Shown piece after piece: positions 1 through 64,000 of a DNA stretch of 64,000 nt. Numbering within the stretch: position 1 is the first letter of the stretch; the number at the start of each line of letters is the position of its first letter. The notes under the pieces are model-generated. The model was given only the letters and a program-made list of their open reading frames with translations. It ran no database searches and was not told the DNA's origin. The stretch comes from Bacteroidota bacterium (GTDB lineage Bacteria; Bacteroidota; Rhodothermia; Rhodothermales; UBA10348): NCBI GenBank assembly GCA_022567305.1, contig JADFHF010000005.1:1-64000 (forward strand). The letters run 5' to 3'. Made by a program: the position numbers and the translations under genes.

Positions 1-699
1 GATGATGCCGTTTTTACCGCCTGCTTCGATCGCCATGTTCGTGAGCGTCATCCGCTCTTCCATGGACAAGTCATACACAGCCGTTCCCGTGAACTCTAGC
101 GCACAATACGTACCTCCGTCAAATCCTATGTCCCCGATGACCGTGAGAATCAGATCCTTAGCCATTAGATACGGAGGAAGTTCACCCTCGAACACGAAGC
201 GCATGGTTTCCGGAATACGAACCCAGATTTTTCCAGTCCCCATAATGAGGGCCGCGTCGCTATTGCCAATACCGGCGGAGAAAAGACCAAACGCACCGGA
301 CGTACAGGTATGGCTATCCGTGCCAAAGAGTACGCTCCCCGGACGATTGAATCCTTCCTCGGCCAGGGCTACGTGGCAGACGCCTTTGTAGCGAGAACTA
401 CCCACGTCGTAATAGTGAGGCAGCTCCTGCTCCGCAGCAAAAACCCTGAGAATCTCAATATTTCGTCGCGCATGGGGATCGGCAGTGAAAATGAAGTGAT
501 CCGGCATGATCACCAGCTTGTCCCGATTCCAAACCCGCGCCGAGTCACCAAATTCCCTCTTAAAAATGTCAATCGTAGGTGGGCCGCAGACGTCGTGGGT
601 CATCAGGATATCGACGTCAATCCAGATGTTCTCCCCAGGCGATATCCGATCACGCCCAGCGTGAGACGCAAGAATTTTCTCCGTGATCGTCTGTCCCAT
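1..699 (-). CDS. leuC: 3-isopropylmalate dehydratase large subunit, partial
   Basis: Aconitase-family dehydratase that isomerises 2- to 3-isopropylmalate in leucine synthesis, using a 4Fe-4S cluster in the cytoplasm. Only the first 233 codons are inside the window; the gene runs off the left edge. The N-terminus (MGQTITEKILA) and the stretches DILMTHDVCGPPT, GTDSHTCTSGAFG and DLSMEERMTLTNM are typical of the shorter, archaeal-like LeuC/HacA type. The ATG is the first start after an in-frame stop at 712-714. It follows leuA by 38 bp in the same direction, so it is read as leuC of a leuBAC(D) operon rather than homoaconitase. Confidence 0.93.
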   Translation of the reverse strand, partial: MGQTITEKILASHAGRDRISPGENIWIDVDILMTHDVCGPPTIDIFKREFGDSARVWNRDKLVIMPDHFIFTADPHARRNIEILRVFAAEQELPHYYDVGSSRYKGVCHVALAEEGFNRPGSVLFGTDSHTCTSGAFGLFSAGIGNSDAALIMGTGKIWVRIPETMRFVFEGELPPYLMAKDLILTVIGDIGFDGGTYCALEFTGTAVYDLSMEERMTLTNMAIEAGGKNGII

Positions 700-737
700 A
701 TCCGTGAATCGCTATAGATTATACCAGGAATCAGTTC

Positions 738-2381
738 TTACGCGACACCGCCCTGGAAGGCCTGCATGATGCCATCATTTACAAACTGGATGGACTCCTC
801 GTCTGCTCGGAATGATGCCAAGCTGTTCAACGCGTTCAGATATGCTTCAGCCGACGCAAACACTACATCCGTACTGCTTGCTTTTCCGGCAAAACAAGGG
901 CCCCCGATCGTGATCAAGACCGAGACTTCGCCGAATGCATCGGCGCCTTCAGAAATCGATCGGATCGAGTAATTAATCAAATCGTGGGCTTCGTTCACGG
1001 CATGATCAATCGCCCGGAAGAGTGCATCGATAGGCCCATCGCCGGTACCCGTTTTTTCCTCTACTTGACCCGTTCTCAGGTGTTTGATCCGAACCACGGC
1101 CTTTGGTTTTTTATCCGTTCCAACGGATACTTCCATGTGAACCAGTTCGTAATGGGGCGTATTTACCGGTGCGGAATGCTCGTTGACCAGATTGAACAGG
1201 TCGATGTCGTTGATCTCCTTTTTTCGATCAGCCAACTTGACGAAGTCCCCATATACTTTTTCCCGGGTGTTCTCGGGAATCAGTATTCCTAATTTTTCGA
1301 GGCGGTTAAAAAGCCCGTGACGACCTGAATGACGACCCAGTCGAATGGACTCGGTCTCCTGCCCCACATCCTCAGCCCGCATGATTTCATAGGTCTCCCG
1401 CATCTTCAGAACACCATCTTGATGGATACCAGCCTCATGACCGAAAGCATTCGACCCGACGATCGCTTTGTTCGGGGGTACAACAAATCCACAGAAGGTG
1501 GAAACCAGCTTGCTCGTGCGCATAAGCAACCTGGTATTGATACCCGTCTTCAGACCGAGCCGATCTTCCCGGACTCGAAGCGCCATGACTACTTCTTCAA
1601 GGGCAGCATTGCCGGCACGTTCACCGATTCCGTTGATCGTGCATTCAATCTGACGCGCTCCGGCTGTGACACCAACAATTGAATTAGCCACGGCGAATCC
1701 AAGATCGTCGTGGCAATGCGTCGAGAAGACGACGTGCTTTGGAATCGTACAATGGGTAAACACCGTCTCGAAAATGGCTGCGTATTCACTTGGAAAACAG
1801 TACCCCGTCGTGTCGGGAAGATTGATGGTCGTCGCACCCGCATCAATGACCGCTTGTATAACTTCACACAGAAACTCATCCCCGGTGCGACCCGCGTCCT
1901 CGGCGCTGAATTCAACGTCGTCCGTGAATGATTTTGCCAGTTGAACCGCTTCGATCGACATTTTAAGAACGGTCTCTCGCTTTTCTTCGAGTGTTTTCCC
2001 GTAGCGATCCTCCCCAAACTTGCTCTGAAGATGAATGTCACTCGTGGCGATAAATGTGTGGATTCTCGTATGCCCACGGTTCAAAAGCGCCTCTCCGGCT
2101 GCCTGCACATCCCCGGGCGTCGCCCGGGATAGCGCACAAATCACGGGACCGTCGATCTCAGTCACGATCCGCTGAACGGTTTCTGCCTGCCCGGGAGACG
2201 AAATCGGGAATCCCGCTTCGATCACGTCAACACCCAGCTCAGCCAACTTGTGCGCGATCTGAATCTTTTCAGGAATGGTCATTCCTGCTCCAGGAGCTTG
2301 TTCGCCGTCTCGAAGGGTCGTGTCGAAGATGACGACTCGATCGGATGGGGGTTGGTACGTACCTGATTTCTTCTTAGTCAT
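738..2381 (-). CDS. leuA: 2-isopropylmalate synthase
   Basis: Condenses acetyl-CoA with 2-oxoisovalerate, the committed step of leucine synthesis. The HMGL-like TIM barrel opens with FDTTLRDGEQAPGAGM near residue 20 and carries the metal-binding HCHDDLGFAVANS motif. The C-terminal part (from about residue 400) is the LeuA dimer/allosteric domain, so feedback by leucine is expected. At 547 residues it is the usual length for the long type. The chosen ATG (2381-2379) shares one base with the leuB stop (TGATG), giving translational coupling; a GTG one codon upstream is possible. Confidence 0.95.
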   Translation of the reverse strand: MTKKKSGTYQPPSDRVVIFDTTLRDGEQAPGAGMTIPEKIQIAHKLAELGVDVIEAGFPISSPGQAETVQRIVTEIDGPVICALSRATPGDVQAAGEALLNRGHTRIHTFIATSDIHLQSKFGEDRYGKTLEEKRETVLKMSIEAVQLAKSFTDDVEFSAEDAGRTGDEFLCEVIQAVIDAGATTINLPDTTGYCFPSEYAAIFETVFTHCTIPKHVVFSTHCHDDLGFAVANSIVGVTAGARQIECTINGIGERAGNAALEEVVMALRVREDRLGLKTGINTRLLMRTSKLVSTFCGFVVPPNKAIVGSNAFGHEAGIHQDGVLKMRETYEIMRAEDVGQETESIRLGRHSGRHGLFNRLEKLGILIPENTREKVYGDFVKLADRKKEINDIDLFNLVNEHSAPVNTPHYELVHMEVSVGTDKKPKAVVRIKHLRTGQVEEKTGTGDGPIDALFRAIDHAVNEAHDLINYSIRSISEGADAFGEVSVLITIGGPCFAGKASSTDVVFASAEAYLNALNSLASFRADEESIQFVNDGIMQAFQGGVA

Positions 2382-3460
2382 CACGCGGCTACCTCTGAAA
2401 GCCGGTTTGCGATTACGTTGGTCATCTCTTTTGTGCCCACTTCTGTTGAATCCTCTGCGAGCATATCAGCGGTTCGATATCCGTCAAGAAGCGCTTGTTC
2501 AACAGCCCTGCGAATTCGTGTTGCCAGTTCGGGTTGGTTTAGTTCTTCAAACAGCATCGCACTGCTGACGATCGCCCCGATCGGATTCGCCTTGTCCATG
2601 CCGGCGATATCCGGTGCCGATCCGTGAACAGGCTCGAATAAACCAACCGTCCCTCCCAAACAGGCAGACGGAAGCATGCCCAATGAGCCCACCAATGTCG
2701 AAGTCAAATCGGAAAGAATGTCTCCAAACATATTCCCAGTGAGCAAAACGTCGAACTGGCGCGGATTCATAACGATTTGCATGGCCGCGTTGTCCACGTA
2801 CATATGGCTCAGCTCAACGTCTGAATAAGCCTGTTGGTGAATCTCAGATACAACATCGCGCCAGAGAATAGAGACTTCCAACACATTCGACTTGTCTATC
2901 GACACCACACTCCCATTTCTCCGGCGCGCCCACTCGAAGGCGACTTGTGCTATCCGCGCAATTTCTGGCTTGGAGTATCGCAGCGTGTTGTAAGCGCTGT
3001 CACTAGCCCGACCCCGGGGCTCCCCAAAATAGATTCCACCGATTAGCTCTCGCACTATAAGCATATCCGTACCCGCAACCACAGAAGGACGAAGCGGAGA
3101 AGCATCTGCGAGAAAATCAGGGACCGTGACCGGTCTGAGATTGGCATACGATCCAAGCGCTTTACGCAGCGCGAGTAATCCATATTCCGGACGCTCTTCG
3201 CGAGCACACACATCCCATTGGGGTCCTCCAACCGCACCCAACAAAATGCCGTCTGAGCGAAGACATGCGTTCAGCGTTTCTTCGGGGAGCGGAAAGCCCG
3301 TTTCATCTGTGGCTGCACCGCCGAAAACATGCTCTTCAAACGAAAGAGATATCCCCGCCTCGGCTGCAGCCAACTCGATCACGTGTCGGGCGGCACGGAT
3401 CACTTCCGGCCCGATTCCGTCTCCCGGTAGCAAAACGATTTTAAATGATTCCTGTCCCAT
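2381..3460 (-). CDS. leuB: 3-isopropylmalate dehydrogenase
   Basis: NAD-dependent oxidative decarboxylase of 3-isopropylmalate. Visible marks are LLPGDGIGPEV at the N-terminus, RELIGGIYFGEPRG mid-protein, the metal/substrate region NMFGDILSDLTSTLVGSLG and EPVHGSAPDIAGMDKANP near the end. The frame is open to 3619, but the ATG at 3460 (MGQESFKIVLLPGD) gives 359 residues, the family length, and begins exactly at the conserved fold. It is the first intact gene of the leftward leu operon, and lies 52 bp downstream of a truncated ilvD stub. Confidence 0.95.
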   Translation of the reverse strand: MGQESFKIVLLPGDGIGPEVIRAARHVIELAAAEAGISLSFEEHVFGGAATDETGFPLPEETLNACLRSDGILLGAVGGPQWDVCAREERPEYGLLALRKALGSYANLRPVTVPDFLADASPLRPSVVAGTDMLIVRELIGGIYFGEPRGRASDSAYNTLRYSKPEIARIAQVAFEWARRRNGSVVSIDKSNVLEVSILWRDVVSEIHQQAYSDVELSHMYVDNAAMQIVMNPRQFDVLLTGNMFGDILSDLTSTLVGSLGMLPSACLGGTVGLFEPVHGSAPDIAGMDKANPIGAIVSSAMLFEELNQPELATRIRRAVEQALLDGYRTADMLAEDSTEVGTKEMTNVIANRLSEVAA

Positions 3461-3512
3461 ATCAACAGCTGGATTTGAAGAAACTGGCCTCGTTAGAGCG
3501 CCAAGTCCGAGT

Positions 3513-3704
3513 CTACCCCTCCTTTTCTTTTGTTTCGAACGAATTGGGAATGAGGTCGATGTACGAATTACAGATCCCGATGAACGGCTTCTGAAAATCA
3601 GACTCGGACTGAATCGCACCGGTAGCCCGTACTAGGCTCCGGTGTGGAGCTCGTTCAAACCCGCTTTTTATGCTGTCGCTCCTCATCGGTCTCTTTTCTG
3701 ACAT
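3513..3704 (-). pseudogene. ilvD: ilvD 5' stub (dihydroxy-acid dehydratase remnant)
   Basis: A 63-codon frame whose residues 7-52 match the conserved IlvD N-terminus: [42 protein letters not shown]. The match then stops abruptly and the frame ends after 11 unrelated residues. The full protein is about 560 residues, so about 90% is missing, including the cluster ligands and active site. The stub lies at the head of the leu operon in the same direction. This fits a deletion of ilvD (and perhaps further ilv genes) that left its promoter and start region in front of leuB. It could still be translated as a leader peptide; that is inference. Confidence 0.8.
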
Positions 3705-3722
3705 GCTGGAATCTCAGATTGG

Positions 3723-3786
3723 GGTCAACCCCTTGATTCGATTTCCAGACCGTTATACCGACGGATGTAGAAGTTTGGGGTTGACC
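3723..3786. promoter_or_regulatory. Inverted repeat upstream of the ilvD stub/leu operon
   Basis: The arms GGTCAACCCC (3723-3732) and GGGGTTGACC (3777-3786) are perfect reverse complements of each other, 44 bp apart. The left arm also lies inside the short palindrome GGGGTCAACCCC at 3721-3732. The right arm is 73 bp upstream of the ilvD-stub ATG. Paired half-sites of this kind suit a dimeric regulator of branched-chain amino acid genes; no regulator is identified. Confidence 0.4.
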
Positions 3787-3792
3787 GTTCGC

Positions 3793-4104
3793 TTAGCCTA
3801 GAATTAGGCTTAGTGTTAGAACGCTTATCAGCGCGACCAGTAGAGCCGCGCCGCTAATAATTCGGTCAATCCCCTTAATAGAAGAGCTTCTTTCTAAATG
3901 AGTCGCACCGTACCCAGTTGATCTTAACCGGGCCATTCTGCATGAAGAATAATGGCTGGTCGAGTGGACCATATCCGTGCGACTCTTTCGGAAATTTTGG
4001 CGAACATACGGCAGCTTATGTCGGAATGCCAATGGTCCAAAATGTTCATTCTGTATTTCCTGCATAACAGACCGTGCAATGGTCGACTCATCGTAATTAT
4101 TCAT
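3793..4104 (-). CDS. Small hypothetical protein with a C-terminal membrane segment
   Basis: Not recognised. The open frame extends back to 4422, but that part would run antisense through the SAM riboswitch, so an internal ATG at 4104 (MNNYDESTIARSV) is preferred, giving 103 residues. The last 24 residues are strongly hydrophobic and end with the protein (IISGAALLVALISVLTLSLI), like a tail-anchored segment. It lies between the divergent leu and met operons, in the leu direction. Coding status is uncertain, with no family match or clear ribosome-binding site. Confidence 0.35.
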   Translation of the reverse strand: MNNYDESTIARSVMQEIQNEHFGPLAFRHKLPYVRQNFRKSRTDMVHSTSHYSSCRMARLRSTGYGATHLERSSSIKGIDRIISGAALLVALISVLTLSLILG

Positions 4105-4197
4105 GAGGATTTGCACGGATCTAATTCCGTCCCTATTATTGGCCTCGCTGAAATGCCCGGCATCGAGTGCCCGGTCAATCTGCACTTTGACATTGTG

Positions 4198-4317
4198 CTC
4201 ATCTAGAAGGACGGAGGGTTCAGGCCCTGAGAAGTCCTGGCAACCCCTGCGCTGCTCCCATGATCGGTTCAGGTAAGGTGCCAATTCCTGCCTCGCCAGT
4301 GAGCGAGGAAAGATGAG
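4198..4317 (+). ncRNA. SAM-I (S-box) riboswitch
   Basis: A 120-nt aptamer. P1 is formed by CTCATCT (4198-4204) and AGATGAG (4311-4317). Inside are the conserved GGAGGG, GGCCCTGAGAAGTCCTGG followed by CAACC, and later GGTGCCAATTCC, in the order and spacing of the SAM-I family. It precedes metX, an aspartokinase and a MetB-family gene, all fitting methionine control. A terminator starts 36 nt downstream of P1, so high SAM should stop transcription before metX. Confidence 0.95.
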
Positions 4318-4352
4318 TGGGAGACTTCGAGCTTCGGGCTCGAGCGCTTTAG

Positions 4353-4387
4353 CCTCTTCCGCTGCATCTTGCGGACGAGGTTTTTTT
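4353..4387 (+). terminator. Riboswitch expression-platform terminator
   Basis: A hairpin with paired segments CCTC/GAGG and CCGC/GCGG (4353-4380) is followed by seven T. It lies between the SAM-I aptamer and metX. A second hairpin just before it (CGAGC/GCTCG, around 4328-4344) could act in the alternative antiterminator fold. The ON/OFF assignment follows the known behaviour of SAM-I switches. Confidence 0.8.
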
Positions 4388-4488
4388 ATATCCTCTCTGC
4401 AACGTAGCTGAAAAGGGCTCACCCCACCCAGATCTCATCTCTTCGGCCTTCGGATGGACACGCGAACCGAGAATAAACTCGACGCACC

Positions 4489-5628
4489 ATGCCGAAAAAG
4501 GTCTGTATTTCTGATTTTCATTTGGAAGGAGGAGGTGTTCTACGAAACGCCTTCATCGTCTATCACTCGTGGGGCTCGCTCAATAGAATGGGCGACAACG
4601 TCATCGTTGTGTGCCACTCGCTAACCAGCGATTCGGATGCAGCTTCGTGGTGGAGCTCCTTGATCGGCCCTGAAAGAGTTCTCGACACGGATCACTATTT
4701 CGTGATTTGTCTGAACACGGTGGGTTCACCCTATGGATCGGTGTCTCCACTCTCAATCAATCCGGATACCGGAGCGAGCTACGGTGCCCGGTTCCCGGAC
4801 GTTACGAACCGGGATACCATCCGGGCCCATCGAGAAGCCCTACGAATTCTCGGAGTGCGGAAGCTTGCACTCGCCATCGGGGGCTCCATGGGCGGAATGC
4901 AGGTTCTCGAATGGGGCTTCCATGGAGACTTTGTCGACGCACTCATCCCAATTGCCGTTGGGGGGAAACACGCTCCTTGGGGCATTGCGTGGACGGAAGC
5001 CCAGCGTCAGGCGATCTATGCAGACCCGAAGTGGAAAGACGGCAATTATCCACCCGACGATGCGCCCGTGGACGGTCTGGCTGTTGCGCGTATGATGGCG
5101 ATAATCTCGTATCGATCGCCCATCGAGTTCGAAGATCGCTTCGGACGACGACCATCTTCCGATGGCCATCCGGGCTTCAGTGTCGAATCCTACCTCCGCC
5201 ATCATGGACAGAAGCTGGTCGACCGATTCGACGCCAACTGCTACGTCCACCTCACGAAGCAGATGAATTCGCATGACGTTTCTAGAGGAAGAGGTCAATA
5301 CGAAAAAGTACTCGGTCAGTTAAGCCAACGGGTGCTTGTCATTGGTGTCTCGAGCGATATGCTGTATCCGATCGAGGAACAGAAAGAACTCGCTTCTCTG
5401 TTGCCTAACGCGGACTTGAAAATTATTGATGCCCCTTTTGGACACGATAGTTTTCTCGTGGTGGCTGATCAGATCGACCGTGTGATCAGGCCCTTTATTG
5501 AACTCCTGGTCGTTGTCGGAGAACGGGGCGGACAGGAGTCTGCTGTAGCCCGGAGTACATCAACCATTCAAACTCTGAATGGCGCAAAAACGTGTTTCCC
5601 AATTCAATCTGAGTTGATATCCAACTAA
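4489..5628 (+). CDS. metX: Homoserine O-acetyltransferase
   Basis: Alpha/beta-hydrolase-fold enzyme that acylates homoserine for direct sulfhydrylation or transsulfuration to methionine. The nucleophile elbow is GGSMGGMQVLEW (Ser near residue 133). The acid is in VIGVSSDMLYPIEEQ and the histidine in PFGHDSFL near residue 325, giving the Ser-Asp-His triad. At 379 residues it has the family length. It is the first gene behind the SAM-I riboswitch and is separated from the next gene by 7 bp, so the three genes form one operon. Acetyl rather than succinyl donor is the family default and is not proven here. Confidence 0.93.
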   Translation: MPKKVCISDFHLEGGGVLRNAFIVYHSWGSLNRMGDNVIVVCHSLTSDSDAASWWSSLIGPERVLDTDHYFVICLNTVGSPYGSVSPLSINPDTGASYGARFPDVTNRDTIRAHREALRILGVRKLALAIGGSMGGMQVLEWGFHGDFVDALIPIAVGGKHAPWGIAWTEAQRQAIYADPKWKDGNYPPDDAPVDGLAVARMMAIISYRSPIEFEDRFGRRPSSDGHPGFSVESYLRHHGQKLVDRFDANCYVHLTKQMNSHDVSRGRGQYEKVLGQLSQRVLVIGVSSDMLYPIEEQKELASLLPNADLKIIDAPFGHDSFLVVADQIDRVIRPFIELLVVVGERGGQESAVARSTSTIQTLNGAKTCFPIQSELISN

Positions 5629-5635
5629 TCGAACC

Positions 5636-6580
5636 ATGTCTACTTTAACTGAATCACGTCCTTTGCCGGTACGCGTGCTCAAATTCGGCGGGTCATCTGT
5701 CGGCGATCCCGGCGCCATTTGCCGCGTCATCGACATCGTTCAAACGAGCGCAACCAAAAACCGCGTTGTCGTGGTCGTCTCGGCGCTCGCCCGAGTCACG
5801 AACACGCTCGACGCCATGCTTCGAGATCCTGCACCGGATCGAGCAAAGGAATTGCTGAACCTGTATCGCCGGCACGTTGATTCCGCCAGGGAATTGCTTT
5901 CGGAAGCGGAGTTGGAAACGTATAGAGCCACTCTCGGAAATCATCTCTCGAACATCATCCCGGCTCTTCGCCGGGTAAACCAACACGCAAGCACACACCT
6001 CGATGCCGCACACATACTCGCCGCCGGTGAACGATTCTCGGTACCCCTTGTGGCCGCTGCTCTTCGAACCGCGGGGCTGAATTCAAGATCGGTCGATGCT
6101 ACGTCGCTGATTCGGGTCGACAGTGTGAGTGAGAGCGACGTCGATCACAAGAAAAGCTACGATCAGATCCGTCGCTGGTACAAGACACTGCAACCCGGTG
6201 AAATACCAATCGTGACCGGTTTTATAGCAGGAGCTCCGTGTGGACGAACCGTTACGCTCGGGCGCGGCGGCAGCGACTTTACCGCATCGCTTCTGGCCAG
6301 CGCCTTGAATGCCAACCTGCTCGAGAGGTGGACCGACGTGGACGGTCTCTTTTCGGCAGATCCGAAAGAATCCGGGAAAGCCGAAAAATATGAGGTTCTC
6401 CGGATGGAGGACGCCGAAATTTTAAACCATGCAAACAAATTGGGAATGCACGAACACACGATTACACCGCTCCTGGCCTCGCGAACTCCGCTTCGGGTGC
6501 GATCCCTTCTTTCCCAGGGCGCGGACACGCTCGTCATTCCGATAACCGAATCTTCACCACGCCGTCTCCGCGCGCAGTGA
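5636..6580 (+). CDS. Aspartate kinase catalytic domain without ACT domains
   Basis: Amino-acid-kinase fold that phosphorylates aspartate, the first step toward homoserine, methionine, threonine and lysine. The nucleotide/substrate motifs are VLKFGGSSVGDP at the N-terminus, LAAGERFSVPL mid-protein, TLGRGGSDFTASL near residue 206 and ERWTDVDGLFSADP near 233. The protein ends at residue 314, right after the kinase domain. The usual C-terminal ACT pair (and the homoserine dehydrogenase half of ThrA/MetL) is absent. Without ACT domains the enzyme should not be feedback-inhibited, leaving the riboswitch as the main control. The stop is clean and the next gene follows after 55 bp. Confidence 0.88.
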   Translation: MSTLTESRPLPVRVLKFGGSSVGDPGAICRVIDIVQTSATKNRVVVVVSALARVTNTLDAMLRDPAPDRAKELLNLYRRHVDSARELLSEAELETYRATLGNHLSNIIPALRRVNQHASTHLDAAHILAAGERFSVPLVAAALRTAGLNSRSVDATSLIRVDSVSESDVDHKKSYDQIRRWYKTLQPGEIPIVTGFIAGAPCGRTVTLGRGGSDFTASLLASALNANLLERWTDVDGLFSADPKESGKAEKYEVLRMEDAEILNHANKLGMHEHTITPLLASRTPLRVRSLLSQGADTLVIPITESSPRRLRAQ

Positions 6581-6635
6581 CCTGCTTTCAAGGCGCAAAA
6601 TTCAATCAGAAAAGTACATCCTAACTCATACCAGT

Positions 6636-7904
6636 ATGGAAAATCAAACACGTTTAGTACTTGCGGGCCAACAGATCGATCGCTGTTATAACAGTATCGT
6701 CCCGCCTCTATATCAAACCGCTATTTTCCGTTTTACGGACATCGGCGAGACGGCTGGATTCGACTATACTCGATCCGGAAATCCAACTCGCAAAACGCTC
6801 GAAGATATCCTGGCCGATCTCGACGGTGGAGCCGGCGCTGTCGCCACGTCCAGCGGTATGGGTGCGGTCTCGACGTTACTGTCAACGCTCGAGGCAGGTT
6901 GCCACGTAATCTGTTCGCACGATTGTTACGGGGGAACGGAACGACTCCTGACAACACTCTCCGAGCAGGGCAAGTTGAGTGTGTCATTTGTCGATCTGTC
7001 GGATCCAGATCTGCTCCTGGACGCAATACAGCCCGGTACAAAACTCGTTTGGATCGAGACCCCATCGAATCCACTCCTCAGGATTATCGACATTCGCGAG
7101 GTATCCGAGATTGCCCGCCAGAACAGCCTACTCGTTGTCGTGGACAACACCTTTCTTTCTCCGCTCGGTCAGAATTCGATTGAATTGGGAGCGGACTACG
7201 TCGTGTATTCGACCACGAAATACATCAATGGGCATTCAGACATGGTTGGAGGTGCTATAATAGCCTCCACGGATAAGCTTAATGAGCAGATTCAGTTCAC
7301 TGCGAACGCCCACGGAACCATAGCGCAGCCTTTTGACTGCTGGTTGGTTCTCAGAGGACTCAAGACGCTATTTCTTCGTCTGCAGCAGCACGAAGAGAAT
7401 GCGCATGCGGTGGCCGATTTCCTTACCCACCATCGCGCCGTGAAGCAGGTCTTTTATCCCGGCTTACAGGACCACGTCGGTCATGAAACCGCGAGCCGGC
7501 AGCAGCATCTCTATGGAGGGATGGTGTCTTTTGAACTCAGAGGTACGATCGAACACGTGAATCGGGTACTCATCGGGACCAAGATATTCGCCCTCGCAGA
7601 ATCGCTCGGCGGTGTCGAATCCCTGATTGAACACCCTGCTACGATGAGCCATGCTTCAATGCGGCCCGAACAGAGGGTAGCGTCAGGAATTACGGATGGC
7701 GTCATCCGGCTCTCCGTCGGAATAGAGAACGCAGACGATTTGATCAGGGATCTCGCACGAGCGCTCGATTGTCTCCACGTCGATCTTGGTTCAGGACATC
7801 TAAATTCAGAACATCTGAGTTCAGAACATCTGAGTTCAGAACATCTGGGCCAAGAAGAGCTGCAGCAAAATAAGCAGGGGCCAGACACGCTGGTCCCGGC
7901 CTAG
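6636..7904 (+). CDS. Cys/Met-metabolism PLP enzyme (cystathionine gamma-synthase-like)
   Basis: Fold-type I PLP enzyme of the MetB/MetC/MetZ group, the last step acting on the acyl-homoserine made by MetX. YTRSGNPTRKTLE, SSGMGAVSTLL, WIETPSNP, VVDNTFLSP and the PLP-lysine region YSTTKYINGHSDMVGG are all present, as is the C-terminal RLSVGIENADDLI. Whether it uses cysteine (MetB) or sulfide (MetZ) cannot be told from motifs alone, so no symbol is given. An unusual tail of about 40 residues carries repeats of the type LSSEH encoded by a 15-bp tandem repeat. The stop overlaps that of the convergent nth gene. Confidence 0.92.
   Translation: MENQTRLVLAGQQIDRCYNSIVPPLYQTAIFRFTDIGETAGFDYTRSGNPTRKTLEDILADLDGGAGAVATSSGMGAVSTLLSTLEAGCHVICSHDCYGGTERLLTTLSEQGKLSVSFVDLSDPDLLLDAIQPGTKLVWIETPSNPLLRIIDIREVSEIARQNSLLVVVDNTFLSPLGQNSIELGADYVVYSTTKYINGHSDMVGGAIIASTDKLNEQIQFTANAHGTIAQPFDCWLVLRGLKTLFLRLQQHEENAHAVADFLTHHRAVKQVFYPGLQDHVGHETASRQQHLYGGMVSFELRGTIEHVNRVLIGTKIFALAESLGGVESLIEHPATMSHASMRPEQRVASGITDGVIRLSVGIENADDLIRDLARALDCLHVDLGSGHLNSEHLSSEHLSSEHLGQEELQQNKQGPDTLVPA
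7790..7849 (+). repeat. 15-bp tandem repeat inside the MetB-like C-terminal tail
   Basis: Four consecutive 15-bp units, starting at 7790, 7805, 7820 and 7835; the middle two (TTCAGAACATCTGAG) are identical and the outer two differ at one to three bases. The unit is a multiple of three, so it adds five residues (LSSEH or LNSEH) per copy without shifting the frame. It lies beyond the conserved end of the enzyme. Confidence 0.9.
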
Positions 7905-8551
7905 ACGACCGTTACATCCAACCCATTCCGTTGACAGGTCCCGATCAGCGGGCATCGATCGCACGCGGGATTCCGTGCGTGGCAAATGGCGCGTCCGTGT
8001 AGAATAATCGCATGCCCCAGAAATATCCACTCCTCGGGAGGGAACACTTGCATGAGATCCTTCTCAACTTTCACCGGATCGGTCTGCCGGGTAAATCCAA
8101 TCCGTAAAGCCAGTCGCTTGATATGTGTATCAACTACGAACCCTGAGGGGATTCCGAAGTACGTCCCGAGTACGACGTTGGCTGTTTTTCTGGCCACGCC
8201 AGGCAGTCGAATCAGCTCTTCCATCGTTTGAGGAACCTCGCCTCCAAACTCATCCATAAGCATGTTTGCGGCTCCCAGCACCGATCTAGTTTTGTTTCGG
8301 AAAAAGCCCGTGGAGCGGATTTCATCCGAGAATACGGCCGGGTCAGCATTGGCGAACGCTTCGATCGTAGCGTATTTTTTGAAGAGTGAATCGGTTACTC
8401 GGTTTACGTTCACATCGGTCGTTTGGGCCGACAGGATCGTCGCGAAGAGCAGCTCGTGCGCCGCGCGGTGCACTAAGGCGCAGTTGGCATCGGGATACCA
8501 CTCGTGAAGGACGGCGACGACCGTGGCTGCATCAGGTGCGGGCTTCAGCAT
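7901..8551 (-). CDS. nth: Endonuclease III
   Basis: DNA glycosylase/AP lyase for oxidised pyrimidines in base-excision repair. The helix-hairpin-helix is LPGVARKTANVV with the catalytic lysine, and the essential aspartate is in VDTHIKRLALRIG. The 4Fe-4S ligands near the end fit C-X6-C-X2-C-X5-C (CHARNPACDRCPLIGTC). The ATG at 8551 (MLKPAPDAATVV) gives 216 residues, the normal length; the frame is open further upstream but would overlap def. It runs downstream of def with a 22-bp gap and its stop shares CTAG with the convergent MetB-like gene. Confidence 0.95.
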   Translation of the reverse strand: MLKPAPDAATVVAVLHEWYPDANCALVHRAAHELLFATILSAQTTDVNVNRVTDSLFKKYATIEAFANADPAVFSDEIRSTGFFRNKTRSVLGAANMLMDEFGGEVPQTMEELIRLPGVARKTANVVLGTYFGIPSGFVVDTHIKRLALRIGFTRQTDPVKVEKDLMQVFPPEEWIFLGHAIILHGRAICHARNPACDRCPLIGTCQRNGLDVTVV

Positions 8552-8573
8552 AATATTTTTCTCGCGTGAAGAG

Positions 8574-9086
8574 CTAGTTGGCCGAAAGACCGATCGCGTA
8601 TTCACGCTCGGTCTTTAGAACGATCGATTTCGAGTCAATGGCATGCGAAATGGCAAGGATCCCCTCCAAATGATCGCATTCGTGTTGAAGCAATTCAGAG
8701 AGAAACGTGAGCTTCGTCGAATGCTCGTTCCAATCAAGATCTCGATAGGTGACTGTACAACTTTTGTATCGTCGGACACGGACAAGTAGTTCAGGAAAGC
8801 TCATGCAATCATCCCAGAGTTCGATCATCTCAGAACTGAAGTTGCTCAGCACAGGATTGATAAACACCGTCGGTTCGTCAGTGAACATGTATACAAGTCT
8901 TTTCAGCACACCGATTTGAGGGGCAGCAACGGCCCGTGCGGGTCCCCACTCGTCTCGGAAGTGCATCAACGTATCGTGCAAGTCCGTGACGACTCGAGTC
9001 ATTTCACTCAGTTCCTGTCGTTCAACCGGACGACTGACTTCGTAGAGTTTTGGATTGCCGAGACGCAGCAATTTCTGAACAGCCAT
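8574..9086 (-). CDS. def: Peptide deformylase, divergent
   Basis: Metalloenzyme that removes the N-formyl group from new proteins. The metal motif QHECDH (HExxDH) and the cysteine ligand in DDCMSFPE are present. Motif 1 is ARAVAAPQIG instead of the usual GxGxAAPQ and motif 2 is DDCMS instead of EGCLS, so this is a divergent member with all three metal ligands kept. The start at 9086 (MAVQKLLRLGNPKLY) matches the family N-terminus; an upstream ATG at 9119 would add 11 residues. It is probably co-transcribed with nth. Confidence 0.82.
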   Translation of the reverse strand: MAVQKLLRLGNPKLYEVSRPVERQELSEMTRVVTDLHDTLMHFRDEWGPARAVAAPQIGVLKRLVYMFTDEPTVFINPVLSNFSSEMIELWDDCMSFPELLVRVRRYKSCTVTYRDLDWNEHSTKLTFLSELLQHECDHLEGILAISHAIDSKSIVLKTEREYAIGLSAN

Positions 9087-9254
9087 TCTCTTCTGGGTCC
9101 ACTTCAGAAATATTTTCATGAAAAGTAACGCATCTCGCTTCTTTCTACCGGCAGACCACCGGGATTAATCCTCAACCATGGCCATGCAAATCTGGCAAAA
9201 ACATTGCAATACAGTACGCAATGAATTACCATTTCAGCCCAACAGTCAAAATCT

Positions 9255-10766
9255 GTGTCGAGTAAACTTTCAACTGGATATCAACTAGTCAGACGCTTCG
9301 TCAGACTACTCGTACGAGTCTTCTTTCGAGAGATCGTTTACGAGGGGCTCGATCGTATTCCTCGGGACGCAGGGGGTCTGATTGTCGCATGGCACCCCAA
9401 TGGATTGGTCGATCCGGCGCTTATACTTTCGAATTTTCCCGGGAAGATCATTTTCGGAGCGAGACACGGCCTCTTCAGCTGGCCCATACTCGGATGGCTC
9501 ATAAAACGAATCGGTACGGTTCCGATTTACCGATCTCAGGACCTCGAAACGATGAGCCGGGCCGAGGCCTTGAAAGCGAATCAGGAGAGCCTGAATACCA
9601 TGGCTGATGAATTGGCCAGCGGTTCATTTTCGGCCCTTTTTCCTGAAGGAATCAGCCATGACGAGCCCCATCTTACAGAGATTAAGACCGGAGCCGCCAG
9701 ATTGTACTACCGCGCTCGTGCCAAATCTTCTCCGAGCGCTCCCCCACCGGTTATCATCCCCGTGGGACTTCACTACGATCGAAAGGCCATTTTTCGGTCG
9801 CGGGTACTCGTGACATTCCACGAGCCGATCGATCTGCCGTCGCATTTGGACGTTAATCCCAGTGAAGACGAGCCCATAAACGTCCATCGAGCTCGATATC
9901 GCGAGCTTACGGAATTGATCGAGCATACGCTAGTTGAGGTCGTGAGAGCCACGGAGGATTGGAATCTGCATCAACTCATGCATCGCGCCAGAAAGCTCAT
10001 GCGTGCCGAACGTTCATACAGAGCGGGTGCCCGACCGGATGCGCCCTCGATAACGGAGCGGGACCTGGGGTTTGCCCGAGTCTGGTACGGTTATCGGGCT
10101 CGACTTAAGACGCATCCGGATGAGATCTTAGCCCTCACAAAAGAGCTTGCCGAGTACGATAAGATGATACGCGCGGTCGGACTCGAAGATTTTGAGCTGA
10201 CGGGACCGATTAAACTGTCCTCCCCGACCTGGTTTGGCTTGCTCACACTTCAGTTTGCTACGGTGTACCTCTTTCTTCCACCAATCATCATTGTGGGTTA
10301 CGTGATCAATGTCATTCCATATTTCCTGCTGAAAGGACTTGATCGCTTCTATACACGGGAATACAAGGACGCTGCCACCGTAAAGATGCTCGGCGGTGCG
10401 GTTCTATTCCCACTGACGTGGGGCGTTGCCGCTATTCTGGCTGCGAGAGGAAGCCAGGAACTTCATCTGATGTTTCCGACTATTCCGGACGTACCCGTCC
10501 TTGTCGCTGTCCTAACGATCATTTTCGCAATGATCAGCGGCTTTCTTGCATTAAGATATAATGAGCTGTCGCAGGAGACTTATCGAGCAATCCGGGTTCA
10601 AATCACAAAAACAAAAAAAAAGGAATCGATTGAACAATTGGTTGCAGAACGGGCTCGATTGTTCGAAAGAGTATCGCTTCTGGAAGTGGGATTAGATCTT
10701 CCGGGTCAAGTCGCACCTGACGGTCGAATTGTATCCAGCGAGACCGTTTTGCCACGACCGGGCTGA
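9255..10766 (+). CDS. Membrane-associated 1-acylglycerol-phosphate acyltransferase family protein
   Basis: PlsC-like acyltransferase of the glycerol-phosphate acyltransferase superfamily, expected to act in phospholipid synthesis at the inner membrane. The catalytic histidine box is WHPNGLVDP and the phosphate-binding block is LFPEGISHDEPHLTEIKTGAARL, typical of the larger Gat-like subgroup. The C-terminal half (from about residue 310) has hydrophobic segments around 320-345, 375-390 and 400-430, then a basic, coiled-coil-like tail. GTG start; no ATG fits before the conserved domain. It precedes uvrC by 69 bp in the same direction. Confidence 0.85.
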   Translation: MSSKLSTGYQLVRRFVRLLVRVFFREIVYEGLDRIPRDAGGLIVAWHPNGLVDPALILSNFPGKIIFGARHGLFSWPILGWLIKRIGTVPIYRSQDLETMSRAEALKANQESLNTMADELASGSFSALFPEGISHDEPHLTEIKTGAARLYYRARAKSSPSAPPPVIIPVGLHYDRKAIFRSRVLVTFHEPIDLPSHLDVNPSEDEPINVHRARYRELTELIEHTLVEVVRATEDWNLHQLMHRARKLMRAERSYRAGARPDAPSITERDLGFARVWYGYRARLKTHPDEILALTKELAEYDKMIRAVGLEDFELTGPIKLSSPTWFGLLTLQFATVYLFLPPIIIVGYVINVIPYFLLKGLDRFYTREYKDAATVKMLGGAVLFPLTWGVAAILAARGSQELHLMFPTIPDVPVLVAVLTIIFAMISGFLALRYNELSQETYRAIRVQITKTKKKESIEQLVAERARLFERVSLLEVGLDLPGQVAPDGRIVSSETVLPRPG

Positions 10767-10835
10767 ACAATCAAAAGAACTGGCCGTTTCTGAGACCCCG
10801 GTATCCCCGATCTAACCGTCCGTTCGTTTCGCCCG

Positions 10836-12689
10836 ATGAGCCCCGAGTTATTAAGTAAGCTTGCTGCACTTCCGAGGCGTCCTGGTGTCTACCAACACAA
10901 GGACGAAGACGGAAAAGTGCTCTACGTCGGCAAAGCGAAGAATCTGCGGGCTAGAGTCAACTCTTATTTCCATGCGAGCCGGAATTTGGATGGTCGCCTT
11001 CGAATATTGGTCAATAAAATTCGCGACGTCGAAGTCATCGAAACGGATACCGAAGGCGAAGCTTTGATCCTGGAGAACAACCTGATCAAACAGCTTCGAC
11101 CCCGCTACAACATCCATCTCCGGGATGACAAATCGTATCCATTCATCTGCATTAAGAACGAAGGATTTCCTCGCGTCTTTTCCACTCGAAGAATAAAAAG
11201 GGATGGTTCAAAATATTTTGGACCGTATACGAACGTTCGACAGATGAACAATTTGCTTGATGCGATTCGGTCCATTTTCCGCCTGCGTACGTGTTCATTG
11301 AGATTGGCCCCTGAACCCATAGCCGCGGGAAAATTTGACGTCTGCCTTCAGTACCACATCAAAAAATGCGACGCGCCCTGCGTGGGGTATCAGAGCCAGG
11401 AATCGTACGACAGTGTCATCCGTCAGGTTGAACAACTTCTGAACGGAAAAACCGAGACGCTGATCGCCCTTCTCAAAGACGAGATGACGCGCCTCTCGGA
11501 AAACATGGACTACGAAGAAGCGGCGACGCTTAGAGACCAAGTATCCGCACTAAAGAAGTATGCCGAAAAACAGAAAGTCGTGAGCCAGGACCCCATCGAC
11601 AGAGACATGTTTGCAGTTGCCGTAGACCGAGAAGAGAACATCGCCTGCGGGGTGATTTTTCAGATGAGAGAAGGCAAAATCATCGGTCGGCAACAAAAGT
11701 ATCTGCATCGAATCGAGGATCAGTCCGACGAGACGGTCATGCAGGTGCTTCTCGAACGGTATTACACGGAAGCCACTTTTTTCCCTCAGGAAATTATTCT
11801 TTCGAACGCGTGCGACAACCTGACGCCCGTCTCGGAATTACTCCTCGAACAGGCCGATCACAAAGTCACCATCAAAGAACCGAAACGAGGTGACAAAGCG
11901 GCGCTCGCCCGCATGGTTCACCGAAATGCCGTCCTTGTCCTGGAGGAATACAAACTTCAAAAACAGCAAAGAGATAAAGGGAAAATTCCCCACGCCATCT
12001 CGTCACTTCAGAAAGACCTGCTCCTGCCTCGACTCCCCAGACGGATTGAGTGTATCGACGTCTCGCATCTCGGCGGTACGGGTGTCGTCGCCTCGTGCGT
12101 CGTGTTCGCAGACGGAAAGCCCAAAAAACGCGACTATCGAACATACAAGGTCAGATCGGTCGGAAGCGGTCGTTCGGACGACTATCAATCCATGCGAGAA
12201 GTCATCGCCAGGAGATACGCTCGTGTCGTAGAAGAAAATGGTCCGTGGCCGGACTTGCTCGTGGTGGATGGTGGGAAAGGCCAACTTTCGAGCGCTGTCA
12301 CGGCTCTGAAGGACGTTGAAGCCTATGGGAAATTCCCGGTTGTTGGACTTGCGAAACGACTGGAGGAAGTCTTTTTTCCAGGCGACCAGGAAGCAAGATT
12401 CATCCCGAAAACAAGCTCCTCACTTCAGCTGCTTCAACGCGTCCGAAATGAGGCGCATCGATTTGCCGTGGAGTTTCAAAGGAAACAGCGTTCGAAGAAA
12501 ACACTACACAGCGAATTGCTCGAGATCCCAGGTGTTGGACCTCAAACCGTGAGAAAACTGATCCGAAAATTCGGTTCCGTACACCGAGTTAAACATGCCG
12601 ATGTCGATTCGCTGGTCGATACAGTAGGGACGGCGCACACCGAACGCTTACTCGCTCACTTCAAGAAGTCGATTCTACAGGAGCGCTAG
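10836..12689 (+). CDS. uvrC: Excinuclease ABC subunit C
   Basis: Dual-incision nuclease of nucleotide excision repair, acting with UvrA and UvrB. The N-terminal GIY-YIG domain shows PGVYQHKDEDGKVLYVGKAK, the UVR domain lies near residues 200-235 (MDYEEAATLRDQVSALKK), and the RNase-H-like nuclease carries IECIDVSHLGGTGVVASCVV and LVVDGGKGQL. A helix-hairpin-helix pair (LEIPGVGPQTVRKLIRKFGS) ends the protein. 617 residues is the standard length. Its stop overlaps the convergent outer-membrane gene by four bases. Confidence 0.97.
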   Translation: MSPELLSKLAALPRRPGVYQHKDEDGKVLYVGKAKNLRARVNSYFHASRNLDGRLRILVNKIRDVEVIETDTEGEALILENNLIKQLRPRYNIHLRDDKSYPFICIKNEGFPRVFSTRRIKRDGSKYFGPYTNVRQMNNLLDAIRSIFRLRTCSLRLAPEPIAAGKFDVCLQYHIKKCDAPCVGYQSQESYDSVIRQVEQLLNGKTETLIALLKDEMTRLSENMDYEEAATLRDQVSALKKYAEKQKVVSQDPIDRDMFAVAVDREENIACGVIFQMREGKIIGRQQKYLHRIEDQSDETVMQVLLERYYTEATFFPQEIILSNACDNLTPVSELLLEQADHKVTIKEPKRGDKAALARMVHRNAVLVLEEYKLQKQQRDKGKIPHAISSLQKDLLLPRLPRRIECIDVSHLGGTGVVASCVVFADGKPKKRDYRTYKVRSVGSGRSDDYQSMREVIARRYARVVEENGPWPDLLVVDGGKGQLSSAVTALKDVEAYGKFPVVGLAKRLEEVFFPGDQEARFIPKTSSSLQLLQRVRNEAHRFAVEFQRKQRSKKTLHSELLEIPGVGPQTVRKLIRKFGSVHRVKHADVDSLVDTVGTAHTERLLAHFKKSILQER

Positions 12690-13459
12690 AGGATAATCGA
12701 CAGTCCCGCTCCGAATAGCGTATCCGGTGACTCATGTGTCAGGCCGAGACCGAGATGAACGTCCAACTGAAGATTATCCTGTACCAAGTATGCCAGGCCG
12801 GTGTGAAGAATGAGTTCCATCTCACCAATATCCGGTATCGAGGCGGCCATTTCCAAAAACGAACTCAACGATTTAGCAACGGGCCGACTGACGACGACTG
12901 TTCCGCCGACCTCCAGGTCAACACCAGTATCGCTCCCGGCAAGGGAAACTGTGACTTGAGTTCCCAGGCTGTACGTATCGTTGAGCTCAATGCCTCCGGC
13001 CAGAATGGTCTCGATGCTCAGATGGTCACTGCCAATGTCATCGTCCCCCGTCGGTAACTCTATCGTAGCAATGGCCGCCGTTTCCCACCCGTCAAGGAGA
13101 TCATGAATCTCGAGCTTGGCACCCACTTTCAGATCGCCTATTCCGCTGGCAAATTCCCTGTCTTCGTAGTCGGGAATCCCAATTCGAAGCTCGAGGCCGC
13201 CCTTGAAGCCGATTCGAACGAGCGTTTCGGGAAGCGAGAATGTGCTGACGGGGCCGTCGTCGACCAGTGAAAATCCACCCTCGATCTGGACCGATCCTTT
13301 GGGTACCGACACTCCGCTCTCGGTAAAGTCCGGGCGATCGGTAATAATGGCATCCTGAGCATTCGCACTCGGTCCGACGAACAAGAGCAAAAAGAGTCCC
13401 AGTAGGGTACGAAGCAGGTTAGGTGGATTCATTGATAGATTCAGGAGATTGGTTTTCAA
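12686..13459 (-). CDS. Outer-membrane MetA-pathway-of-phenol-degradation family protein
   Basis: Putative outer-membrane transporter of the Phenol_MetA_deg family; no substrate can be named. It has a signal peptide (LLRTLLGLFLLLFVGPSANA) and then ITDRPDFTESGVSVPKGSVQ, the family hallmark. Alternating beta strands follow and the protein ends in hydrophobic, barrel-like strands (GLGLTHESPDTLFGAGLSII). 257 residues fits. A second ATG nine codons in is equally possible. Convergent with uvrC. Confidence 0.75.
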   Translation of the reverse strand: MKTNLLNLSMNPPNLLRTLLGLFLLLFVGPSANAQDAIITDRPDFTESGVSVPKGSVQIEGGFSLVDDGPVSTFSLPETLVRIGFKGGLELRIGIPDYEDREFASGIGDLKVGAKLEIHDLLDGWETAAIATIELPTGDDDIGSDHLSIETILAGGIELNDTYSLGTQVTVSLAGSDTGVDLEVGGTVVVSRPVAKSLSSFLEMAASIPDIGEMELILHTGLAYLVQDNLQLDVHLGLGLTHESPDTLFGAGLSIIL

Positions 13460-13475
13460 CGACTGTAATTATGGG

Positions 13476-14401
13476 CTAGGGTGATCGGCGGACCCGAAGT
13501 TCGAAAACATCGAGACGCGCATAGTGACCGGCAATATCCAACTGCCCTCTAGGTCCAGACCGTTGGCTTTTGGCAACCTCTGCATGCAAGATGGATTCCT
13601 CTTCCACTGCCGGCCCGTCCACATTTTTCCGTCAGGATCAACGATTAAACTTTCATCCGGATTCAGCCAACCGTCCATGTCTCGGAGAAATTCGCTCTTG
13701 AATGACAACAAATCCAAAATATCGTCCATATGCATGGCGGATCCACAGCCGATAACAAAAGATCTGCATTCCTTAGCGATGGGCCTGAGGGTTGATTACC
13801 AGAGTTCTTTTCGATCCCACGTAGAAGCGGCCATGATCTGCCTACCCCATGCCGTCAGCGCATTCCGTGCAAGCAGCATGTAATTTTCCCGGCAGAAGAG
13901 TCCACTCAAGCGAGCGAACGGAAGCGAATCTACCTCGAGATCACTATCGTCACCTCTCCCCCAGACCAATCTTTCAGCGGCAGTTGGGATCAATTTTCGA
14001 TGCCTTCCAAGGATTTAACCATCAGCTCCGATGTAAATAAGCCTACTAAAAATGGTTAAGTCGCTCGCCTCGGAATTTCTCACGTTGACGGGAATGGCTA
14101 CGACGACACCGGCATTTTCGCGACCGTGAAAAGTAAATCAGTTGCCGATCCAGGGATGGAGACAGAATTCTCACGTAGAATCGCATAAATCTCGCAAAGT
14201 GGATGTGTCTTCACCGGAGGAATGAACCAGGTCCACAGTGGATATTCCGGTAGAATTCCATCCGGGAAATCGGTGATTTTTGCTCCGGACGCTCCTCTTT
14301 CTTCGATCACGCGACACGCTTTCTCGACACTCGCACCCGGATCCATGAATAGCAGGAGTAGCCTGAACAGCGGCGATTATAAACTTCTCTGATTTCGCCA
14401 T
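13476..14401 (-). pseudogene. Nitrilase pseudogene with several frameshifts
   Basis: A decayed carbon-nitrogen hydrolase of the nitrilase branch, about 308 codons overall, split over several frames. Successive matches are: start MAKSEKFIIAAVQATPAI (14401), then SVEKACRVIEERGASGAKI and LPEYPLWTWFIPPVKTHPL in another frame (14346-14098). Then PTAAERLVWGRGDDSDL and the catalytic-cysteine block LFCRENYMLLARNALTAWG (13993-13796), LSFKSEFLRDMDGWLNPDES with IVDPDGK (13735 onward), and a final frame ending GHYARLDVFELRVRR with TAG at 13476. The VFPE glutamate position reads DFPDG. The gene cannot make a working enzyme. Confidence 0.85.
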
Positions 14402-14423
14402 CTTCAAGTCGTATGACGCGAGT

Positions 14424-14879
14424 TTAATGACCCTTGGGTGGAGGCGTCTGCCAAAGTACTTGCCAGATCTTCCATTCTCCATCCCGTTTCGCAAGAAGCA
14501 TATAGTCCGATCCCCAAAATGCCGTTAATTTTACGCTGGCGGTCTGATCCATCACATCGTAAATCTCAATCTCCTTCGGCGCCGAAGCCGGTGCGTAATT
14601 TTTTCGCCGGCGAACATTTCGTACGTAGTCGAACATCTCTTCGAATGACATGGGAGACACCATGTATTCTCCCGAATCCGAATGACTGGGAATATAGAAA
14701 CCCCTCTTATTCACTTCCGAAAAAACTCCCATAGCAATTTTGGTCGAGTCCCCTTCATAGAATCCCTCTACATAATTGAGAACCGCTCGTCTGACTCCTT
14801 CCTCATTTTCCGACGACTGAGCTAGTGACAGTAGCGGGATAACCAGCCATAGGACGAATACACATCTCACTAATTTCAT
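14424..14879 (-). CDS. Secreted NTF2-like protein (putative lumazine-binding/SnoaL-type)
   Basis: 151-residue exported protein with a signal peptide (MKLVRCVFVLWLVIPLLSLA). The mature part resembles the NTF2-like Lumazine_bd_2/DUF4440 group: VRRAVLNYVEGFYEGDSTKI near the N-terminus and the final strands ASVKLTAF, DYMLLAKRDGEWKIWQVLW. No enzymatic function can be assigned. The ATG at 14879 is preferred over one 19 codons upstream because GGAGGT lies seven bases before it and the signal peptide begins there. It lies just upstream of the nitrilase remnant in the same direction. Confidence 0.75.
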   Translation of the reverse strand: MKLVRCVFVLWLVIPLLSLAQSSENEEGVRRAVLNYVEGFYEGDSTKIAMGVFSEVNKRGFYIPSHSDSGEYMVSPMSFEEMFDYVRNVRRRKNYAPASAPKEIEIYDVMDQTASVKLTAFWGSDYMLLAKRDGEWKIWQVLWQTPPPKGH

Positions 14880-15063
14880 TTTTTGACCTCCATAATTATG
14901 GATGCTGATGTGAGATTGCCCTACGCCCGGTGTCAATTCTTGTTACATCTTTCGGTGAATACGATACGTACACATATTGCTTCCTCAGTTGCCCTGGGGC
15001 ATATTAGAGGGTCCAGGCCTGTAGGCCTCGCTCAGTATCATCGCTCGTTAGACGAGATGTCAA

Positions 15064-15482
15064 ATGCGTAGAGTATTAGGTATTGTCGCCGGTTTAGTGA
15101 CCGGATTTATTCTTATCTATTTACTCGAAAAGCTTGGTCACCTCATTTTTCCGCCTCCTGAAGGGATTGATATGATGAATCGGGAGGAGTTAGCCCGGAT
15201 AATGGATGAAATTTCCTTCGGCGGCTTTTTGTCGGTGGTGATGCCTGGTTTATCGGAACACTCGGTGCTGCTTACGTAGCGACACGCGTCGGACAGTACA
15301 CTACGATGATGGCCGCGTACATCATTGGAGGCGTCGGAATTGGTTTTAGTGCCATCAACTTTCTCTCTATTCCCCACCCTACATGGATGATCGTGGCGGG
15401 ACTCGTGGCGTTTGCTGGAGGGGCTTACCTTGGGGGCGAGATGGCGTTGTGGAGAGATCCCGATAAAGAATTAGATGAGTAA
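15064..15482 (+). pseudogene. Small membrane protein gene with a frameshift
   Basis: Not recognised by family. The first frame reads MRRVLGIVAGLVTGFILIYL and continues to a stop at about 15279. The second frame continues the same kind of protein (AWFIGTLGAAYVATRVGQYT, later MMAAYIIGGVGIGFSAINFL and a last segment MIVAGLVAFAGGAYLGGEMA) up to TAA at 15480-15482. The switch is at or near a run of five T (15226-15230). Joined, it would be about 139 residues with four hydrophobic segments. It overlaps the DUF2461 start by eight bases. A real frameshift and a homopolymer consensus error look the same here. Confidence 0.65.
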
Positions 15483-16161
15483 TCCATATATAACACCGAG
15501 CCTATTTTCTTTTTTTCGGGACCTGAAAAAGAACAATGATCGAGATTGGTTCAATGCCAATAGAACTCGGTACCTGGAGTCGGTACGCGATCCGCTGTTG
15601 CAACTGATTACAGACTTCGGTCCGCTCCTGTCTTCGATCAGTCCGCATTTTCTAGCCATCCCGAAAGCAAACGGCGGCTCGCTATTTAGAATCTATCGGG
15701 ATGTTCGCTTTTCGAAAAACAAGGATCCGTATAAAACGCATGCCGGCGTTCACTTTCGTCACGAGGCAGGAAAAAACGCCCACGCCCCGGGTTTTTATCT
15801 ACATATAGAACTGGGGGCAGCGTTTATTGCCCTCGGGCTCTGGCAACCCGAGATGTCTGTTCTTACAAACATCCGGCGGACTATTGCTGACGATCCGGAT
15901 TTGTGGACCGAGATCATTTCCGAAAAGGACTTCTCCGACACTTATAATCTGGAAGGGTCCAGCTTGAAGCGACCTCCGAAAGGATTCGACGCTGAGCATC
16001 CACTGATCGACGAAATCAAGCGAAAAGACTTCATCGCCGTGAGCCGCATCAGCAAAGATGAAGCGATGGCGCCCGATTTCTTAGTAAATCTGGCCGAGAC
16101 GTGGGGTCGCGGGCGGCGATTCGCCGAGTTTCTTACGTTGGCCTCGGGGCATCCGTTCTAG
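15475..16161 (+). CDS. DUF2461 family protein
   Basis: Cytoplasmic protein of the DUF2461/TIGR02453 family, function unknown. Characteristic stretches are FFRDLKKNNDRDWFNANRTR at the N-terminus, FRIYRDVRFSKNKDPYKTHAG near residue 65 and GFYLHIELGAAFIALGLWQP near 105. 228 residues is the normal length. Its ATG overlaps the end of the frameshifted membrane gene, suggesting coupling, and its stop overlaps the convergent radical SAM gene by four bases. Confidence 0.9.
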   Translation: MSNPYITPSLFSFFRDLKKNNDRDWFNANRTRYLESVRDPLLQLITDFGPLLSSISPHFLAIPKANGGSLFRIYRDVRFSKNKDPYKTHAGVHFRHEAGKNAHAPGFYLHIELGAAFIALGLWQPEMSVLTNIRRTIADDPDLWTEIISEKDFSDTYNLEGSSLKRPPKGFDAEHPLIDEIKRKDFIAVSRISKDEAMAPDFLVNLAETWGRGRRFAEFLTLASGHPF

Positions 16162-17219
16162 ACAGCTTCGTCAAAAAGACTGATCTGGCCGTTCCTGATT
16201 CTTCGAAAAAGTGTGGTGTTCAGGGATATACTCTCCTCATTCAAATGCAGTTTTTGCACGGACAATTTGAACAGGCGATTCAGAACGTCTGCCCACACGC
16301 CTTCGCCCCGCATTCGCACTCCAAACCTCGAGTCGGTTAGCGCCCCACCACGCATTGAGCGGAGACGACCCAGCACTTTCTTCTCTCTCTCCGGATAGTG
16401 CATTTGTAACCACTCCCTGAACAATATTTCAACAGATCGAGGGAGTCGGAGCAACATATACGCGGCGGATGTTGCACCGCTGTCGACAGCGGCTTTCAAG
16501 ATTGCCGGCAATTCTTGGTCTGTAAGACCAGGGATAACTGGCGCAACAAACACAGAGACGGGCACTCCAGCACTGCTCAGCTTTTCGATCACCTGCAAGC
16601 GACGGGCGGGTCGAGAGGTTCGCGGCTCCAACTTGCCGATCAGTTTGTCATCCAGACTCGTAATCGATACCGCTACGCTCACAAGATTCAATTTCGCCAT
16701 CTCGGCCAACAAATCAAGATCTTTCGTAATCCTGTAATTCTTGGTGATGATTCCTACGGGATTTCTATAGCGGAGAAAAACGTCAAGGCACGCTCGGGTG
16801 AGTCGCAATTTTGATTCGACGGGTTGATAAGGATCCGTATTCCCCGAGAGTACGACGGTCTGCGGACTCCATCGTTGACGTTCGAATTCTTCTGCCATTA
16901 ATCCAGGCACGTCTTTCTTGACAAGAATTTTGGTCTCGAAATCAAGACCCGAGGAGAAACCCAGATATTCATGCGAAGGTCGAGCATAGCAATAGATGCA
17001 TCCGTGTTCGCAGCCCCGGTACGGATTTAGGCTGAACGTGAAAGGAAGATCAGGTGAGCTGTTCCTGGAAAAAGGGGATCGGGAATGGTCAAGATAGAAT
17101 TCGGTCTCGCGGCCGATTGGACAGCCTGGATCGCGTTCAATGTGAAATTTATTGAATCGATTCGGAGGGTTTGACGCCGTTCCGCGACCCTTGATTCTCA
17201 TCAATTGGATGTCTTCCAT
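16158..17219 (-). CDS. PA0069-family radical SAM protein
   Basis: Radical S-adenosylmethionine protein, substrate unknown. RGRGTASNPPNRF at the N-terminus and the cluster motif NPYRGCEHGCIYCYAR (CX3CX2C) are the group's hallmarks, followed by VLSGNTDPYQPVE and VSVAVSITSLDD. 353 residues matches the PA0069-like family, related to spore photoproduct lyase-like proteins; a DNA-repair role is often suggested for the group but is not shown here. Convergent with the DUF2461 gene and divergent from bcp. Confidence 0.88.
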   Translation of the reverse strand: MEDIQLMRIKGRGTASNPPNRFNKFHIERDPGCPIGRETEFYLDHSRSPFSRNSSPDLPFTFSLNPYRGCEHGCIYCYARPSHEYLGFSSGLDFETKILVKKDVPGLMAEEFERQRWSPQTVVLSGNTDPYQPVESKLRLTRACLDVFLRYRNPVGIITKNYRITKDLDLLAEMAKLNLVSVAVSITSLDDKLIGKLEPRTSRPARRLQVIEKLSSAGVPVSVFVAPVIPGLTDQELPAILKAAVDSGATSAAYMLLRLPRSVEILFREWLQMHYPEREKKVLGRLRSMRGGALTDSRFGVRMRGEGVWADVLNRLFKLSVQKLHLNEESISLNTTLFRRIRNGQISLFDEAV

Positions 17220-17371
17220 GGTCCTCTTCCCACGTGGTAATCCGATTTTCCGGGCAGGTCTTGTCTTCTCGGGAAGAAACCCTGATACGGGAACGTTCCT
17301 CTGAAAGGCTACGTTTTCAACCGGTCTTCATGTGCGGGGTTGCTCGACTCTCACGTACGCACATATACTCG

Positions 17372-17380
17372 TTATCCACA
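17372..17380 (+). other. DnaA box TTATCCACA
   Basis: A perfect consensus DnaA box, 16 bp before the bcp start and about 700 bp upstream of dnaA. It is the only exact consensus box seen in the dnaA neighbourhood and may be part of an extended origin or a regulatory site for bcp. Confidence 0.6.
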
Positions 17381-17395
17381 AATAACCAACATGCG

Positions 17396-17854
17396 ATGCC
17401 ACAAATCGGAGACCCCGCCCCATACTTCGAAGGATTAACTCAGGGAGGCGCACACGTCTCTCTTGATGACTATAAGGGAAAGCGACTTGCCCTCTACTTT
17501 TACCCGAGGGACCATACTCCTGGATGTACGAAACAGGCGTGCAATCTACGAGACAATTATACCATGCTGACTAAGAGCAGGATCGCGATTCTAGGGGTCT
17601 CAGACGACCCGGTCGAGAAACATGCGACGTTTGCGGCCAAATTCGACCTACCCTTTCCGCTGCTTGCAGATACGGAGAAAAAAACCTTGAACGCCTACGG
17701 GACTTTTGGAGAGAAAAAGTTGTACGGTCGGACCTATATGGGAACACTGAGAAAGACGTTTTTGATCGACGAAAACGGCCTGATCATCCATATTATAAAG
17801 AAACCCAAGGTTGGCGTCCACGCCGAAGAAATCCTGAAAGCTTTTGAAAACTGA
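17396..17854 (+). CDS. bcp: Thioredoxin-dependent peroxiredoxin, Bcp type
   Basis: Atypical 2-Cys peroxiredoxin that reduces hydrogen and organic peroxides using thioredoxin. The peroxidatic and resolving cysteines lie in YFYPRDHTPGCTKQACNLRD (C-X4-C), the Bcp/PrxQ pattern. DDPVEKHATFAAKFDLPFPL and TYMGTLRKTFLIDENG follow. The frame is open from 17234, but MPQIGDPAPYF at 17396 gives 152 residues, the usual size. It lies just upstream of dnaA. Confidence 0.93.
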   Translation: MPQIGDPAPYFEGLTQGGAHVSLDDYKGKRLALYFYPRDHTPGCTKQACNLRDNYTMLTKSRIAILGVSDDPVEKHATFAAKFDLPFPLLADTEKKTLNAYGTFGEKKLYGRTYMGTLRKTFLIDENGLIIHIIKKPKVGVHAEEILKAFEN

Positions 17855-17929
17855 GGGTCAGTTTAACCCAACTTTCGCGCCATTCATACGGCAAACAACT
17901 CGCCAAAATCAACTGTCTCGCCAGGTTAT

Positions 17930-17974
17930 TTCTCCACAATTTGTGTGTTGATAATAAGTGGCAAGTGTGGAAAA
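17930..17974. other. DnaA-box cluster upstream of dnaA
   Basis: Three DnaA-box-like 9-mers lie 100-150 bp before dnaA: TTCTCCACA (17930-17938, +), TTATCAACA on the minus strand (17946-17954) and TTTTCCACA on the minus strand (17966-17974). Boxes in this position usually serve dnaA autoregulation or form part of oriC. The stretch between them (around 17950-17957) is A/T-rich. Confidence 0.6.
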
Positions 17975-18075
17975 AAACCAGGGGGGTACGCCTTGCTAGA
18001 TGGGTGTAATCCTGCCTACCATAAGGTCACAGCATCACCTACCCATCTGACCGTTTTTAAAGCTGTTTATTATTA

Positions 18076-19566
18076 ATGGAAGTAGCGCCGGAGCGGCTCT
18101 GGCAGCAGTGTAAAAAAGCACTGGCAGATCGCATTCCAACCCAACCATATAATACCTGGATTAGACCAGTCGAACTCCTTGAGTTCTCTGAGTCGGCGGA
18201 CTCACCTACGCTCACGTTGAGCGTAAGAGACAACTTTCACAAGGATTGGATTGACCGTCATTATGGCCATCTTCTCAAGGAGGCCATTGAAGAAATTTCG
18301 GGGGACAAGGCCGGTGTCAAATATCAGATCGTCAAGTCCAAAGTCACGAAACAAGAACCGGATTTATTCTCTCAGTTACCGGAGTCGAGCGCGGAAAGCA
18401 CCGCGCCCGACGAACACAAAGCGGCTCCGTCTCAGGAGCGCTTCGGTTCCAAGCCCTCACGAAGTAACGTCAATGGAAACTCTCCCCTTACCGTTCGCCG
18501 CGAAACGGTTTCGAGTCCGATCCCCCGGACGCTCAACCCCCGATATACGTTTGACTCTTTTATCGAAGCAGATTGTAACCGCCTTGCCAGGAGCGCCGGA
18601 ATTGCGGTGGCCAATCGTCCGGGCGAAACCAGCTTTAATCCGTACCTGATTTACGGAAAAGTGGGCCTCGGAAAAACCCACCTGGCCCATGCGATTGGTA
18701 ATCATATCGTCGAGAATAATCCAAGTCTTCGGGTTCTCTATATGACGAGCGAGGCGTTCACAAATTTCTTCGTTCACGCGATCAAGCAGAACACGTTAAC
18801 TGAGTTCACCCAGACATTCAGACTCATTGACGTACTGATCGTGGATGACATTCAGTTCTTCGGTGGCAAAGAAAAAACACAGGAACAGTTCTTCCATCTG
18901 TTTAATGATCTGCACCAGCGTGGAAAGCAGATAATTCTCTGCGCGGATCGAAGTCCCGCCGAGATTGCAGGTATTGAGGAGCGACTTTTGTCCAGATTTC
19001 GCTGGGGCCTGTCGGCGGACGTACAGCCACCGGATCTTGAAACTCGAATTGCGATCTTGCACAATCATGCTCAGCGGTATGGCCTCATGCTGTCCGAGGA
19101 CGTGATTGATTTCATCGCGTATAACGTGAAAGACAATATTCGAATTCTGGAAGGTGCCATCAACAGACTACTCGCCATCAAGCAGATTTCAAAGAATCGT
19201 CCCATCGATCTTGCCTTCGTTCAAGAAGCCCTCCACGAGATTATTGATACCCGGATGCGGAAGACCGTTTCTGCGGATGGAATCAGGGATATCGTTGCCG
19301 AGAGTTTTGATCTGGACCCGGATCTCCTGATCGGGAAAAGTCGAAAGCGTCCCATCGTAGACGCCAGACAGGTAGCGATGTTTTTCTGCAAGCAGTTGAC
19401 CCAGCTCTCGCTTGAAGCAATTGGTCGCCGATTTGGTGGCCGCGACCACTCGACCGTCATTCATGCCTGCCGTGCCGTTCAGGCACGGATCGATACGGAT
19501 CCGGGGTTCCAAGTTCAGGTTGAACTCATTGGTCAACGCTTGCAGACGCGAGTTCCAAGCGTCTAA
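18076..19566 (+). CDS. dnaA: Chromosomal replication initiator DnaA
   Basis: AAA+ ATPase that binds DnaA boxes and opens oriC. Domain I occupies about residues 1-90, a variable linker follows, then the AAA+ domain with Walker A GKVGLGKT (about 194-201), Walker B LIVDDIQFFGGKEKTQ and the sensor/arginine region SRFRWGLSADVQPPDLETRI. The C-terminal DNA-binding domain has the DnaA signature FGGRDHSTVIHACRAVQ. 496 residues is typical. A fragment of its last 67 codons is repeated about 4.64 kb downstream with the signature arginine changed to leucine. Confidence 0.98.
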   Translation: MEVAPERLWQQCKKALADRIPTQPYNTWIRPVELLEFSESADSPTLTLSVRDNFHKDWIDRHYGHLLKEAIEEISGDKAGVKYQIVKSKVTKQEPDLFSQLPESSAESTAPDEHKAAPSQERFGSKPSRSNVNGNSPLTVRRETVSSPIPRTLNPRYTFDSFIEADCNRLARSAGIAVANRPGETSFNPYLIYGKVGLGKTHLAHAIGNHIVENNPSLRVLYMTSEAFTNFFVHAIKQNTLTEFTQTFRLIDVLIVDDIQFFGGKEKTQEQFFHLFNDLHQRGKQIILCADRSPAEIAGIEERLLSRFRWGLSADVQPPDLETRIAILHNHAQRYGLMLSEDVIDFIAYNVKDNIRILEGAINRLLAIKQISKNRPIDLAFVQEALHEIIDTRMRKTVSADGIRDIVAESFDLDPDLLIGKSRKRPIVDARQVAMFFCKQLTQLSLEAIGRRFGGRDHSTVIHACRAVQARIDTDPGFQVQVELIGQRLQTRVPSV

Positions 19567-19604
19567 GCATTCAGTTCCTATCCTGAAAACACGCGGAGAG
19601 CATC

Positions 19605-19991
19605 TTGAATAACGACAAACCCCCTGTCGGATCGGTTACGTGGTTCGATCTAACGGTCCCAGACGCTAAGAACACAAGAGACTTTTACAAAGAAGTAGTC
19701 GGTTGGAATTCTGAATCCGTGACCATGGGTGACTATGAAGACTACAGCATGATATCACCGGAATCAGGAGATCCCGTGGCTGGCGTCTGCTTCGCCAGGG
19801 GTTCCAACGCACACCTTCCCCCTGTTTGGATGATTTACGTAAATGTGGCGGATATCGATGCCTCCGTTACTCGCTGTCTCGAGCTTGGAGGAAAGATGAT
19901 TGGCGAGATTCGCTCGATGGGATCACATGGTCGATATTGCGCCATCGAAGATCCGGCGGGAGCGGTGCTCTCCTTGTTTGAACCAGCATAG
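19605..19991 (+). CDS. VOC (glyoxalase/bleomycin-resistance) family protein
   Basis: Vicinal-oxygen-chelate fold protein of 128 residues, activity unknown. It shows GSVTWFDLTVPDAKNTRDFY at the N-terminus, GDPVAGVCFARG in the middle, and MIYVNVADIDASVTRCLELG and DPAGAVLSLFEPA in the second half, as in many VOC proteins annotated as glyoxalase-like. The TTG start at 19605 follows GGAGAG at a proper distance; no ATG is available. It begins 38 bp after dnaA. A decayed copy lies at 24304-24688. Confidence 0.85.
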   Translation: MNNDKPPVGSVTWFDLTVPDAKNTRDFYKEVVGWNSESVTMGDYEDYSMISPESGDPVAGVCFARGSNAHLPPVWMIYVNVADIDASVTRCLELGGKMIGEIRSMGSHGRYCAIEDPAGAVLSLFEPA

Positions 19992-20112
19992 AAACCGGCT
20001 CGAATCGTAAATGGTTGGTCGCGTCGTTCGGTGCTTTTTTTCCTCTAAATCCGGCGATTTTTCCTTTCCGATGGGCTGGCATTGTCGTCATTTGTGTGCT
20101 TTTGTGCCTATT

Positions 20113-20230
20113 GGATACGGATCACGCTTTGCTATTGGGTCGGGTGCCAGAACACCGTTTCCGATTGAGGAGGCTCCGTAAAGCCTTCCAAGGAACCGTC
20201 TAACCCGGCCCGGAGAGGTCGGGTTTTTTA
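20113..20230 (+). ncRNA. Candidate structured RNA element, copy 1 (duplicated)
   Basis: Noncoding stretch between the VOC gene and mreB1 that is much better conserved in the second copy (24843-24953) than the VOC sequence around it. The shared block GGGTGCCAGAACACCGTTTC contains the hairpin GGTG/CACC. Next is a hairpin GGAGGCT-CCGTAA-AGCCTTCC, in which a T-A pair here is a C-G pair in copy 2. A rho-independent terminator ends it. This looks like a small RNA or leader; I do not recognise its family. Confidence 0.5.
20203..20230 (+). terminator. Rho-independent terminator before mreB1
   Basis: Stem ACCCGGCC/GGTCGGGT (eight pairs, one G-T) with a six-base loop, followed by six T. In the duplicated copy the wobble pair is a G-C pair. 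It would end dnaA-VOC transcription or the candidate RNA before mreB1. Confidence 0.85.
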
Positions 20231-20418
20231 TTCTCGTACTTGTAGATAACAGCCTTAGATGACACCGTTGGAATCAAAAGCAACCATTCTTCTTATCTAC
20301 GCATCGACAAGATGCGCAACCCAATCGGTTTCGAAGCCTTTTAAGCATTTAACTCCGGCGGAGCCCTCTTCATTTCAGACTGCGTCGACCATTCAGAAAC
20401 ACGCTGTCCACCTCGTTT

Positions 20419-21429
20419 ATGGGCCTGTTCAATCTTACGACTGACTTAGCGATTGATCTGGGCACGGTCAACACGCTCATCTATATAAAGGGGCGCGGGA
20501 TCGTACTCAATGAGCCATCGATCGTGGCTCTGAATCGGTCCAATCGTCGAATCATCGCGGTCGGGTACGAAGCCCAGCAAATGGACGAGCGGACTCCCCG
20601 CGATATCGAAACCATCCGTCCCCTCAAGAATGGTGTCATTGCGGACTTTGAAGTTGCAGAGCAGATGATCCGTCAACTGATACGTAAAGTTCAGGTGAAC
20701 TGGCTCTCTGCGATTCGCCGCATGGTTATTTGCGTACCAAGAGGCATCACAGAAGTAGAGAAACGTGCCGTTCGGGATGCGGCTGAGCATGCGGGTGCAC
20801 GGCAAGTTTATCTGATCGATGAACCGATGGCGGCAGCGATCGGAATCGGATTGAATGTATCCGAGCCCATCGGGAACATGGTGGTCGACATCGGCGGAGG
20901 AACAACAGAAATCGCCGTCATCGCCCTGTCCGGGATCGTGGTTGACGAGTCAATCCGGGTAGGTGGAAATGAGCTGGACGCGGCTATGGTTCAGTATTTC
21001 AAACGAAATCACAATTTGTTGATCGGTTCTTCTACGGCCGAGCAAATCAAAAAAAAAGTGGGAAGTGCAACAGAGCTCGACCCAGAACTCGAACTTTCCG
21101 TCAAAGGCAGGTACTTGGTGAGCGGTATTCCAAAGATTCGTAAGATATCCTCTGAAGACGTCCGAGAGGCGATTCGTGAACCTGTTGCGCAAATCGCGGC
21201 CGCAGTGATCCGCTGCCTTGAACGGACACCGCCGGAACTTGGCGCCGATATTCTTGAGCGGGGAATTATGCTTACCGGTGGAGGCTCTCTATTGAAAGGG
21301 CTCGACGAGATGATTCGAATGCGCGTTGATCTTCCTGTTTATGTGGCGGAAGATCCACTGACTGCCGTCGTCCGTGGGACCGGCGAGGTCTTGGAAGACA
21401 TGCACGGATACAAAAACGTGCTGACTTAA
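20419..21429 (+). CDS. mreB: Rod-shape-determining protein MreB (copy 1)
   Basis: Bacterial actin that guides lateral cell-wall synthesis under the inner membrane. Phosphate 1 is DLAIDLGTVNTLIY, the connecting region MVVDIGGGTTEIAVIALSG is phosphate 2, and the adenosine motif is IMLTGGGSLLKGLDE. 336 residues, complete. No mreC follows; instead the gene abuts alkB on the opposite strand (four-base overlap). A second intact MreB lies at 25146-26156 and differs at about 42 of 336 positions by direct comparison. Confidence 0.96.
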   Translation: MGLFNLTTDLAIDLGTVNTLIYIKGRGIVLNEPSIVALNRSNRRIIAVGYEAQQMDERTPRDIETIRPLKNGVIADFEVAEQMIRQLIRKVQVNWLSAIRRMVICVPRGITEVEKRAVRDAAEHAGARQVYLIDEPMAAAIGIGLNVSEPIGNMVVDIGGGTTEIAVIALSGIVVDESIRVGGNELDAAMVQYFKRNHNLLIGSSTAEQIKKKVGSATELDPELELSVKGRYLVSGIPKIRKISSEDVREAIREPVAQIAAAVIRCLERTPPELGADILERGIMLTGGGSLLKGLDEMIRMRVDLPVYVAEDPLTAVVRGTGEVLEDMHGYKNVLT

Positions 21430-22073
21430 AGCTGCGCCACGACGATTCGTCGAAACGTCAGGTTAATTCTCGGACCCACTTCCCTTTTCGTTTTTGGCAC
21501 GGAGTGTTTCCACTCCTTCTGGCAATTCCCGCGCATGACGAGCAACGAGCCCGAGTGAAGATCGATCGAGACCAATTTTTGAGCGGATGACTTTATTCTG
21601 AGTCGGAGCAGAAATCGACGGGTGTCACCCAATGAAACAGAGGCAATCACGGGTTGCTCTCCCAATTCGGATTCATCGTCTGAGTGCCATCCCATGGAAT
21701 CGTTGCCATCCCGGTACAGATTGAGAAGAGCGCTGTTGAAGGACGTCCCAACGCGCTCTTCAACGACTGATTTAATCTCAAGAAGCGTCTTCGACCACGG
21801 GATGGGGTTCAGGCTGAGGCCCGAATACGCATAGTCACTGCCCGGGTCGCCATACCAGGCAGAAAGACGCGGACAGGGATGGCTTTTTCCGAATATTTTT
21901 ATCCGGTGTTGCACCCAGTTCACCCCTTCCTGGAGTTCAACAAAGAGGCGCTTCGATGACGCCACAGAGATGAACGTTTTGTCGTACCAGACGGCATCCG
22001 GGATGACCCTGGCAGCCCCGGTACTTGGTGGCCAATGCGTGTTCTTTCTGATATGAGGAACAGCGTCCATCAT
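21426..22073 (-). CDS. alkB: AlkB-like 2-oxoglutarate/Fe(II) dioxygenase
   Basis: Oxidative demethylase for alkylated DNA bases. The iron ligands are H and D in SMGWHSDDESELG and a distal H in EWKHSVPKT; the 2-oxoglutarate arginine is in GPRINLTFR at the C-terminus. SAWYGDPGSDYAYSGL is also typical of the short AlkB/ALKBH2-like type. 215 residues. Convergent and overlapping with mreB1. A decayed copy occupies 26157-26800 in the same relation to mreB2. Confidence 0.9.
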   Translation of the reverse strand: MMDAVPHIRKNTHWPPSTGAARVIPDAVWYDKTFISVASSKRLFVELQEGVNWVQHRIKIFGKSHPCPRLSAWYGDPGSDYAYSGLSLNPIPWSKTLLEIKSVVEERVGTSFNSALLNLYRDGNDSMGWHSDDESELGEQPVIASVSLGDTRRFLLRLRIKSSAQKLVSIDLHSGSLLVMRGNCQKEWKHSVPKTKREVGPRINLTFRRIVVAQL

Positions 22074-22082
22074 CCGTTCAAC

Positions 22083-22281
22083 TCAAAACTTTTCCACAGG
22101 TTATCCACGACACGTTTAGGGCTATTCACGTACAATTCGAACGTACGAATCTACATATCATTACACTTAATTGATCTAAATCGTTAAATAATAATAATTT
22201 ATGATCTAAATCACTTATTCTTATACACTTACTCAGAAATAAACAAAATGAAGGTCGCGTTATCCACGCGTCATCAACACG
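22083..22281. other. AT-rich DnaA-box cluster, origin-like (copy 1)
   Basis: Intergenic region upstream of alkB and reaching the 3' end of tag. It holds TTTTCCACA (22090-22098), TTATCCACG (22101-22109), a TATTCACG-like site near 22123, TTATACACT (22221-22229), TTATCCACG (22260-22268) and TCATCAACA (22271-22279). Between the left and right groups lies about 110 bp of very AT-rich sequence (22141-22255), suitable for an unwinding element. The layout (boxes, AT-rich stretch, boxes) is that expected of oriC. A second version lies at 26841-27035. Confidence 0.65.
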
Positions 22282-22873
22282 GAATCCTTGCATTTTTGGC
22301 CGTGATGACAGGGTGCCGAAAACAGTCCATTTCGTGGTCATTCACCATGCCGACAGCCTGCATGTAGGCATACACGATCGTCGGTCCCACGAAACGGAAT
22401 CCGCGACGTTTCAGATCCTGACTGATGTCCTTGGAGAGCGGTGTTTCCGCCGGAATATCGGATAGCGACTGGACCGAATTATCTATCGGTGAGCCGTCAA
22501 CAAATGCCCAGAGATAGGCACAAAAACTGCCGTGTGATTTCTGTATATCTATGAACGCCCGCGCATTACCTACGGTCGAGGAAATCTTCAAACGATTGCG
22601 AACGATGCCATCGAAATGTCGGAGCTCTTCCTGGCGTGCATCTGAAATTTGGGCGACTCGCTCGACGTCAAAATCGTAAAATGCTTCGAGGTAGCCCGAT
22701 CGCTTTTTAAGAATGGTCGTCCAGCTGAGTCCAGCTTGCGCACCTTCAAGAATAAGGAATTCAAAAAGCGTTCGATCGTCGAATATGGGGACGCCCCACT
22801 CGGAGTCGTGGTACTCTCGATTCCACTCGTCTCCTTCACACCAGGCGCAACGCTTCAGAGACGGATCGCTCAT
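22274..22873 (-). CDS. tag: DNA-3-methyladenine glycosylase I
   Basis: Removes 3-methyladenine from DNA; base-excision repair. RCAWCEGDEWNREYHDSEWG with its zinc cysteine pair, FEFLILEGAQAGLSWTTIL and the late GFRFVGPTIVYAYMQAVGMV with a zinc-ligand histidine in NDHEMDCFRH are all family features. 199 residues. Its last codons overlap the right-hand DnaA boxes. Its start overlaps the DUF1835 stop (ATGA), so the two are co-transcribed. Confidence 0.95.
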   Translation of the reverse strand: MSDPSLKRCAWCEGDEWNREYHDSEWGVPIFDDRTLFEFLILEGAQAGLSWTTILKKRSGYLEAFYDFDVERVAQISDARQEELRHFDGIVRNRLKISSTVGNARAFIDIQKSHGSFCAYLWAFVDGSPIDNSVQSLSDIPAETPLSKDISQDLKRRGFRFVGPTIVYAYMQAVGMVNDHEMDCFRHPVITAKNARIPC

Positions 22874-23853
22874 CGTACAAAGACTTCTAAATTAAACGAC
22901 TCAGCCTGGGGATCCCAGTACCAGAAATTTCTTGGTCCGAGAAGAACACCTCCCATCCACTTCTCGTGCCAGGTATGCACACGACCTGAGGAACCGTTCA
23001 GCGTCCTCTCGCCCAAATCCGTGAGCTGAAAGGATGTTGCCTTCAAGTTCTGAGAATCAAAGCGGTCGCTTCCGCTGGTCGCCAGGATTTCTTGAGGTTC
23101 GGAATTCATCCTCTCCAATATCTTCCAGAAGGACGCATCCCCAAGAAATTGCGCCTCTTCCCTATCCTGCACTGCTTTGAAGAGAGAAACGGGTTCAGCT
23201 ACCCCCTCTCTCACAAGGTCCAGTACGGTCCGCTCCGTGCGACTTAGGCCGTCAATAGTATTTGGGTACTCTTCGAACCACCGATAGAGAGCCGAACGCA
23301 CGTGTAGAAGGGCAGACAAGTTGCCGTCGTGGACGAGAAGGAGGAGTTTTTCCGGTGTGATGTGTGTAAAGGCTGTCCACACATCTATCGCGGTCTGATA
23401 GTGATCCGACTTCACATGCTCGCGATCTCGAAAGTCGATCGAGAGTGTTTCGGGTTCACTCATTCCAATGAAATTGTCTTTACAGATCAGCGAGACGGTG
23501 GCTCGGGCATTCGGATTTCTAGGCTGTGTACCCAGTAGATATAAGACCTGAATGAGCTGCAACTGATCGTAGAGATCGTGTTCGAACCAGAGTACGATTT
23601 CGTCGAATTCTTCCCGGGCGCTGAGTAGAAGATGATCTCGCAGCTCGAAATGGGACTGAATCTCTTCAAGACGTCCCCAGCCGTTGGTTGCGATAAAGCG
23701 AGCACGGATCGACGAGAGATGTTCGAGCGTCAGGTCACTTGGGACCGGTCCGTCATGCAGCACGTCGTCCCATGGAAGAAAGCGGTCGGCCGGTCGAACC
23801 TGGGTAATGGCGTCTACGGCTGCCGTTCCGTTTGTGACAATGAGGGTGGCCAA
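22870..23853 (-). CDS. DUF1835 domain-containing protein
   Basis: 327-residue cytoplasmic protein of unknown function. The N-terminal DUF1835 domain starts LIVTNGTAAVDAI and includes PWDDVLHDGPVP and EIVLWFEHDLYDQLQLIQVL. The C-terminal part (from about residue 190) resembles the DUF3658-type helical extension, with GLSRTERTVLDLV. It is the upstream partner of tag (four-base overlap). Confidence 0.85.
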   Translation of the reverse strand: MATLIVTNGTAAVDAITQVRPADRFLPWDDVLHDGPVPSDLTLEHLSSIRARFIATNGWGRLEEIQSHFELRDHLLLSAREEFDEIVLWFEHDLYDQLQLIQVLYLLGTQPRNPNARATVSLICKDNFIGMSEPETLSIDFRDREHVKSDHYQTAIDVWTAFTHITPEKLLLLVHDGNLSALLHVRSALYRWFEEYPNTIDGLSRTERTVLDLVREGVAEPVSLFKAVQDREEAQFLGDASFWKILERMNSEPQEILATSGSDRFDSQNLKATSFQLTDLGERTLNGSSGRVHTWHEKWMGGVLLGPRNFWYWDPQAESFNLEVFVR

Positions 23854-23952
23854 TTCCAGAAGCTGCTTTCTTACGGAGAAACGAGAAACTACGCGTTTTG
23901 ACGTACTGTATCCGTCAGAACTTTTGTGCAGGGGTATTCGCAGCCGGCATCT

Positions 23953-24000
23953 TCATGCTCTGGCCGTCATCTCCTTGATCATCTTGTCGCGGCCGACTTC
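23953..24000 (-). pseudogene. dnaE2 3'-end remnant
   Basis: Reads GRDKMIKEMTARA and stop on the minus strand, like the end of the intact dnaE2 (GGRDKMIKEVEAVGR). Bases 23973-23995 are identical over 23 nt to 28283-28305 inside the intact gene. It lies between DUF1835 and the start of the second dnaA copy, so it marks the junction of the tandem duplication. Confidence 0.7.
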
Positions 24001-24005
24001 CACCA

Positions 24006-24238
24006 ATGCGTGTCGGGTGGCCATGTTCTTCTGCAAACGGCCGATACAGCTCTCGCTCGAATCCATCGGACGACGTTTTGGGGGTCTAGATCATTCGACT
24101 GTGATTCATGCATGTCGCGCCGTTCAGGCCCGGACTGATACCGATCCCGGTTTCAAAATCCAGGTCGAGCTCATTGGTCAACACCTGCAGGCGCGTGTAC
24201 CCGGCATACGATCCTCGGATTACGGACTGACTCTTTGA
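24006..24238 (+). pseudogene. dnaA 3' fragment (duplicate)
   Basis: Encodes RVAMFFCKRPIQLSLESIGR and the DnaA signature region as FGGLDHSTVIHACRAVQ, followed by IQVELIGQHLQARVPG. This matches DnaA residues about 430-496. The signature arginine (GGRDHST) is leucine here. Only domain IV is present, with no ATPase, so it is a duplication remnant and not a second initiator. It could at most make a DNA-binding fragment, as the frame is open from 23684. Confidence 0.88.
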
Positions 24239-24262
24239 GATATCATTAGCATTCCGGAACTG

Positions 24263-24309
24263 TTCTGAGTAACATTCTGAGTAACATTCTGAGTAACGCT
24301 GCGAGTAAC
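24263..24309 (+). repeat. 12-bp tandem repeat between dnaA' and VOC'
   Basis: Three identical units TTCTGAGTAACA from 24263 to 24298, followed by a related unit GCTGCGAGTAAC. It lies where the VOC start should be in copy 2 and is absent from copy 1, so it arose after the duplication. Confidence 0.85.
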
Positions 24310-24688
24310 GATAAACTACCCTTCGGCTCGGTCAAGTGGGTCGACCTGACCGTGCCAGAAACTGACACCATACGCGACTTTTACAGCCACGTCATTGGCG
24401 GGAAATCGCCACCTGTCCCCATCGGGGGCTACGAAGATTACTCCATGAACTCGCCGGAACACGGCGATCCGATGGCGGGCGTTTGTCACGCTAGAGGAAG
24501 CGATGTGCCTCTCTCGCCGGTACGGATGATCTATGTGAATGTAGAAGACATTGACGCGTCGGTCTCCCGATGCCTGGCGCTTGGCGGAAAGCTCAATAGA
24601 GATTCGCTCGATGGGAATTATGGGCCGCTCCTACGCCGTACAGGATCGTGCAGAGGCCGTGCTATCGCTTTTCGAACCAGCGCGCTGA
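24304..24688 (+). pseudogene. VOC family protein pseudogene (duplicate)
   Basis: Copy of the gene at 19605-19991. It starts SNDKLPFGSVKWVDLTVP without a proper start codon and continues through YEDYSMNSPEHGDPMAGVCH and MIYVNVEDIDASVSRCLALG. It shifts frame near 24592 and ends in the shifted frame as EAVLSLFEPAR with TGA at 24686-24688. Several otherwise conserved residues have changed (for example GGKSPP for GWNSES). Confidence 0.85.
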
Positions 24689-24842
24689 CCCGGACTTTTG
24701 ACGATTCCAATTGTTTCGAACGATGCATTTCTGTTCGTACACCAGAATCTCGATTCGGAGATATTTTCCTCCTGGACAGACGTTTTTTCCTCTCTTGCGA
24801 ACGATACGTGTCGTCATCCGCCCATATTTCCGTTTAATTGAT

Positions 24843-24956
24843 ATGGATCACTCTTTGCGATAGGAGCGGGTGCCAGAACACCGTTTCCGTTTAAGGAGGC
24901 CCCGTAAGGCTTTCCGAGGATACGTCGGACCCGGCCCCCTCAGGCCGGGTTTTCTG
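24843..24956 (+). ncRNA. Candidate structured RNA element, copy 2
   Basis: Second copy of the element at 20113-20230. The block GGGTGCCAGAACACCGTTTC is unchanged. The hairpin reads GGAGGCC-CCGTAA-GGCTTTCC, with a T-A to C-G compensatory change relative to copy 1. The terminator (24929-24953) has a perfect ACCCGGCC/GGCCGGGT stem. The flanking VOC gene has decayed while this element kept its pairing. Confidence 0.5.
24929..24956 (+). terminator. Rho-independent terminator before mreB2
   Basis: Eight-base perfect stem ACCCGGCC/GGCCGGGT with a six-base loop and a T-rich tail (TTTTCTGTTCT). It is equivalent to the terminator before mreB1. Confidence 0.8.
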
Positions 24957-25145
24957 TTCTCGCTGAGTGCAAAATGCAACTGCACATGAAACCGTTGGAA
25001 TCAAAAACGGTCATCCTTATTATCGACGCATCAAAAAGAAGCTCCTGCCGACCGAATTTGCTGATATTTGAGCCCTGTTCTCCGGCGATTCCTTTTACAT
25101 ATCAGATGACCTCAACAAATCAAAAACACGCTCTCCACATCGTTC

Positions 25146-26156
25146 ATGGGCCTGTTCAATTTTGCGACTGATGTAGCAATTGATCTGGGCACGGTCAACA
25201 CGCTCATATACATCAGGGGGCGTGGCATCGTGTTGAATGAGCCGTCCATCGTGGCTCTGAATAGATCCAATCGACGCATTATCGCCGTGGGCTACGAGGC
25301 CCAGCAGATGCACGAACGCACGCACCGAGAAATTGAGACCGTCCAGCCCCTCAAGGATGGCGTCATCGCCGATTTCGAAGTGGCCGAACAACTCATCCGG
25401 CAGCTCATTCGAAAAGTGCAGACGAACTGGTTGTCCGCCATTCGTCGCATGGTTGTCTGTGTACCGAGTGGAATAACCGAAGTCGAAAAAAGAGCAGTTC
25501 GTGACTCATCTGAACATGCCGGCGCCCGTCAGGTCTACCTGATTGATGAGCCCATGGCGGCAGCCATCGGTATTGGACTCAACGTTTCGGAGCCTATTGG
25601 TAACATGGTTGTCGACGTCGGTGGCGGCACAACCGAAATTGCCGTGATCGCCCTCTCCGGAATCGTGATCGAAGAATCGATCCGGCTGGGTGGAAATGAA
25701 CTCGATGACGCTCTCGTGCACTACTTCAAGCGAAATCACAATCTGCTTATTGGTACGCGAACGGCTGAGCGAATCAAAAAGGAGATTGGTTCCGCCGTCG
25801 AACTCGATCCTGAACTGGAGCTCTCGGTCAAGGGTCGTGACCTGGTTAGCGGTATTCCAAAAATCCGAACGATTTCGTCTGAAGATGTGCGTGAAGCGCT
25901 TCGTCAACCGGTTGCCCAGATTGCGGCCGCGGTTATTCGTTGCCTCGAGCGCACACCCCCTGAGTTGGGTGCTGACGTGCTGGAGCGCGGAATTATGCTC
26001 ACCGGTGGTGGTTCGTTGCTAAAGGGTCTGGATGAATTGATTCGAAGCCGCGTCGACCTTCCTGTCTACGTTGCGGAAGATCCGCTCACCGCCGTTGTTC
26101 GTGGCACCGGTGAGGTGCTCGAAAACCTCGACGCATATCAGAACGTCCTGTCCTGA
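25146..26156 (+). CDS. Rod-shape-determining protein MreB (copy 2)
   Basis: Second full-length MreB, 336 residues, about 87% identical to copy 1 by counting. All actin motifs are intact: VAIDLGTVNTLIYI, MVVDVGGGTTEIAVIALSG and IMLTGGGSLLKGLDE. Changes are mostly conservative, with a cluster in the last 15 residues (ENLDAYQNVLS against EDMHGYKNVLT). It is the only intact gene of the second copy; dnaA', VOC' and alkB' around it are broken, which suggests selection to keep it. It has its own upstream RNA-like element and terminator. Confidence 0.93.
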   Translation: MGLFNFATDVAIDLGTVNTLIYIRGRGIVLNEPSIVALNRSNRRIIAVGYEAQQMHERTHREIETVQPLKDGVIADFEVAEQLIRQLIRKVQTNWLSAIRRMVVCVPSGITEVEKRAVRDSSEHAGARQVYLIDEPMAAAIGIGLNVSEPIGNMVVDVGGGTTEIAVIALSGIVIEESIRLGGNELDDALVHYFKRNHNLLIGTRTAERIKKEIGSAVELDPELELSVKGRDLVSGIPKIRTISSEDVREALRQPVAQIAAAVIRCLERTPPELGADVLERGIMLTGGGSLLKGLDELIRSRVDLPVYVAEDPLTAVVRGTGEVLENLDAYQNVLS

Positions 26157-26800
26157 TCAGGTCTTCCAAGCCGGAACGATGTGGCGAACAGTCAGATTGT
26201 TTCGCGGCTCTACCTTTCGTGTCGTCTTCGGTACGGCGTGTTTCCACTCGGCCTGGCACTTGCCCTGGATCACCAGGAGCAGTCCCAGCGAGAGATCGAT
26301 GGAAAAGTCTCCGGCTGTCACTCGGATCTGGATTCATATCGTCTCTTCTTCTTCAGTCGGAACACCCTCGTTTCACCGAGCGACACGGAGGCGACGATCG
26401 GTTCCACACCCAGCTCGGATTCATCGTCGGCATGCCGGCCGATGGAGTCCTGACCGCCGAAACACAGATTCAGAAGTACGCTGTTGAAGGAAAGCTCTAG
26501 AACCGATTCAACGCAATTTCGGTGAGCTCAACCGACCCCGGTTCGGGATGAAGTTCCACGCCGGAGTAGGAATAAATGGCTCCGACGTCACCGTGCCATG
26601 CGGATAGGCGAGGGCTGTACACGCTGGCGACCATAGATCTGAATCTCCTGCTGTTGCCAGTCGATGCATGCGAGGAGCCTTTTGCATAGGCTATCGGAAT
26701 CGGTGCTGGAGCGAAACGATTCTACGTACCAGACGGTCCCCGAAATCAACCCTGTTATTCTACTGTTGACAGCCAATTTTGTAGGCTCGGTGACCGTCAT
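26157..26800 (-). pseudogene. alkB pseudogene (duplicate)
   Basis: Decayed copy of the gene at 21426-22073, convergent with mreB2 as the original is with mreB1. The first part reads ISGTVWYVESFRSSTDSDSL, DWQQQEIQIYGR; the frame then changes and later stretches give SAWHGDVGA, SIGRHADDESELGVEP and EWKHAVPKTTRKVEPRNNLTV. At least two frameshifts and an internal stop are needed to follow it. The W before the catalytic H has become R. No functional enzyme. Confidence 0.85.
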
Positions 26801-26840
26801 GGTGCCGAGGTGATCCTAGACTGAAAAAAATATCTGTAAA

Positions 26841-27035
26841 CATTTCCACAGCTTATTCACGGCTCGTCGATTTGCTGTCACGTCTAGCTTCTTGTGGTTT
26901 TACGTTGTATCAATAGTATTATAATTGTTATAAGTGACTAATATTTAAAGTTTTAAGATGCAAGTTTTATATGATTAATGGTATAATCAAAAAAGAACTG
27001 ATTTGGATTCACGTTATCCACGCGTCATCAACACG
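26841..27035. other. AT-rich DnaA-box cluster, origin-like (copy 2)
   Basis: Second origin-like region: TTTCCACA (26843-26850), TTATTCACG (26853-26861), an AT-rich stretch of roughly 100 bp (26895-27000, with TATTATAATTGTTATAAG and a TTTTATATGATTAATGG run), then TTATCCACG (27014-27022) and TCATCAACA (27025-27033). Bases 27012-27035 are identical over 24 nt to 22258-22281, while the AT-rich core has diverged in sequence but not composition. Same order of boxes as copy 1. Confidence 0.6.
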
Positions 27036-27576
27036 CAGTGGTTGCTTTTTTCTCCCGTCCGACAGAGTCACGCTCCATTCTTTGCAGGATGTGATTCAGA
27101 CACACCTGCCGTCGAAACGGAAAATAAGCCGATATTGACGGCTGAGTGTCAAGCGACACCGAGGAGATCGAACAACTGCATACTGAATATCTCGTCGCCC
27201 TGAAGGCCGCGTTGTGTGTTCTTCGTTGTTACATCATCATCTGCATCCTTAAGTTCTGTTGTAAGATGCAGAAGATTCCACCTTAAACCATCGCCAGGCT
27301 ATTCAGCCTTTGGGGTTCACCTCTCATCTTATCGCGGCCACCCTCCAGATACGAAATCCAGCTGCGACAGTGCAGGTAGATGTGCGTAATAGACAGAAGG
27401 TTGATATCAGAATGATCACAAGGCACAATTGAACTAAGTGATTATTCGCATTACACTTACGCCGAAAATGGATTGCGCGATTGATAGATCGATCAGTTCG
27501 GACGGTCCGTAGAATAGACGTTAGCTCAATAAAATGGGACTTGACGTATCTGCACAGAGGATGCATATTCCCGCAT
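27036..27576. other. Decayed intergenic stretch with a hairpin and a dnaE2 remnant
   Basis: No intact gene. Bases just after the second box cluster still resemble the 3' end of tag (near 22280-22310) weakly. A hairpin with arms TCTGCATCCTTA (27240-27251) and TAAGATGCAGA (27262-27272) has one bulge and no T-run. A dnaE2 remnant (separate entry) is at 27325-27390. Otherwise nothing recognisable before vapB. Confidence 0.5.
27325..27390 (-). pseudogene. Internally deleted dnaE2 remnant
   Basis: On the minus strand this reads IYLHCRSWISYLEGGRDKMR. The first half matches the DnaE2 N-terminus (AQLHCRSWFSFLAGG) and the second half its C-terminus (GGRDKMIKE), fused at the shared GG. All but about 20 codons of a 1.2-kilocodon gene are gone, as expected for a deletion between short matching ends. 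It lies in the position that dnaE2 would have after the second origin-like copy. Confidence 0.7.
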
Positions 27577-27774
27577 ATGAGAACGACTCTAACCATCGAG
27601 GAGGGCCTTCTTAAACAGGCGGTAATACTGACCGGCGTGAAAGAGAAGACCGCTCTTGTTCGCCGTGGATTTGAGGCGTTGATTACTCTCGAGAGTGCTC
27701 GTCGGTTGGCGGCCCTAGGGGGCAAAGAAAAGAAGCTTAAGCCCGCTCCTCGTCGCCGCACGAGCGCCGCATGA
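27577..27774 (+). CDS. vapB: VapB-type antitoxin
   Basis: 65-residue antitoxin of the DUF2191/VapB group: MRTTLTIEEGLLKQAVILTG at the DNA-binding ribbon-helix-helix end, then KEKTALVRRGFEALITLESA, RLAALGG and a basic tail. The ATG at 27577 begins exactly at the family start. Its stop overlaps the start of vapC (ATGA), the normal arrangement, but that toxin is broken. Confidence 0.85.
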   Translation: MRTTLTIEEGLLKQAVILTGVKEKTALVRRGFEALITLESARRLAALGGKEKKLKPAPRRRTSAA

Positions 27775-28130
27775 TCCTGGTAGATAGTTCGCGGTCTGGA
27801 TCGACCGTCTGCGAAGGGGCAACCAAGAGCTTGCAAGACTCTAGGACGAGGGTGTAGTGCTGTGCCATCCGATTGTGATCGGCGAGCTGGCGTGCGGAAA
27901 CTTGAGGAATCGAGCTGAGATTCTCTCTCGTTTGGCCGCCCTTCCCACCCACTCACTCTCGAGCCATCAAAGAGGCGCTGCATCTCTTGGCGGACCGAAA
28001 GCTTGCGGGGAAGGGGCCCGATCGGATAAACGTCCACCTACTGGCATCCGCGCTTTTGTCAAGGTGCACGCTATGGACGAAGGAATAGGCCCTTGGAGCC
28101 GTCGCGGGCGCTCTCAAGATTGGCGATTGA
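27771..28130 (+). pseudogene. VapC PIN-domain toxin pseudogene
   Basis: Starts MILVDSS in the right place and frame, then needs a one-base shift to continue VWIDRLRRGNQELARL. An in-frame TAG follows, then EGVVLCHPIVIGELACGNLR and NRAEILSRLAALPTHSLSS. A further shift leads to HLLADRKLAGKGPDRINVHL, LLASALLSRCTLWTKE and another stop before the end at 28128-28130. The PIN acidic residues can still be recognised but no full-length ribonuclease can be made. Confidence 0.85.
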
Positions 28131-28259
28131 ACAAGGACGAGCTAACGCGCCGATTCAGACGGATCGGCCTTCGGCCGGCTGCTGATCGCGGCCGGCTACA
28201 CTACCCTCGCTGTTTTTGTGGGGGCGTCCCGGACACCGATGTGGCAGCATCCGGCGGCG

Positions 28260-31200
28260 CTATCTGCCCACCGCTTCTACTTCCTTGATCATCTTGTCGC
28301 GGCCGCCTCCCATCGAGGCATGCCCCTCGTACCCGCCCAGGATACCGTTTATGGGCCAGGCGTACTGAACAATGAGACCGCGCCAGTTACCCATGACCTG
28401 GAGTTTGCCACGCACAATGAGCGAGGATTGGGAGAACACGTGGTCGAGGGCCTCGAGCACGGTAGAGTAAATGACGCACTGGATGAAGCCGGTTTCGTCC
28501 TCGAGCGTGAGAAACATGACGCCGTTGGCGGTCCGGGGCCGCTGGCGGAGCATCGCGATCCCGGCGACCGTGATGGTGGGACCGTCGCGTGTGTCTTTCA
28601 CAACACGGCCGAGACCATAACACAGGGAGATGGGTCGGATCTCCAGCTCGCTGAGTGTCCGCCGGGCAAGGACCATGGGATGGATGCGTGCCGCATGGTG
28701 GGTCTGATAGTCCCAGCTGAGTCGTTCGTCGAGCGTAAGCGAGGGCAGATCCGGAATGTCTTTTTCGGTGAAGGGTGGAAGATCGAAAAGCACGGCTTTG
28801 GGTCTGCACCCGGATTCCCCGACGCTGCGGTGCAAAAGCCCGACTTCCCAGAGCGCCTTTCGACTCTCCCCCGCCAGTTGGTCGAGCGCACCGGAGCGCG
28901 CGATGTTTCGGAAAAGGTCGATATGAAGCGCACTGCGTTCGTAGAAATCGCGCACACTCGTATAGGGACCGTTCCGCCGCTCCCATACGATAACGCGTGC
29001 ATTTTCGGCAGAGACGCCCTGGATAGCGCTGATGGGTTTTCGGATGGCGAACTTCTCGTCGGGCTCGCGCACGACTTGCCCGTACCGGAGTTCGTCCTCT
29101 CGCACCAGTCTGCTTTTCTGTGCCGCGATGTTTTGGCGCACGAGCTCAATGTCGTAGCGGAACCCCGACCGGTTGATGTCCGGCAGTAGAATCGGCACAC
29201 CAAAGCGCCGGGCCTCTTCCTCGAGCGTCATCAGATTGTACATGCCGGGCCTATGCTGCATGAAGGCGGCCATAAACGCCGCCGAGTAGTGGCGCTTGAG
29301 GTAGGCCGACTGGTAGACGGTTTTGGCGAACGCCGCCGCATGGCTCCGGCAGAAACCGTATCCGACGAAGTTGGCCACGTTCTCAAAGACTTTCGTGGCC
29401 GTTTCAAAATTGACGCCGTTTCGCATGGCGCCTGCCACGAAGCGATCGCGCATCCCTTCCATTTCTCCCGGGTCGCGAAAGTGCGACATCAACCGGCGGA
29501 ACTCGTCGGCTTCCTCGAGCGACATGTTTGCGAAATGGTGTGCGACTTCGAGCACCTGTTCCTGGTAAACAATCACGCCGTAGGTGCTCTTGAGAAGAGG
29601 TTCGAGGAGCGGATGATCGTATTCCACTTTCTCTTGACCCCGCCGCCGGCTCACAAAAGGGTGCACCATGCCGCTCTGAAGCGGCCCCGGCCTGAAGAGT
29701 GCGATTTCGTTGATGAGGTCATCAAAATCTTCGGGCTGGTGCTGCGCCAAGAGGTGAAGCTGCCCCTGCGACTCGATCTGGAAGACGCCGAGCGTTTTGC
29801 TCGCACGCATCATGTTATAGGTCGGAATGTCGTCGAGCGAAAGTTCGTCGATGTTGAGGGGCGGCTCCGTGGGAGGCGCCTGCGTGCTTCCCCCCTTCCC
29901 GACCCTGTGGCGCTGAATCATCTCATCGGCTTCGCTCAGCGTTGCGAGCATGCGCAGGCCGAGCACGTCGAACTTGACGAGACCGAGCGATTCGACGTCG
30001 TCTTTGTCAAACTGAAGCACCTTTACGCCATTCGCCGAGACCTGGATGGGGCTGAAGTGGTGGAGTGGCTTTCGGGATAGCACCATACCGCCCGAGTGCA
30101 GGCCCAAATGCCGGGGAGCGCCCAGCAGGTCCTGTGTCATTTCCAGGAGCTTGTCGAGAAGGGGCGACTGCCCGCAGATGCGTTCGAGTCGGAGCCGGTA
30201 GTCGGGGAGCGTCCGTCCGCCGTATGGAGGCACAGCCTTCGAGAATCGATTGACGGTTTCCATGGGCCAGCCGAGCGCTTTCGCGGTGTCGCGAATGGCG
30301 GAGCGGACCCGGTAGGTGATGACGGTGGCTGTCATGGCGGTCTGCTCCATGCCAAAGCGTTCTTCGATCCAGGCGATGATTTCGTCTCGGCGTTCGGAAT
30401 CGAAGTCCACGTCGATGTCGGGCGTGCCCTTGCGACCCGAGTGCAGGAAGCGTTCGAAGAGTAATTTGTGAACGATCGGATCGACACCTGTAATTCCCAG
30501 GAGATAGGCCACGATGGAGTTGGCGGCCGATCCGCGACCGGCGCTGCGGATGCCCAACTCCCGTGCCTTTTCGACGATTTCGTGGACGACGAGGAAAAAC
30601 TCATCCAGGTCCAGCTTGCCAATCACGCTCAGTTCCTTCTGCAATTGGGCGGCCGCCCTCTTGCGCAGAGTCGCAGGATCCGGACCCTGGCTCTGGGGAT
30701 CCTCGGGAAGTGGATAGGGACCGCTCGCCGGGTCCGGTAGATCATCAGCGCGGAGACCATCCGGACGCTTCAGCGAGCCCTTAGACGAGCGATCGTTTTT
30801 CGCCCCTATCCCGTTACGCTCGCTCTTTTGATCGCTCTCCGGGCCACCTGCAGAAACTGCCATAATGACTGGTTTTCTGCCATTTTGCGGTATTTTGTTC
30901 TGATCTGACTCCCTCCCGCCTTGCGGCTTTTTGCCGACACCCAGTCCTGCACCCAGTTTCTGACCCGGGTACCGCCGCTCAAAAGCTTTCCAGCAGCGTG
31001 CGTGCAGATACTCGCGGGGTGTATGCGGCGGCGGCACAGCCGCCGCCGGAGGCGTGATGAATCCCGGGATGAGGTCGAGTGTGCAGGCTTCGGCGATCTC
31101 CGTGGCCCGGGCGAATGCCTCGGGGTATGGGATGAGTTTCTGGAGCACCTTCTGAGACCGCATATAGGCCTCGGCGTTTCGGGGCCGCTCCGGATGAGCA

Positions 31201-31841
31201 TCGAACACATTGATTCCCAGGCGAATGCAGGTCATGAGATCGTAGCGCCGGTAGTCCTCCGGTGTCGCATGTCGAACGTCGCCCGTGGCAACGAGCGGGA
31301 TGTAGGTTTCCCGGGAGAGCCCCTCAAGCGTGCGTATCCGTTTCCCGTCGCCCGGCTTGAGGTGGGTAGCCGCTTCGATCGAAAGGCGGTCGCCGAAGAT
31401 GCAGTGGAGTTGCTGGACCCAGAGAAAGGCCGCTTCGCGCCGGTGCGAGTCGATGAGCTCCCAGAGCCGACTTCCATACGTTCCAGTCAGGCAGAAGAGA
31501 CCGGCCGCGTAATCCATCAGTTCGATGAGCGAAGACCGGGGGTCTTCCCTAGTGCGCTGGTGGGCGATCGTGAGCAGCTGATTTAGGTTGGATAAGCCCT
31601 CTTCGTCGGAGGCGATTAAAACAAGTGGCGCGCCCTCGACTGTCACCTCCGATCCAAAGATGGGTTTGATACCCAGCATGCCGCAGGCTTTCTGGAAACG
31701 AACGATTCCATAGATCCCATTCACGTCCGTCAGCGCCACGGCGTCGACGCCTTGCAGGTGGGCGTGGGCGGCGAGGGATTCCGGTCCCGAGCCGCCCGCC
31801 AGAAACGAAAACCAGCTGCGACAGTGAAGTTGGGCGAACAT
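28260..31841 (-). CDS. dnaE2: Error-prone DNA polymerase DnaE2 (ImuC)
   Basis: C-family polymerase alpha subunit of the SOS mutagenesis type, translesion synthesis. N-terminal PHP domain (MFAQLHCRSWFSFLAGGSGP, ALTDVNGIYGIVRF), polymerase aspartates in GTPDIDVDFDSERRDEII, then FRPGPLQSGMVHPF, YGVIVYQEQV, RSHAAAFAKTVYQSAYLK and a C-terminal OB domain. Start at 31841 matches the family N-terminus. About residues 300-390 form a low-complexity insertion rich in G, K, S, P and D between AFERRYPGQ and LRKRAAAQ, not seen in typical members. The gene seems more GC-rich than its neighbours. No imuA or imuB is adjacent. Confidence 0.93.
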   Translation of the reverse strand: MFAQLHCRSWFSFLAGGSGPESLAAHAHLQGVDAVALTDVNGIYGIVRFQKACGMLGIKPIFGSEVTVEGAPLVLIASDEEGLSNLNQLLTIAHQRTREDPRSSLIELMDYAAGLFCLTGTYGSRLWELIDSHRREAAFLWVQQLHCIFGDRLSIEAATHLKPGDGKRIRTLEGLSRETYIPLVATGDVRHATPEDYRRYDLMTCIRLGINVFDAHPERPRNAEAYMRSQKVLQKLIPYPEAFARATEIAEACTLDLIPGFITPPAAAVPPPHTPREYLHARCWKAFERRYPGQKLGAGLGVGKKPQGGRESDQNKIPQNGRKPVIMAVSAGGPESDQKSERNGIGAKNDRSSKGSLKRPDGLRADDLPDPASGPYPLPEDPQSQGPDPATLRKRAAAQLQKELSVIGKLDLDEFFLVVHEIVEKARELGIRSAGRGSAANSIVAYLLGITGVDPIVHKLLFERFLHSGRKGTPDIDVDFDSERRDEIIAWIEERFGMEQTAMTATVITYRVRSAIRDTAKALGWPMETVNRFSKAVPPYGGRTLPDYRLRLERICGQSPLLDKLLEMTQDLLGAPRHLGLHSGGMVLSRKPLHHFSPIQVSANGVKVLQFDKDDVESLGLVKFDVLGLRMLATLSEADEMIQRHRVGKGGSTQAPPTEPPLNIDELSLDDIPTYNMMRASKTLGVFQIESQGQLHLLAQHQPEDFDDLINEIALFRPGPLQSGMVHPFVSRRRGQEKVEYDHPLLEPLLKSTYGVIVYQEQVLEVAHHFANMSLEEADEFRRLMSHFRDPGEMEGMRDRFVAGAMRNGVNFETATKVFENVANFVGYGFCRSHAAAFAKTVYQSAYLKRHYSAAFMAAFMQHRPGMYNLMTLEEEARRFGVPILLPDINRSGFRYDIELVRQNIAAQKSRLVREDELRYGQVVREPDEKFAIRKPISAIQGVSAENARVIVWERRNGPYTSVRDFYERSALHIDLFRNIARSGALDQLAGESRKALWEVGLLHRSVGESGCRPKAVLFDLPPFTEKDIPDLPSLTLDERLSWDYQTHHAARIHPMVLARRTLSELEIRPISLCYGLGRVVKDTRDGPTITVAGIAMLRQRPRTANGVMFLTLEDETGFIQCVIYSTVLEALDHVFSQSSLIVRGKLQVMGNWRGLIVQYAWPINGILGGYEGHASMGGGRDKMIKEVEAVGR

Positions 31842-31953
31842 GCGCCGCGAGTAGATACTCTGCCGGATGCCCCGTGGCAAAAAACGGGAATCGCGTAACA
31901 GAAAATGAGCGTTTTTTCTTCAAATCCAGCGATGTGATACTGAGCACTGTGCC

Positions 31954-31965
31954 GAACATGTGTTC
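31954..31965. promoter_or_regulatory. Candidate LexA box upstream of dnaE2
   Basis: GAAC-ATGT-GTTC fits the GAAC-N4-GTTC LexA operator of Gram-positive-type SOS systems. It lies 113 bp upstream of the dnaE2 start, in the only intergenic space that can hold its promoter. DnaE2 genes are commonly LexA-controlled; which LexA type this organism has is not visible. Confidence 0.5.
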
Positions 31966-32104
31966 AACATATGTATGATTTATTGCCGTGTCAATATGTG
32001 CGAGCAGGGTAAAAGTGATTCTTTTTTTGTGAGAAGAAAGTCACGTTATCAAAACCGGTGGTCTTGAAGACATGACAAAACCAAATAAAGAGTTGGTCAT
32101 AGAC

Positions 32105-32125
32105 ATGTACAGAACTACAGTACAT
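32105..32125. promoter_or_regulatory. Candidate YefM operator
   Basis: Inverted repeat ATGTAC (32105-32110) / GTACAT (32120-32125), just before the antitoxin start at 32129. E. coli YefM binds palindromes with the core TGTACA, present here at 32106-32111. This supports autoregulation of the toxin-antitoxin pair. Confidence 0.5.
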
Positions 32126-32128
32126 ATC

Positions 32129-32415
32129 ATGGAAAGATTAGAACTAACCTATACCGAGGCTCGCGCAAATCTCGCCAGTCTATGGGATCAAGTAATTGAA
32201 GACAGAAAAACCGCGATCATACATCGACGAGAAAAAGAGGATGTCGTCATGCTTCCGGCGTCAGAGTTCTCCTGGATGCTGGAAACAGCCCATTTATTTC
32301 GATCTCCGAAAAATGTGAAACACTACTCGAGGCGATTCAAGAAATGAGAGAAGGGAAAGGAGTCGAAATGACCGTCGACGAACTGAGAGAAAAATATGGC
32401 CTCTATGAGGACTAG
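32129..32415 (+). pseudogene. YefM/Phd-family antitoxin with a C-terminal frameshift
   Basis: Antitoxin of the YefM/Phd fold. The DNA-binding N-terminal part is intact: MERLELTYTEARANLASLWD, KTAIIHRREKEDVVMLPASE, MLETAHLFRSPKN. The frame is then lost at a run of five A (32309-32313) and the ORF ends VKHYSRRFKK. The expected C-terminus continues in the next frame as CETLLEAIQEMREGKGVEMT, VDELREKYGLYED and stop at 32413-32415, 14 bp before the toxin start. The lost part is the toxin-neutralising tail, so either the product is truncated or slippage at the A-run restores it. Confidence 0.75.
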
Positions 32416-32429
32416 ATCCGGCGGAACGA

Positions 32430-32684
32430 TTGAAGAATAAATTTCAGCCTCGATTTTTGAAAGATCTTGAATGGTGGATTCGAACAAATCGAAGAACAGC
32501 ACTTCGAGTTCTCAAACTGGTAGAAGGTACAAGACGCGATCCTTTTCAAGGAATCGGTAAACCAGAAGGGCTGAAAAATATTGGCCCTGGTTACTGGTCG
32601 AGACGTATTACCCTGGAGGATCGACTGGTGTACTTCGTCGAAAAAAATCAGGTGACATTTCTCCAAGATCGATACCACTACTGA
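32430..32684 (+). CDS. yoeB: YoeB-type mRNA interferase toxin
   Basis: RelE-superfamily ribosome-dependent ribonuclease, 84 residues. FLKDLEWWIRTNRRTALRVL, RDPFQGIGKPEGLKN, YWSRRITLEDRLVYFVE and the C-terminal LQDRYHY carry the usual catalytic Glu, Arg, His and Tyr of YoeB. TTG start, no ATG near the family N-terminus. It follows its antitoxin as in yefM-yoeB. The toxin frame looks intact although the antitoxin is frameshifted. Confidence 0.88.
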   Translation: MKNKFQPRFLKDLEWWIRTNRRTALRVLKLVEGTRRDPFQGIGKPEGLKNIGPGYWSRRITLEDRLVYFVEKNQVTFLQDRYHY

Positions 32685-32689
32685 CACGC

Positions 32690-32866
32690 CTAAATATCAG
32701 GCGGACTCCGTACGTGTAGTCCATTATTGAGGACGTGGGTATATAACATCATTGTGCGAAGATCCTTGTGACCTAGAAGTTCTTGCACGGTACGTATGTC
32801 GTACCCGGACTCCAACAGATGGGTAGCGAAACTGTGCCTCAGCTTGTGGAAGGTTACACGCTTTGG
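32690..32866 (-). pseudogene. Tyrosine recombinase C-terminal fragment
   Basis: Minus-strand reading [57 protein letters not shown] and stop at 32690-32692. It carries the catalytic H-x-x-R (HKLR), the LGH motif and the tyrosine (Y-T-H-V-L) of the phage/integron integrase family; the YTHVLN..G..VRSP ending is typical of integron-type and related integrases. Everything N-terminal is missing: the match stops where an IS3-type left end begins (32864). Confidence 0.85.
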
Positions 32867-32989
32867 AGTTGCCCCGGTTTGGTGGACTACCTTTCACTTG
32901 TAAATCAAGAGGTAGTTATGCCAAGAACAAGACCAGCTTACCCTCCAGAATTCAAAGCTCAAATTGTCCAGCTCGCCCGTTCGGGTCGA
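32864..32989 (+). mobile_element. IS3-family left end with truncated orfA
   Basis: Starts with a terminal-repeat-like TGGAGTTGCCCCGGTTTGGT (32864-32883) inside the integrase gene. It is followed by an ATG at 32918 coding MPRTRPAYPPEFKAQIVQLA RSGR, the N-terminus of IS3-type OrfA (helix-turn-helix). The match ends after 24 codons. A matching right end, with an imperfectly complementary repeat, is found at 34005-34121, but the sequence between is mostly not transposon. Confidence 0.7.
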
Positions 32990-33518
32990 TGCCGCAGAAG
33001 TACCGGTATTGCTCCTGCGGTTGATACAACCTCATGACATTCCTCCTTATGTCTTGTGAGGAGAGATCAACCTCTACGAAACAGGCTTCCGGAGGTGGCC
33101 ATGAACAATATCCAGCGAATTCTACGGGCTCGCACAGGCGAAAGAGGCTTCGAATCGAGACTATTTCTGATAGGTGAGCGAATGCTTGCAGCAGATCCGC
33201 AACCGAAATAGCTAATTCATTTCGATCGGCGAATGCTCGCCACAATTCAACCGACCATTTGGTTGCCTGCCAAATTTCTAGACGGCTGGCCTTGCATCAA
33301 GCGAACGTGTCGGCTACACTATCGCCAAGCGCCCACCTATTGCACTCACAGTGCTATAATCTGCTCGGTCCGTAGATTCCTATCAGGCCGTCTAGATTGA
33401 GTCATGTTTTATGAGTCGCCAAAAGAAATGCAAGCTGAACTGGACTTGCTCCTCCGCTCTATTAGGTAGGGACAAGACGTTAGGCCGCTGGCCAAAGGGA
33501 ATCTGTGTGGAGGAATAA
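32990..33518. other. Noncoding stretch between IS3 end and sensor-kinase fragment
   Basis: No gene could be supported. It contains a 10-bp inverted repeat (separate entry). It also has GTTAGGC at 33479-33485, which resembles an integron recombination core but has no partner. A short plus-strand frame from 33101 (MNNIQRILRARTGERGFESR) ends quickly and matches nothing I know. Confidence 0.4.
33277..33396. repeat. 10-bp inverted repeat
   Basis: TCTAGACGGC (33277-33286) and GCCGTCTAGA (33387-33396) are perfect reverse complements enclosing about 100 bp without a gene. They may be the ends of a small deleted element; no target duplication was found. Confidence 0.55.
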
Positions 33519-34091
33519 GTGAACAATTCGAATCATAAACGATCGAATCGAAATATGCCTCAACGATGCGATACTCTTCAAGATGCACTAGACCAGCTGG
33601 AGCAGATCTATCGAACCTCGCCAGTGGGAATGTGCTCTGTCGATACAGAGCTACGATACGTCCGAATAAACCAAGTACTAGCGGACATCAATAACACGCC
33701 AATGGACCAGCATATCGGTAAAACTATCGCAGAGGTCATTCCGAAACTGGCACCTTACATTGAGCCAGCATATCGCCAGGTGCTGAAATCGGGCGAGCCG
33801 ATCAAGAATGTAGAGATTCAAACGACGACTCCTCAGGACGACTCAACTCCGAGGGAATGGATCGTCAACTACTACCCATATGTCGACTCCGACGGCCAGA
33901 TTCGCGGGATCTCGCTTACCGTACAAGAAATTACGGAGGTCAAGCGAGCACAGCGAGCGAGCGAGGAGGCCTTCCTTGGGGGACTTCTCCAAGGACAAGA
34001 GCGAGAACGGCTTCACTCGTCACTTGGCTACATGAGCCCCGTCGAGTTTGAGGCCGCCAACAATCATCAAATAACAAAAATGGCAGCTTAA
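33519..34091 (+). pseudogene. PAS-domain sensor kinase N-terminal part fused to an IS3 orfB tail
   Basis: Residues about 20-150 form a PAS domain (LEQIYRTSPVGMCSVDTELR, YVRINQVLADINNTPMDQHI, ISLTVQEITEVKRAQRASEE). A kinase dimerisation helix should start at QGQERERL. There the sequence turns into the IS3 OrfB C-terminus, RLHSSLGYMSPVEFEAANN, and ends at TAA. The H-box with the phospho-accepting histidine is missing. The ATP-binding half resumes at about 34122. GTG start at 33519 with GGAGG nearby (33512). Confidence 0.8.
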
Positions 34092-34121
34092 CTTAATCTC
34101 CGTGAAATCGGGGGAAACCCA
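34005..34121 (+). mobile_element. IS3-family right end (orfB C-terminus and terminal repeat)
   Basis: Codes the last 25 or so residues of an IS3 OrfB (HSSLGYMSPVEFEAANN) and continues into CGTGAAATCGGGGGAAACCC ending with A at 34121. The reverse complement of that end (TGGGTTTCCCCCGATTTCAC) matches the left-end repeat at 32864 at most positions. The element interrupts a histidine kinase gene. Confidence 0.7.
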
Positions 34122-34644
34122 CATAGCCGAATTGGCGACTAGCACCGGAGACGCGCTTCGACGTATGGCCTTAGACCTCCATCCCCTTGAGCTCGACCTA
34201 CTCGGGCTCACTGCTGCTCTGAACCAACATATCGAAACGCTTGATAGACGGTCGACTGCCGACATAACATTGTCGGTTGAAGGAAAACCGTACAAGGATA
34301 CGCTACCCAACGACGTCGCGCTCACCGCGTACCGAGTCTGTCAGGAGGCTATCTCCAATGCGATCAAGCATGGTCGGCCACGACACGTCGATGTGAAAAT
34401 GGTTTGGGAGCCGCGTCTACTTACGTTGCAGGTAGATGATGACGGGGTTGGGTTCGACCCCGATCAGATCGAGACAGATCCTCCGCCATTAGGGCTCACG
34501 TCGATGCGGGAACGAACTCACCTTGCCAAAGGCAGCCTCATCTTGAGTTCCAGAGTCGGCGGCGGCACGGCTATACGGCTCGAGCTACCCCTGCCGGAAG
34601 TGAGCACCTCCGCGAGTGATGCGAACACGAACATTTCTGGATGA
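34122..34644 (+). pseudogene. Sensor histidine kinase C-terminal part (HATPase)
   Basis: NarX/LytS-type kinase remainder: DALRRMALDLHPLELDLLGL, the N-box AYRVCQEAISNAIKHGRPRH, the G1 box DDDGVGFDPDQ and G2 LGLTSMRERTHLAKGSL followed by GGGTAIRLELPLP. A GTG at 34102 opens the frame, but that lies inside the IS end. Without the H-box this half cannot autophosphorylate. Together with 33519-34004 it is one interrupted kinase gene. No response regulator is adjacent. Confidence 0.8.
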
Positions 34645-34921
34645 AAGTGCAACAGTAGGGGCGTTCTGGTTTGCCTTCACATGTGAAACAATATTTTCAT
34701 GAACCGCCTTAAAACGACGGTCACCTGACTCAAGAGGATGCATCGTCGAGCCAGTTAAACCTATGTCTGCTATTATTACGGATTATGGGAAGGATGCGGA
34801 CATACGAAATGTTGAAATGAGGTTTGCTTGGATTATGGAACTACGGTAAAAACGTAGATTTGAGTTACCTAACGGGACGGCTACAAACTATTTTGCCTGC
34901 GAGTCAACACCGAGGATACAC

Positions 34922-35629
34922 GTGAGCGAAAGACATTTCAGAGCGCAACATTATTTCTTGCATACCGTAGTTTTTTTGGTTCTGCTGGTCACGTCTGCTT
35001 GTCGCAGCACAGAAAGCATTACGACAGATTCCGCCATCAAACCCTCAGCCGACACAACCGCTGACTTGGAAGCGCTTTATTGGGCGCGCAAGGATAGCGC
35101 TCGAACATTATTCACGGATGCCGACGTTGAATTTATGACCGGTATGATTGGGCATCATGCGCAGGCTCTGATCATGGCGGGGCTCGCTCCAACGCACGGA
35201 GCGAACACGCAAATCCAGACGTTGTGTGCACGAATAATTAACGCTCAGCAAGACGAAATTGCTACGATGCAGCAGTGGCTTCGCTCACGCGGACAGCCGG
35301 TGCCTGAGGTTCAAATCACTGGAACGACGCTGATTGTACACGGTGCGGGCGAGCATGTCACACGCATGCCTGGAATGCTGACAGAAAAGCAAATACACGA
35401 GCTTGACGACTCCCAAGGCGCAGACTTCGACAGATTATTTTTAACCTATATGATCCAGCATCACCGTGGTGCAACCGTTATGGTCGACGAGCTGTTCAGC
35501 AAGGATGGTGCCGGCCAGGACGAACTGGCCTTCAAACTGGCCTCTGACATCAACGTAGACCAAATTACCGAGATCGCTCGGATGGAAAGAATGCTGAGAA
35601 TATTGTCGGGCAAGAGCCCGGATCATTGA
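34922..35629 (+). CDS. DUF305 domain lipoprotein
   Basis: Exported protein with a lipoprotein signal (VVFLVLLVTSAC) and a DUF305 (CopM-like) four-helix domain. Two conserved metal/helix motifs are FMTGMIGHHAQALIMAGLAP near residue 75 and FLTYMIQHHRGATVMVDELF near 178. The family is linked to periplasmic copper or metal handling in cyanobacteria; the role here is open. GTG start just after GAGGATACAC; 235 residues. It overlaps or abuts the LVIVD gene, so the two form an operon. Confidence 0.85.
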   Translation: MSERHFRAQHYFLHTVVFLVLLVTSACRSTESITTDSAIKPSADTTADLEALYWARKDSARTLFTDADVEFMTGMIGHHAQALIMAGLAPTHGANTQIQTLCARIINAQQDEIATMQQWLRSRGQPVPEVQITGTTLIVHGAGEHVTRMPGMLTEKQIHELDDSQGADFDRLFLTYMIQHHRGATVMVDELFSKDGAGQDELAFKLASDINVDQITEIARMERMLRILSGKSPDH

Positions 35630-35682
35630 CACTTTTGACATCCGGTCTCCCCGAACCCGTTATCCCTAACACTCAATCAATC

Positions 35683-37725
35683 ATGAAAGCCACAGCCCCT
35701 AACTATCGTCCTGCCACCCGTTCAGGCATCAATTATTTCTGGTCATTTCTGTTCGTTGTGGGCTTGCTGGGCGTGTCCGCCTGCGCGCCGAAACCTGTTA
35801 TAACCACAACCTCCACCCCGGCGCAGCCCGAAGCTACGTATACAACGACGGCGCCAAGCCCAGATCCCCGAGTCGGCCTCGGTGCCGGGCTCTTCGATGC
35901 CGAAGAGGCTGCATGGAACATCAGACTCCTTTCATCAACTCCGCCTACGGAAGCATTCGTCGGCGTAACGAACTCGGATCTTGCGTTTACCGGCAAGTAT
36001 GCCATTCAAGGCAACTATAACGGAATTCAGGTTTTTGATATATCGAACCCTTCGAATCCTTCTCTCGTTACCGAATATGTCTGCCCTGCGTCCCAGAGCG
36101 ATGTATCAGTGTATGGAAATCTAATGTTTGTCTCCGGCGAAGGGCTCGGCGGACGGCTGGATTGCGGGACTGAAGGCGTGAAGGAGGCAGTGAGCCATGA
36201 TCGGTTACGCGGAATCCGCATTTTTAACATTGACGACATCAAGAATCCGGTCTATATATCCAATGTTCAGACCTGCCGGGGCTCCCATACGCATTCCGTT
36301 CTGAAAGACCCGAACGACGATGAGAATGTTTACATCTATGTATCCGGCTCCGCTCCGGTTCGCCCTGAGGACGAACTCGCTGGTTGCTCCGACGCCTCAC
36401 CCGATGAAGATCCAAATTCGGCGCTTTTTAGGATCGAAGTGATCAAGGTACCCCTCGATCATCCCGAACAGGCAGCGATCGTGAGTTCGCCGCGGATCTT
36501 CGACGACCTGGTGGCACCTCCCACGCATGGCCAGTCGCCGGCTGATATCGCCGAGATGGAGGCCGCAAGGGCAAGTGGTGCGTTTATTGTTAAGCTTGGT
36601 GGCCAAGAGAGAATACTGCCCGCGCGATTCGTCACTCCAATGCTCAATTCTTTCATGGAGGAGCGAGGCGAAGGCGAGGCTACAGCTGCCGACACACTGG
36701 CATTTCGCGAGGCGCTTCCAGGAATAATTGCTGAGCGCTTTGGTATCAATGTAGACGACGACGAGAATGAGGAAGAGGATGCGGGTCCACCCCCAGGACC
36801 TACCCAGTGTCACGATATTACACTGTATCCTGAGATCGGTCTTGCGGGAGGTGCGTGCGGAGGCTACGGAATGCTGCTGGACATCTCAGATCCGGAACAT
36901 CCTACTCGGATGGACGCCGTCGCTGATTCGAACTTTTCATACTGGCACTCCGCAACGTTTAGTAACGATGGCACCAAGATCCTCTTCACAGACGAATGGG
37001 GCGGTGGCGGCCAGCCCAAATGCCGTGCTACGGATCCAAAAGAGTGGGGCGCGAACGCATTCTTTTCAATTGAATCTGGCAAAATGGAGTTCAAAAGCTA
37101 TTACAAGCTGCCTGCAGCGCAGACTTCGGTGGAAAACTGCGTAGCACACAATGGCTCTCTGATTCCGATCCCGGGGCGCGAAGTGATGGTACAGTCATGG
37201 TACCAGGGTGGTATTTCCGTTTTCGACTGGACTGACTTGGAGAATCCCATCGAGATAGCCTACCACGATCGCGGGCCTGTGAATGCGGACGAGATGGGGA
37301 ACGGTGGGAGTTGGTCGGTTTACTGGTACAATGGCGTTATCGTGAGTTCGGAGATCGCTCGCGGACTCGATGTATTCGAATTGCTGCCCAGCGGCTTCAT
37401 TTCAGAAAACGAAATAGCGGCGGCTAATACAGTCAAACTTGATTACCTCAATACCCAAGGTCAGCAAAAATATGTTTGGCCAACCACATTCGTGCTGGCG
37501 CGCGCTTACGTGGATCAGCTGGAGCGATCGAAGGGCCTCTCTGCCAGTCGAATTGCTTCGACCCGGCAGGAACTCACGAACGCGGAAAACGCGTCTGGAC
37601 GAGCACGGCGAAACGTACTCACCACATTGTCTGCAGAGCTCATTGACGCTGCCGCAGGAGACGAGGCAGCGAAAGTGCACATGTTGGCTGGTGTTGTTCG
37701 CGACCTGGCATCGGGGACGCCTTAA
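35683..37725 (+). CDS. LVIVD-repeat lipoprotein
   Basis: 680-residue exported protein with lipoprotein signal (FLFVVGLLGVSACAPKP) followed by a Thr/Pro-rich linker. The body carries LVIVD-type beta-propeller repeats: YNGIQVFDISNPSNPSLVTE, RGIRIFNIDDIKNPVYISNV, GMLLDISDPEHPTRMDAVAD, GGISVFDWTDLENPIEIAYH. A central acidic insertion (DDDENEEEDAGPPPG) and a helical C-terminus follow. Cysteines and HxH-like residues (SHTHSV, YWHSATF) could bind metal. The ATG at 35683 is preferred over an upstream start that would overlap the DUF305 gene. Function unknown. Confidence 0.85.
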   Translation: MKATAPNYRPATRSGINYFWSFLFVVGLLGVSACAPKPVITTTSTPAQPEATYTTTAPSPDPRVGLGAGLFDAEEAAWNIRLLSSTPPTEAFVGVTNSDLAFTGKYAIQGNYNGIQVFDISNPSNPSLVTEYVCPASQSDVSVYGNLMFVSGEGLGGRLDCGTEGVKEAVSHDRLRGIRIFNIDDIKNPVYISNVQTCRGSHTHSVLKDPNDDENVYIYVSGSAPVRPEDELAGCSDASPDEDPNSALFRIEVIKVPLDHPEQAAIVSSPRIFDDLVAPPTHGQSPADIAEMEAARASGAFIVKLGGQERILPARFVTPMLNSFMEERGEGEATAADTLAFREALPGIIAERFGINVDDDENEEEDAGPPPGPTQCHDITLYPEIGLAGGACGGYGMLLDISDPEHPTRMDAVADSNFSYWHSATFSNDGTKILFTDEWGGGGQPKCRATDPKEWGANAFFSIESGKMEFKSYYKLPAAQTSVENCVAHNGSLIPIPGREVMVQSWYQGGISVFDWTDLENPIEIAYHDRGPVNADEMGNGGSWSVYWYNGVIVSSEIARGLDVFELLPSGFISENEIAAANTVKLDYLNTQGQQKYVWPTTFVLARAYVDQLERSKGLSASRIASTRQELTNAENASGRARRNVLTTLSAELIDAAAGDEAAKVHMLAGVVRDLASGTP

Positions 37726-37948
37726 GGCTGCGATAAAAAATGGGGAATAGCTTGTTAGGAGCCTAACGCGCTTATGGCCACCAAAGTCAAGAGGGTGTAG
37801 ATCCGGGCGGTCCAACCGTTGGCAAATCTCCGAATTCCGATTTATTTTTTGCGCTGCTCCGCGGCTCGTTCCTCTGATCCGCGAACCGTTTGCTGGCGCA
37901 GGAGTCCTCTCTCGCCGATGGTAGTTGCTCTAGATCAAGGACGTCGCT
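37726..37948. other. Gap between LVIVD gene and cassette-like genes
   Basis: Holds GTTAGGA followed directly by GCCTAAC (37754-37767), resembling the core boxes of integron cassette boundaries. No complete attC with paired outer boxes could be built. Otherwise nothing recognisable. Confidence 0.35.
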
Positions 37949-38191
37949 ATGGATTACGATACTGATAAGATAGACCAGACCGTCTTGGCACTGCTCTCGC
38001 TGACGCTTCATGACACCACCGAGTTTGGTGGTCGTGCCTGGAAAGGCCATGACTGGAGCGTGCTCAATCGGCTTCATGAGAAAGGCTGGATCAGTGATCC
38101 CGTGTCGAAGTCAAAATCGGTCGTGTTAACGCCTGAAGCAATCGAGGAGTCAAAGAGGCTCTTCGACCAATTGTTCGTAAATCAGGAATGA
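37949..38191 (+). CDS. DUF6429 family protein
   Basis: 80-residue cytoplasmic protein: MDYDTDKIDQTVLALLSLTL, RAWKGHDWSVLNRLHEKGWI, DPVSKSKSVVLTPEAIEESK. This is the DUF6429 family, winged-helix-like by its pattern and often found in integron cassettes and genomic islands; function unknown. Stop overlaps the next start (ATGA), so the pair is co-translated. Confidence 0.85.
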   Translation: MDYDTDKIDQTVLALLSLTLHDTTEFGGRAWKGHDWSVLNRLHEKGWISDPVSKSKSVVLTPEAIEESKRLFDQLFVNQE

Positions 38192-38547
38192 ACTTAGCCA
38201 AATTCGAGAAACCAAAGCCTGGTCATGACTTCATTGGTACCTGGCACATTTACGAGATGGAACAATGGGACGAAGGCTACTTCAATATGGAGGTTCAAGC
38301 CTACATTGAGGTAAGGCCGGATAATCTCGGCAATTTCCAGTTCGGTCTCGTCAGCGGCTCTCTCGATGGGTATATGGAAGACGGGTCCGGCAAAGGGCGC
38401 TTCGTCTATACGTGGGAAGGACGAGATGAAATGGATCCGATGACTGGCAGTGGCTGGATGAAGTTGAAAGGTAAGAGTGAAGTGGTCGGTTTGATCAAGC
38501 TGCATTTGGGAGATCGGTCCGGGTTCAAAGCGCGGCGCGCCGTCTAA
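38188..38547 (+). CDS. Hypothetical protein, cassette type
   Basis: 119 residues, no named family. FIGTWHIYEMEQWDEGYFNM, GNFQFGLVSGSLDGYMEDGS, FVYTWEGRDEMDPMTGSGWM and LIKLHLGDRSGFKARRA make a beta-rich, lipocalin-like pattern that I recall from proteins in mobile integron cassettes and soil/marine islands. Its stop (GTCTAAC) coincides with a cassette-like core box, followed by a hairpin (CCGTCG/CGACGG at 38550-38568). Confidence 0.7.
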   Translation: MNLAKFEKPKPGHDFIGTWHIYEMEQWDEGYFNMEVQAYIEVRPDNLGNFQFGLVSGSLDGYMEDGSGKGRFVYTWEGRDEMDPMTGSGWMKLKGKSEVVGLIKLHLGDRSGFKARRAV

Positions 38548-38687
38548 CCCGTCGTTGCCAGCGACGGCAGGCGCAACGGTTCTGGCTTTCGTGAGCGTCC
38601 GCGACTCCGTAGCTTGCCGAAGAGTTTGGTGTGGCCTGCTGCGCCTGAACTCGACCGCTGCACGATTCAAGGACGGAGAATAGGGAA

Positions 38688-39344
38688 ATGGGTGACACAT
38701 GGATCTCGGATTTGACTCATTTTCTGGATGATCGAGGTCAACCTACCACTCGGCCCGGCGTCAGGAGAATTGGAAATCACTTAGGATCCATTGTCAGTGG
38801 TTTGACCGCCAATCCATCAGAAAAGGCACGCGAAATACCTGTTTCGTGCCGTAGGCGTCCCAAGCGACAAGCCTGCCCAGGCAGAATCCACGCTTCTTTT
38901 GAGCCGGGAACACTGAACATTCTATGGTTTTGCCCGGTCTGCGACGATCAGGGCCTCATCTGCAATTGGCACAATACCGTCTGGGACAAGGGCGGGCGCG
39001 TGGGCCTGCCCCGCATAGACAAGGTCACGTATACCTACGGGTTCACCGAAGACATCATGGAGGATTCGCGATTCGATACAATTGTCTTGAACGGTAGCGC
39101 TATCACCCATGAGTTGGTTCGCGTCATTCACGACAATCAGGTCATTGGGGCAGCCGGTGTATATGGCGACCCGACTGCGGGCGATCCACTCCAGGTCGAC
39201 CGTTTGATCATCGAACATGGCGGAGAATCGACGAGCATCGTGGTGTATAACAGGGCCATCATGCTCTTCGTTACAAACGAGGAGTTTTTTCGCCAAGTAC
39301 ACCGGGTGTGCTGTGTAATTAACAGACCAGCGAGCCGAGTATAA
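38688..39344 (+). CDS. Two-part hypothetical protein with a possible zinc-binding N-terminal part
   Basis: 218 residues. The first 100 (TWISDLTHFLDDRGQPTTRP, IVSGLTANPSEKARE, CRRRPKRQACPGRI, NILWFCPVCDDQGLICNW) resemble short standalone proteins common in mobile DNA. Cysteines in CRRRPKRQAC and CPVC could bind zinc. From about residue 112 a second module begins (LPRIDKVTYTYGFTEDIMED, DNQVIGAAGVYGDPTAGDPL, LIIEHGGESTSIVVYNRAIM). The two may have been separate genes that fused. Function unknown. Confidence 0.65.
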   Translation: MGDTWISDLTHFLDDRGQPTTRPGVRRIGNHLGSIVSGLTANPSEKAREIPVSCRRRPKRQACPGRIHASFEPGTLNILWFCPVCDDQGLICNWHNTVWDKGGRVGLPRIDKVTYTYGFTEDIMEDSRFDTIVLNGSAITHELVRVIHDNQVIGAAGVYGDPTAGDPLQVDRLIIEHGGESTSIVVYNRAIMLFVTNEEFFRQVHRVCCVINRPASRV

Positions 39345-39351
39345 TCCTCGT

Positions 39352-39534
39352 TTGCAGCAGACAAATCTTGCTCCGGCAAGCGGAGTTCACGGCGTCTACG
39401 ATACACTCGGCCGCAGAGTAAACACCGAGTTTCTATCGAAGTCTGGTCCCGCCGTCATGGATGTCAGCGATCTTGGTCCAGGAGTTTACTTTCTGAGGAC
39501 CGGAACGACAGTTGGGAAGATCGTGATCCGGTGA
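39352..39534 (+). pseudogene. Type IX secretion sorting-domain remnant
   Basis: About 50 codons reading VYDTLGRRVNTEFLSKSGPA and MDVSDLGPGVYFLRTGTTVG ending KIVIR and stop. This is the C-terminal T9SS type A sorting domain of some lost secreted protein. It has no signal peptide or start context and abuts the preceding gene, so it is a leftover of a deletion. Confidence 0.75.
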
Positions 39535-39617
39535 AGCTTGATACTAATTGGATCGGGAGGCGTACACGCCGAAGACTGGTCTCGCGATGTGTGTAATACC
39601 CAAAGTGGATAAATCTG

Positions 39618-42173
39618 ATGGGAAGCAGTACCAAGGTTCAGGAATTTCGGCGATCCGTTCAGAATAAGTTTAACGTCTACAACAGCTTGTTCTTAAGTCT
39701 CCCCTTCCGGCAGATCCGGAAAACAGGGGTACTGATTCCACTATTGCAAAGTGAATGCCGCGAAGGGCTGAACGCCGGGCGTTCACCAGTCGACATACTG
39801 GACTCATTTTTTGCCTCCCGCTCGGAGCTGGAGTCCGAGGATGACGAAATTGATTTTTTGTTCCGCGTCGTGCAGTACGTGGAAAGACAGGTCGTACTGT
39901 TTGACAGCGTTGAAGACGCAGCCTTTCCATTGCTGCAGGACGCCGACGAGCATTTGTCGCTAAAGGATTACATTCAGTTGACAGAGGGTCAGTCTGGGGA
40001 CAGCTCGGATGGAAAAAGCGTGCGTGAACATCTGTCGTCGTTCGGTACGCGCATCGTCTTTACGGCACATCCGACGCAATTCTATCCCCCGTCGGTGATC
40101 AAAATAATTGCCAAACTTCGCCGTTTCATCTCTGGCAACGACATCTCCAGCATTGACCGTACGCTTCAGCAACTCGGACTCACATCATTAATAAAGTCGC
40201 ATAAGCCGACGCCCCTGGAGGAGGCAAGAAATATTATCTATTTCCTTCGGAACGTGTATTTCGATGCCGTGGGGGAGATCTTTGCTGATATAAAGAGAGC
40301 CACGCGAGATGATGATTTCGACAACACCAAAATCATTCAACTTGGATTCTGGCCAGGTGGTGACCGCGATGGCAACCCTTACGTCACCTCTGAAACGACG
40401 ACTGCGGTAGCCGATGAACTTCGAATGACCTTGATGAAATGCTACTACGAGGAGTTAAAAGACCTTGAGAGCAAATTGACGTTCAGGAAGGTCGAAGACC
40501 AAGTCTCGCAACTCAAACAAGCCGTGTATGAGGCGATGTTTGATCCCGAATCATCACTGCCGTTCGAGCAAATTATCAATCCGCTTCGCACGATCAGAAA
40601 AGAGCTTGTCTCAGACTACAATGGCCTCTATCTGGAGGAGGTTGATTCATTTATCGACAAGGTCAACATCTTCAAGTCGCACTTCGCCACGATCGACATC
40701 AGGCAAAACCACAATGTTCACAAGCGCGTCGTATCGCAGATTCTTGTACAAAATGGCGCGATTTCACGCACCTTGGACGAGCTGGACACGGACGAGTTGA
40801 TCGCCGTTCTGCTTAACAGAGACATCGAGATCCGCGCTGAAGATTTTGAAGATGACTTGATCCGAGATACGATCCAGACCATCAGGCAGGTTAGACGAAT
40901 ACAGGACAAGAACGGAGAGAAAGGATGCAACCGGTATGTGATCAGTCACTCAGAAGACATTTTTTCGGTTTTGTTTGTCTTCGCTCTTTTCAGGTGGTGC
41001 TGGGGGCAGGAGGATTTCCGAATCGACATCATTCCACTGTTTGAGTCCATGGACGGAATGGAGCGCGCCGGGTCTATTATGGAGGCGCTGTTCAATTTTC
41101 CGAACTATCGTTCCCACGTCCGCCGTCGAGGCGACAGGCAAACGATGATGCTCGGATTCTCTGATGGCACAAAGGATGGCGGCTATCTTCAGGCCAATTG
41201 GTCCATTTATAATACCAAAGAGGCGCTGTCTTCCGTCTGCGACGCGTCGGGCATCAAGGCCGTTTTTTTTGACGGCCGAGGTGGGCCCCCGGCAAGAGGA
41301 GGTGGTAAAACGCACCGATTTTATGCTTCACAAAGTGGAAACATCTCTAATCATGCGATCGAACTGACTATTCAGGGTCAGGTGATCACGAGTATGTATG
41401 GAACGAAGGAGCATTTCAAACATCATTGCGAGCAACTGATCGCGGCGGGAATCCACAACTATGTATTCGAGAAAGAAAACGTTATTTCGAATAGCTCTCG
41501 AGCGTTGTTTGACGAACTTGCGCGGCTGAGTTACGAGAAATACACCGCTCTCAAAAACCATCCGATGTTCATTCCCTACCTGGAAAACAAAAGTACACTT
41601 CGCTACTACACGCGGGCCAATGTCGGCAGCCGACCGGCGACGCGCGGAACTCAAGAAACTCTGGAGTTAAAAAACCTGCGCGCAATCCCTTTTGTTGGCT
41701 CCTGGAGTCAGCTGAAGCAGAATGTGCCGGGGTATTTTGGCATTGGATCGGCCTTTAAATCCATCGTAGATGACGGAAGACTGGACGACCTGAAGGCCCT
41801 GTTCCGGGAGGTCCCATTTTTTAAGACCTTGGTGCTAAACAGCATGATGTCTCTTTCGAAATGCAATTTCGAACTTACGAATTACATTGCGGATGACGCC
41901 GAATACGGAGCATTCTGGCGTATGCTGCTTGCTGAGTTTGAACTTTCCAAAGAGATGGTCTTGCTCGTTTCCGGGTACACGGAATTGATGGAAGAAGAGC
42001 CTGTATCGAGGAATTCAATTGCGATTCGAGAAGATATCGTGATGCCGCTCTTGGTTATCCAGCAATACGCCCTGCAAAAGATTGAATTGAATACGAATCG
42101 AAAGGCGATGTACGAGAAGATCGTCACGCGCTCGCTCTACGGTAATATTAACGCAAGCAGAAACTCGGTGTAA
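39618..42173 (+). CDS. ppc: Phosphoenolpyruvate carboxylase
   Basis: Carboxylates PEP to oxaloacetate, an anaplerotic reaction supplying aspartate. The catalytic histidine is in FTAHPTQFYPPS near residue 145, followed by LGFWPGGDRDGNPYVT, the second catalytic histidine/loop MLGFSDGTKDGGYLQANWSI and the glycine-rich FFDGRGGPPARGGGKTHRFY. 851 residues with the C-terminal RSLYGNINASRNSV, as in Bacteroidota-type enzymes. It stands alone, with no clear operon partner. Confidence 0.97.
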   Translation: MGSSTKVQEFRRSVQNKFNVYNSLFLSLPFRQIRKTGVLIPLLQSECREGLNAGRSPVDILDSFFASRSELESEDDEIDFLFRVVQYVERQVVLFDSVEDAAFPLLQDADEHLSLKDYIQLTEGQSGDSSDGKSVREHLSSFGTRIVFTAHPTQFYPPSVIKIIAKLRRFISGNDISSIDRTLQQLGLTSLIKSHKPTPLEEARNIIYFLRNVYFDAVGEIFADIKRATRDDDFDNTKIIQLGFWPGGDRDGNPYVTSETTTAVADELRMTLMKCYYEELKDLESKLTFRKVEDQVSQLKQAVYEAMFDPESSLPFEQIINPLRTIRKELVSDYNGLYLEEVDSFIDKVNIFKSHFATIDIRQNHNVHKRVVSQILVQNGAISRTLDELDTDELIAVLLNRDIEIRAEDFEDDLIRDTIQTIRQVRRIQDKNGEKGCNRYVISHSEDIFSVLFVFALFRWCWGQEDFRIDIIPLFESMDGMERAGSIMEALFNFPNYRSHVRRRGDRQTMMLGFSDGTKDGGYLQANWSIYNTKEALSSVCDASGIKAVFFDGRGGPPARGGGKTHRFYASQSGNISNHAIELTIQGQVITSMYGTKEHFKHHCEQLIAAGIHNYVFEKENVISNSSRALFDELARLSYEKYTALKNHPMFIPYLENKSTLRYYTRANVGSRPATRGTQETLELKNLRAIPFVGSWSQLKQNVPGYFGIGSAFKSIVDDGRLDDLKALFREVPFFKTLVLNSMMSLSKCNFELTNYIADDAEYGAFWRMLLAEFELSKEMVLLVSGYTELMEEEPVSRNSIAIREDIVMPLLVIQQYALQKIELNTNRKAMYEKIVTRSLYGNINASRNSV

Positions 42174-42619
42174 GAACGCGTGTGACGTGCGGTTTCGCTT
42201 TCGTAAATCTGAAAACCGTTATCCTGCGTCCTGAATGGAAGAAAAACTGAAAGCCCATATGTGCTCCGACGGCGATTGAATCTTTTACTATGAGACTCGC
42301 AGATACTCCGCGCATGATGCCGATGACCGCTTTCAACCTCGAGATCGTTTTCGGCACGCCAACCTGGCCTCGGAATCCCAGCCTGGGAGGAACAGAAGAT
42401 CAGAGAGTTGCCGCTCAGCAGCGAAACGGGGCAACGTCCAGTGACCAGACGAACGTCTGACTATTCGATGTACTCCCCCCTATACCAGAAGCAATGATTG
42501 AAGAGTACCAAAACACTCATTACCGGCTTCAGCCGATAACGGGCTAAACAGTCTTGCCTTATTCGGCGCTTGCTTCTACCTTTCTTCGGATGGTCGTTAC
42601 GAGGAACCCAAGTTGCTGC
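42174..42619. other. Intergenic region between ppc and glycosidase gene
   Basis: 446 bp with no supported gene. A minus-strand frame (42148-42357, SRLKAVIGIMRGVSASLIVK then MGFQFFFHSG) looks somewhat protein-like and could be a remnant; I could not assign it. No terminator or known motif was seen. Confidence 0.4.
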
Positions 42620-44869
42620 ATGACCCGCCACATTCTGCTCCTGCTCTTCCTACTCGTCGGATTCAATGCATTCCTGGCCTTTGACGCCCATGCGCAGAAT
42701 GAACACCGAATTGCGATTCGAACAGCCGAGGGTCGCGCTGAGTTCTATGACAGAACGACCGGCAAAACGTTCGTGCCACGGGGCAACAACTACATCGAAC
42801 TCCGGGCAGACCCGACAAATTCGTTTCTGATCAGCAGCCTCTTTTTTCCCACCTACCACGATGCCGCTGACATCGCATTCGATTTTGAGAGGATGCAAGC
42901 CCTCGGCTACAACACTGCGCGCATATTTATCGATCAATGCAAAGACGTAAACTGCATCGCAGATGTAGCTGGTGGCCTCCGAGACGACTATATGGACAAC
43001 ATCGTGGAGTTGCTCCATCTCGCGCGCCGCCACGAGATCTTTGTGCTGCTTACCGCGAACTGGCTGCCGGATGTCGGTGGGTACCTCGATGCCCACGTTA
43101 CCTGCCCGCCCACGTTTGATGCAGGCAATTGCCTGCTGATGTCCAGCGAAGGCGTTGCCTCGTACCGGCGTTATTTTCAGGATTTTGTGCAGGGCCTCCT
43201 GGATCGCCAGGCTCCGCTCGACATCATCCTGGGCTACCAACTTCGCAATGAAGCCTTTTTTGAAAATTTTTTACCGCCCCTGAGTTGGTCGTCGGGCCAG
43301 GTTACAACGGCTAATGGCCAGACCTACGATATGGCATTGCCCGAAGACAAAGCGCGCATGGCAGAAGAGGGATTGATCCACTGGGCCAACGAAACCAGGG
43401 CCGCTATCCGTGCCTTAGACCCAACGGCTTTGGTCACGGCGGGCTTCTTTGCCCCAAACTTTCCGCATGAGTGGCGGCCGGGCGCCCGGCGCCTGGTTCT
43501 CACCAGAGGCGTGCTGCGAGACTCGGACCTCGACTTTTTGGATTTTCACCTTTACTCGGACGCTGGGCTGACCATGACGCAACAGGTGGAGAACTTCGGC
43601 ATGGTCGGCTATGAAGCCAAACCGATCATTCTCGGCGAGATGGGGGCCTTTCGGAATCAATATGCCTCCCCGGCGACGGCCGCCCAACCGCTGCAAACCT
43701 GGCAAGCCGAGGCATGTGCGGCCGGCTTTGACGGATTTCTCTTATGGTACTGGGATCCGATCAACTCGCCGCTCGTCGGCGACAACGTATGGGGACCTCA
43801 TGACGGAACCGGCGAGATTGCCCGTGCGCTCGCTCCGGTTTTTCATTCAGATCCCTGCGAGGACGACATAATCCCCAACCTGGCTGCCGGCAAGCCAACT
43901 TCAGCCTCTACCTCCCTGCCGGGTGCGCCGCCTGAGCAAGCCACTGATGGAAACCTGGAGCAAGGATGGGGTGCTGGGAGCGGCCCCGTGCAGTGGATCG
44001 AAATCGATTTGCTGCAACCAACGACCATCGGCCGGATAGCCCTTCGGGTCGATCAGTTTCCCGCGGGTCCAACCGTGCATCAAATCCAGGGACGCGCGAT
44101 CGAGCAGGATCCTTACGAGTTGTTACACGAGTTTAGCGGATCGACGCAGCATGGAGAGTGGTTGGAAGCAACGCCCACAACACCCTGGGAGAGCATACGA
44201 TGGGTGCGTGTGCTGACGACGCAGTCCCCTTCGTGGGTGGCCTGGATGGAAATAGAAATTTACCCTCCGGAGACCAGGCTGGCTTTGCCACTGCCGCCGT
44301 CGCAACAAGCGCCGGCGCACCTGGCTGAAGGCCTCTCGACGATGCAGACCCTTGAATGGAATGCTGTTTCTGATGCCGACACGTATGAGGTGCAGGTATC
44401 GACCGAATCCGATTTTAACAGCCTGGTCTTCGAGCGTTCCGATTTGACGGTCACGGACGTAGCCATCGGTCCGCTGCCAGACGATGCCGGGTACTATTGG
44501 CGCGTCCGTGCCCAAAACGCCGATGGCGACAGTCCGTGGTCGGCCGTGCGACATTTTACCGTCGGCACTGCCACGACGGTTGCCCCCGGGTCGTCGGATA
44601 TACCCAACAGCTTTGCAAGCTATCCCGGCTATCCCAATCCCTTCCGCTCCGGAACAACGCTGCGCTTCGACCTTCCCGAGCCGACCCCTGTAAGCCTCGT
44701 GGTCTATGACGTGCTGGGCCGGAAAGTGATCACACTCGTATCGAAGACGCTGCCCGCAGGTCAGCATCGCGTGCAGTGGCGTCCCGAAGGCACACCAAGC
44801 GGCCTCTACTTCTATCGCCTCACAGCCGGCGATGTGAGCCATACGGGACGGTTGTTGCTGGTAAGATAG
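42620..44869 (+). CDS. Secreted GH5-like glycosidase with F5/8C, FN3 and T9SS sorting domains
   Basis: 749-residue exported enzyme. Signal peptide (ILLLLFLLVGFNAFLAFDAHA), then a cellulase-like TIM barrel to about residue 415. The acid/base glutamate is likely in GYQLRNEAFFE and the nucleophile in KPIILGEMGAF. Next come a discoidin/F5-8C-like domain (ATDGNLEQGWGAGSGPVQWI), a fibronectin-III-like module (LEWNAVSDADTYEVQVSTES) and the sorting domain (YPNPFRSGTTLRFDLPE, GLYFYRLTAGDVSHTGRLLL). It should be exported across the outer membrane by the type IX system. Substrate unknown. Base composition seems more GC-rich than neighbours. Confidence 0.85.
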   Translation: MTRHILLLLFLLVGFNAFLAFDAHAQNEHRIAIRTAEGRAEFYDRTTGKTFVPRGNNYIELRADPTNSFLISSLFFPTYHDAADIAFDFERMQALGYNTARIFIDQCKDVNCIADVAGGLRDDYMDNIVELLHLARRHEIFVLLTANWLPDVGGYLDAHVTCPPTFDAGNCLLMSSEGVASYRRYFQDFVQGLLDRQAPLDIILGYQLRNEAFFENFLPPLSWSSGQVTTANGQTYDMALPEDKARMAEEGLIHWANETRAAIRALDPTALVTAGFFAPNFPHEWRPGARRLVLTRGVLRDSDLDFLDFHLYSDAGLTMTQQVENFGMVGYEAKPIILGEMGAFRNQYASPATAAQPLQTWQAEACAAGFDGFLLWYWDPINSPLVGDNVWGPHDGTGEIARALAPVFHSDPCEDDIIPNLAAGKPTSASTSLPGAPPEQATDGNLEQGWGAGSGPVQWIEIDLLQPTTIGRIALRVDQFPAGPTVHQIQGRAIEQDPYELLHEFSGSTQHGEWLEATPTTPWESIRWVRVLTTQSPSWVAWMEIEIYPPETRLALPLPPSQQAPAHLAEGLSTMQTLEWNAVSDADTYEVQVSTESDFNSLVFERSDLTVTDVAIGPLPDDAGYYWRVRAQNADGDSPWSAVRHFTVGTATTVAPGSSDIPNSFASYPGYPNPFRSGTTLRFDLPEPTPVSLVVYDVLGRKVITLVSKTLPAGQHRVQWRPEGTPSGLYFYRLTAGDVSHTGRLLLVR

Positions 44870-45208
44870 TCCTGCGACCCTCCGTCAAGCGGTAGCTCCC
44901 GTTGATTGGACATCTGGGCCATGGCGCTATCGAGATCCCTGTTCGATTAGCCAACAATTCCCCCTGCCTGGATTGTAAGGGACTTGCACGCCACTTGAAG
45001 GCGCCATGCCTGGGGCACCGCGTGTAGAAAGCCTCCACGGCCGGCGCACGGAAGGCTTCGGCGTGATGGCTCGCTCCGAGAGTGGAAGAACGGTCATCTC
45101 CACGCACTCGTTGAGCCAACCGATTCTGGGCACCGGTTTCGGCTACATACCTTAAAGGGCACTGCCCGGATCGCACTGGCAATTAGTTTTGCCGCGTTTG
45201 CGTTAGGA
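44870..45208. other. Intergenic region with an open frame leading into the next gene
   Basis: About 340 bp. The frame of the next gene is open upstream from at least 45111 and codes a hydrophobic stretch (ARIALAISFAAFALG) just before 45209, so the real start may lie here. Nothing else is supported. Confidence 0.35.
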
Positions 45209-45541
45209 ATGGTATTTCTGATGCTGGTGGCTGCAAAAGGCGAGTTTGACTTGGCAGATAAGCTGCTCGTAACCCTGTTCACTGTGGTCGGATTGGGGAG
45301 CGCCGGGATTACAGCTTTTAGACTTCCGCGTTGGGCCAGAGAAAGGGCCCATCAGATGGAGGAGATTGGTGCCCGAGCCGTCGAACTGGTAGGCGGAAAA
45401 ACTGCTAAAGCGCTTCGTGACGTTGAGCCTTCTCCCCGTCTTGACCTCGAAATGCAAACCGAGCCGACACTTGCCGAACCAACGGAGATCGAGCCAACAA
45501 ACACGGAGAATACCCGGACGCAGAACAGAATCCGAATCTGA
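45209..45541 (+). CDS. Small membrane protein, possibly 5'-truncated
   Basis: Not recognised. From the ATG at 45209: MVFLMLVAAKGEFDLADKLL then VTLFTVVGLGSAGITAF (membrane segment), a basic RWARERAH stretch, and an acidic Glu/Pro/Thr tail (TEPTLAEPTEIEPTNTENTR). Upstream in-frame sequence adds a first hydrophobic segment without any ATG, so either a non-ATG start is used or the gene lost its 5' end. Confidence 0.45.
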   Translation: MVFLMLVAAKGEFDLADKLLVTLFTVVGLGSAGITAFRLPRWARERAHQMEEIGARAVELVGGKTAKALRDVEPSPRLDLEMQTEPTLAEPTEIEPTNTENTRTQNRIRI

Positions 45542-45603
45542 GCCACGGCAATGGTTCAGTTTTCTGCAATGTGTTTCTCCGCTCGACTAGGTTACCAATA
45601 ATA

Positions 45604-46662
45604 CTATCCGCCTAGCAGGATCAACATCGCCTTGATTGTACTCGCGATCTCCTGCGATTTCTGTTCTTCACCAGGCACGGGCCAGATATCATACCCAACT
45701 CGATAGATATCCTTCCGAACACCTAGTGCAGACAGTCGAGAGATAAGAGCTCGGTTGAGATTGCCCTCGCCGAGCAAGTGATCTTCGATACCGTGGCAGG
45801 CGACACAAGTATGCCGACGGAAATCCATCACAGCCCTCCGAAGTTTACCCGCATCGTGATTACGTGCGTGACTCACGAGCGGTTCGAACAGTGCCTTAGA
45901 TTCGTCCGTAGCGTCTGTGAATTGTTTCGCGGCGCTCTCGCCGATGACAGGTCGTAGGGCATCCGCGATTCTTCCAAGTTCGGCAAAGTTGTCTTTGGAC
46001 TCTAGGTACCATTCCGGTTCGGGCACTTCACCATTTCCGGTGACCGCCATTGTGCGGCGAATGAGATAACTGTTGCTTCTCATGAGCATTTGAATTCGGT
46101 ATAGCGCCCGCAGTGTTTGGCCTTCTGCGCTCGAATCTGATTGAAGTCGCATCCAGATATGTTCAGCCAGCGAGTCAGATGGTGCGGAAGAGAGATTTAT
46201 TACAGTTCTGATCGGTGGAAATTGATACTGCCGCCAGTAATTCTCCCAGGCGCTTTCGGGATCGGGTATCCCCCAGAGCCGAGACCGATACAGAACACCA
46301 TCCGAACCTACAGCGATCGCCAGAAAGGCTTCGTCCATGCCGGCGGGCTGGGACAACATGGCGATCCTCAGATCCATTCGTCCTTCTTCATCGACCTCAG
46401 CCGTCGCGGAGTAGATCCGAAGCCTCTCCAGACCCGGCGGTGGCTCGGAAAACAGGGCCTGAACCTGGTCAACACGGTCGCGCTCGAATACGCCTTCCAT
46501 TTCAAGAATGTTTTCGAGATCGAGCCTGAGCAGCTTGCCGATCTCGATATCGTCAATCGTACCGGACCCGACGGATCCGCCACATCCGGATGCCAAGGGC
46601 ATTAGGAATACGAGCGCAAACAGCGTGTGGACTTTACGATACGCGTGCCAAACGGATAGCAT
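45604..46662 (-). CDS. Monohaem c-type lipoprotein, unknown function
   Basis: 352-residue exported protein with lipoprotein signal (VHTLFALVFLMPLASGCGG). One haem-binding CVACH lies near residue 305 (RRHTCVACHGIEDHLLGEGN). The N-terminal half contains SATAEVDEEGRMDLRIAMLS and AFLAIAVGSDGVLYRSRLWG, resembling FMN-binding-type domains, but I cannot confirm this. The central helical part (about 190-290) carries RALYRIQMLMRSNSYLIRRT. Probably a periplasmic electron-transfer or sensor protein. The ATG at 46662 starts the signal; an upstream in-frame start would add 30 residues. Confidence 0.7.
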   Translation of the reverse strand: MLSVWHAYRKVHTLFALVFLMPLASGCGGSVGSGTIDDIEIGKLLRLDLENILEMEGVFERDRVDQVQALFSEPPPGLERLRIYSATAEVDEEGRMDLRIAMLSQPAGMDEAFLAIAVGSDGVLYRSRLWGIPDPESAWENYWRQYQFPPIRTVINLSSAPSDSLAEHIWMRLQSDSSAEGQTLRALYRIQMLMRSNSYLIRRTMAVTGNGEVPEPEWYLESKDNFAELGRIADALRPVIGESAAKQFTDATDESKALFEPLVSHARNHDAGKLRRAVMDFRRHTCVACHGIEDHLLGEGNLNRALISRLSALGVRKDIYRVGYDIWPVPGEEQKSQEIASTIKAMLILLGG

Positions 46663-46885
46663 TTCGTTATGGTAGTGAGTGAACGAGGCATTGACGTGAT
46701 CTATTCGTGGGCCTGGGCTGAAAGTTTCAGTGATAATAAAATCCCAGTTCACGATCGCACTGGAGCTCGCCGCCGACAGTAGCCAAAGCGAGTATTACGC
46801 CGAGATATCTGTTGCTTGACGACCGATTTTCATCGAGTCTTATGGCTCGCGCCGGAGCGTTTGCGAAGATGATACTCCGTATTTA

Positions 46886-47842
46886 GTGGGAGCACGACTC
46901 GTCACGACGACCAGATTGGAATGCGCCCGTCCAGCAACCCCTATTTTTGCATCGTCTTTCTCCACGGCAGGGGCGCAAACGCGAGACACGGACCCAGACG
47001 CTACCGATCGCGCTGGCAACGTTGGACTGAGTCTCAGAAATGCCGCATACGGCGCAAGCTATTCCTACACCAGCGTAGGTAAGAATTATCGAGCGGCGCT
47101 GGGATTCGTGAGAAGAAGAGACATTCTTCAGCACGGAGGATCAACGATCTATAGTCCGATCTTTGAGAAGGGACCATTTCGCCAGATTAGGTTTCGGTCT
47201 TCTGGATCCTACATCTCGGGCCAGGATGGAGAAAAGCAATGGTGGCAGGTCAGCCCTAACATAAGTTTTCAATTGCCGCGACGGAATCAGTTTTCGGTGA
47301 ATGGATCACGTCAGTTTGAGCGATCGACGCAATCTTTTCTCATCCGACCGGACGCGGAAATTTCGGCTGGTGATTATACATACAGTCGATTCGCACTTCG
47401 AGGCATCATGGAAGCCGGTCGCCGATTCTTTTCTTCGACGAGTATCAATCGCGGTGCATTCTTTCACGGTACTCGATGGCACGTAACCGGATCTGTGGGA
47501 TTCCGACCGTCCAAAAACCTAACCATCGAAGGCCGTACATCGTACAGCAAAATGGATCTGCCTATCGACAACGGCGCATTCAGTGCGACGACTGCATCGC
47601 TCGACATTCTGGCAAGTGTCATCCGGAAGTCATTTGCGAAAGCGCTCATTCAGTACGATAATTTCTCCCGCGACCTTCGCGCCAACGTCCGAATTGAATG
47701 GATACACACGCGGGGTAGCCACCTATTTCTCGTCTTTAACACCTCTTACCATCTCACTGAGAGCCACGAAGATCTCTTCAATCCAAATCGCGAGTGTCGA
47801 GTCGTCGCTCGGAATTAAGCAACCGTCGTAGAAATGGTAGGC
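46886..47842 (+). pseudogene. DUF5916 family C-terminal remnant
   Basis: About 300 codons equal to the beta-barrel end of DUF5916 proteins (usually 700-900 residues): NVGLSLRNAAYGASYSYTSV, WWQVSPNISFQLPRRNQFSV, SSTSINRGAFFHGTRWHVTG, ALIQYDNFSRDLRANVRIEW, HLFLVFNTSYHLTES. The N-terminal signal and carbohydrate-binding domain are missing and the first 40 residues do not fit. The end is also frameshifted: the expected last strand continues in another frame (ATVVEMVG and stop near 47842). Confidence 0.7.
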
Positions 47843-48283
47843 TGAATGGCTATTTTCGTGACAAAGCCGGATCGATACTGTCATCCCACCGACGTTTCGA
47901 TCATCCGTGTGATTCGGCATTCCATATTATGGGTACACCCATAAAGAGAAGATGTATAAAAATCGCTATTGACCTCTATCTTCAAACCCTCCAAAAGTCC
48001 AATTGAGATCCTTAAAATGTGTGCGGAATCAGGAAATTCGGTCCGGCAATTCAGGCGAAGATGGCGTGGCGAATTCGTTAATATTGAGATTCATTCTGTC
48101 ACGAAATAATTCCTGTCACTGGATTTCCTATTTTCCACCGCCGAAATACAGAGGTCTGTACTGATTGCGGACTTTCACTTCCCGATCCAGACAACGAAAT
48201 AGCAGAAATGGGACCTGTCCTCGAAAAACAACTGACTTTTTTTACCCGTGGAACCTAGCCTGGCACAAGGATTCAATCCAACT
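47843..48283. other. Intergenic region upstream of the flavin oxidoreductase
   Basis: About 440 bp with no supported gene. The sequence is AT-richer than its surroundings and ends in ACTGACTTTTTTT before the next gene. No clear hairpin or family motif. Confidence 0.4.
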
Positions 48284-49711
48284 ATGAAATTTCCTCCGAT
48301 CATTCAAGGCGGAATGGGTGTCGCCGTCTCCGGTTGGCAACTCGCCCTCTCGGTATCGTTGCGCGGACAGATCGGTGTTGTTTCTGGAACAGCAATTGAT
48401 CTGGTCATCACCAGACGTTTGCAGTTGGGGGACCCGGGCGGTCACCTCCGTCGTGCTTTAGCCGCTTTCCCAAATCCGGATATCGCCCGTTACATCGCAG
48501 ATCGCTATTTCATCGAAGGTGGCAAAGCGCCGGATCAACCTTTCAAAAGCAAGCCGGTGATAGATCACAATCCCAGGCGGCGTGCCCAGGAATTACTGGT
48601 CGTCTCCAATTTTGTAGAGGTATTTCTTGCGAAAGAAGGCCATGCCGGCCTGGTGGGTATCAACTACCTGCATAAAATCCAGACACCCCTTATGCCGTCC
48701 ATCTACGGTGCGATGTTGGCCGGCGTCGACATCATCATTATCGGTGCGGGGATTCCTCTAGAAGTCCCCAACATCATCGATCACCTCGTCCGACACGAGC
48801 CAGTGGAAATGAAATTTCCTGTCAGAACGGCCGAAGGTACGCGCATAGAGAAGCTCACTTTCGATCCGAAACTCATTTTCGATGAAACTCGGCCACCCGC
48901 GAAGCGACCCTTTTTCTTTCCCATCGTGTCCTCCGTCACTCTGGCCACTCTTATGGTCAAGAAATGTGAGGGTGGAGTGGACGGTCTGATCATCGAAGGT
49001 CCTACGGCCGGCGGCCACAACGCCCCACCGCGCGGGCGACCGAATCTGACCGAGGAAGGTGAGCCGATTTACGGTCCGCGTGATGATATCGATCTTGATG
49101 CGATCGGGTCGCATGGGCTTCCTTTCTTTCTGGCAGGCTCATATGGAAGCCCTGACGGACTCGTTCGTGCCCGCGCCGCCGGGGCAGCAGGCATTCAGGT
49201 CGGAACGCTCTTCGCGTTCTGCGAAGAGTCGGGCATGCGTCAGGATCTCAAGCGTGATACGATCGCAAGATGCCAGGCCGGAACACAGAGAGTCTTCACC
49301 GATCCGATTGCTTCACCAACCGGGTTTCCATTTAAGGTCCTTTCGATTGCGGGCACGGCTTCGGAAGCGGACGTGTATGAGAATCGACAACGGGTGTGCG
49401 ATTTAAGTTATCTCCGAGAAGCGTTCGAAAAAGAAGATGGAACCATCGGGTGGCGCTGTTCAGCGGACGTTGAGGAAATATACGTGAGTAAAAGAGGAAA
49501 GCTTGAAGACACGGTTGGCCGGAAGTGTCTCTGCAACGGACTCATGGCCAATATCGGCATGGGTCAGTTCCGTAAAAACACCGGGGAGGAAGTTCCCCTT
49601 TTGACCTGTGGAGACGGGGTGTCAAGCATTCTCAAGGTCATGAAGCCGGGCGAAACCTCGTATTCGTCGTCCGATGTCATCGATTTTCTGCTGAACAGTA
49701 GCGCATCGTAA
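48284..49711 (+). CDS. Nitronate monooxygenase/2-nitropropane dioxygenase family flavoprotein
   Basis: FMN-dependent TIM-barrel oxidoreductase of the NMO family. MKFPPIIQGGMGVAVSGWQL is the N-terminal FMN region; MPSIYGAMLAGVDIIIIGAG, DGLIIEGPTAGGHNAPPRGR, PFFLAGSYGSPDGLVRARAA and AAGIQVGTLFAFCEESGM complete the phosphate-binding side. 475 residues is longer than classical NMO (about 350); a C-terminal part with Cys-rich stretches (RCSADVEEIYVSKRGKLEDT, GRKCLCNGLM) is extra, as in PfaD-like/large members. Substrate unknown. ATG at 48284 matches the conserved start. Confidence 0.85.
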   Translation: MKFPPIIQGGMGVAVSGWQLALSVSLRGQIGVVSGTAIDLVITRRLQLGDPGGHLRRALAAFPNPDIARYIADRYFIEGGKAPDQPFKSKPVIDHNPRRRAQELLVVSNFVEVFLAKEGHAGLVGINYLHKIQTPLMPSIYGAMLAGVDIIIIGAGIPLEVPNIIDHLVRHEPVEMKFPVRTAEGTRIEKLTFDPKLIFDETRPPAKRPFFFPIVSSVTLATLMVKKCEGGVDGLIIEGPTAGGHNAPPRGRPNLTEEGEPIYGPRDDIDLDAIGSHGLPFFLAGSYGSPDGLVRARAAGAAGIQVGTLFAFCEESGMRQDLKRDTIARCQAGTQRVFTDPIASPTGFPFKVLSIAGTASEADVYENRQRVCDLSYLREAFEKEDGTIGWRCSADVEEIYVSKRGKLEDTVGRKCLCNGLMANIGMGQFRKNTGEEVPLLTCGDGVSSILKVMKPGETSYSSSDVIDFLLNSSAS

Positions 49712-49848
49712 CTGACAGGTACGGGTCCCCTCGCTGTTCGCGCATATGTCGGAAATGATGTGAGAGGATCGCTTTCTGACCGGCATGACGGTGTCGATGA
49801 CTCGGATACGGGTTCCGAGGCTCGGCCATCCGCCCGTCTAACAACAGG

Positions 49849-51087
49849 CTAGACTCTGTTCAGGGCACGCACAAGTAGATCAATATCTTCTTCATTGTTG
49901 AATATCGCCGGTGATACACGGAACTGTCGGTCGGAGACAGAGATAACGATGTTGGCGTCCATAAGCGCCGGCATGATGTCGATATCTCCTTTTTCGAACG
50001 CGATGATTGGAGATGTCATTTCAGCTGGAGAAATACACGGAAATCGGTCCTGATCCACAAGACTTCTCAGTTGCCGGGCCAAGTCACAGCTATACTTCTG
50101 GACTGTATCTACACCCGTCATCTTCAAAAATCGTAGGCCTGCCAATGTGCACGCATACCCGATGTAGTTATGATGCCCCGGTTCGTATCGGCGGGCGTCT
50201 GATGGGGGCGTGAACGTGAGGCCTTCATCCGCTCCTTCTTTGGTCCATGGTGCAAATCGGAGGCGGGAATGGCCCGGATAGAGGCGGTCCGACAATCGGT
50301 TTCCCTGTAACTCGTCTCGAACGTAAAAGAAGCCCGTGCCGTGCGGTCCGTAAAGCCATTTATAGGCCGAGCATGCCGCAAAATCAACGCCTAATTCGTC
50401 GACATCGATCGGATAAATTCCGGTAGCCTGAATGATGTCTGCAAATACAAGCGCTCCGTTCTCATGTGCCTTGTCGACGATAGGTCGTACGTCCTCTACC
50501 CGGCCATTGATGTTGGAAACGAGTGTCACGCACACGAGACGTGTGCTGTCATCGATGGCTTCCACCATGCGCTCAGCATCCAACTCCCATCCGTCACTTC
50601 GAATAATTCGAACGTCTCGGCCGTTTCGTCGATGCCCTTCGTAGTTATGCAGCGAACCAGCGAAATGAAATACGTTGGTTAGGAGATGTCCCCTGTCATT
50701 CCATGGATTCAGACTATCGAGAACAATTTGCTCTCCCTCTTTCGTGCTGGAAACGAGGGCGATCTCGTTTTCATTCGCGTTTATGAGAGCCGCGAATTCA
50801 GCACGGATCGACTGCAGAGTGTCGCCCAATATGTCCGACCTCCCCTCCGATCGTCCGTACTTCCAAAGATCTTGATAGCGATCCAGTGCATGCTCCGAAA
50901 ATCGAGAAAGAGGCGTACCCCCCGCCGCATTCAGAAACACTTCCTTCTGCATTCGAGGAAACAGCTTTCGCCACCCGTTTGCGTCGCTGGAAAGATTCTC
51001 CGCAGAGTGGGTGAATGGGTATTTCACTCCGGCAAACATTCCCGTGGTCAGTATACTTGTGGTCTGTAAAAAATCACGGCGGTGCAT
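49849..51087 (-). CDS. Tat-exported class V aminotransferase-fold protein
   Basis: PLP enzyme of the class V/NifS-like fold. The protein starts MHRRDFLQTTSILTTGMFAG, a twin-arginine signal, so it is probably exported folded with its cofactor. PLP-binding features are FLNAAGGTPLS, ADIIQATGIYPIDVDELGVD and the lysine in CSAYKWLYGPHGTGFFYV; PGHHNYIGYACTLAGLRFLK follows. The start at 51087 has GGAGGGG six bases upstream. 412 residues. Reaction unknown (desulfurase, lyase or aminotransferase). Divergent from the M20 peptidase. Confidence 0.85.
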   Translation of the reverse strand: MHRRDFLQTTSILTTGMFAGVKYPFTHSAENLSSDANGWRKLFPRMQKEVFLNAAGGTPLSRFSEHALDRYQDLWKYGRSEGRSDILGDTLQSIRAEFAALINANENEIALVSSTKEGEQIVLDSLNPWNDRGHLLTNVFHFAGSLHNYEGHRRNGRDVRIIRSDGWELDAERMVEAIDDSTRLVCVTLVSNINGRVEDVRPIVDKAHENGALVFADIIQATGIYPIDVDELGVDFAACSAYKWLYGPHGTGFFYVRDELQGNRLSDRLYPGHSRLRFAPWTKEGADEGLTFTPPSDARRYEPGHHNYIGYACTLAGLRFLKMTGVDTVQKYSCDLARQLRSLVDQDRFPCISPAEMTSPIIAFEKGDIDIMPALMDANIVISVSDRQFRVSPAIFNNEEDIDLLVRALNRV

Positions 51088-51243
51088 AGAACGCCCCTCC
51101 ATTTTCGTCTTTCTCATTCCTGATGGCTTGTACCGATAACCAATCGACGGTAAAACGTTCCTTTCCAGTGGTGCAGGCTGTTCCTACCTTCCCCGTCCCG
51201 ACGCCGATCGACATGACTCCAAAAACCCTTCGTTCCAGGTATT

Positions 51244-52665
51244 ATGCAAACCCGAATCGCTATTGTCGCCATTTTCTTGCTTCTGCCTCCATCAACTACC
51301 GCACAGGACTCATCTGCAGATTATACCAAATCATACGAGCAGAAAGCGCTCGAAATATTTAGGACGTCGATCAGCTACCGCTCCGCGCAAACCCATGGCC
51401 AGGTACCGGTGTTGGCGGCCTACCTTGCGAATCAATTCCGTGCGGGTGGCTTCCCAGACGAAGACATCCATATCCTTCCTCTTACGCTCGAAAGCGGAGA
51501 GGAAACGGCCAGTTTGGTCGTCCGTTATCACGGCGATGGCTCATCCGGTAAGAAACCCATCTTACTCCTGGCCCACATGGACGTAGTGGACGCCTTGCCC
51601 CAGGATTGGGAGCGTGACCCCTTCTCCTTGATCGAGGAAGAAGGCTTCTTTTTCGGTCGAGGCACCTTGGACGACAAATTCGGTGTCGCGATGTTGACGG
51701 CAACGTTTCTTCGTCTAAAATCGGACGGGTTTATTCCAACAAGGGACTTAATTATCGGCTTTACGGGTGACGAAGAAACGGACATGATGACCACCCGCAG
51801 CCTGGTAACGACGCATCGGGAGCTTACGGATGCGGAGTTCGCCTTGAACGCGGACGCGGGAGGCGGAAAACTTGACCCTGAGGGGGAAGTGATCGCCTAC
51901 CTTATACAGACGTCGGAAAAAACCTACGCGTCTTTCGAGCTGACGATGCGGAATCCAGGCGGGCATAGTTCCATGCCGCGATCTGATAACGCCATTTACG
52001 AGTTGGCAACGGTGTTGAAGAACATTGAGGCCTACCGCTTCCCAACGCGAATCAATGAAACGACGCGTAAATATTTCAGGGAATATGCCGCCGTGACAGC
52101 GGGTAAAGTAGGAGAAGCCATGGCGCGTTTTTCCGAGAATCCAAACGACGAAGAGGCGTCTGACATTCTGGCCCAAAAACCCTCTGAAGTGGGCATCACT
52201 CGCACTACCTGTGTCGCGACCATGCTACGCGCGGGCCACGCGGAGAATGCCTTGCCCCAGTCGGCGACCGCAACCGTCAATTGTCGCATTTTCCCGGGTG
52301 AGACAGTAGAAGAAGTACAAGCCGCGCTTAAGCAAGCTGCCGGCAACGACGCGCTGGAGATTCGTCTGCTCGGAAATCCGGCTCCGAGCCCGGTATCGCC
52401 GCTTCGAGAAGATGTAACCGCTGCGGTGACCGCTGCCGTTGAATCACGCTTTCCGGGTACGCCGATCATACCGTACATGGCCCCCTATGGCACGGACGGA
52501 AAGGTAATCCGTGCGGAAGGGATTCCAACGTATGGTGTAGTCGGGTTGTTTATCAGAGCGGAAGATGTATTCGCCCATGGATTGAATGAGCGGGTTCCTG
52601 TCCGGTCGTTTTTTGGCGGACTGGAGCATTGGCACACCCTTCTAACGGAACTGGCAGGTCGATAG
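51244..52665 (+). CDS. Secreted M20 family metallopeptidase
   Basis: Zinc exopeptidase with a signal peptide (TRIAIVAIFLLLPPSTTAQ). Metal ligands and catalytic residues are in ILLLAHMDVVDALPQDW, GRGTLDDKFGVAMLTAT and FTGDEETDMMTT; the dimerisation domain has NPGGHSSMPRSDNAIYELA; the final ligand histidine is in DVFAHGLNERVPV. 473 residues. Likely a periplasmic or extracellular carboxy- or dipeptidase. It sits with other secreted hydrolases of peptide degradation (M19-like, CocE-like). Confidence 0.9.
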   Translation: MQTRIAIVAIFLLLPPSTTAQDSSADYTKSYEQKALEIFRTSISYRSAQTHGQVPVLAAYLANQFRAGGFPDEDIHILPLTLESGEETASLVVRYHGDGSSGKKPILLLAHMDVVDALPQDWERDPFSLIEEEGFFFGRGTLDDKFGVAMLTATFLRLKSDGFIPTRDLIIGFTGDEETDMMTTRSLVTTHRELTDAEFALNADAGGGKLDPEGEVIAYLIQTSEKTYASFELTMRNPGGHSSMPRSDNAIYELATVLKNIEAYRFPTRINETTRKYFREYAAVTAGKVGEAMARFSENPNDEEASDILAQKPSEVGITRTTCVATMLRAGHAENALPQSATATVNCRIFPGETVEEVQAALKQAAGNDALEIRLLGNPAPSPVSPLREDVTAAVTAAVESRFPGTPIIPYMAPYGTDGKVIRAEGIPTYGVVGLFIRAEDVFAHGLNERVPVRSFFGGLEHWHTLLTELAGR

Positions 52666-52708
52666 GAAAAGACCGACGTCCGCGAGCAGACAAAGAGCCG
52701 AGTCATCC

Positions 52709-53914
52709 TTACGAATTCGCAGCGGCGAATGCCTCCACTGCGCCCCAAACTCTGAGCAAATTCTCAGCCAGGATTTTCCGGATGTCTTCGTCACTGTAGC
52801 CGCGCCGTAAGAAACCGTCAATCAGATTTGGGTACGTGCTTACGTCTTTGAGCCCGATTGGAAGCGTGTCACCCACGCCATCGTAATCCGAACCGATCCC
52901 TACGTGGTCGATACCGACCAGCTTAATGATATGGTCGTAATGATCAAGGAGGGTTTCTAAATCAGCGAATGGAAAGGGACCATGTTCCTTTTCCCAGGCC
53001 TTGTTGAACGCTTCCTCCTCTTCATCAAGTCCGTCTATTTCGTTCTCCGATAAATGCGTTCGATACGCGTCTCTCCTATCATATCGATATTCATTCGCCT
53101 CGTTACTCAGAAAGCTCGATCCGAAATTGACCATAATTACGCCCCCATTCGCGGCCAGCGTTGTGATCATTTCATCTGACATATTTCGAAGCCAACCCGG
53201 AGTGAAGTGTCGTGAGGTCGAATGCGATGCAATAACCGGCACTTGAGAAATCTCCATCACATCCCAGAAGGCGTCGTCCGAGATGTGGCTTACGTCGACC
53301 ATGACGCCCAGTCTATTCATCTCAATCACTAGCTCAATACCGAAAAGACTTAAGCCGTCCCAATGTGGATCATCCCTGGACGAATCAGAAATATGATTCG
53401 AAAGATTATGAGCAAGCGTGATGTATCGGATTCCCCGGTCGAAGAAATACTGGAGATTGGAAATGTCTCCTTCGATCGGCGATCCATTCTCCATCCCGAG
53501 AGGAAATGAAATCAACCCCTGGTCAAAATGACGCCTGACATCATCGGTTGAATAGGCGATCGCGAATTTGTCAGGGGAATCTGAAACAATCCCCTCAACC
53601 AGGTCGATCAGTTGCTCTGCAACGGTTCTTGAACGCCCTTCAGCTTCGAGTACGGACGGCGTATAGATCGACATAAAAGGGGCATTCAGTCCACCTTCCA
53701 CCGCCCTGGGATAGTCAAAATTGCCATCTTCCGTTACTTCAGATATATCAGCTCACTTTTCGTTCAAGCGATACGGTACGTCAATATGTGTATCGATAAT
53801 AATGGACGATTTTGCTATCTCCTGACCTCTTGTGGACGAAGTGCGGGTTTCGCCACACCCACATGAAGTCGCAATAAATCCCATGACCAACGTAGTTAAC
53901 AGTCGATTTCTCAT
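52709..53914 (-). pseudogene. M19 membrane dipeptidase-like lipoprotein, interrupted by a stop
   Basis: Full reading from the ATG at 53914: lipoprotein signal MRNRLLTTLVMGFIATSCG, then IIIDTHIDVPYRLNEK, followed by TGA at 53755-53753, and on in the same frame as ADISEVTEDGNFDYPRAVEG into the remaining 330 residues (GGLNAPFMSIYTP, MVDVSHISDDAFWDVM, VIASHSTSRHF, IDHVGIGSDYDGVGDTLPIG). In relatives the interrupted codon is Trp, so a single TGG-to-TGA change explains it. The piece after the stop lacks the HxD zinc ligands (HID). Confidence 0.85.
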
Positions 53915-54098
53915 GGGGCTATAACGAATAGTGGTGGATGATCCGTGAATGTAGAGGCGGGTTGCGAATCATAAATCCCGTTGTATGCCATGCCTGAACC
54001 ATTCATGTGATTATTCACGCTTGTCAATACAATATTCCGGCTACTTCCGTTCGTTTGTACTGTTGTATTGATAGGAAAGACATAAGAGGGAGAAGAAC

Positions 54099-56039
54099 AT
54101 GAAGGCGCGCATCAGACATATCGTACTATTTGCATTTGCGGCGCTGCTGTTGCTAGGCAGCGGGGCTAACGTTCAACCCATCAAATTCGGCACCATTTAC
54201 GGGACCGTGAGTGATTCCACGTCACACCGACCGCTTCCAGGTTCGACGGTGCTTGTGATAGGTACCACTCTGGGGGCAATCGCTGATGTCAATGGCAAAT
54301 ACAAGATTACGAACATACCGGTCGGTACATACGACCTGCAAAGCTCGTTCGTGGGCTATCACAGTCTTGTTAAAAAAAGCGTCGTGGTCTGCAATCAGTG
54401 CGAGGTACGATTGGAGTTCAAACTAATCGCGGGCCTTGACCTGTATGAAGAACTCATCATCGACTACGAGCGACCTCTCATACGCCAGGATGCCCTGGGT
54501 GTGAAGAAGATGCGAGAACTAAATGCCGTGGATGCAGTGCAGGCACCTCTTTATCGTGTCGAAGGGCGCTTTTTCGATGGGCGATTTAACCATGCTCCAT
54601 TCAATACAGAGGAGTATGCCTACATCGAGGAAGCCGGCTTTCTAAACCCTCGCATCAGTCCCCTCTCAACCTTTTCGATAGACGTCGACGCCGCGTCATA
54701 TTCAAATATGCGTCGTTTTATCACCACGGGCCAACGTCCACCGGTGGATGCCATTCGAACGGAAGAGCTCGTGAACTACTTCGACTACGACTATCCACTT
54801 CCTGGTGAGAAACATCCTGTGTCGATTTATTCTGAAGTTGGATTGGCTCCGTGGAATCCGGATAACTTATTGATGCACATAGGATTACAGGCAAAACAGT
54901 TGACGGATGAGGAGCTCCGGCCATCGAATCTCGTCTTTCTGCTCGATGTATCCGGGTCAATGGACAGTGAAAACAAAATTCATCTCCTCAAGAAGTCCTT
55001 CAAGCTGCTCATTAACGAGCTCACCGCGCGGGATCGAGTCGCGATCGTCGTCTATGCAGGCGCAGCCGGACTGGTTCTTCCCTCCACGCGTGGGGATCAT
55101 ACCGACACCATTTGGCAGGCTCTCGAACAGCTTCAAGCCGGCGGATCGACGGCCGGCGGCGCAGGCATCAAGCTCGCATATCAGGTGGCGAGCGACAACC
55201 TGATTCCAGATGGAAACAATCGCGTCATTCTTGCGACCGACGGAGATTTCAATATTGGCGTTTCAGATACCGGTGCCCTTGTCCGCTTGCTCAAGGAAAG
55301 AAAGAAGGAGGGTATCGGCCTGACTGTTTTGGGCTTTGGCGGCGGGAATCTCAAAGACTCAAGACTGGAAGCGCTCGCAGACAAGGGAGATGGCAACTAC
55401 TACTACATCGACTCTATTCTGGAGGGGAAAAAGGTTTTCGTTGACCAACTTCGCTCTACCCTATATACGGTCGCGAAGGATGTCAAAATCCAGGTGGAGT
55501 TCAATCCAGCCGTTGTCGGTCGGTACCGCCTCATCGGTTATGAAAATCGCGCGTTGAATGCCGAAGATTTTGTCGATGACAAAAAGGACGCCGGTGAAAT
55601 GGGCTCCGGGCACACGGTAACCGCCCTCTACGAACTCGTGCTAGCCGATAATATCGAAGCGTCCGACGTTCAGAATCTTAGATATCAGGAATCGGGTGTA
55701 AACCAGAACTATTTGGACGAACTGGGTACGGTAAAGGTCAGATATAAGCTCCCCGATTCAGACGAAAGCATTGAATTGGATCACATTGTTTCGAGTGCTA
55801 CGTCAGAGAATACGTCTTCGGATTTCAGATTTTCGGCTTCGGTTGCCATGTTCAGTATGCTGCTCAGGGATTCTTCTTTCCTTGGAGAGACGTCCGCCTC
55901 GTCCATTCTGGACCTTGCTCGTGCATCTAAAGGGGACGACAAATTCGGGTATCGGGCCGAGTTCATTCGACTCGTTGAGACGTACAGCCTTTTTGATATT
56001 GTGGATGCGGGAATGGTCGATCATCCGACCGTCGAGTAG
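54099..56039 (+). CDS. YfbK-like von Willebrand factor A domain protein
   Basis: 646-residue exported protein. Signal peptide, then a carboxypeptidase-regulatory-like beta domain (GTIYGTVSDSTSHRPLPGST, GKYKITNIPVGTYDLQSSFV). From about residue 190 the vWF-A N-terminal region (PLSTFSIDVDAASYSNMRRF) and the VWA domain with MIDAS (LVFLLDVSGSMDSENKIHLL, GGSTAGGAGIKLAYQ, RVILATDGDFNIG). The C-terminal DUF3520 domain follows (DVKIQVEFNPAVVGRYRLIG, FGYRAEFIRLVETYSL). The family is widespread in Bacteroidota; ligand unknown. GAGGGAGAAGAAC is a good ribosome-binding site. Confidence 0.9.
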   Translation: MKARIRHIVLFAFAALLLLGSGANVQPIKFGTIYGTVSDSTSHRPLPGSTVLVIGTTLGAIADVNGKYKITNIPVGTYDLQSSFVGYHSLVKKSVVVCNQCEVRLEFKLIAGLDLYEELIIDYERPLIRQDALGVKKMRELNAVDAVQAPLYRVEGRFFDGRFNHAPFNTEEYAYIEEAGFLNPRISPLSTFSIDVDAASYSNMRRFITTGQRPPVDAIRTEELVNYFDYDYPLPGEKHPVSIYSEVGLAPWNPDNLLMHIGLQAKQLTDEELRPSNLVFLLDVSGSMDSENKIHLLKKSFKLLINELTARDRVAIVVYAGAAGLVLPSTRGDHTDTIWQALEQLQAGGSTAGGAGIKLAYQVASDNLIPDGNNRVILATDGDFNIGVSDTGALVRLLKERKKEGIGLTVLGFGGGNLKDSRLEALADKGDGNYYYIDSILEGKKVFVDQLRSTLYTVAKDVKIQVEFNPAVVGRYRLIGYENRALNAEDFVDDKKDAGEMGSGHTVTALYELVLADNIEASDVQNLRYQESGVNQNYLDELGTVKVRYKLPDSDESIELDHIVSSATSENTSSDFRFSASVAMFSMLLRDSSFLGETSASSILDLARASKGDDKFGYRAEFIRLVETYSLFDIVDAGMVDHPTVE

Positions 56040-56134
56040 AAGCGCAAACGATTGTCGTCAATGAGATCTATATTTTGAGGTTCGCTTGCGGGACCTCCTT
56101 GTTGCCATCCTCCGTCGTGAAATCATTCAACCCA

Positions 56135-58012
56135 ATGTTACCGATACAGTATTCATCCCGTTTCGCCTCTTTGAATTACGGTCTTGCGGTTGCGGCGGCA
56201 GCCCTTTTGGCTTCCATTGCATCACCTGACGTGCACGCTCAAAATGCCGATCCTGCCGGCCCCGTTTTTGAGGACGGCCAATCCCAGATCGTCGAAGCCT
56301 TTAGTGATTCAGAGAAATGGATTCGGCATGAACTCTGGGTGGAAACGGAATTCGACTCCGATGGGGACGGTGAATTGGATCGGGTCCACGTCTCGGTTGT
56401 GCGTCAAGAACAGACCCGTACAGAAGGACTCAAAGTCCCAGTCATCTACGGTTCCAGTCCGTATTACTCCGGTACCTCCGGAGGCAGGCAGTATCTGTGG
56501 GACGTACGGCATGAACTAGGAGAGCCCTCTCCCCCGCGAACCAACCAGCCGCAGATCGAATTAAGAATAAGGCCCAATATCACCAACGGATTTGTAGACG
56601 ATTGGCTTCCTCGAGGTTTTGCAGTCGTCCATTCGGAATCACCAGGTACGGGCTTGTCGGAGGGCTGTCCAACGGTGGGTGGAATCAACGAATCACTGGC
56701 GCCCAAAGCGGTCATAGACTGGCTAAATGGACGCGCGAAGGGCTTTACATCTGTTGACGGGAATGAGGAGGTGTCTGCAGAGTGGTCCACCGGAATGGTT
56801 GGAATGACCGGGACATCGTATAACGGAACACTTCCACTGGCAGCGGCCACCACCGGGGTTGATGGCCTGGAAGCAATTATTCCGGTTTCGCCGAATACAT
56901 CCTACTGGCACTACTATCGCTCGTATGGCCTTGTTCGACATCCATTCGGGTGGCTTGGCGAGGATATCGACTTTCTGTATGACTTCATCCACACGCGAGA
57001 TTCCGACAGGCGTGAATACTGCAACCGGGTCGTGCGAGACGGCGAAATGGCTGAGGGCCGTGACCGTATTACGGGCGACTACAACGATTTCTGGGCGGGC
57101 CGGGACTACCTGAACGTGGTGCAAAATGTTAAGGCTGCGACGCTGATGTCTCACGCGTTCAACGATTGGAACGTCGTTCCGGAACACAGCTACCGTATAT
57201 CCATGGCACTCAAAGCCCAGGGCGTGCCTCTGCAAATGTACTATCATCAGGGCGGGCACGGTGGCCCTCCGCCGCACAAACTCATGAACCGCTGGTTTAC
57301 ACGCTATTTATATGGTGTTGAAAACGGCGTGGAAGATGATCCGAAAGCCTGGATCGTGCGAGAGGGGGACGATCGACTGGAGCCTACACCGTACGCAGAT
57401 TATCCCAACCCTGATTCGGAACCGGTAACGGTACACCTGTCTGTGGGTGGAACCGGAATGGGCGGCCTCTCCCTGTCGACGGACCCAAATCAAGGCGAAG
57501 AAACGCTTGAGGACAATGTTTCATTTTCGGGTGCCACATTGGCTCGGGCGGAATGGACGGATCATCGCCTTTTATACACTACCGCCGAACTCCAGGCCGA
57601 TGTCCACCTGTCCGGAGTGACCACGATTACCGTACGTGTGGCAGCAGATAGACCAGCGGTGAATCTGTCCATCTGGGTCGTGTCTTTACCGTGGATTGAA
57701 GGACGAAATGCTAGAGGCGGTATTGTTACGCGGGGGTGGGCCGATCTGCAAAATCGAAACTCCCTAAGAGAAAGCGAGCCATTGGTGCCCGGGCAGCTCT
57801 ACGAGATGACGTTCGACCTTCAACCGGACGACCAGATTATTAAAACGGGCCAGAAGCTGGGTCTGATGATTTTCTCCAGCGACCGCGATTTTACACTTTG
57901 GCCCAAGCCGGGCGCGAAGTTAACCGTCGACTTGGACGGAACGACGCTTTCGCTCCCGGTGGTGGGCGGCCAAGCCGCTTTCGCTCGGGCGATCGGAGAG
58001 GAAACGCTATAG
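56135..58012 (+). CDS. CocE/NonD (Xaa-Pro dipeptidyl-peptidase-like) secreted hydrolase
   Basis: S15-like alpha/beta hydrolase of 625 residues with a signal peptide ([14 protein letters not shown]). The N-terminal catalytic domain contains [20 protein letters not shown], the nucleophile elbow [19 protein letters not shown] and the likely catalytic histidine in [14 protein letters not shown]. The C-terminal jelly-roll (PepX_C-like) begins near residue 430 (VHLSVGG) and includes [20 protein letters not shown]. It probably cleaves X-Pro dipeptides or esters outside the cell. The ATG at 56135 is chosen because an upstream TTG (56075) would add 20 residues before the signal. Confidence 0.9.
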
Positions 58013-58061
58013 GCGAATCGTTCCGACCAGAGCATCAGACACGTCATCATATCCCACGGAA

Positions 58062-59093
58062 ATGCCTGGCTCAAAGATCATTCATGTGGTGAGCTGCCAC
58101 GCCGAGGGAGAGGTGGGTGATGTCATCATAAGCGGCGTGGATCCCCCGCCGGGAGATACGATCTGGGAGCAGCGTACGTTTATCGAACGAGATCAAACAC
58201 TTCGCCGGTTCATGCTCAATGAACCGCGTGGCGGGGTATTTCGGCACGTAAACCTGCTCGTGCCGGCGAAGAATCCGAAGGCCCAAATGGCGTGGATCAT
58301 TATGGAGCCTGAAGACACACCTCCGATGTCAGGCTCGAATTCGATCTGCGTTGCCACCGTTCTCTTGAATACCGGAATTCTACCCATGACCGAGCCCGAA
58401 ACACGTCTCGTTCTTGAGGCGCCGGGTGGACTCGTGTCAATCCGCGCTGAGTGCCGAAACGGAAAGGCTGAGCGCATCCGCGTTACAAATGTACCATCCT
58501 TTGCCGAAAAACTGGGTGTTCCACTCGAAGTGCAAGGATTGGGTACGCTTTCGGTAGACACCGCCTATGGAGGGGACAGCTTTGTTATTGTTGGCGCAGC
58601 CGATCTTGGCTTTGAGATTGCTCCCTCAGAGGCCAGAGAACTGGCCGAGACAGGTGTTCGAATTACGGCGGCAGCGAATGAACAATTGGGGTTTACGCAT
58701 CCAGAAAATCCGGACTGGAATCACATCTCGTTTTGCCAATTTGCCGGCGAGTTAACCGAGGAAAACGGTGAGCTAACTGGGTCGAATGCTGTAGCAATCA
58801 GACCCGGAAAGATCGACCGGTGCCCGACCGGGACCGGATGCTCGGCGCGGATGGCGGTCTTACACGCGAAGGGACGAATGAAGATCGGTGACGTGTATCG
58901 GGCGAAATCCATCATAGATTCTGAATTTATCTGCCGAATCGAAGAAGAAACGACCGTCGGGGGTCATCCGGCTATCCTTCCCTCCATTTCCGGCCGAGCC
59001 TGGATTACCGGGACACACGAATATACTCTAGACCCCGACGATCCCTGGCCCGAGGGATATCGACTTTCCGACACATGGCCTAACCTGATCTAA
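58062..59093 (+). CDS. Proline racemase family protein (Ser/Cys type)
   Basis: 343-residue enzyme of the proline racemase/hydroxyproline epimerase/dehydratase superfamily. The first catalytic position, Cys in proline racemase, is Ser here ([17 protein letters not shown]); the second is Cys ([20 protein letters not shown]). In the superfamily Cys/Cys members are racemases or epimerases, Thr/Cys members are trans-3-hydroxyproline dehydratases and Ser/Cys members are reported as epimerases, so the exact reaction stays open. It follows the CocE-like gene by 50 bp, which would fit use of proline-rich peptides. Confidence 0.88.
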
Positions 59094-59248
59094 GCCGGTT
59101 CTGGACCTGGATTGGTTCAGGTGATTTGGAACCGTACGCGGACCGGCTGGGTTTGTGATTTTTTGCACCGTTCGGTAAGTGCCATTGAGTCGGTACCTTT
59201 CGACCGGTGCCTCCCCTTCGCCAACAACCACATACTGAGGATTTCGAG

Positions 59249-60403
59249 ATGATCCGAGCGTCATTCAGATTCACCGCTTTGCTGCTCATGATGTCGGTTG
59301 CCGTAGCTGTTACCGGCCAGGCCCAAGAATACCGTTCAGCGCTTTATGACTTCAGCGTCGTCACAGTTGCGGGAGGTTTAGAGCACCCATGGTCGATTGC
59401 CTTCCTGCCAGATGGGGACATCCTTGTTACCGAACGCCCCGGCCGGCTCCGTATCATTCGAGACGGTGTCTTGACGGAAAACCCGGTCGCTGGTGTTCCT
59501 GAGGTCCACGCACAGGGCCAGGGAGGCCTTCTTGATGTCGTTCTGCATCCGAATTTTTCTTCCAATCGACTGCTTTATCTCAGTTATTCAAAGCCGCTCG
59601 AAGACGAAGATGGAGCGACTACCGTTGTTGCGCGCGCGCACTTTGAAAACGATCGCCTGACGGATGTTGAAGAGCTCTTCGAAGCTGACTCCCGTGGTGG
59701 GGGTCACTATGGCTCACGGCTCGCTTTTGACAGTGAAGGCTTCCTTTTCATAACGGTGGGAGATCGCCAGGCACCGCCGCGGGGCGACCTGGAAGCGCAT
59801 CCCGCACAAGACCTCTCGAATCATCATGGCACGACCAATCGAATTCATGATGACGGTCGAATTCCGGACGATAATCCTTTCGTGAACGAGAGTGGGGCGC
59901 GCCCGGAAATTTGGAGTTATGGTCACCGAAACCAGCAGGGACTGGCCATTCACCCGGAATCGGGTGATATCTGGGCTACAGAACATGGACCTCAAGGTGG
60001 AGATGAACTAAACCTGATTCGACCCGGACTCAATTATGGATGGCCTGTAATAGGTTACGGGGTGAATTACCGCAGCGGCACTGCCATCCATGAAGGCACC
60101 CATCGCGACGGCATGGAGCAGCCCGCAAATTTCTGGGTACCGTCCATTGCTACCTCGGGCCTAATGATATATACCGGCGATATATTCCCTGAATGGAAAG
60201 GAAATATTTTTGTTGGCGGAATGGCCGGGACGCAAATCGCACGGCTCACTCTGGACGGCCAACGCGTAGTCAGCGAAGAGACACTCGTTAAAGGTTTGGG
60301 ACGCATCAGAGATATCCGCCAAGGACCGGACGGATACATTTACCTGGCTATCGACAGCGATGCCGGCCCACAGTCGATTGTTAGGCTGGAGCCCACTGAG
60401 TAG
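59249..60403 (+). CDS. PQQ-dependent soluble sugar dehydrogenase (aldose dehydrogenase type)
   Basis: Six-bladed beta-propeller quinoprotein of the GDH-B/YliI family. Signal peptide (FTALLLMMSVAVAVTGQA). Hallmarks are GGLEHPWSIAFLPDGDILVT, ERPGRLRII, GQGGLLDVVLHP, HHGTTNRIHDDGRIPDDNPF, IWSYGHRNQQGLAIHPESGD and TEHGPQGGDELNLI. 384 residues from the ATG at 59249 (GAGG nine bases upstream). Acts in the periplasm; calcium- and PQQ-dependent by family. PQQ synthesis genes are not in the window. Confidence 0.92.
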   Translation: MIRASFRFTALLLMMSVAVAVTGQAQEYRSALYDFSVVTVAGGLEHPWSIAFLPDGDILVTERPGRLRIIRDGVLTENPVAGVPEVHAQGQGGLLDVVLHPNFSSNRLLYLSYSKPLEDEDGATTVVARAHFENDRLTDVEELFEADSRGGGHYGSRLAFDSEGFLFITVGDRQAPPRGDLEAHPAQDLSNHHGTTNRIHDDGRIPDDNPFVNESGARPEIWSYGHRNQQGLAIHPESGDIWATEHGPQGGDELNLIRPGLNYGWPVIGYGVNYRSGTAIHEGTHRDGMEQPANFWVPSIATSGLMIYTGDIFPEWKGNIFVGGMAGTQIARLTLDGQRVVSEETLVKGLGRIRDIRQGPDGYIYLAIDSDAGPQSIVRLEPTE

Positions 60404-60408
60404 ACGGT

Positions 60409-61644
60409 TTGACTGAACGAGCACTCCCCACCGCTCCCTCCGAGCGCATCGTTTCTTTGGATGTTCTAAGGGGCATTGCCATTCTGGGTATTCTGATCAT
60501 GAATATCCAGTCGTTCTCCATGATCGGATCAGCGTATACGAATCCCATGGCATACGGCGATCTGACGGGTTTGAACAAACTCGTTTGGATCCTGAGTCAC
60601 CTTCTTGCCGATCAAAAATTCTTGACCATCTTCTCGATTCTTTTTGGTGCAGGAATTGTGATGATGTCTGGAAGAGCAAAAGCAAAAGGTCTAAAACAGG
60701 CCGGAATACACTATCGGCGAACCTTTTGGCTCCTGCTCATCGGGGCCATACATGCCTATCTCTTCTGGTATGGCGATGTCCTTGTGATTTACGCATTGTG
60801 TTCACTCTTCGTATTTCTTTTCCGAAATGCCTCGCCGAAGAAGTTACTGATCGGTGGACTCCTGATGTTCTCAGTCGCCTCAATCATCAGCCTACTTTTC
60901 GGTTTTTCCATGGTTACGTGGCCTGTCGAGGTACAGCAGCAAATTGGCTCGGGTTGGAAACCTAACGAAGAAACGATCCGTGCCGAGTTGGCTGGATATA
61001 GAGGCGGATGGCTCGATCAGATGACGTATCGGGTTCCTGCCGCACTGGCGTTGCAAACATTTCTCTTCCTCGTGCTTTTTTTATGGCGCGCAGGTGGACT
61101 GATGCTGGTTGGGATGGCACTTTACAAGTGGGACGTACTCACCGCCGAGCGATCCAGCAAATTCTACAAAAAGGCCATGCTCATCGGATTCGGTATCGGC
61201 TTCCCGATGGTTGGGTATGGTGTTTTCAGGAATTTTGCAGCCGACTGGGCGGTCGAATACTCCATGTTTCTCGGCGGTCAATTCAATTATTGGGGAAGCC
61301 TGTTCATTGCCTCCGGCTACATTGCTGCGACGATGTATTTGTGCCGGAAGCCCGCAGAGAGCCGTCTAATGGGTTTGCTCGGCGGTGTTGGACGCGCTGC
61401 GTTATCCAATTACCTCATGCAGACCATCATCTGCACCACTCTTTTTTACGGCCATGGATTTGGTCTTTTTGGCAGCGTCGAAAGAAAATATCAATTCCTG
61501 ATCGTTGTCGGGGTTTGGCTCACCCTCGTATTTGCCACCGAATGGTGGTTCAAGCATTACCGTTTTGGACCCCTTGAATGGCTCTGGCGATCGCTTACGT
61601 ACTGGAAGCGGCAGCCTCTACGCATTTCTACGTCTGGGAGCTGA
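60409..61644 (+). CDS. DUF418 family membrane protein
   Basis: 411-residue polytopic inner-membrane protein. RIVSLDVLRGIAILGILIMN at the N-terminus is the family signature (shared with related DUF2306/OpgC-type proteins). Hydrophobic segments recur roughly at residues 20-40, 85-100, 115-150, 225-255, 265-285, 300-320, 335-355 and 365-380. DUF418 proper is recognised in FNYWGSLFIASGYIAATMYL and LSNYLMQTIICTTLFYGHGF. Function unknown. TTG start six bases after the upstream gene stop, so co-transcribed. Confidence 0.88.
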   Translation: MTERALPTAPSERIVSLDVLRGIAILGILIMNIQSFSMIGSAYTNPMAYGDLTGLNKLVWILSHLLADQKFLTIFSILFGAGIVMMSGRAKAKGLKQAGIHYRRTFWLLLIGAIHAYLFWYGDVLVIYALCSLFVFLFRNASPKKLLIGGLLMFSVASIISLLFGFSMVTWPVEVQQQIGSGWKPNEETIRAELAGYRGGWLDQMTYRVPAALALQTFLFLVLFLWRAGGLMLVGMALYKWDVLTAERSSKFYKKAMLIGFGIGFPMVGYGVFRNFAADWAVEYSMFLGGQFNYWGSLFIASGYIAATMYLCRKPAESRLMGLLGGVGRAALSNYLMQTIICTTLFYGHGFGLFGSVERKYQFLIVVGVWLTLVFATEWWFKHYRFGPLEWLWRSLTYWKRQPLRISTSGS

Positions 61645-62050
61645 GGCACTGATTTATTCGAAGGCGATGGCCATGCGCGGATCTCTTTCATTCATGGCCA
61701 GAAAGAGTCACTTACCGGCAGTGTCTTTACCGTTGAACGGCGGTGCAGTAGTTAGCGTTGATCAATCACACCCTCTCGACAAGTTGCCATTAAATACTCA
61801 AGGGAGTTTGATTACCCGGGATGAACGATAGGAAAAGCTTAATTGGAACCATGAATTCAAACTCGTCATCGTCTTGGGTGACTGGTAGTTTCGAGCTAAA
61901 CATCTCCCGGATCACTTAATAGTTCTTCGCCTGACGAACCACCTTCAGAACTCCTGATTGTTTGTCTTCATCTGACTCAAAGACGCCCGGGCACCTTGTG
62001 CGGTGTAGTTTGTAGACCAATTCCGAATTCATTCACCGCTACCAAATGAT
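61645..62050. other. Intergenic region between DUF418 gene and HmuY-like gene
   Basis: About 400 bp. A plus-strand frame just after the stop can be read EGDGHARISFIHGQKESLTG, resembling the C-terminal DUF3471-type end of serine hydrolases; it is too short and broken to call. No terminator or known RNA seen. Confidence 0.35.
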
Positions 62051-62602
62051 ATGCACGTAATTAGCCGTCGAGCTATCGCACGATTCATCTTCTCATGCCT
62101 TGTCGGAATCGGTTATACCGCAAACGCACAGGAATCGAATTTATTGGACCCGGTCACAGTGAGCGATGTCGATGTGTCAGGTGATGCAGTGCATTTCAGC
62201 TTTATTGAGAATCGAGTCGTCTCGACCTTGGAGGCCAACGCAGGACTCTGGGATATTCGGTTTGAAGGCACCTCCATATATGTAAATGGAGAGGCCCAAT
62301 TGCTTGATCGGACCTTTGACTATATCGCTCGAGCGCCGGAGAGCGGGTACAAAGAAGATGACATTGCAAATGGTCCAGCCGTTCCGGCCGCGAGTGGTTC
62401 GGGATGGTTTGACTATGATCCGACCACGCATATCGTAAGCGTAATCCCCGATCGAACGATCGTTGTCCACACATTAAACGATACATACGCAAAGCTGGAG
62501 ATTTTGAGCTACTACCTTGGCGGCGTCGAACAAAGTGGGGTGCCTCGCAATTACACGTTCCGATACGTCTACCAGCCAGACGGTTCGAGAAACCTCCGTT
62601 AG
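62051..62602 (+). CDS. HmuY-like haem-binding protein
   Basis: 183-residue exported protein with signal peptide (FIFSCLVGIGYTANA). The mature part follows the HmuY fold order: GLWDIRFEGTSIYVNGEAQL, the stretch GSGWFDYDPTTHIVSVIPDR, then TYAKLEILSYYLGG and the ending YTFRYVYQPDGSRN. HmuY proteins are usually surface lipoproteins that take up haem or bind other porphyrins; here the signal ends ANAQ with no lipobox cysteine. No TonB-dependent receptor lies in the window. Confidence 0.8.
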   Translation: MHVISRRAIARFIFSCLVGIGYTANAQESNLLDPVTVSDVDVSGDAVHFSFIENRVVSTLEANAGLWDIRFEGTSIYVNGEAQLLDRTFDYIARAPESGYKEDDIANGPAVPAASGSGWFDYDPTTHIVSVIPDRTIVVHTLNDTYAKLEILSYYLGGVEQSGVPRNYTFRYVYQPDGSRNLR

Positions 62603-62656
62603 AACACTCAAAATCGTAGCGAAGTGGCTCGACCGCTACAATCTGTCAAAAATTCG

Positions 62657-63265
62657 ATGGAACGAACGATCCTCGAGGGTGAATATGTTCGCCTCGACCC
62701 CTCTCGATGGAACACCTTGATGGTCTCTGTCAATACGGACTTGACGAGAGTCTCTGGACGCTCGTCCCCCAGCCGGTCCAGTCCCGAGAAGACATGGCCG
62801 GGTATATTGAGGCGGCACTCGTCGGGCAAGAACGAGGTAAGATGCTTCCGTTTGCAACGATTTCAAAAGAAACTGGAGAGGCCGTGGGTAGCACACGGTA
62901 TGGAAATATTGATTTAGCGAATGGTCGACTGGACCTGGATAGTCGGTTGGACCTGGATAGTCGGTTGGACCTGGATAGTTCGCCCCTGGCAGCGAACAGC
63001 GATCAACACGGAGGCGAAACTGCTGATGCTTCAACACGCCTTCGAGAGTGTGGCGTGCAATCGAGTCGAGTTCAAAACGAACACACTGAACGAACCATCA
63101 AGAACAGCTATTCTACGCCTGGGTGCGAAAAAGGAAGGCATTTTTCGAAAGCACATTGTAACCGCCAGCGGGCGTTTGCGTGATACGGTCTGTTACAGGT
63201 TTACAAACGATGAATGGCCGACGGTCAAAGCGGATCTGATGCAAAAGCTAGCGGTGTTCAGCTGA
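62657..63265 (+). pseudogene. GNAT acetyltransferase pseudogene (RimJ/RimL-like)
   Basis: Reads MERTILEGEYVRLDPS, then must change frame (about 62700) to continue MEHLDGLCQYGLDESLWTLV, MLPFATISKETGEAVGSTRY and GNIDLANGRLD. It then changes frame again inside an 18-bp tandem repeat (62924-62981) to give IVRPWQRTAINTEAKLLMLQ, FKTNTLNEPSRTAILRLGAK and IVTASGRLRDTVCYRFTNDE with stop at 63263-63265. In relatives the repeat region is a single IGWTWI strand. The acetyl-CoA binding loop is intact in sequence but split in frame. Confidence 0.8.
62924..62981 (+). repeat. 18-bp tandem repeat in the acetyltransferase gene
   Basis: Three copies of an 18-bp unit (TGGACCTGGATAGT core at 62930, 62948 and 62966). 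It triples the codons of one beta strand (WTWIVG in one frame, RLDLDS in another) and includes one of the two frame changes of this pseudogene. Confidence 0.88.
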
Positions 63266-63279
63266 CTTCTATAAACCCT

Positions 63280-64000
63280 ATGAAACGATTCATCCTGACC
63301 CTACTTGCGTGTGGAATGCTGATCTCCCTGTCGGCTTGCAATTCGGCAACCGATTCAACGGATCACGCCGTCGAAGATCACGACGAGTTTTGGAGTCATC
63401 GGTATTCCATGCAGCCGGATATCGAGTATGGTGATCATCCGTCACAGAAACTGGACCTCTATCTACAGGGATCGTGGAGAGGTGAACCTGACTATTTCGA
63501 GCAGGTACCCGATCCTCGACCCACACTCTTGTTCATTCACGGTGGCGGATGGGTCGCGGGACAGAAAGAAGGGATGGAAATCTTCTTCCTGCATTTTATT
63601 GAGCAAGGCTGGAATGTTGTCAACATGACCTATCGACTGGGGGCCGACACGGCTCCGGAGGCCGTCGATGATGCCGTCTGTGCACTTGCCTGGGTAGCGA
63701 GCGCTTCGCATATCTACGGATTCGATCGAGAAAAGATTGTCGTGAGCGGGGTATCGGCTGGCGGACATTTGGCTCTCGTGACGGGAATTCTGGGATCACG
63801 ACCCGGCCATGACTGCTATGTTGAGGATGATTTCCGGGTCGGGGCTGTGATCAACTGGTTTGGCATCACCGACATTGAAGCCGTCGATACTTTTCTTGAT
63901 CAAACGATGCCCGATCAAAACTATGCGCGAGCCTGGATTGGAGACGAAGAACGCGTTGAGAGCATTTCCAACCAATACTCTCCCGTAGCCATCGTGGATT
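63280..64000 (+). CDS. Alpha/beta hydrolase lipoprotein, partial
   Basis: First 240 codons; the gene runs off the right edge. Lipoprotein signal (LLACGMLISLSACNS). The oxyanion-hole HGGG (TLLFIHGGGWVAGQK) and the nucleophile motif VSGVSAGGHLALV identify the carboxylesterase/BD-FAE-like alpha/beta-hydrolase-3 group. The acid and histidine of the triad lie beyond the window. Likely an extracytoplasmic esterase; substrate unknown. Confidence 0.88.
   Translation, partial: MKRFILTLLACGMLISLSACNSATDSTDHAVEDHDEFWSHRYSMQPDIEYGDHPSQKLDLYLQGSWRGEPDYFEQVPDPRPTLLFIHGGGWVAGQKEGMEIFFLHFIEQGWNVVNMTYRLGADTAPEAVDDAVCALAWVASASHIYGFDREKIVVSGVSAGGHLALVTGILGSRPGHDCYVEDDFRVGAVINWFGITDIEAVDTFLDQTMPDQNYARAWIGDEERVESISNQYSPVAIVD

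Follow-up and report, generated by a model that had tools for sequence, protein, structure and literature searches.

An aspartokinase without ACT domains, apparently the only one of its genome, in a methionine operon behind a predicted SAM-I riboswitch of a Rhodothermales bacterium

Organisation of the met operon

The window analysed here, a stretch of 64,000 nucleotides of contig JADFHF010000005.1 (assembly GCA_022567305.1) from a bacterium of the Rhodothermales (Bacteroidota), contained the three genes metX, an aspartokinase gene and metB, which are arranged in one direction and separated by gaps of 7 and 55 bases (Table 1). The genome (G000 in our numbering; other G-numbers denote relatives and L-numbers fetched loci) is a draft of 3.76 Mb and 95.6% completeness. 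A SAM-I (S-box) aptamer was located upstream of the met genes on the same strand. It passed the threshold of RF00162 (gathering score 44.4 bits) and was the single SAM-I match in a search of the whole genome. The original prediction had placed the kinase gene between metX and a metB-like gene behind a SAM-I switch, and this was confirmed.

Table 1. Features of the met operon and its leader (positions in the window)
Feature	Position	Strand	Evidence and remarks
SAM-I (S-box) riboswitch aptamer	4196..4319	+	RF00162, 81 bits, full length
Predicted antiterminator 5' arm	4310..4324	+	15 pairs with 4355-4370; overlaps 3' strand of aptamer helix P1
Intrinsic terminator	4353..4387	+	stem 4353-4380 followed by seven T; stem -16.8 kcal/mol
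metX, homoserine O-acetyltransferase	4489..5628	+	TIGR01392, 418 bits; NF001209 above cut-off
ACT-less aspartokinase	5636..6580	+	ATG to TGA, 314 aa; no other aspartokinase found in G000
metB-type cystathionine gamma-synthase (PLP enzyme)	6636..7904	+	PF01053, 6.9e-143; best NCBIfam match TIGR02080, below cut-off

Folding of the leader revealed that the antiterminator pairing is mutually exclusive both with P1 and with the terminator. For the ligand-free leader the structure containing P1 and the terminator (-81.8 kcal/mol) was close in energy to the one containing the antiterminator (-75.7 kcal/mol). The expression platform is thus built like a transcription switch that SAM turns off, a direction which we infer from the fold. 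At low SAM the antiterminator would form and the operon would be read; with SAM bound, P1 and the terminator would form and the operon would be off. The original prediction held that SAM is the only control of the kinase. The switch itself is well supported by the aptamer score and by folding, but that nothing else acts on the enzyme is presumed rather than observed.

The 3' end of metB contained a 15-base tandem repeat (7789-7847; 3.9 copies, 90%) which encodes a repeat tail of the SEHLS type, and a similar degenerate repeat tail was present in MetB of the relative G005 (L063). Elsewhere in the window two open reading frames (35626-37725, 699 aa; 42554-44869, 771 aa) had no Pfam match at 1e-10.

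The kinase consists of a catalytic core

Aspartokinase is a classical example of an enzyme under allosteric feedback, which is exerted through ACT domains. In the kinase of the met operon the sole Pfam match was AA_kinase (residues 13-289, 4.8e-39). Neither an ACT domain nor a fused homoserine dehydrogenase (PF00742) was detected in the 314 residues, and the protein covered only positions 5-287 of the 442 positions of the NCBIfam profile asp_kinases. Because metB begins 55 bases after the kinase stop codon there is no room for an ACT module 3' of the stop, and a frameshifted or hidden ACT domain at this place was ruled out.

The catalytic part appeared to be complete. The aspartokinase motifs KFGG, GE, GRGGSD and WTDV-G as well as the aspartate-binding residues were all present, and the catalytic residues K16, S49, T55, E132, R210 and D214 were invariant in an alignment of 33 sequences. 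The closest solved relatives by sequence were the aspartokinases of M. jannaschii and E. coli, which aligned over their catalytic part. An AlphaFold model of the kinase (pLDDT 91.6, pTM 0.90) matched the same structures with TM scores of 0.84-0.85 when normalised to the query and of about 0.6 when normalised to the target, the latter being expected if the ACT part of the solved enzymes has no counterpart in the kinase. What had been predicted for the protein itself (all catalytic motifs, an end at residue 314 without ACT domains and no fused homoserine dehydrogenase) was borne out, and the structure prediction that had been proposed as a check points the same way. The sequence confirms a full aspartokinase catalytic core without ACT, for which phosphorylation of L-aspartate is predicted.

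It might be argued that the reading frame encodes some other amino-acid kinase, as its score with TIGR00657 (188.8 bits) was lower than the curated cut-off of 208.7 bits. However, the low score can be attributed to the missing C-terminal third of the profile, and the best matches in sequence as well as in fold were aspartokinases, several of which have been solved with aspartate bound. Since T55, E132, R210 and D214 are kept and the gene shares its operon in relatives with those for Asd, homoserine dehydrogenase, MetX and MetB, a different specificity is hardly credible.

A second objection would be that the kinase is still feedback-controlled, either at a site within its catalytic core or by an unrelated ACT protein encoded elsewhere. 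Our ACT search addressed the aspartokinase-type family PF22468 only, and in G008 it gave a weak match in a frame of 135 codons (26.1 bits, below cut-off). The same search was positive in ThrA of G005, G007 and G009, with two domains each, and found no PF22468 in G000, G001, G004, G011, G013 and G017. A separate ACT subunit, named in the original prediction as one finding that would speak against it, was thus not seen in G000 at the level of this family. The operon contained no partner gene, and the ACT-less homologues of the kinase (38-49% identity) had no domain added. We therefore regard remaining feedback control of this kind as unlikely.

ACT-less aspartokinases in the order

How unusual is the lack of ACT domains? 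A sample of 80 aspartokinase loci from named genomes of many phyla, taken from among the matches listed and serving as a control rather than as a census, contained one clearly ACT-less kinase, and this locus (L116, contig JABMOI010000238.1) came from a relative that belongs to the same family as the bacterium of the window. In the other loci the catalytic core was followed by an extension of some 100 residues or more, which in most cases had the length of a pair of ACT domains or was a fused homoserine dehydrogenase. This applies to all frames that could be read through; two were broken and two ran past the end of the contig.

Within the window's order ACT-less kinases were common. With one exception (L068) they were located in met operons, and for nearly all of these the stretch also contained a SAM-I match. 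In the kinase tree the ACT-less enzymes formed one clade (18 rows, support 100/100) distinct from both ThrA and the lysine-type kinases. Judging from these sequences, ACT loss is old in the order and tied to the methionine operon. Most of the order, for example G005, G028, G032 and G048, possessed ThrA together with an ACT-less kinase, and in G028 a lysine-type kinase (L242), which is fused to a domain of the DAP-decarboxylase type (AK-LysA), has kept its ACT domain. As the ACT-less clade is separate from the ACT-bearing ThrA and AK-LysA, one kinase per branch was likely the ancestral state, with the ACT-less enzyme as the isozyme of the methionine branch. The kinase of the window would then descend from an order-wide paralogue that lost ACT and was committed to the methionine operon; ACT feedback would have been retained in ThrA and in the AK-LysA fusion.

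The exceptional locus L068 (G048:C1:454000-465000, at about 4725-5585) encodes a further ACT-less aspartokinase of G048 that is not part of a SAM-I operon. It is close to a weak dapB-like match.

A single aspartokinase and an empty ThrA site in G000

From the situation in most of the order, where ThrA accompanies the ACT-less kinase (and AK-LysA with ACT is present in G028 in addition), one might expect the enzyme of G000 to be an isozyme for methionine alone, accompanied by another aspartokinase that bears ACT and serves the other amino acids. However, a search of the 95.6%-complete draft for a second aspartokinase, which the original prediction had proposed, found none. Two PF00696 genes were present, the kinase of the window and a UMP-kinase-like gene. 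Moreover, the site of ThrA was empty. G005, G007 and G009 have a fused ThrA that is flanked by an mreD-like gene on one side and by tRNA-Ala on the other; in G000, G001, G013 and G015 these two flanking genes are separated by no more than about 60-180 bases, with no ThrA there. Because the mreD-like gene adjoins tRNA-Ala in G000, a ThrA hidden in an assembly gap was ruled out and the loss from this site is real. With neither a second aspartokinase nor an aspartokinase-type ACT domain in G000, the arrangement with two enzymes is improbable for this genome. The predicted methionine isozyme is thus supported for the order by its clade of met-operon kinases, but not in G000, where it has no second aspartokinase at its side.

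A small ORF flanking the ThrA site, considered as tatA, proved to be a spurious frame over tRNA-Ala.

G005, the nearest relative in the kinase tree, still has ThrA, which makes it probable from the sequences compared that ThrA was lost more than once. The opposite was seen in G007, G009 and G018, which have kept ThrA and whose SAM-I operons yielded no ACT-less kinase. Since G000 has only two PF00696 genes, kinases of the glutamate 5-kinase, acetylglutamate kinase and LysZ types are missing as well, which suggests further amino-acid gaps.

Products of the branch

In addition to metX and metB, G000 carried thrB-thrC (contig C48) and asd (C76), the latter not linked to the met operon. No dapB above the cut-off was found in the 16 members of the window's family that were tested, and no dapA reached the cut-off in this family; relatives at the level of the order were positive for both. 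It thus seems that homoserine, used for methionine and threonine, is the single outlet of the trunk, and that G000 has lost the branch to lysine and DAP. The result for dapA and dapB also bears on the source of the diamino acid of peptidoglycan in the family. Because of the presence of thrB and thrC the kinase probably supplies threonine as well as methionine, and its dedication to methionine, as originally predicted, is doubtful in G000.

The homoserine dehydrogenase step

No homoserine dehydrogenase (PF00742) was found in G000 or in some 10-12 relatives of 91-100% completeness, despite the presence of enzymes that use homoserine, namely MetX and, where checked, ThrB and ThrC. A possible solution lies in the operon of the relatives, which is composed of a SAM-I riboswitch, metB, metX, a gene for a short-chain dehydrogenase of 252 residues, the ACT-less kinase gene and asd. 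In the corresponding operon of two other families of the order (L067, L069) the gene after that of the kinase encodes a genuine homoserine dehydrogenase. The short-chain dehydrogenase is FabG-like (adh_short) and matches neither PF00742 nor PF03447. In G013 its gene is found at 4274-5032 of locus L058. The gene is next to that of the kinase in 15 genomes, which are PF00742-negative without exception, and in none of 36 PF00742-positive genomes. As the genomes tested with this pair form one clade of the kinase tree, the association probably represents one event and not 15 independent ones. One genome with the paired genes, G017, had a second SAM-I riboswitch (G017:C39:4620-4732) near metX and a metY-like gene.

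In G000 the orthologue of the dehydrogenase (59% identical) is located on contig C93, at 7362-8126 of locus L085, not linked to the kinase, beside sufS and a DUF2480 gene, which is its place in many genomes. Its presence or absence failed as a discriminator, because most genomes that have a homoserine dehydrogenase carry it too, often beside sufS-DUF2480. The relatives G015 and G019 keep it as well, in the same vertical tree, and searches of both found no aspartokinase, asd, homoserine dehydrogenase or SAM-I riboswitch; thrC was kept in both and thrB in G015. Without kinase and asd, the retained thr genes and dehydrogenase of these two genomes are no proof of a working homoserine pathway. Retention of the dehydrogenase there and in many genomes with a homoserine dehydrogenase may indicate another role, or more than one.

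Rates of evolution gave no firm sign that constraint on the dehydrogenase is relaxed where ThrA is present. In Tajima's test on the dehydrogenase the comparison of G000 with G005 reached significance for no more than 4 of the 6 outgroups, and G009 and G018 gave no significant result. The distance of the dehydrogenase relative to that of MetX was 1.08-1.19 with ThrA and 0.78-1.01 without it, a weak difference in the direction that relaxation predicts.

On the sequence evidence the FabG-like enzyme is the best candidate for the missing homoserine dehydrogenase. That it acts as a non-orthologous homoserine dehydrogenase, and after the loss of ThrA completed the route from aspartate to homocysteine together with the ACT-less kinase (under one SAM riboswitch in the relatives, from split loci in G000), is a tentative proposal to which we give somewhat less than an even chance. 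Alternatively, the branch might be broken, in which case the cell would import homoserine or receive it from its neighbours, and the operon would be a remnant used in scavenging. The failure to find a homoserine dehydrogenase in G000 and dapB in the family would fit such a view, as would G015, which retains thrB-thrC with neither aspartokinase nor asd. An intact SAM-controlled operon of kinase and MetX, joined by asd in relatives, would however be hard to explain without flux, and we give a broken branch little credence.

Proposed role of the kinase

We favour an explanation in which metX, metB and the gene of an aspartokinase that consists of the catalytic core only are transcribed together behind the SAM-I switch. 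In G000, where ThrA has been deleted and the lysine/DAP branch has seemingly gone, this kinase alone would supply aspartyl phosphate. Together with the unlinked Asd it would provide homoserine for both MetX-MetB and ThrB-ThrC, without the usual allostery by lysine and threonine, the FabG-like enzyme being the best candidate for the dehydrogenase step. Taken as a whole, we consider it likely that a sole, ACT-less aspartokinase under a SAM-I switch feeds homoserine to methionine and threonine.

Since an ACT-less lineage is the only aspartokinase left in G000, control of entry into the branch may have shifted from the protein to the RNA level. Nature would thus offer a test of whether transcriptional control alone can substitute for feedback. 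Replacement of homoserine dehydrogenase, if true, would correct predictions of auxotrophy for such genomes.

Comparison with known systems

In a limited search of the open-access literature we found no description of an ACT-less aspartokinase in a met operon or of a short-chain homoserine dehydrogenase. The methionine-branch aspartokinase of E. coli, MetL (AKII-HDHII), is controlled by expression through MetJ and is not known to be under feedback. It differs from the kinase described here in that it is fused, bears ACT and is one of three isozymes. MetL is an enzyme of the route from aspartate to homoserine (PMC4239095). A replacement homoserine kinase has been reported (PMC9026213), and a homoserine-free route to homocysteine has been described in Desulfovibrio (PMC5764234).

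With LysC, ThrA and MetL (PDB 2j0w, 3c1m, 2cdq) the kinase of the window shares the catalytic fold, the nucleotide and aspartate motifs and the position in the pathway. It differs from them in lacking both C-terminal ACT domains and a fused homoserine dehydrogenase, and in its SAM-I riboswitch. Similarly short proteins are described by TIGR02078 (AspKin_pair, putative aspartate kinase subunits of Pyrococcus), a profile of 327 positions. Members of this family occur as paralogous pairs without most of the regulatory region. The kinase of the window scored 105 bits with this profile, against a cut-off of 242.4, and in contrast to such pairs it is encoded by a single gene in a bacterial met operon, with no paralogous partner in G000. 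Finally, the operon resembles other SAM-I (S-box) methionine operons in its aptamer family, in the terminator/antiterminator design and in the targets metX and metB/metY. What distinguishes it from the usual SAM-I operons is that its targets include an ACT-less aspartokinase, joined in relatives by asd and either a homoserine dehydrogenase or the short-chain dehydrogenase.
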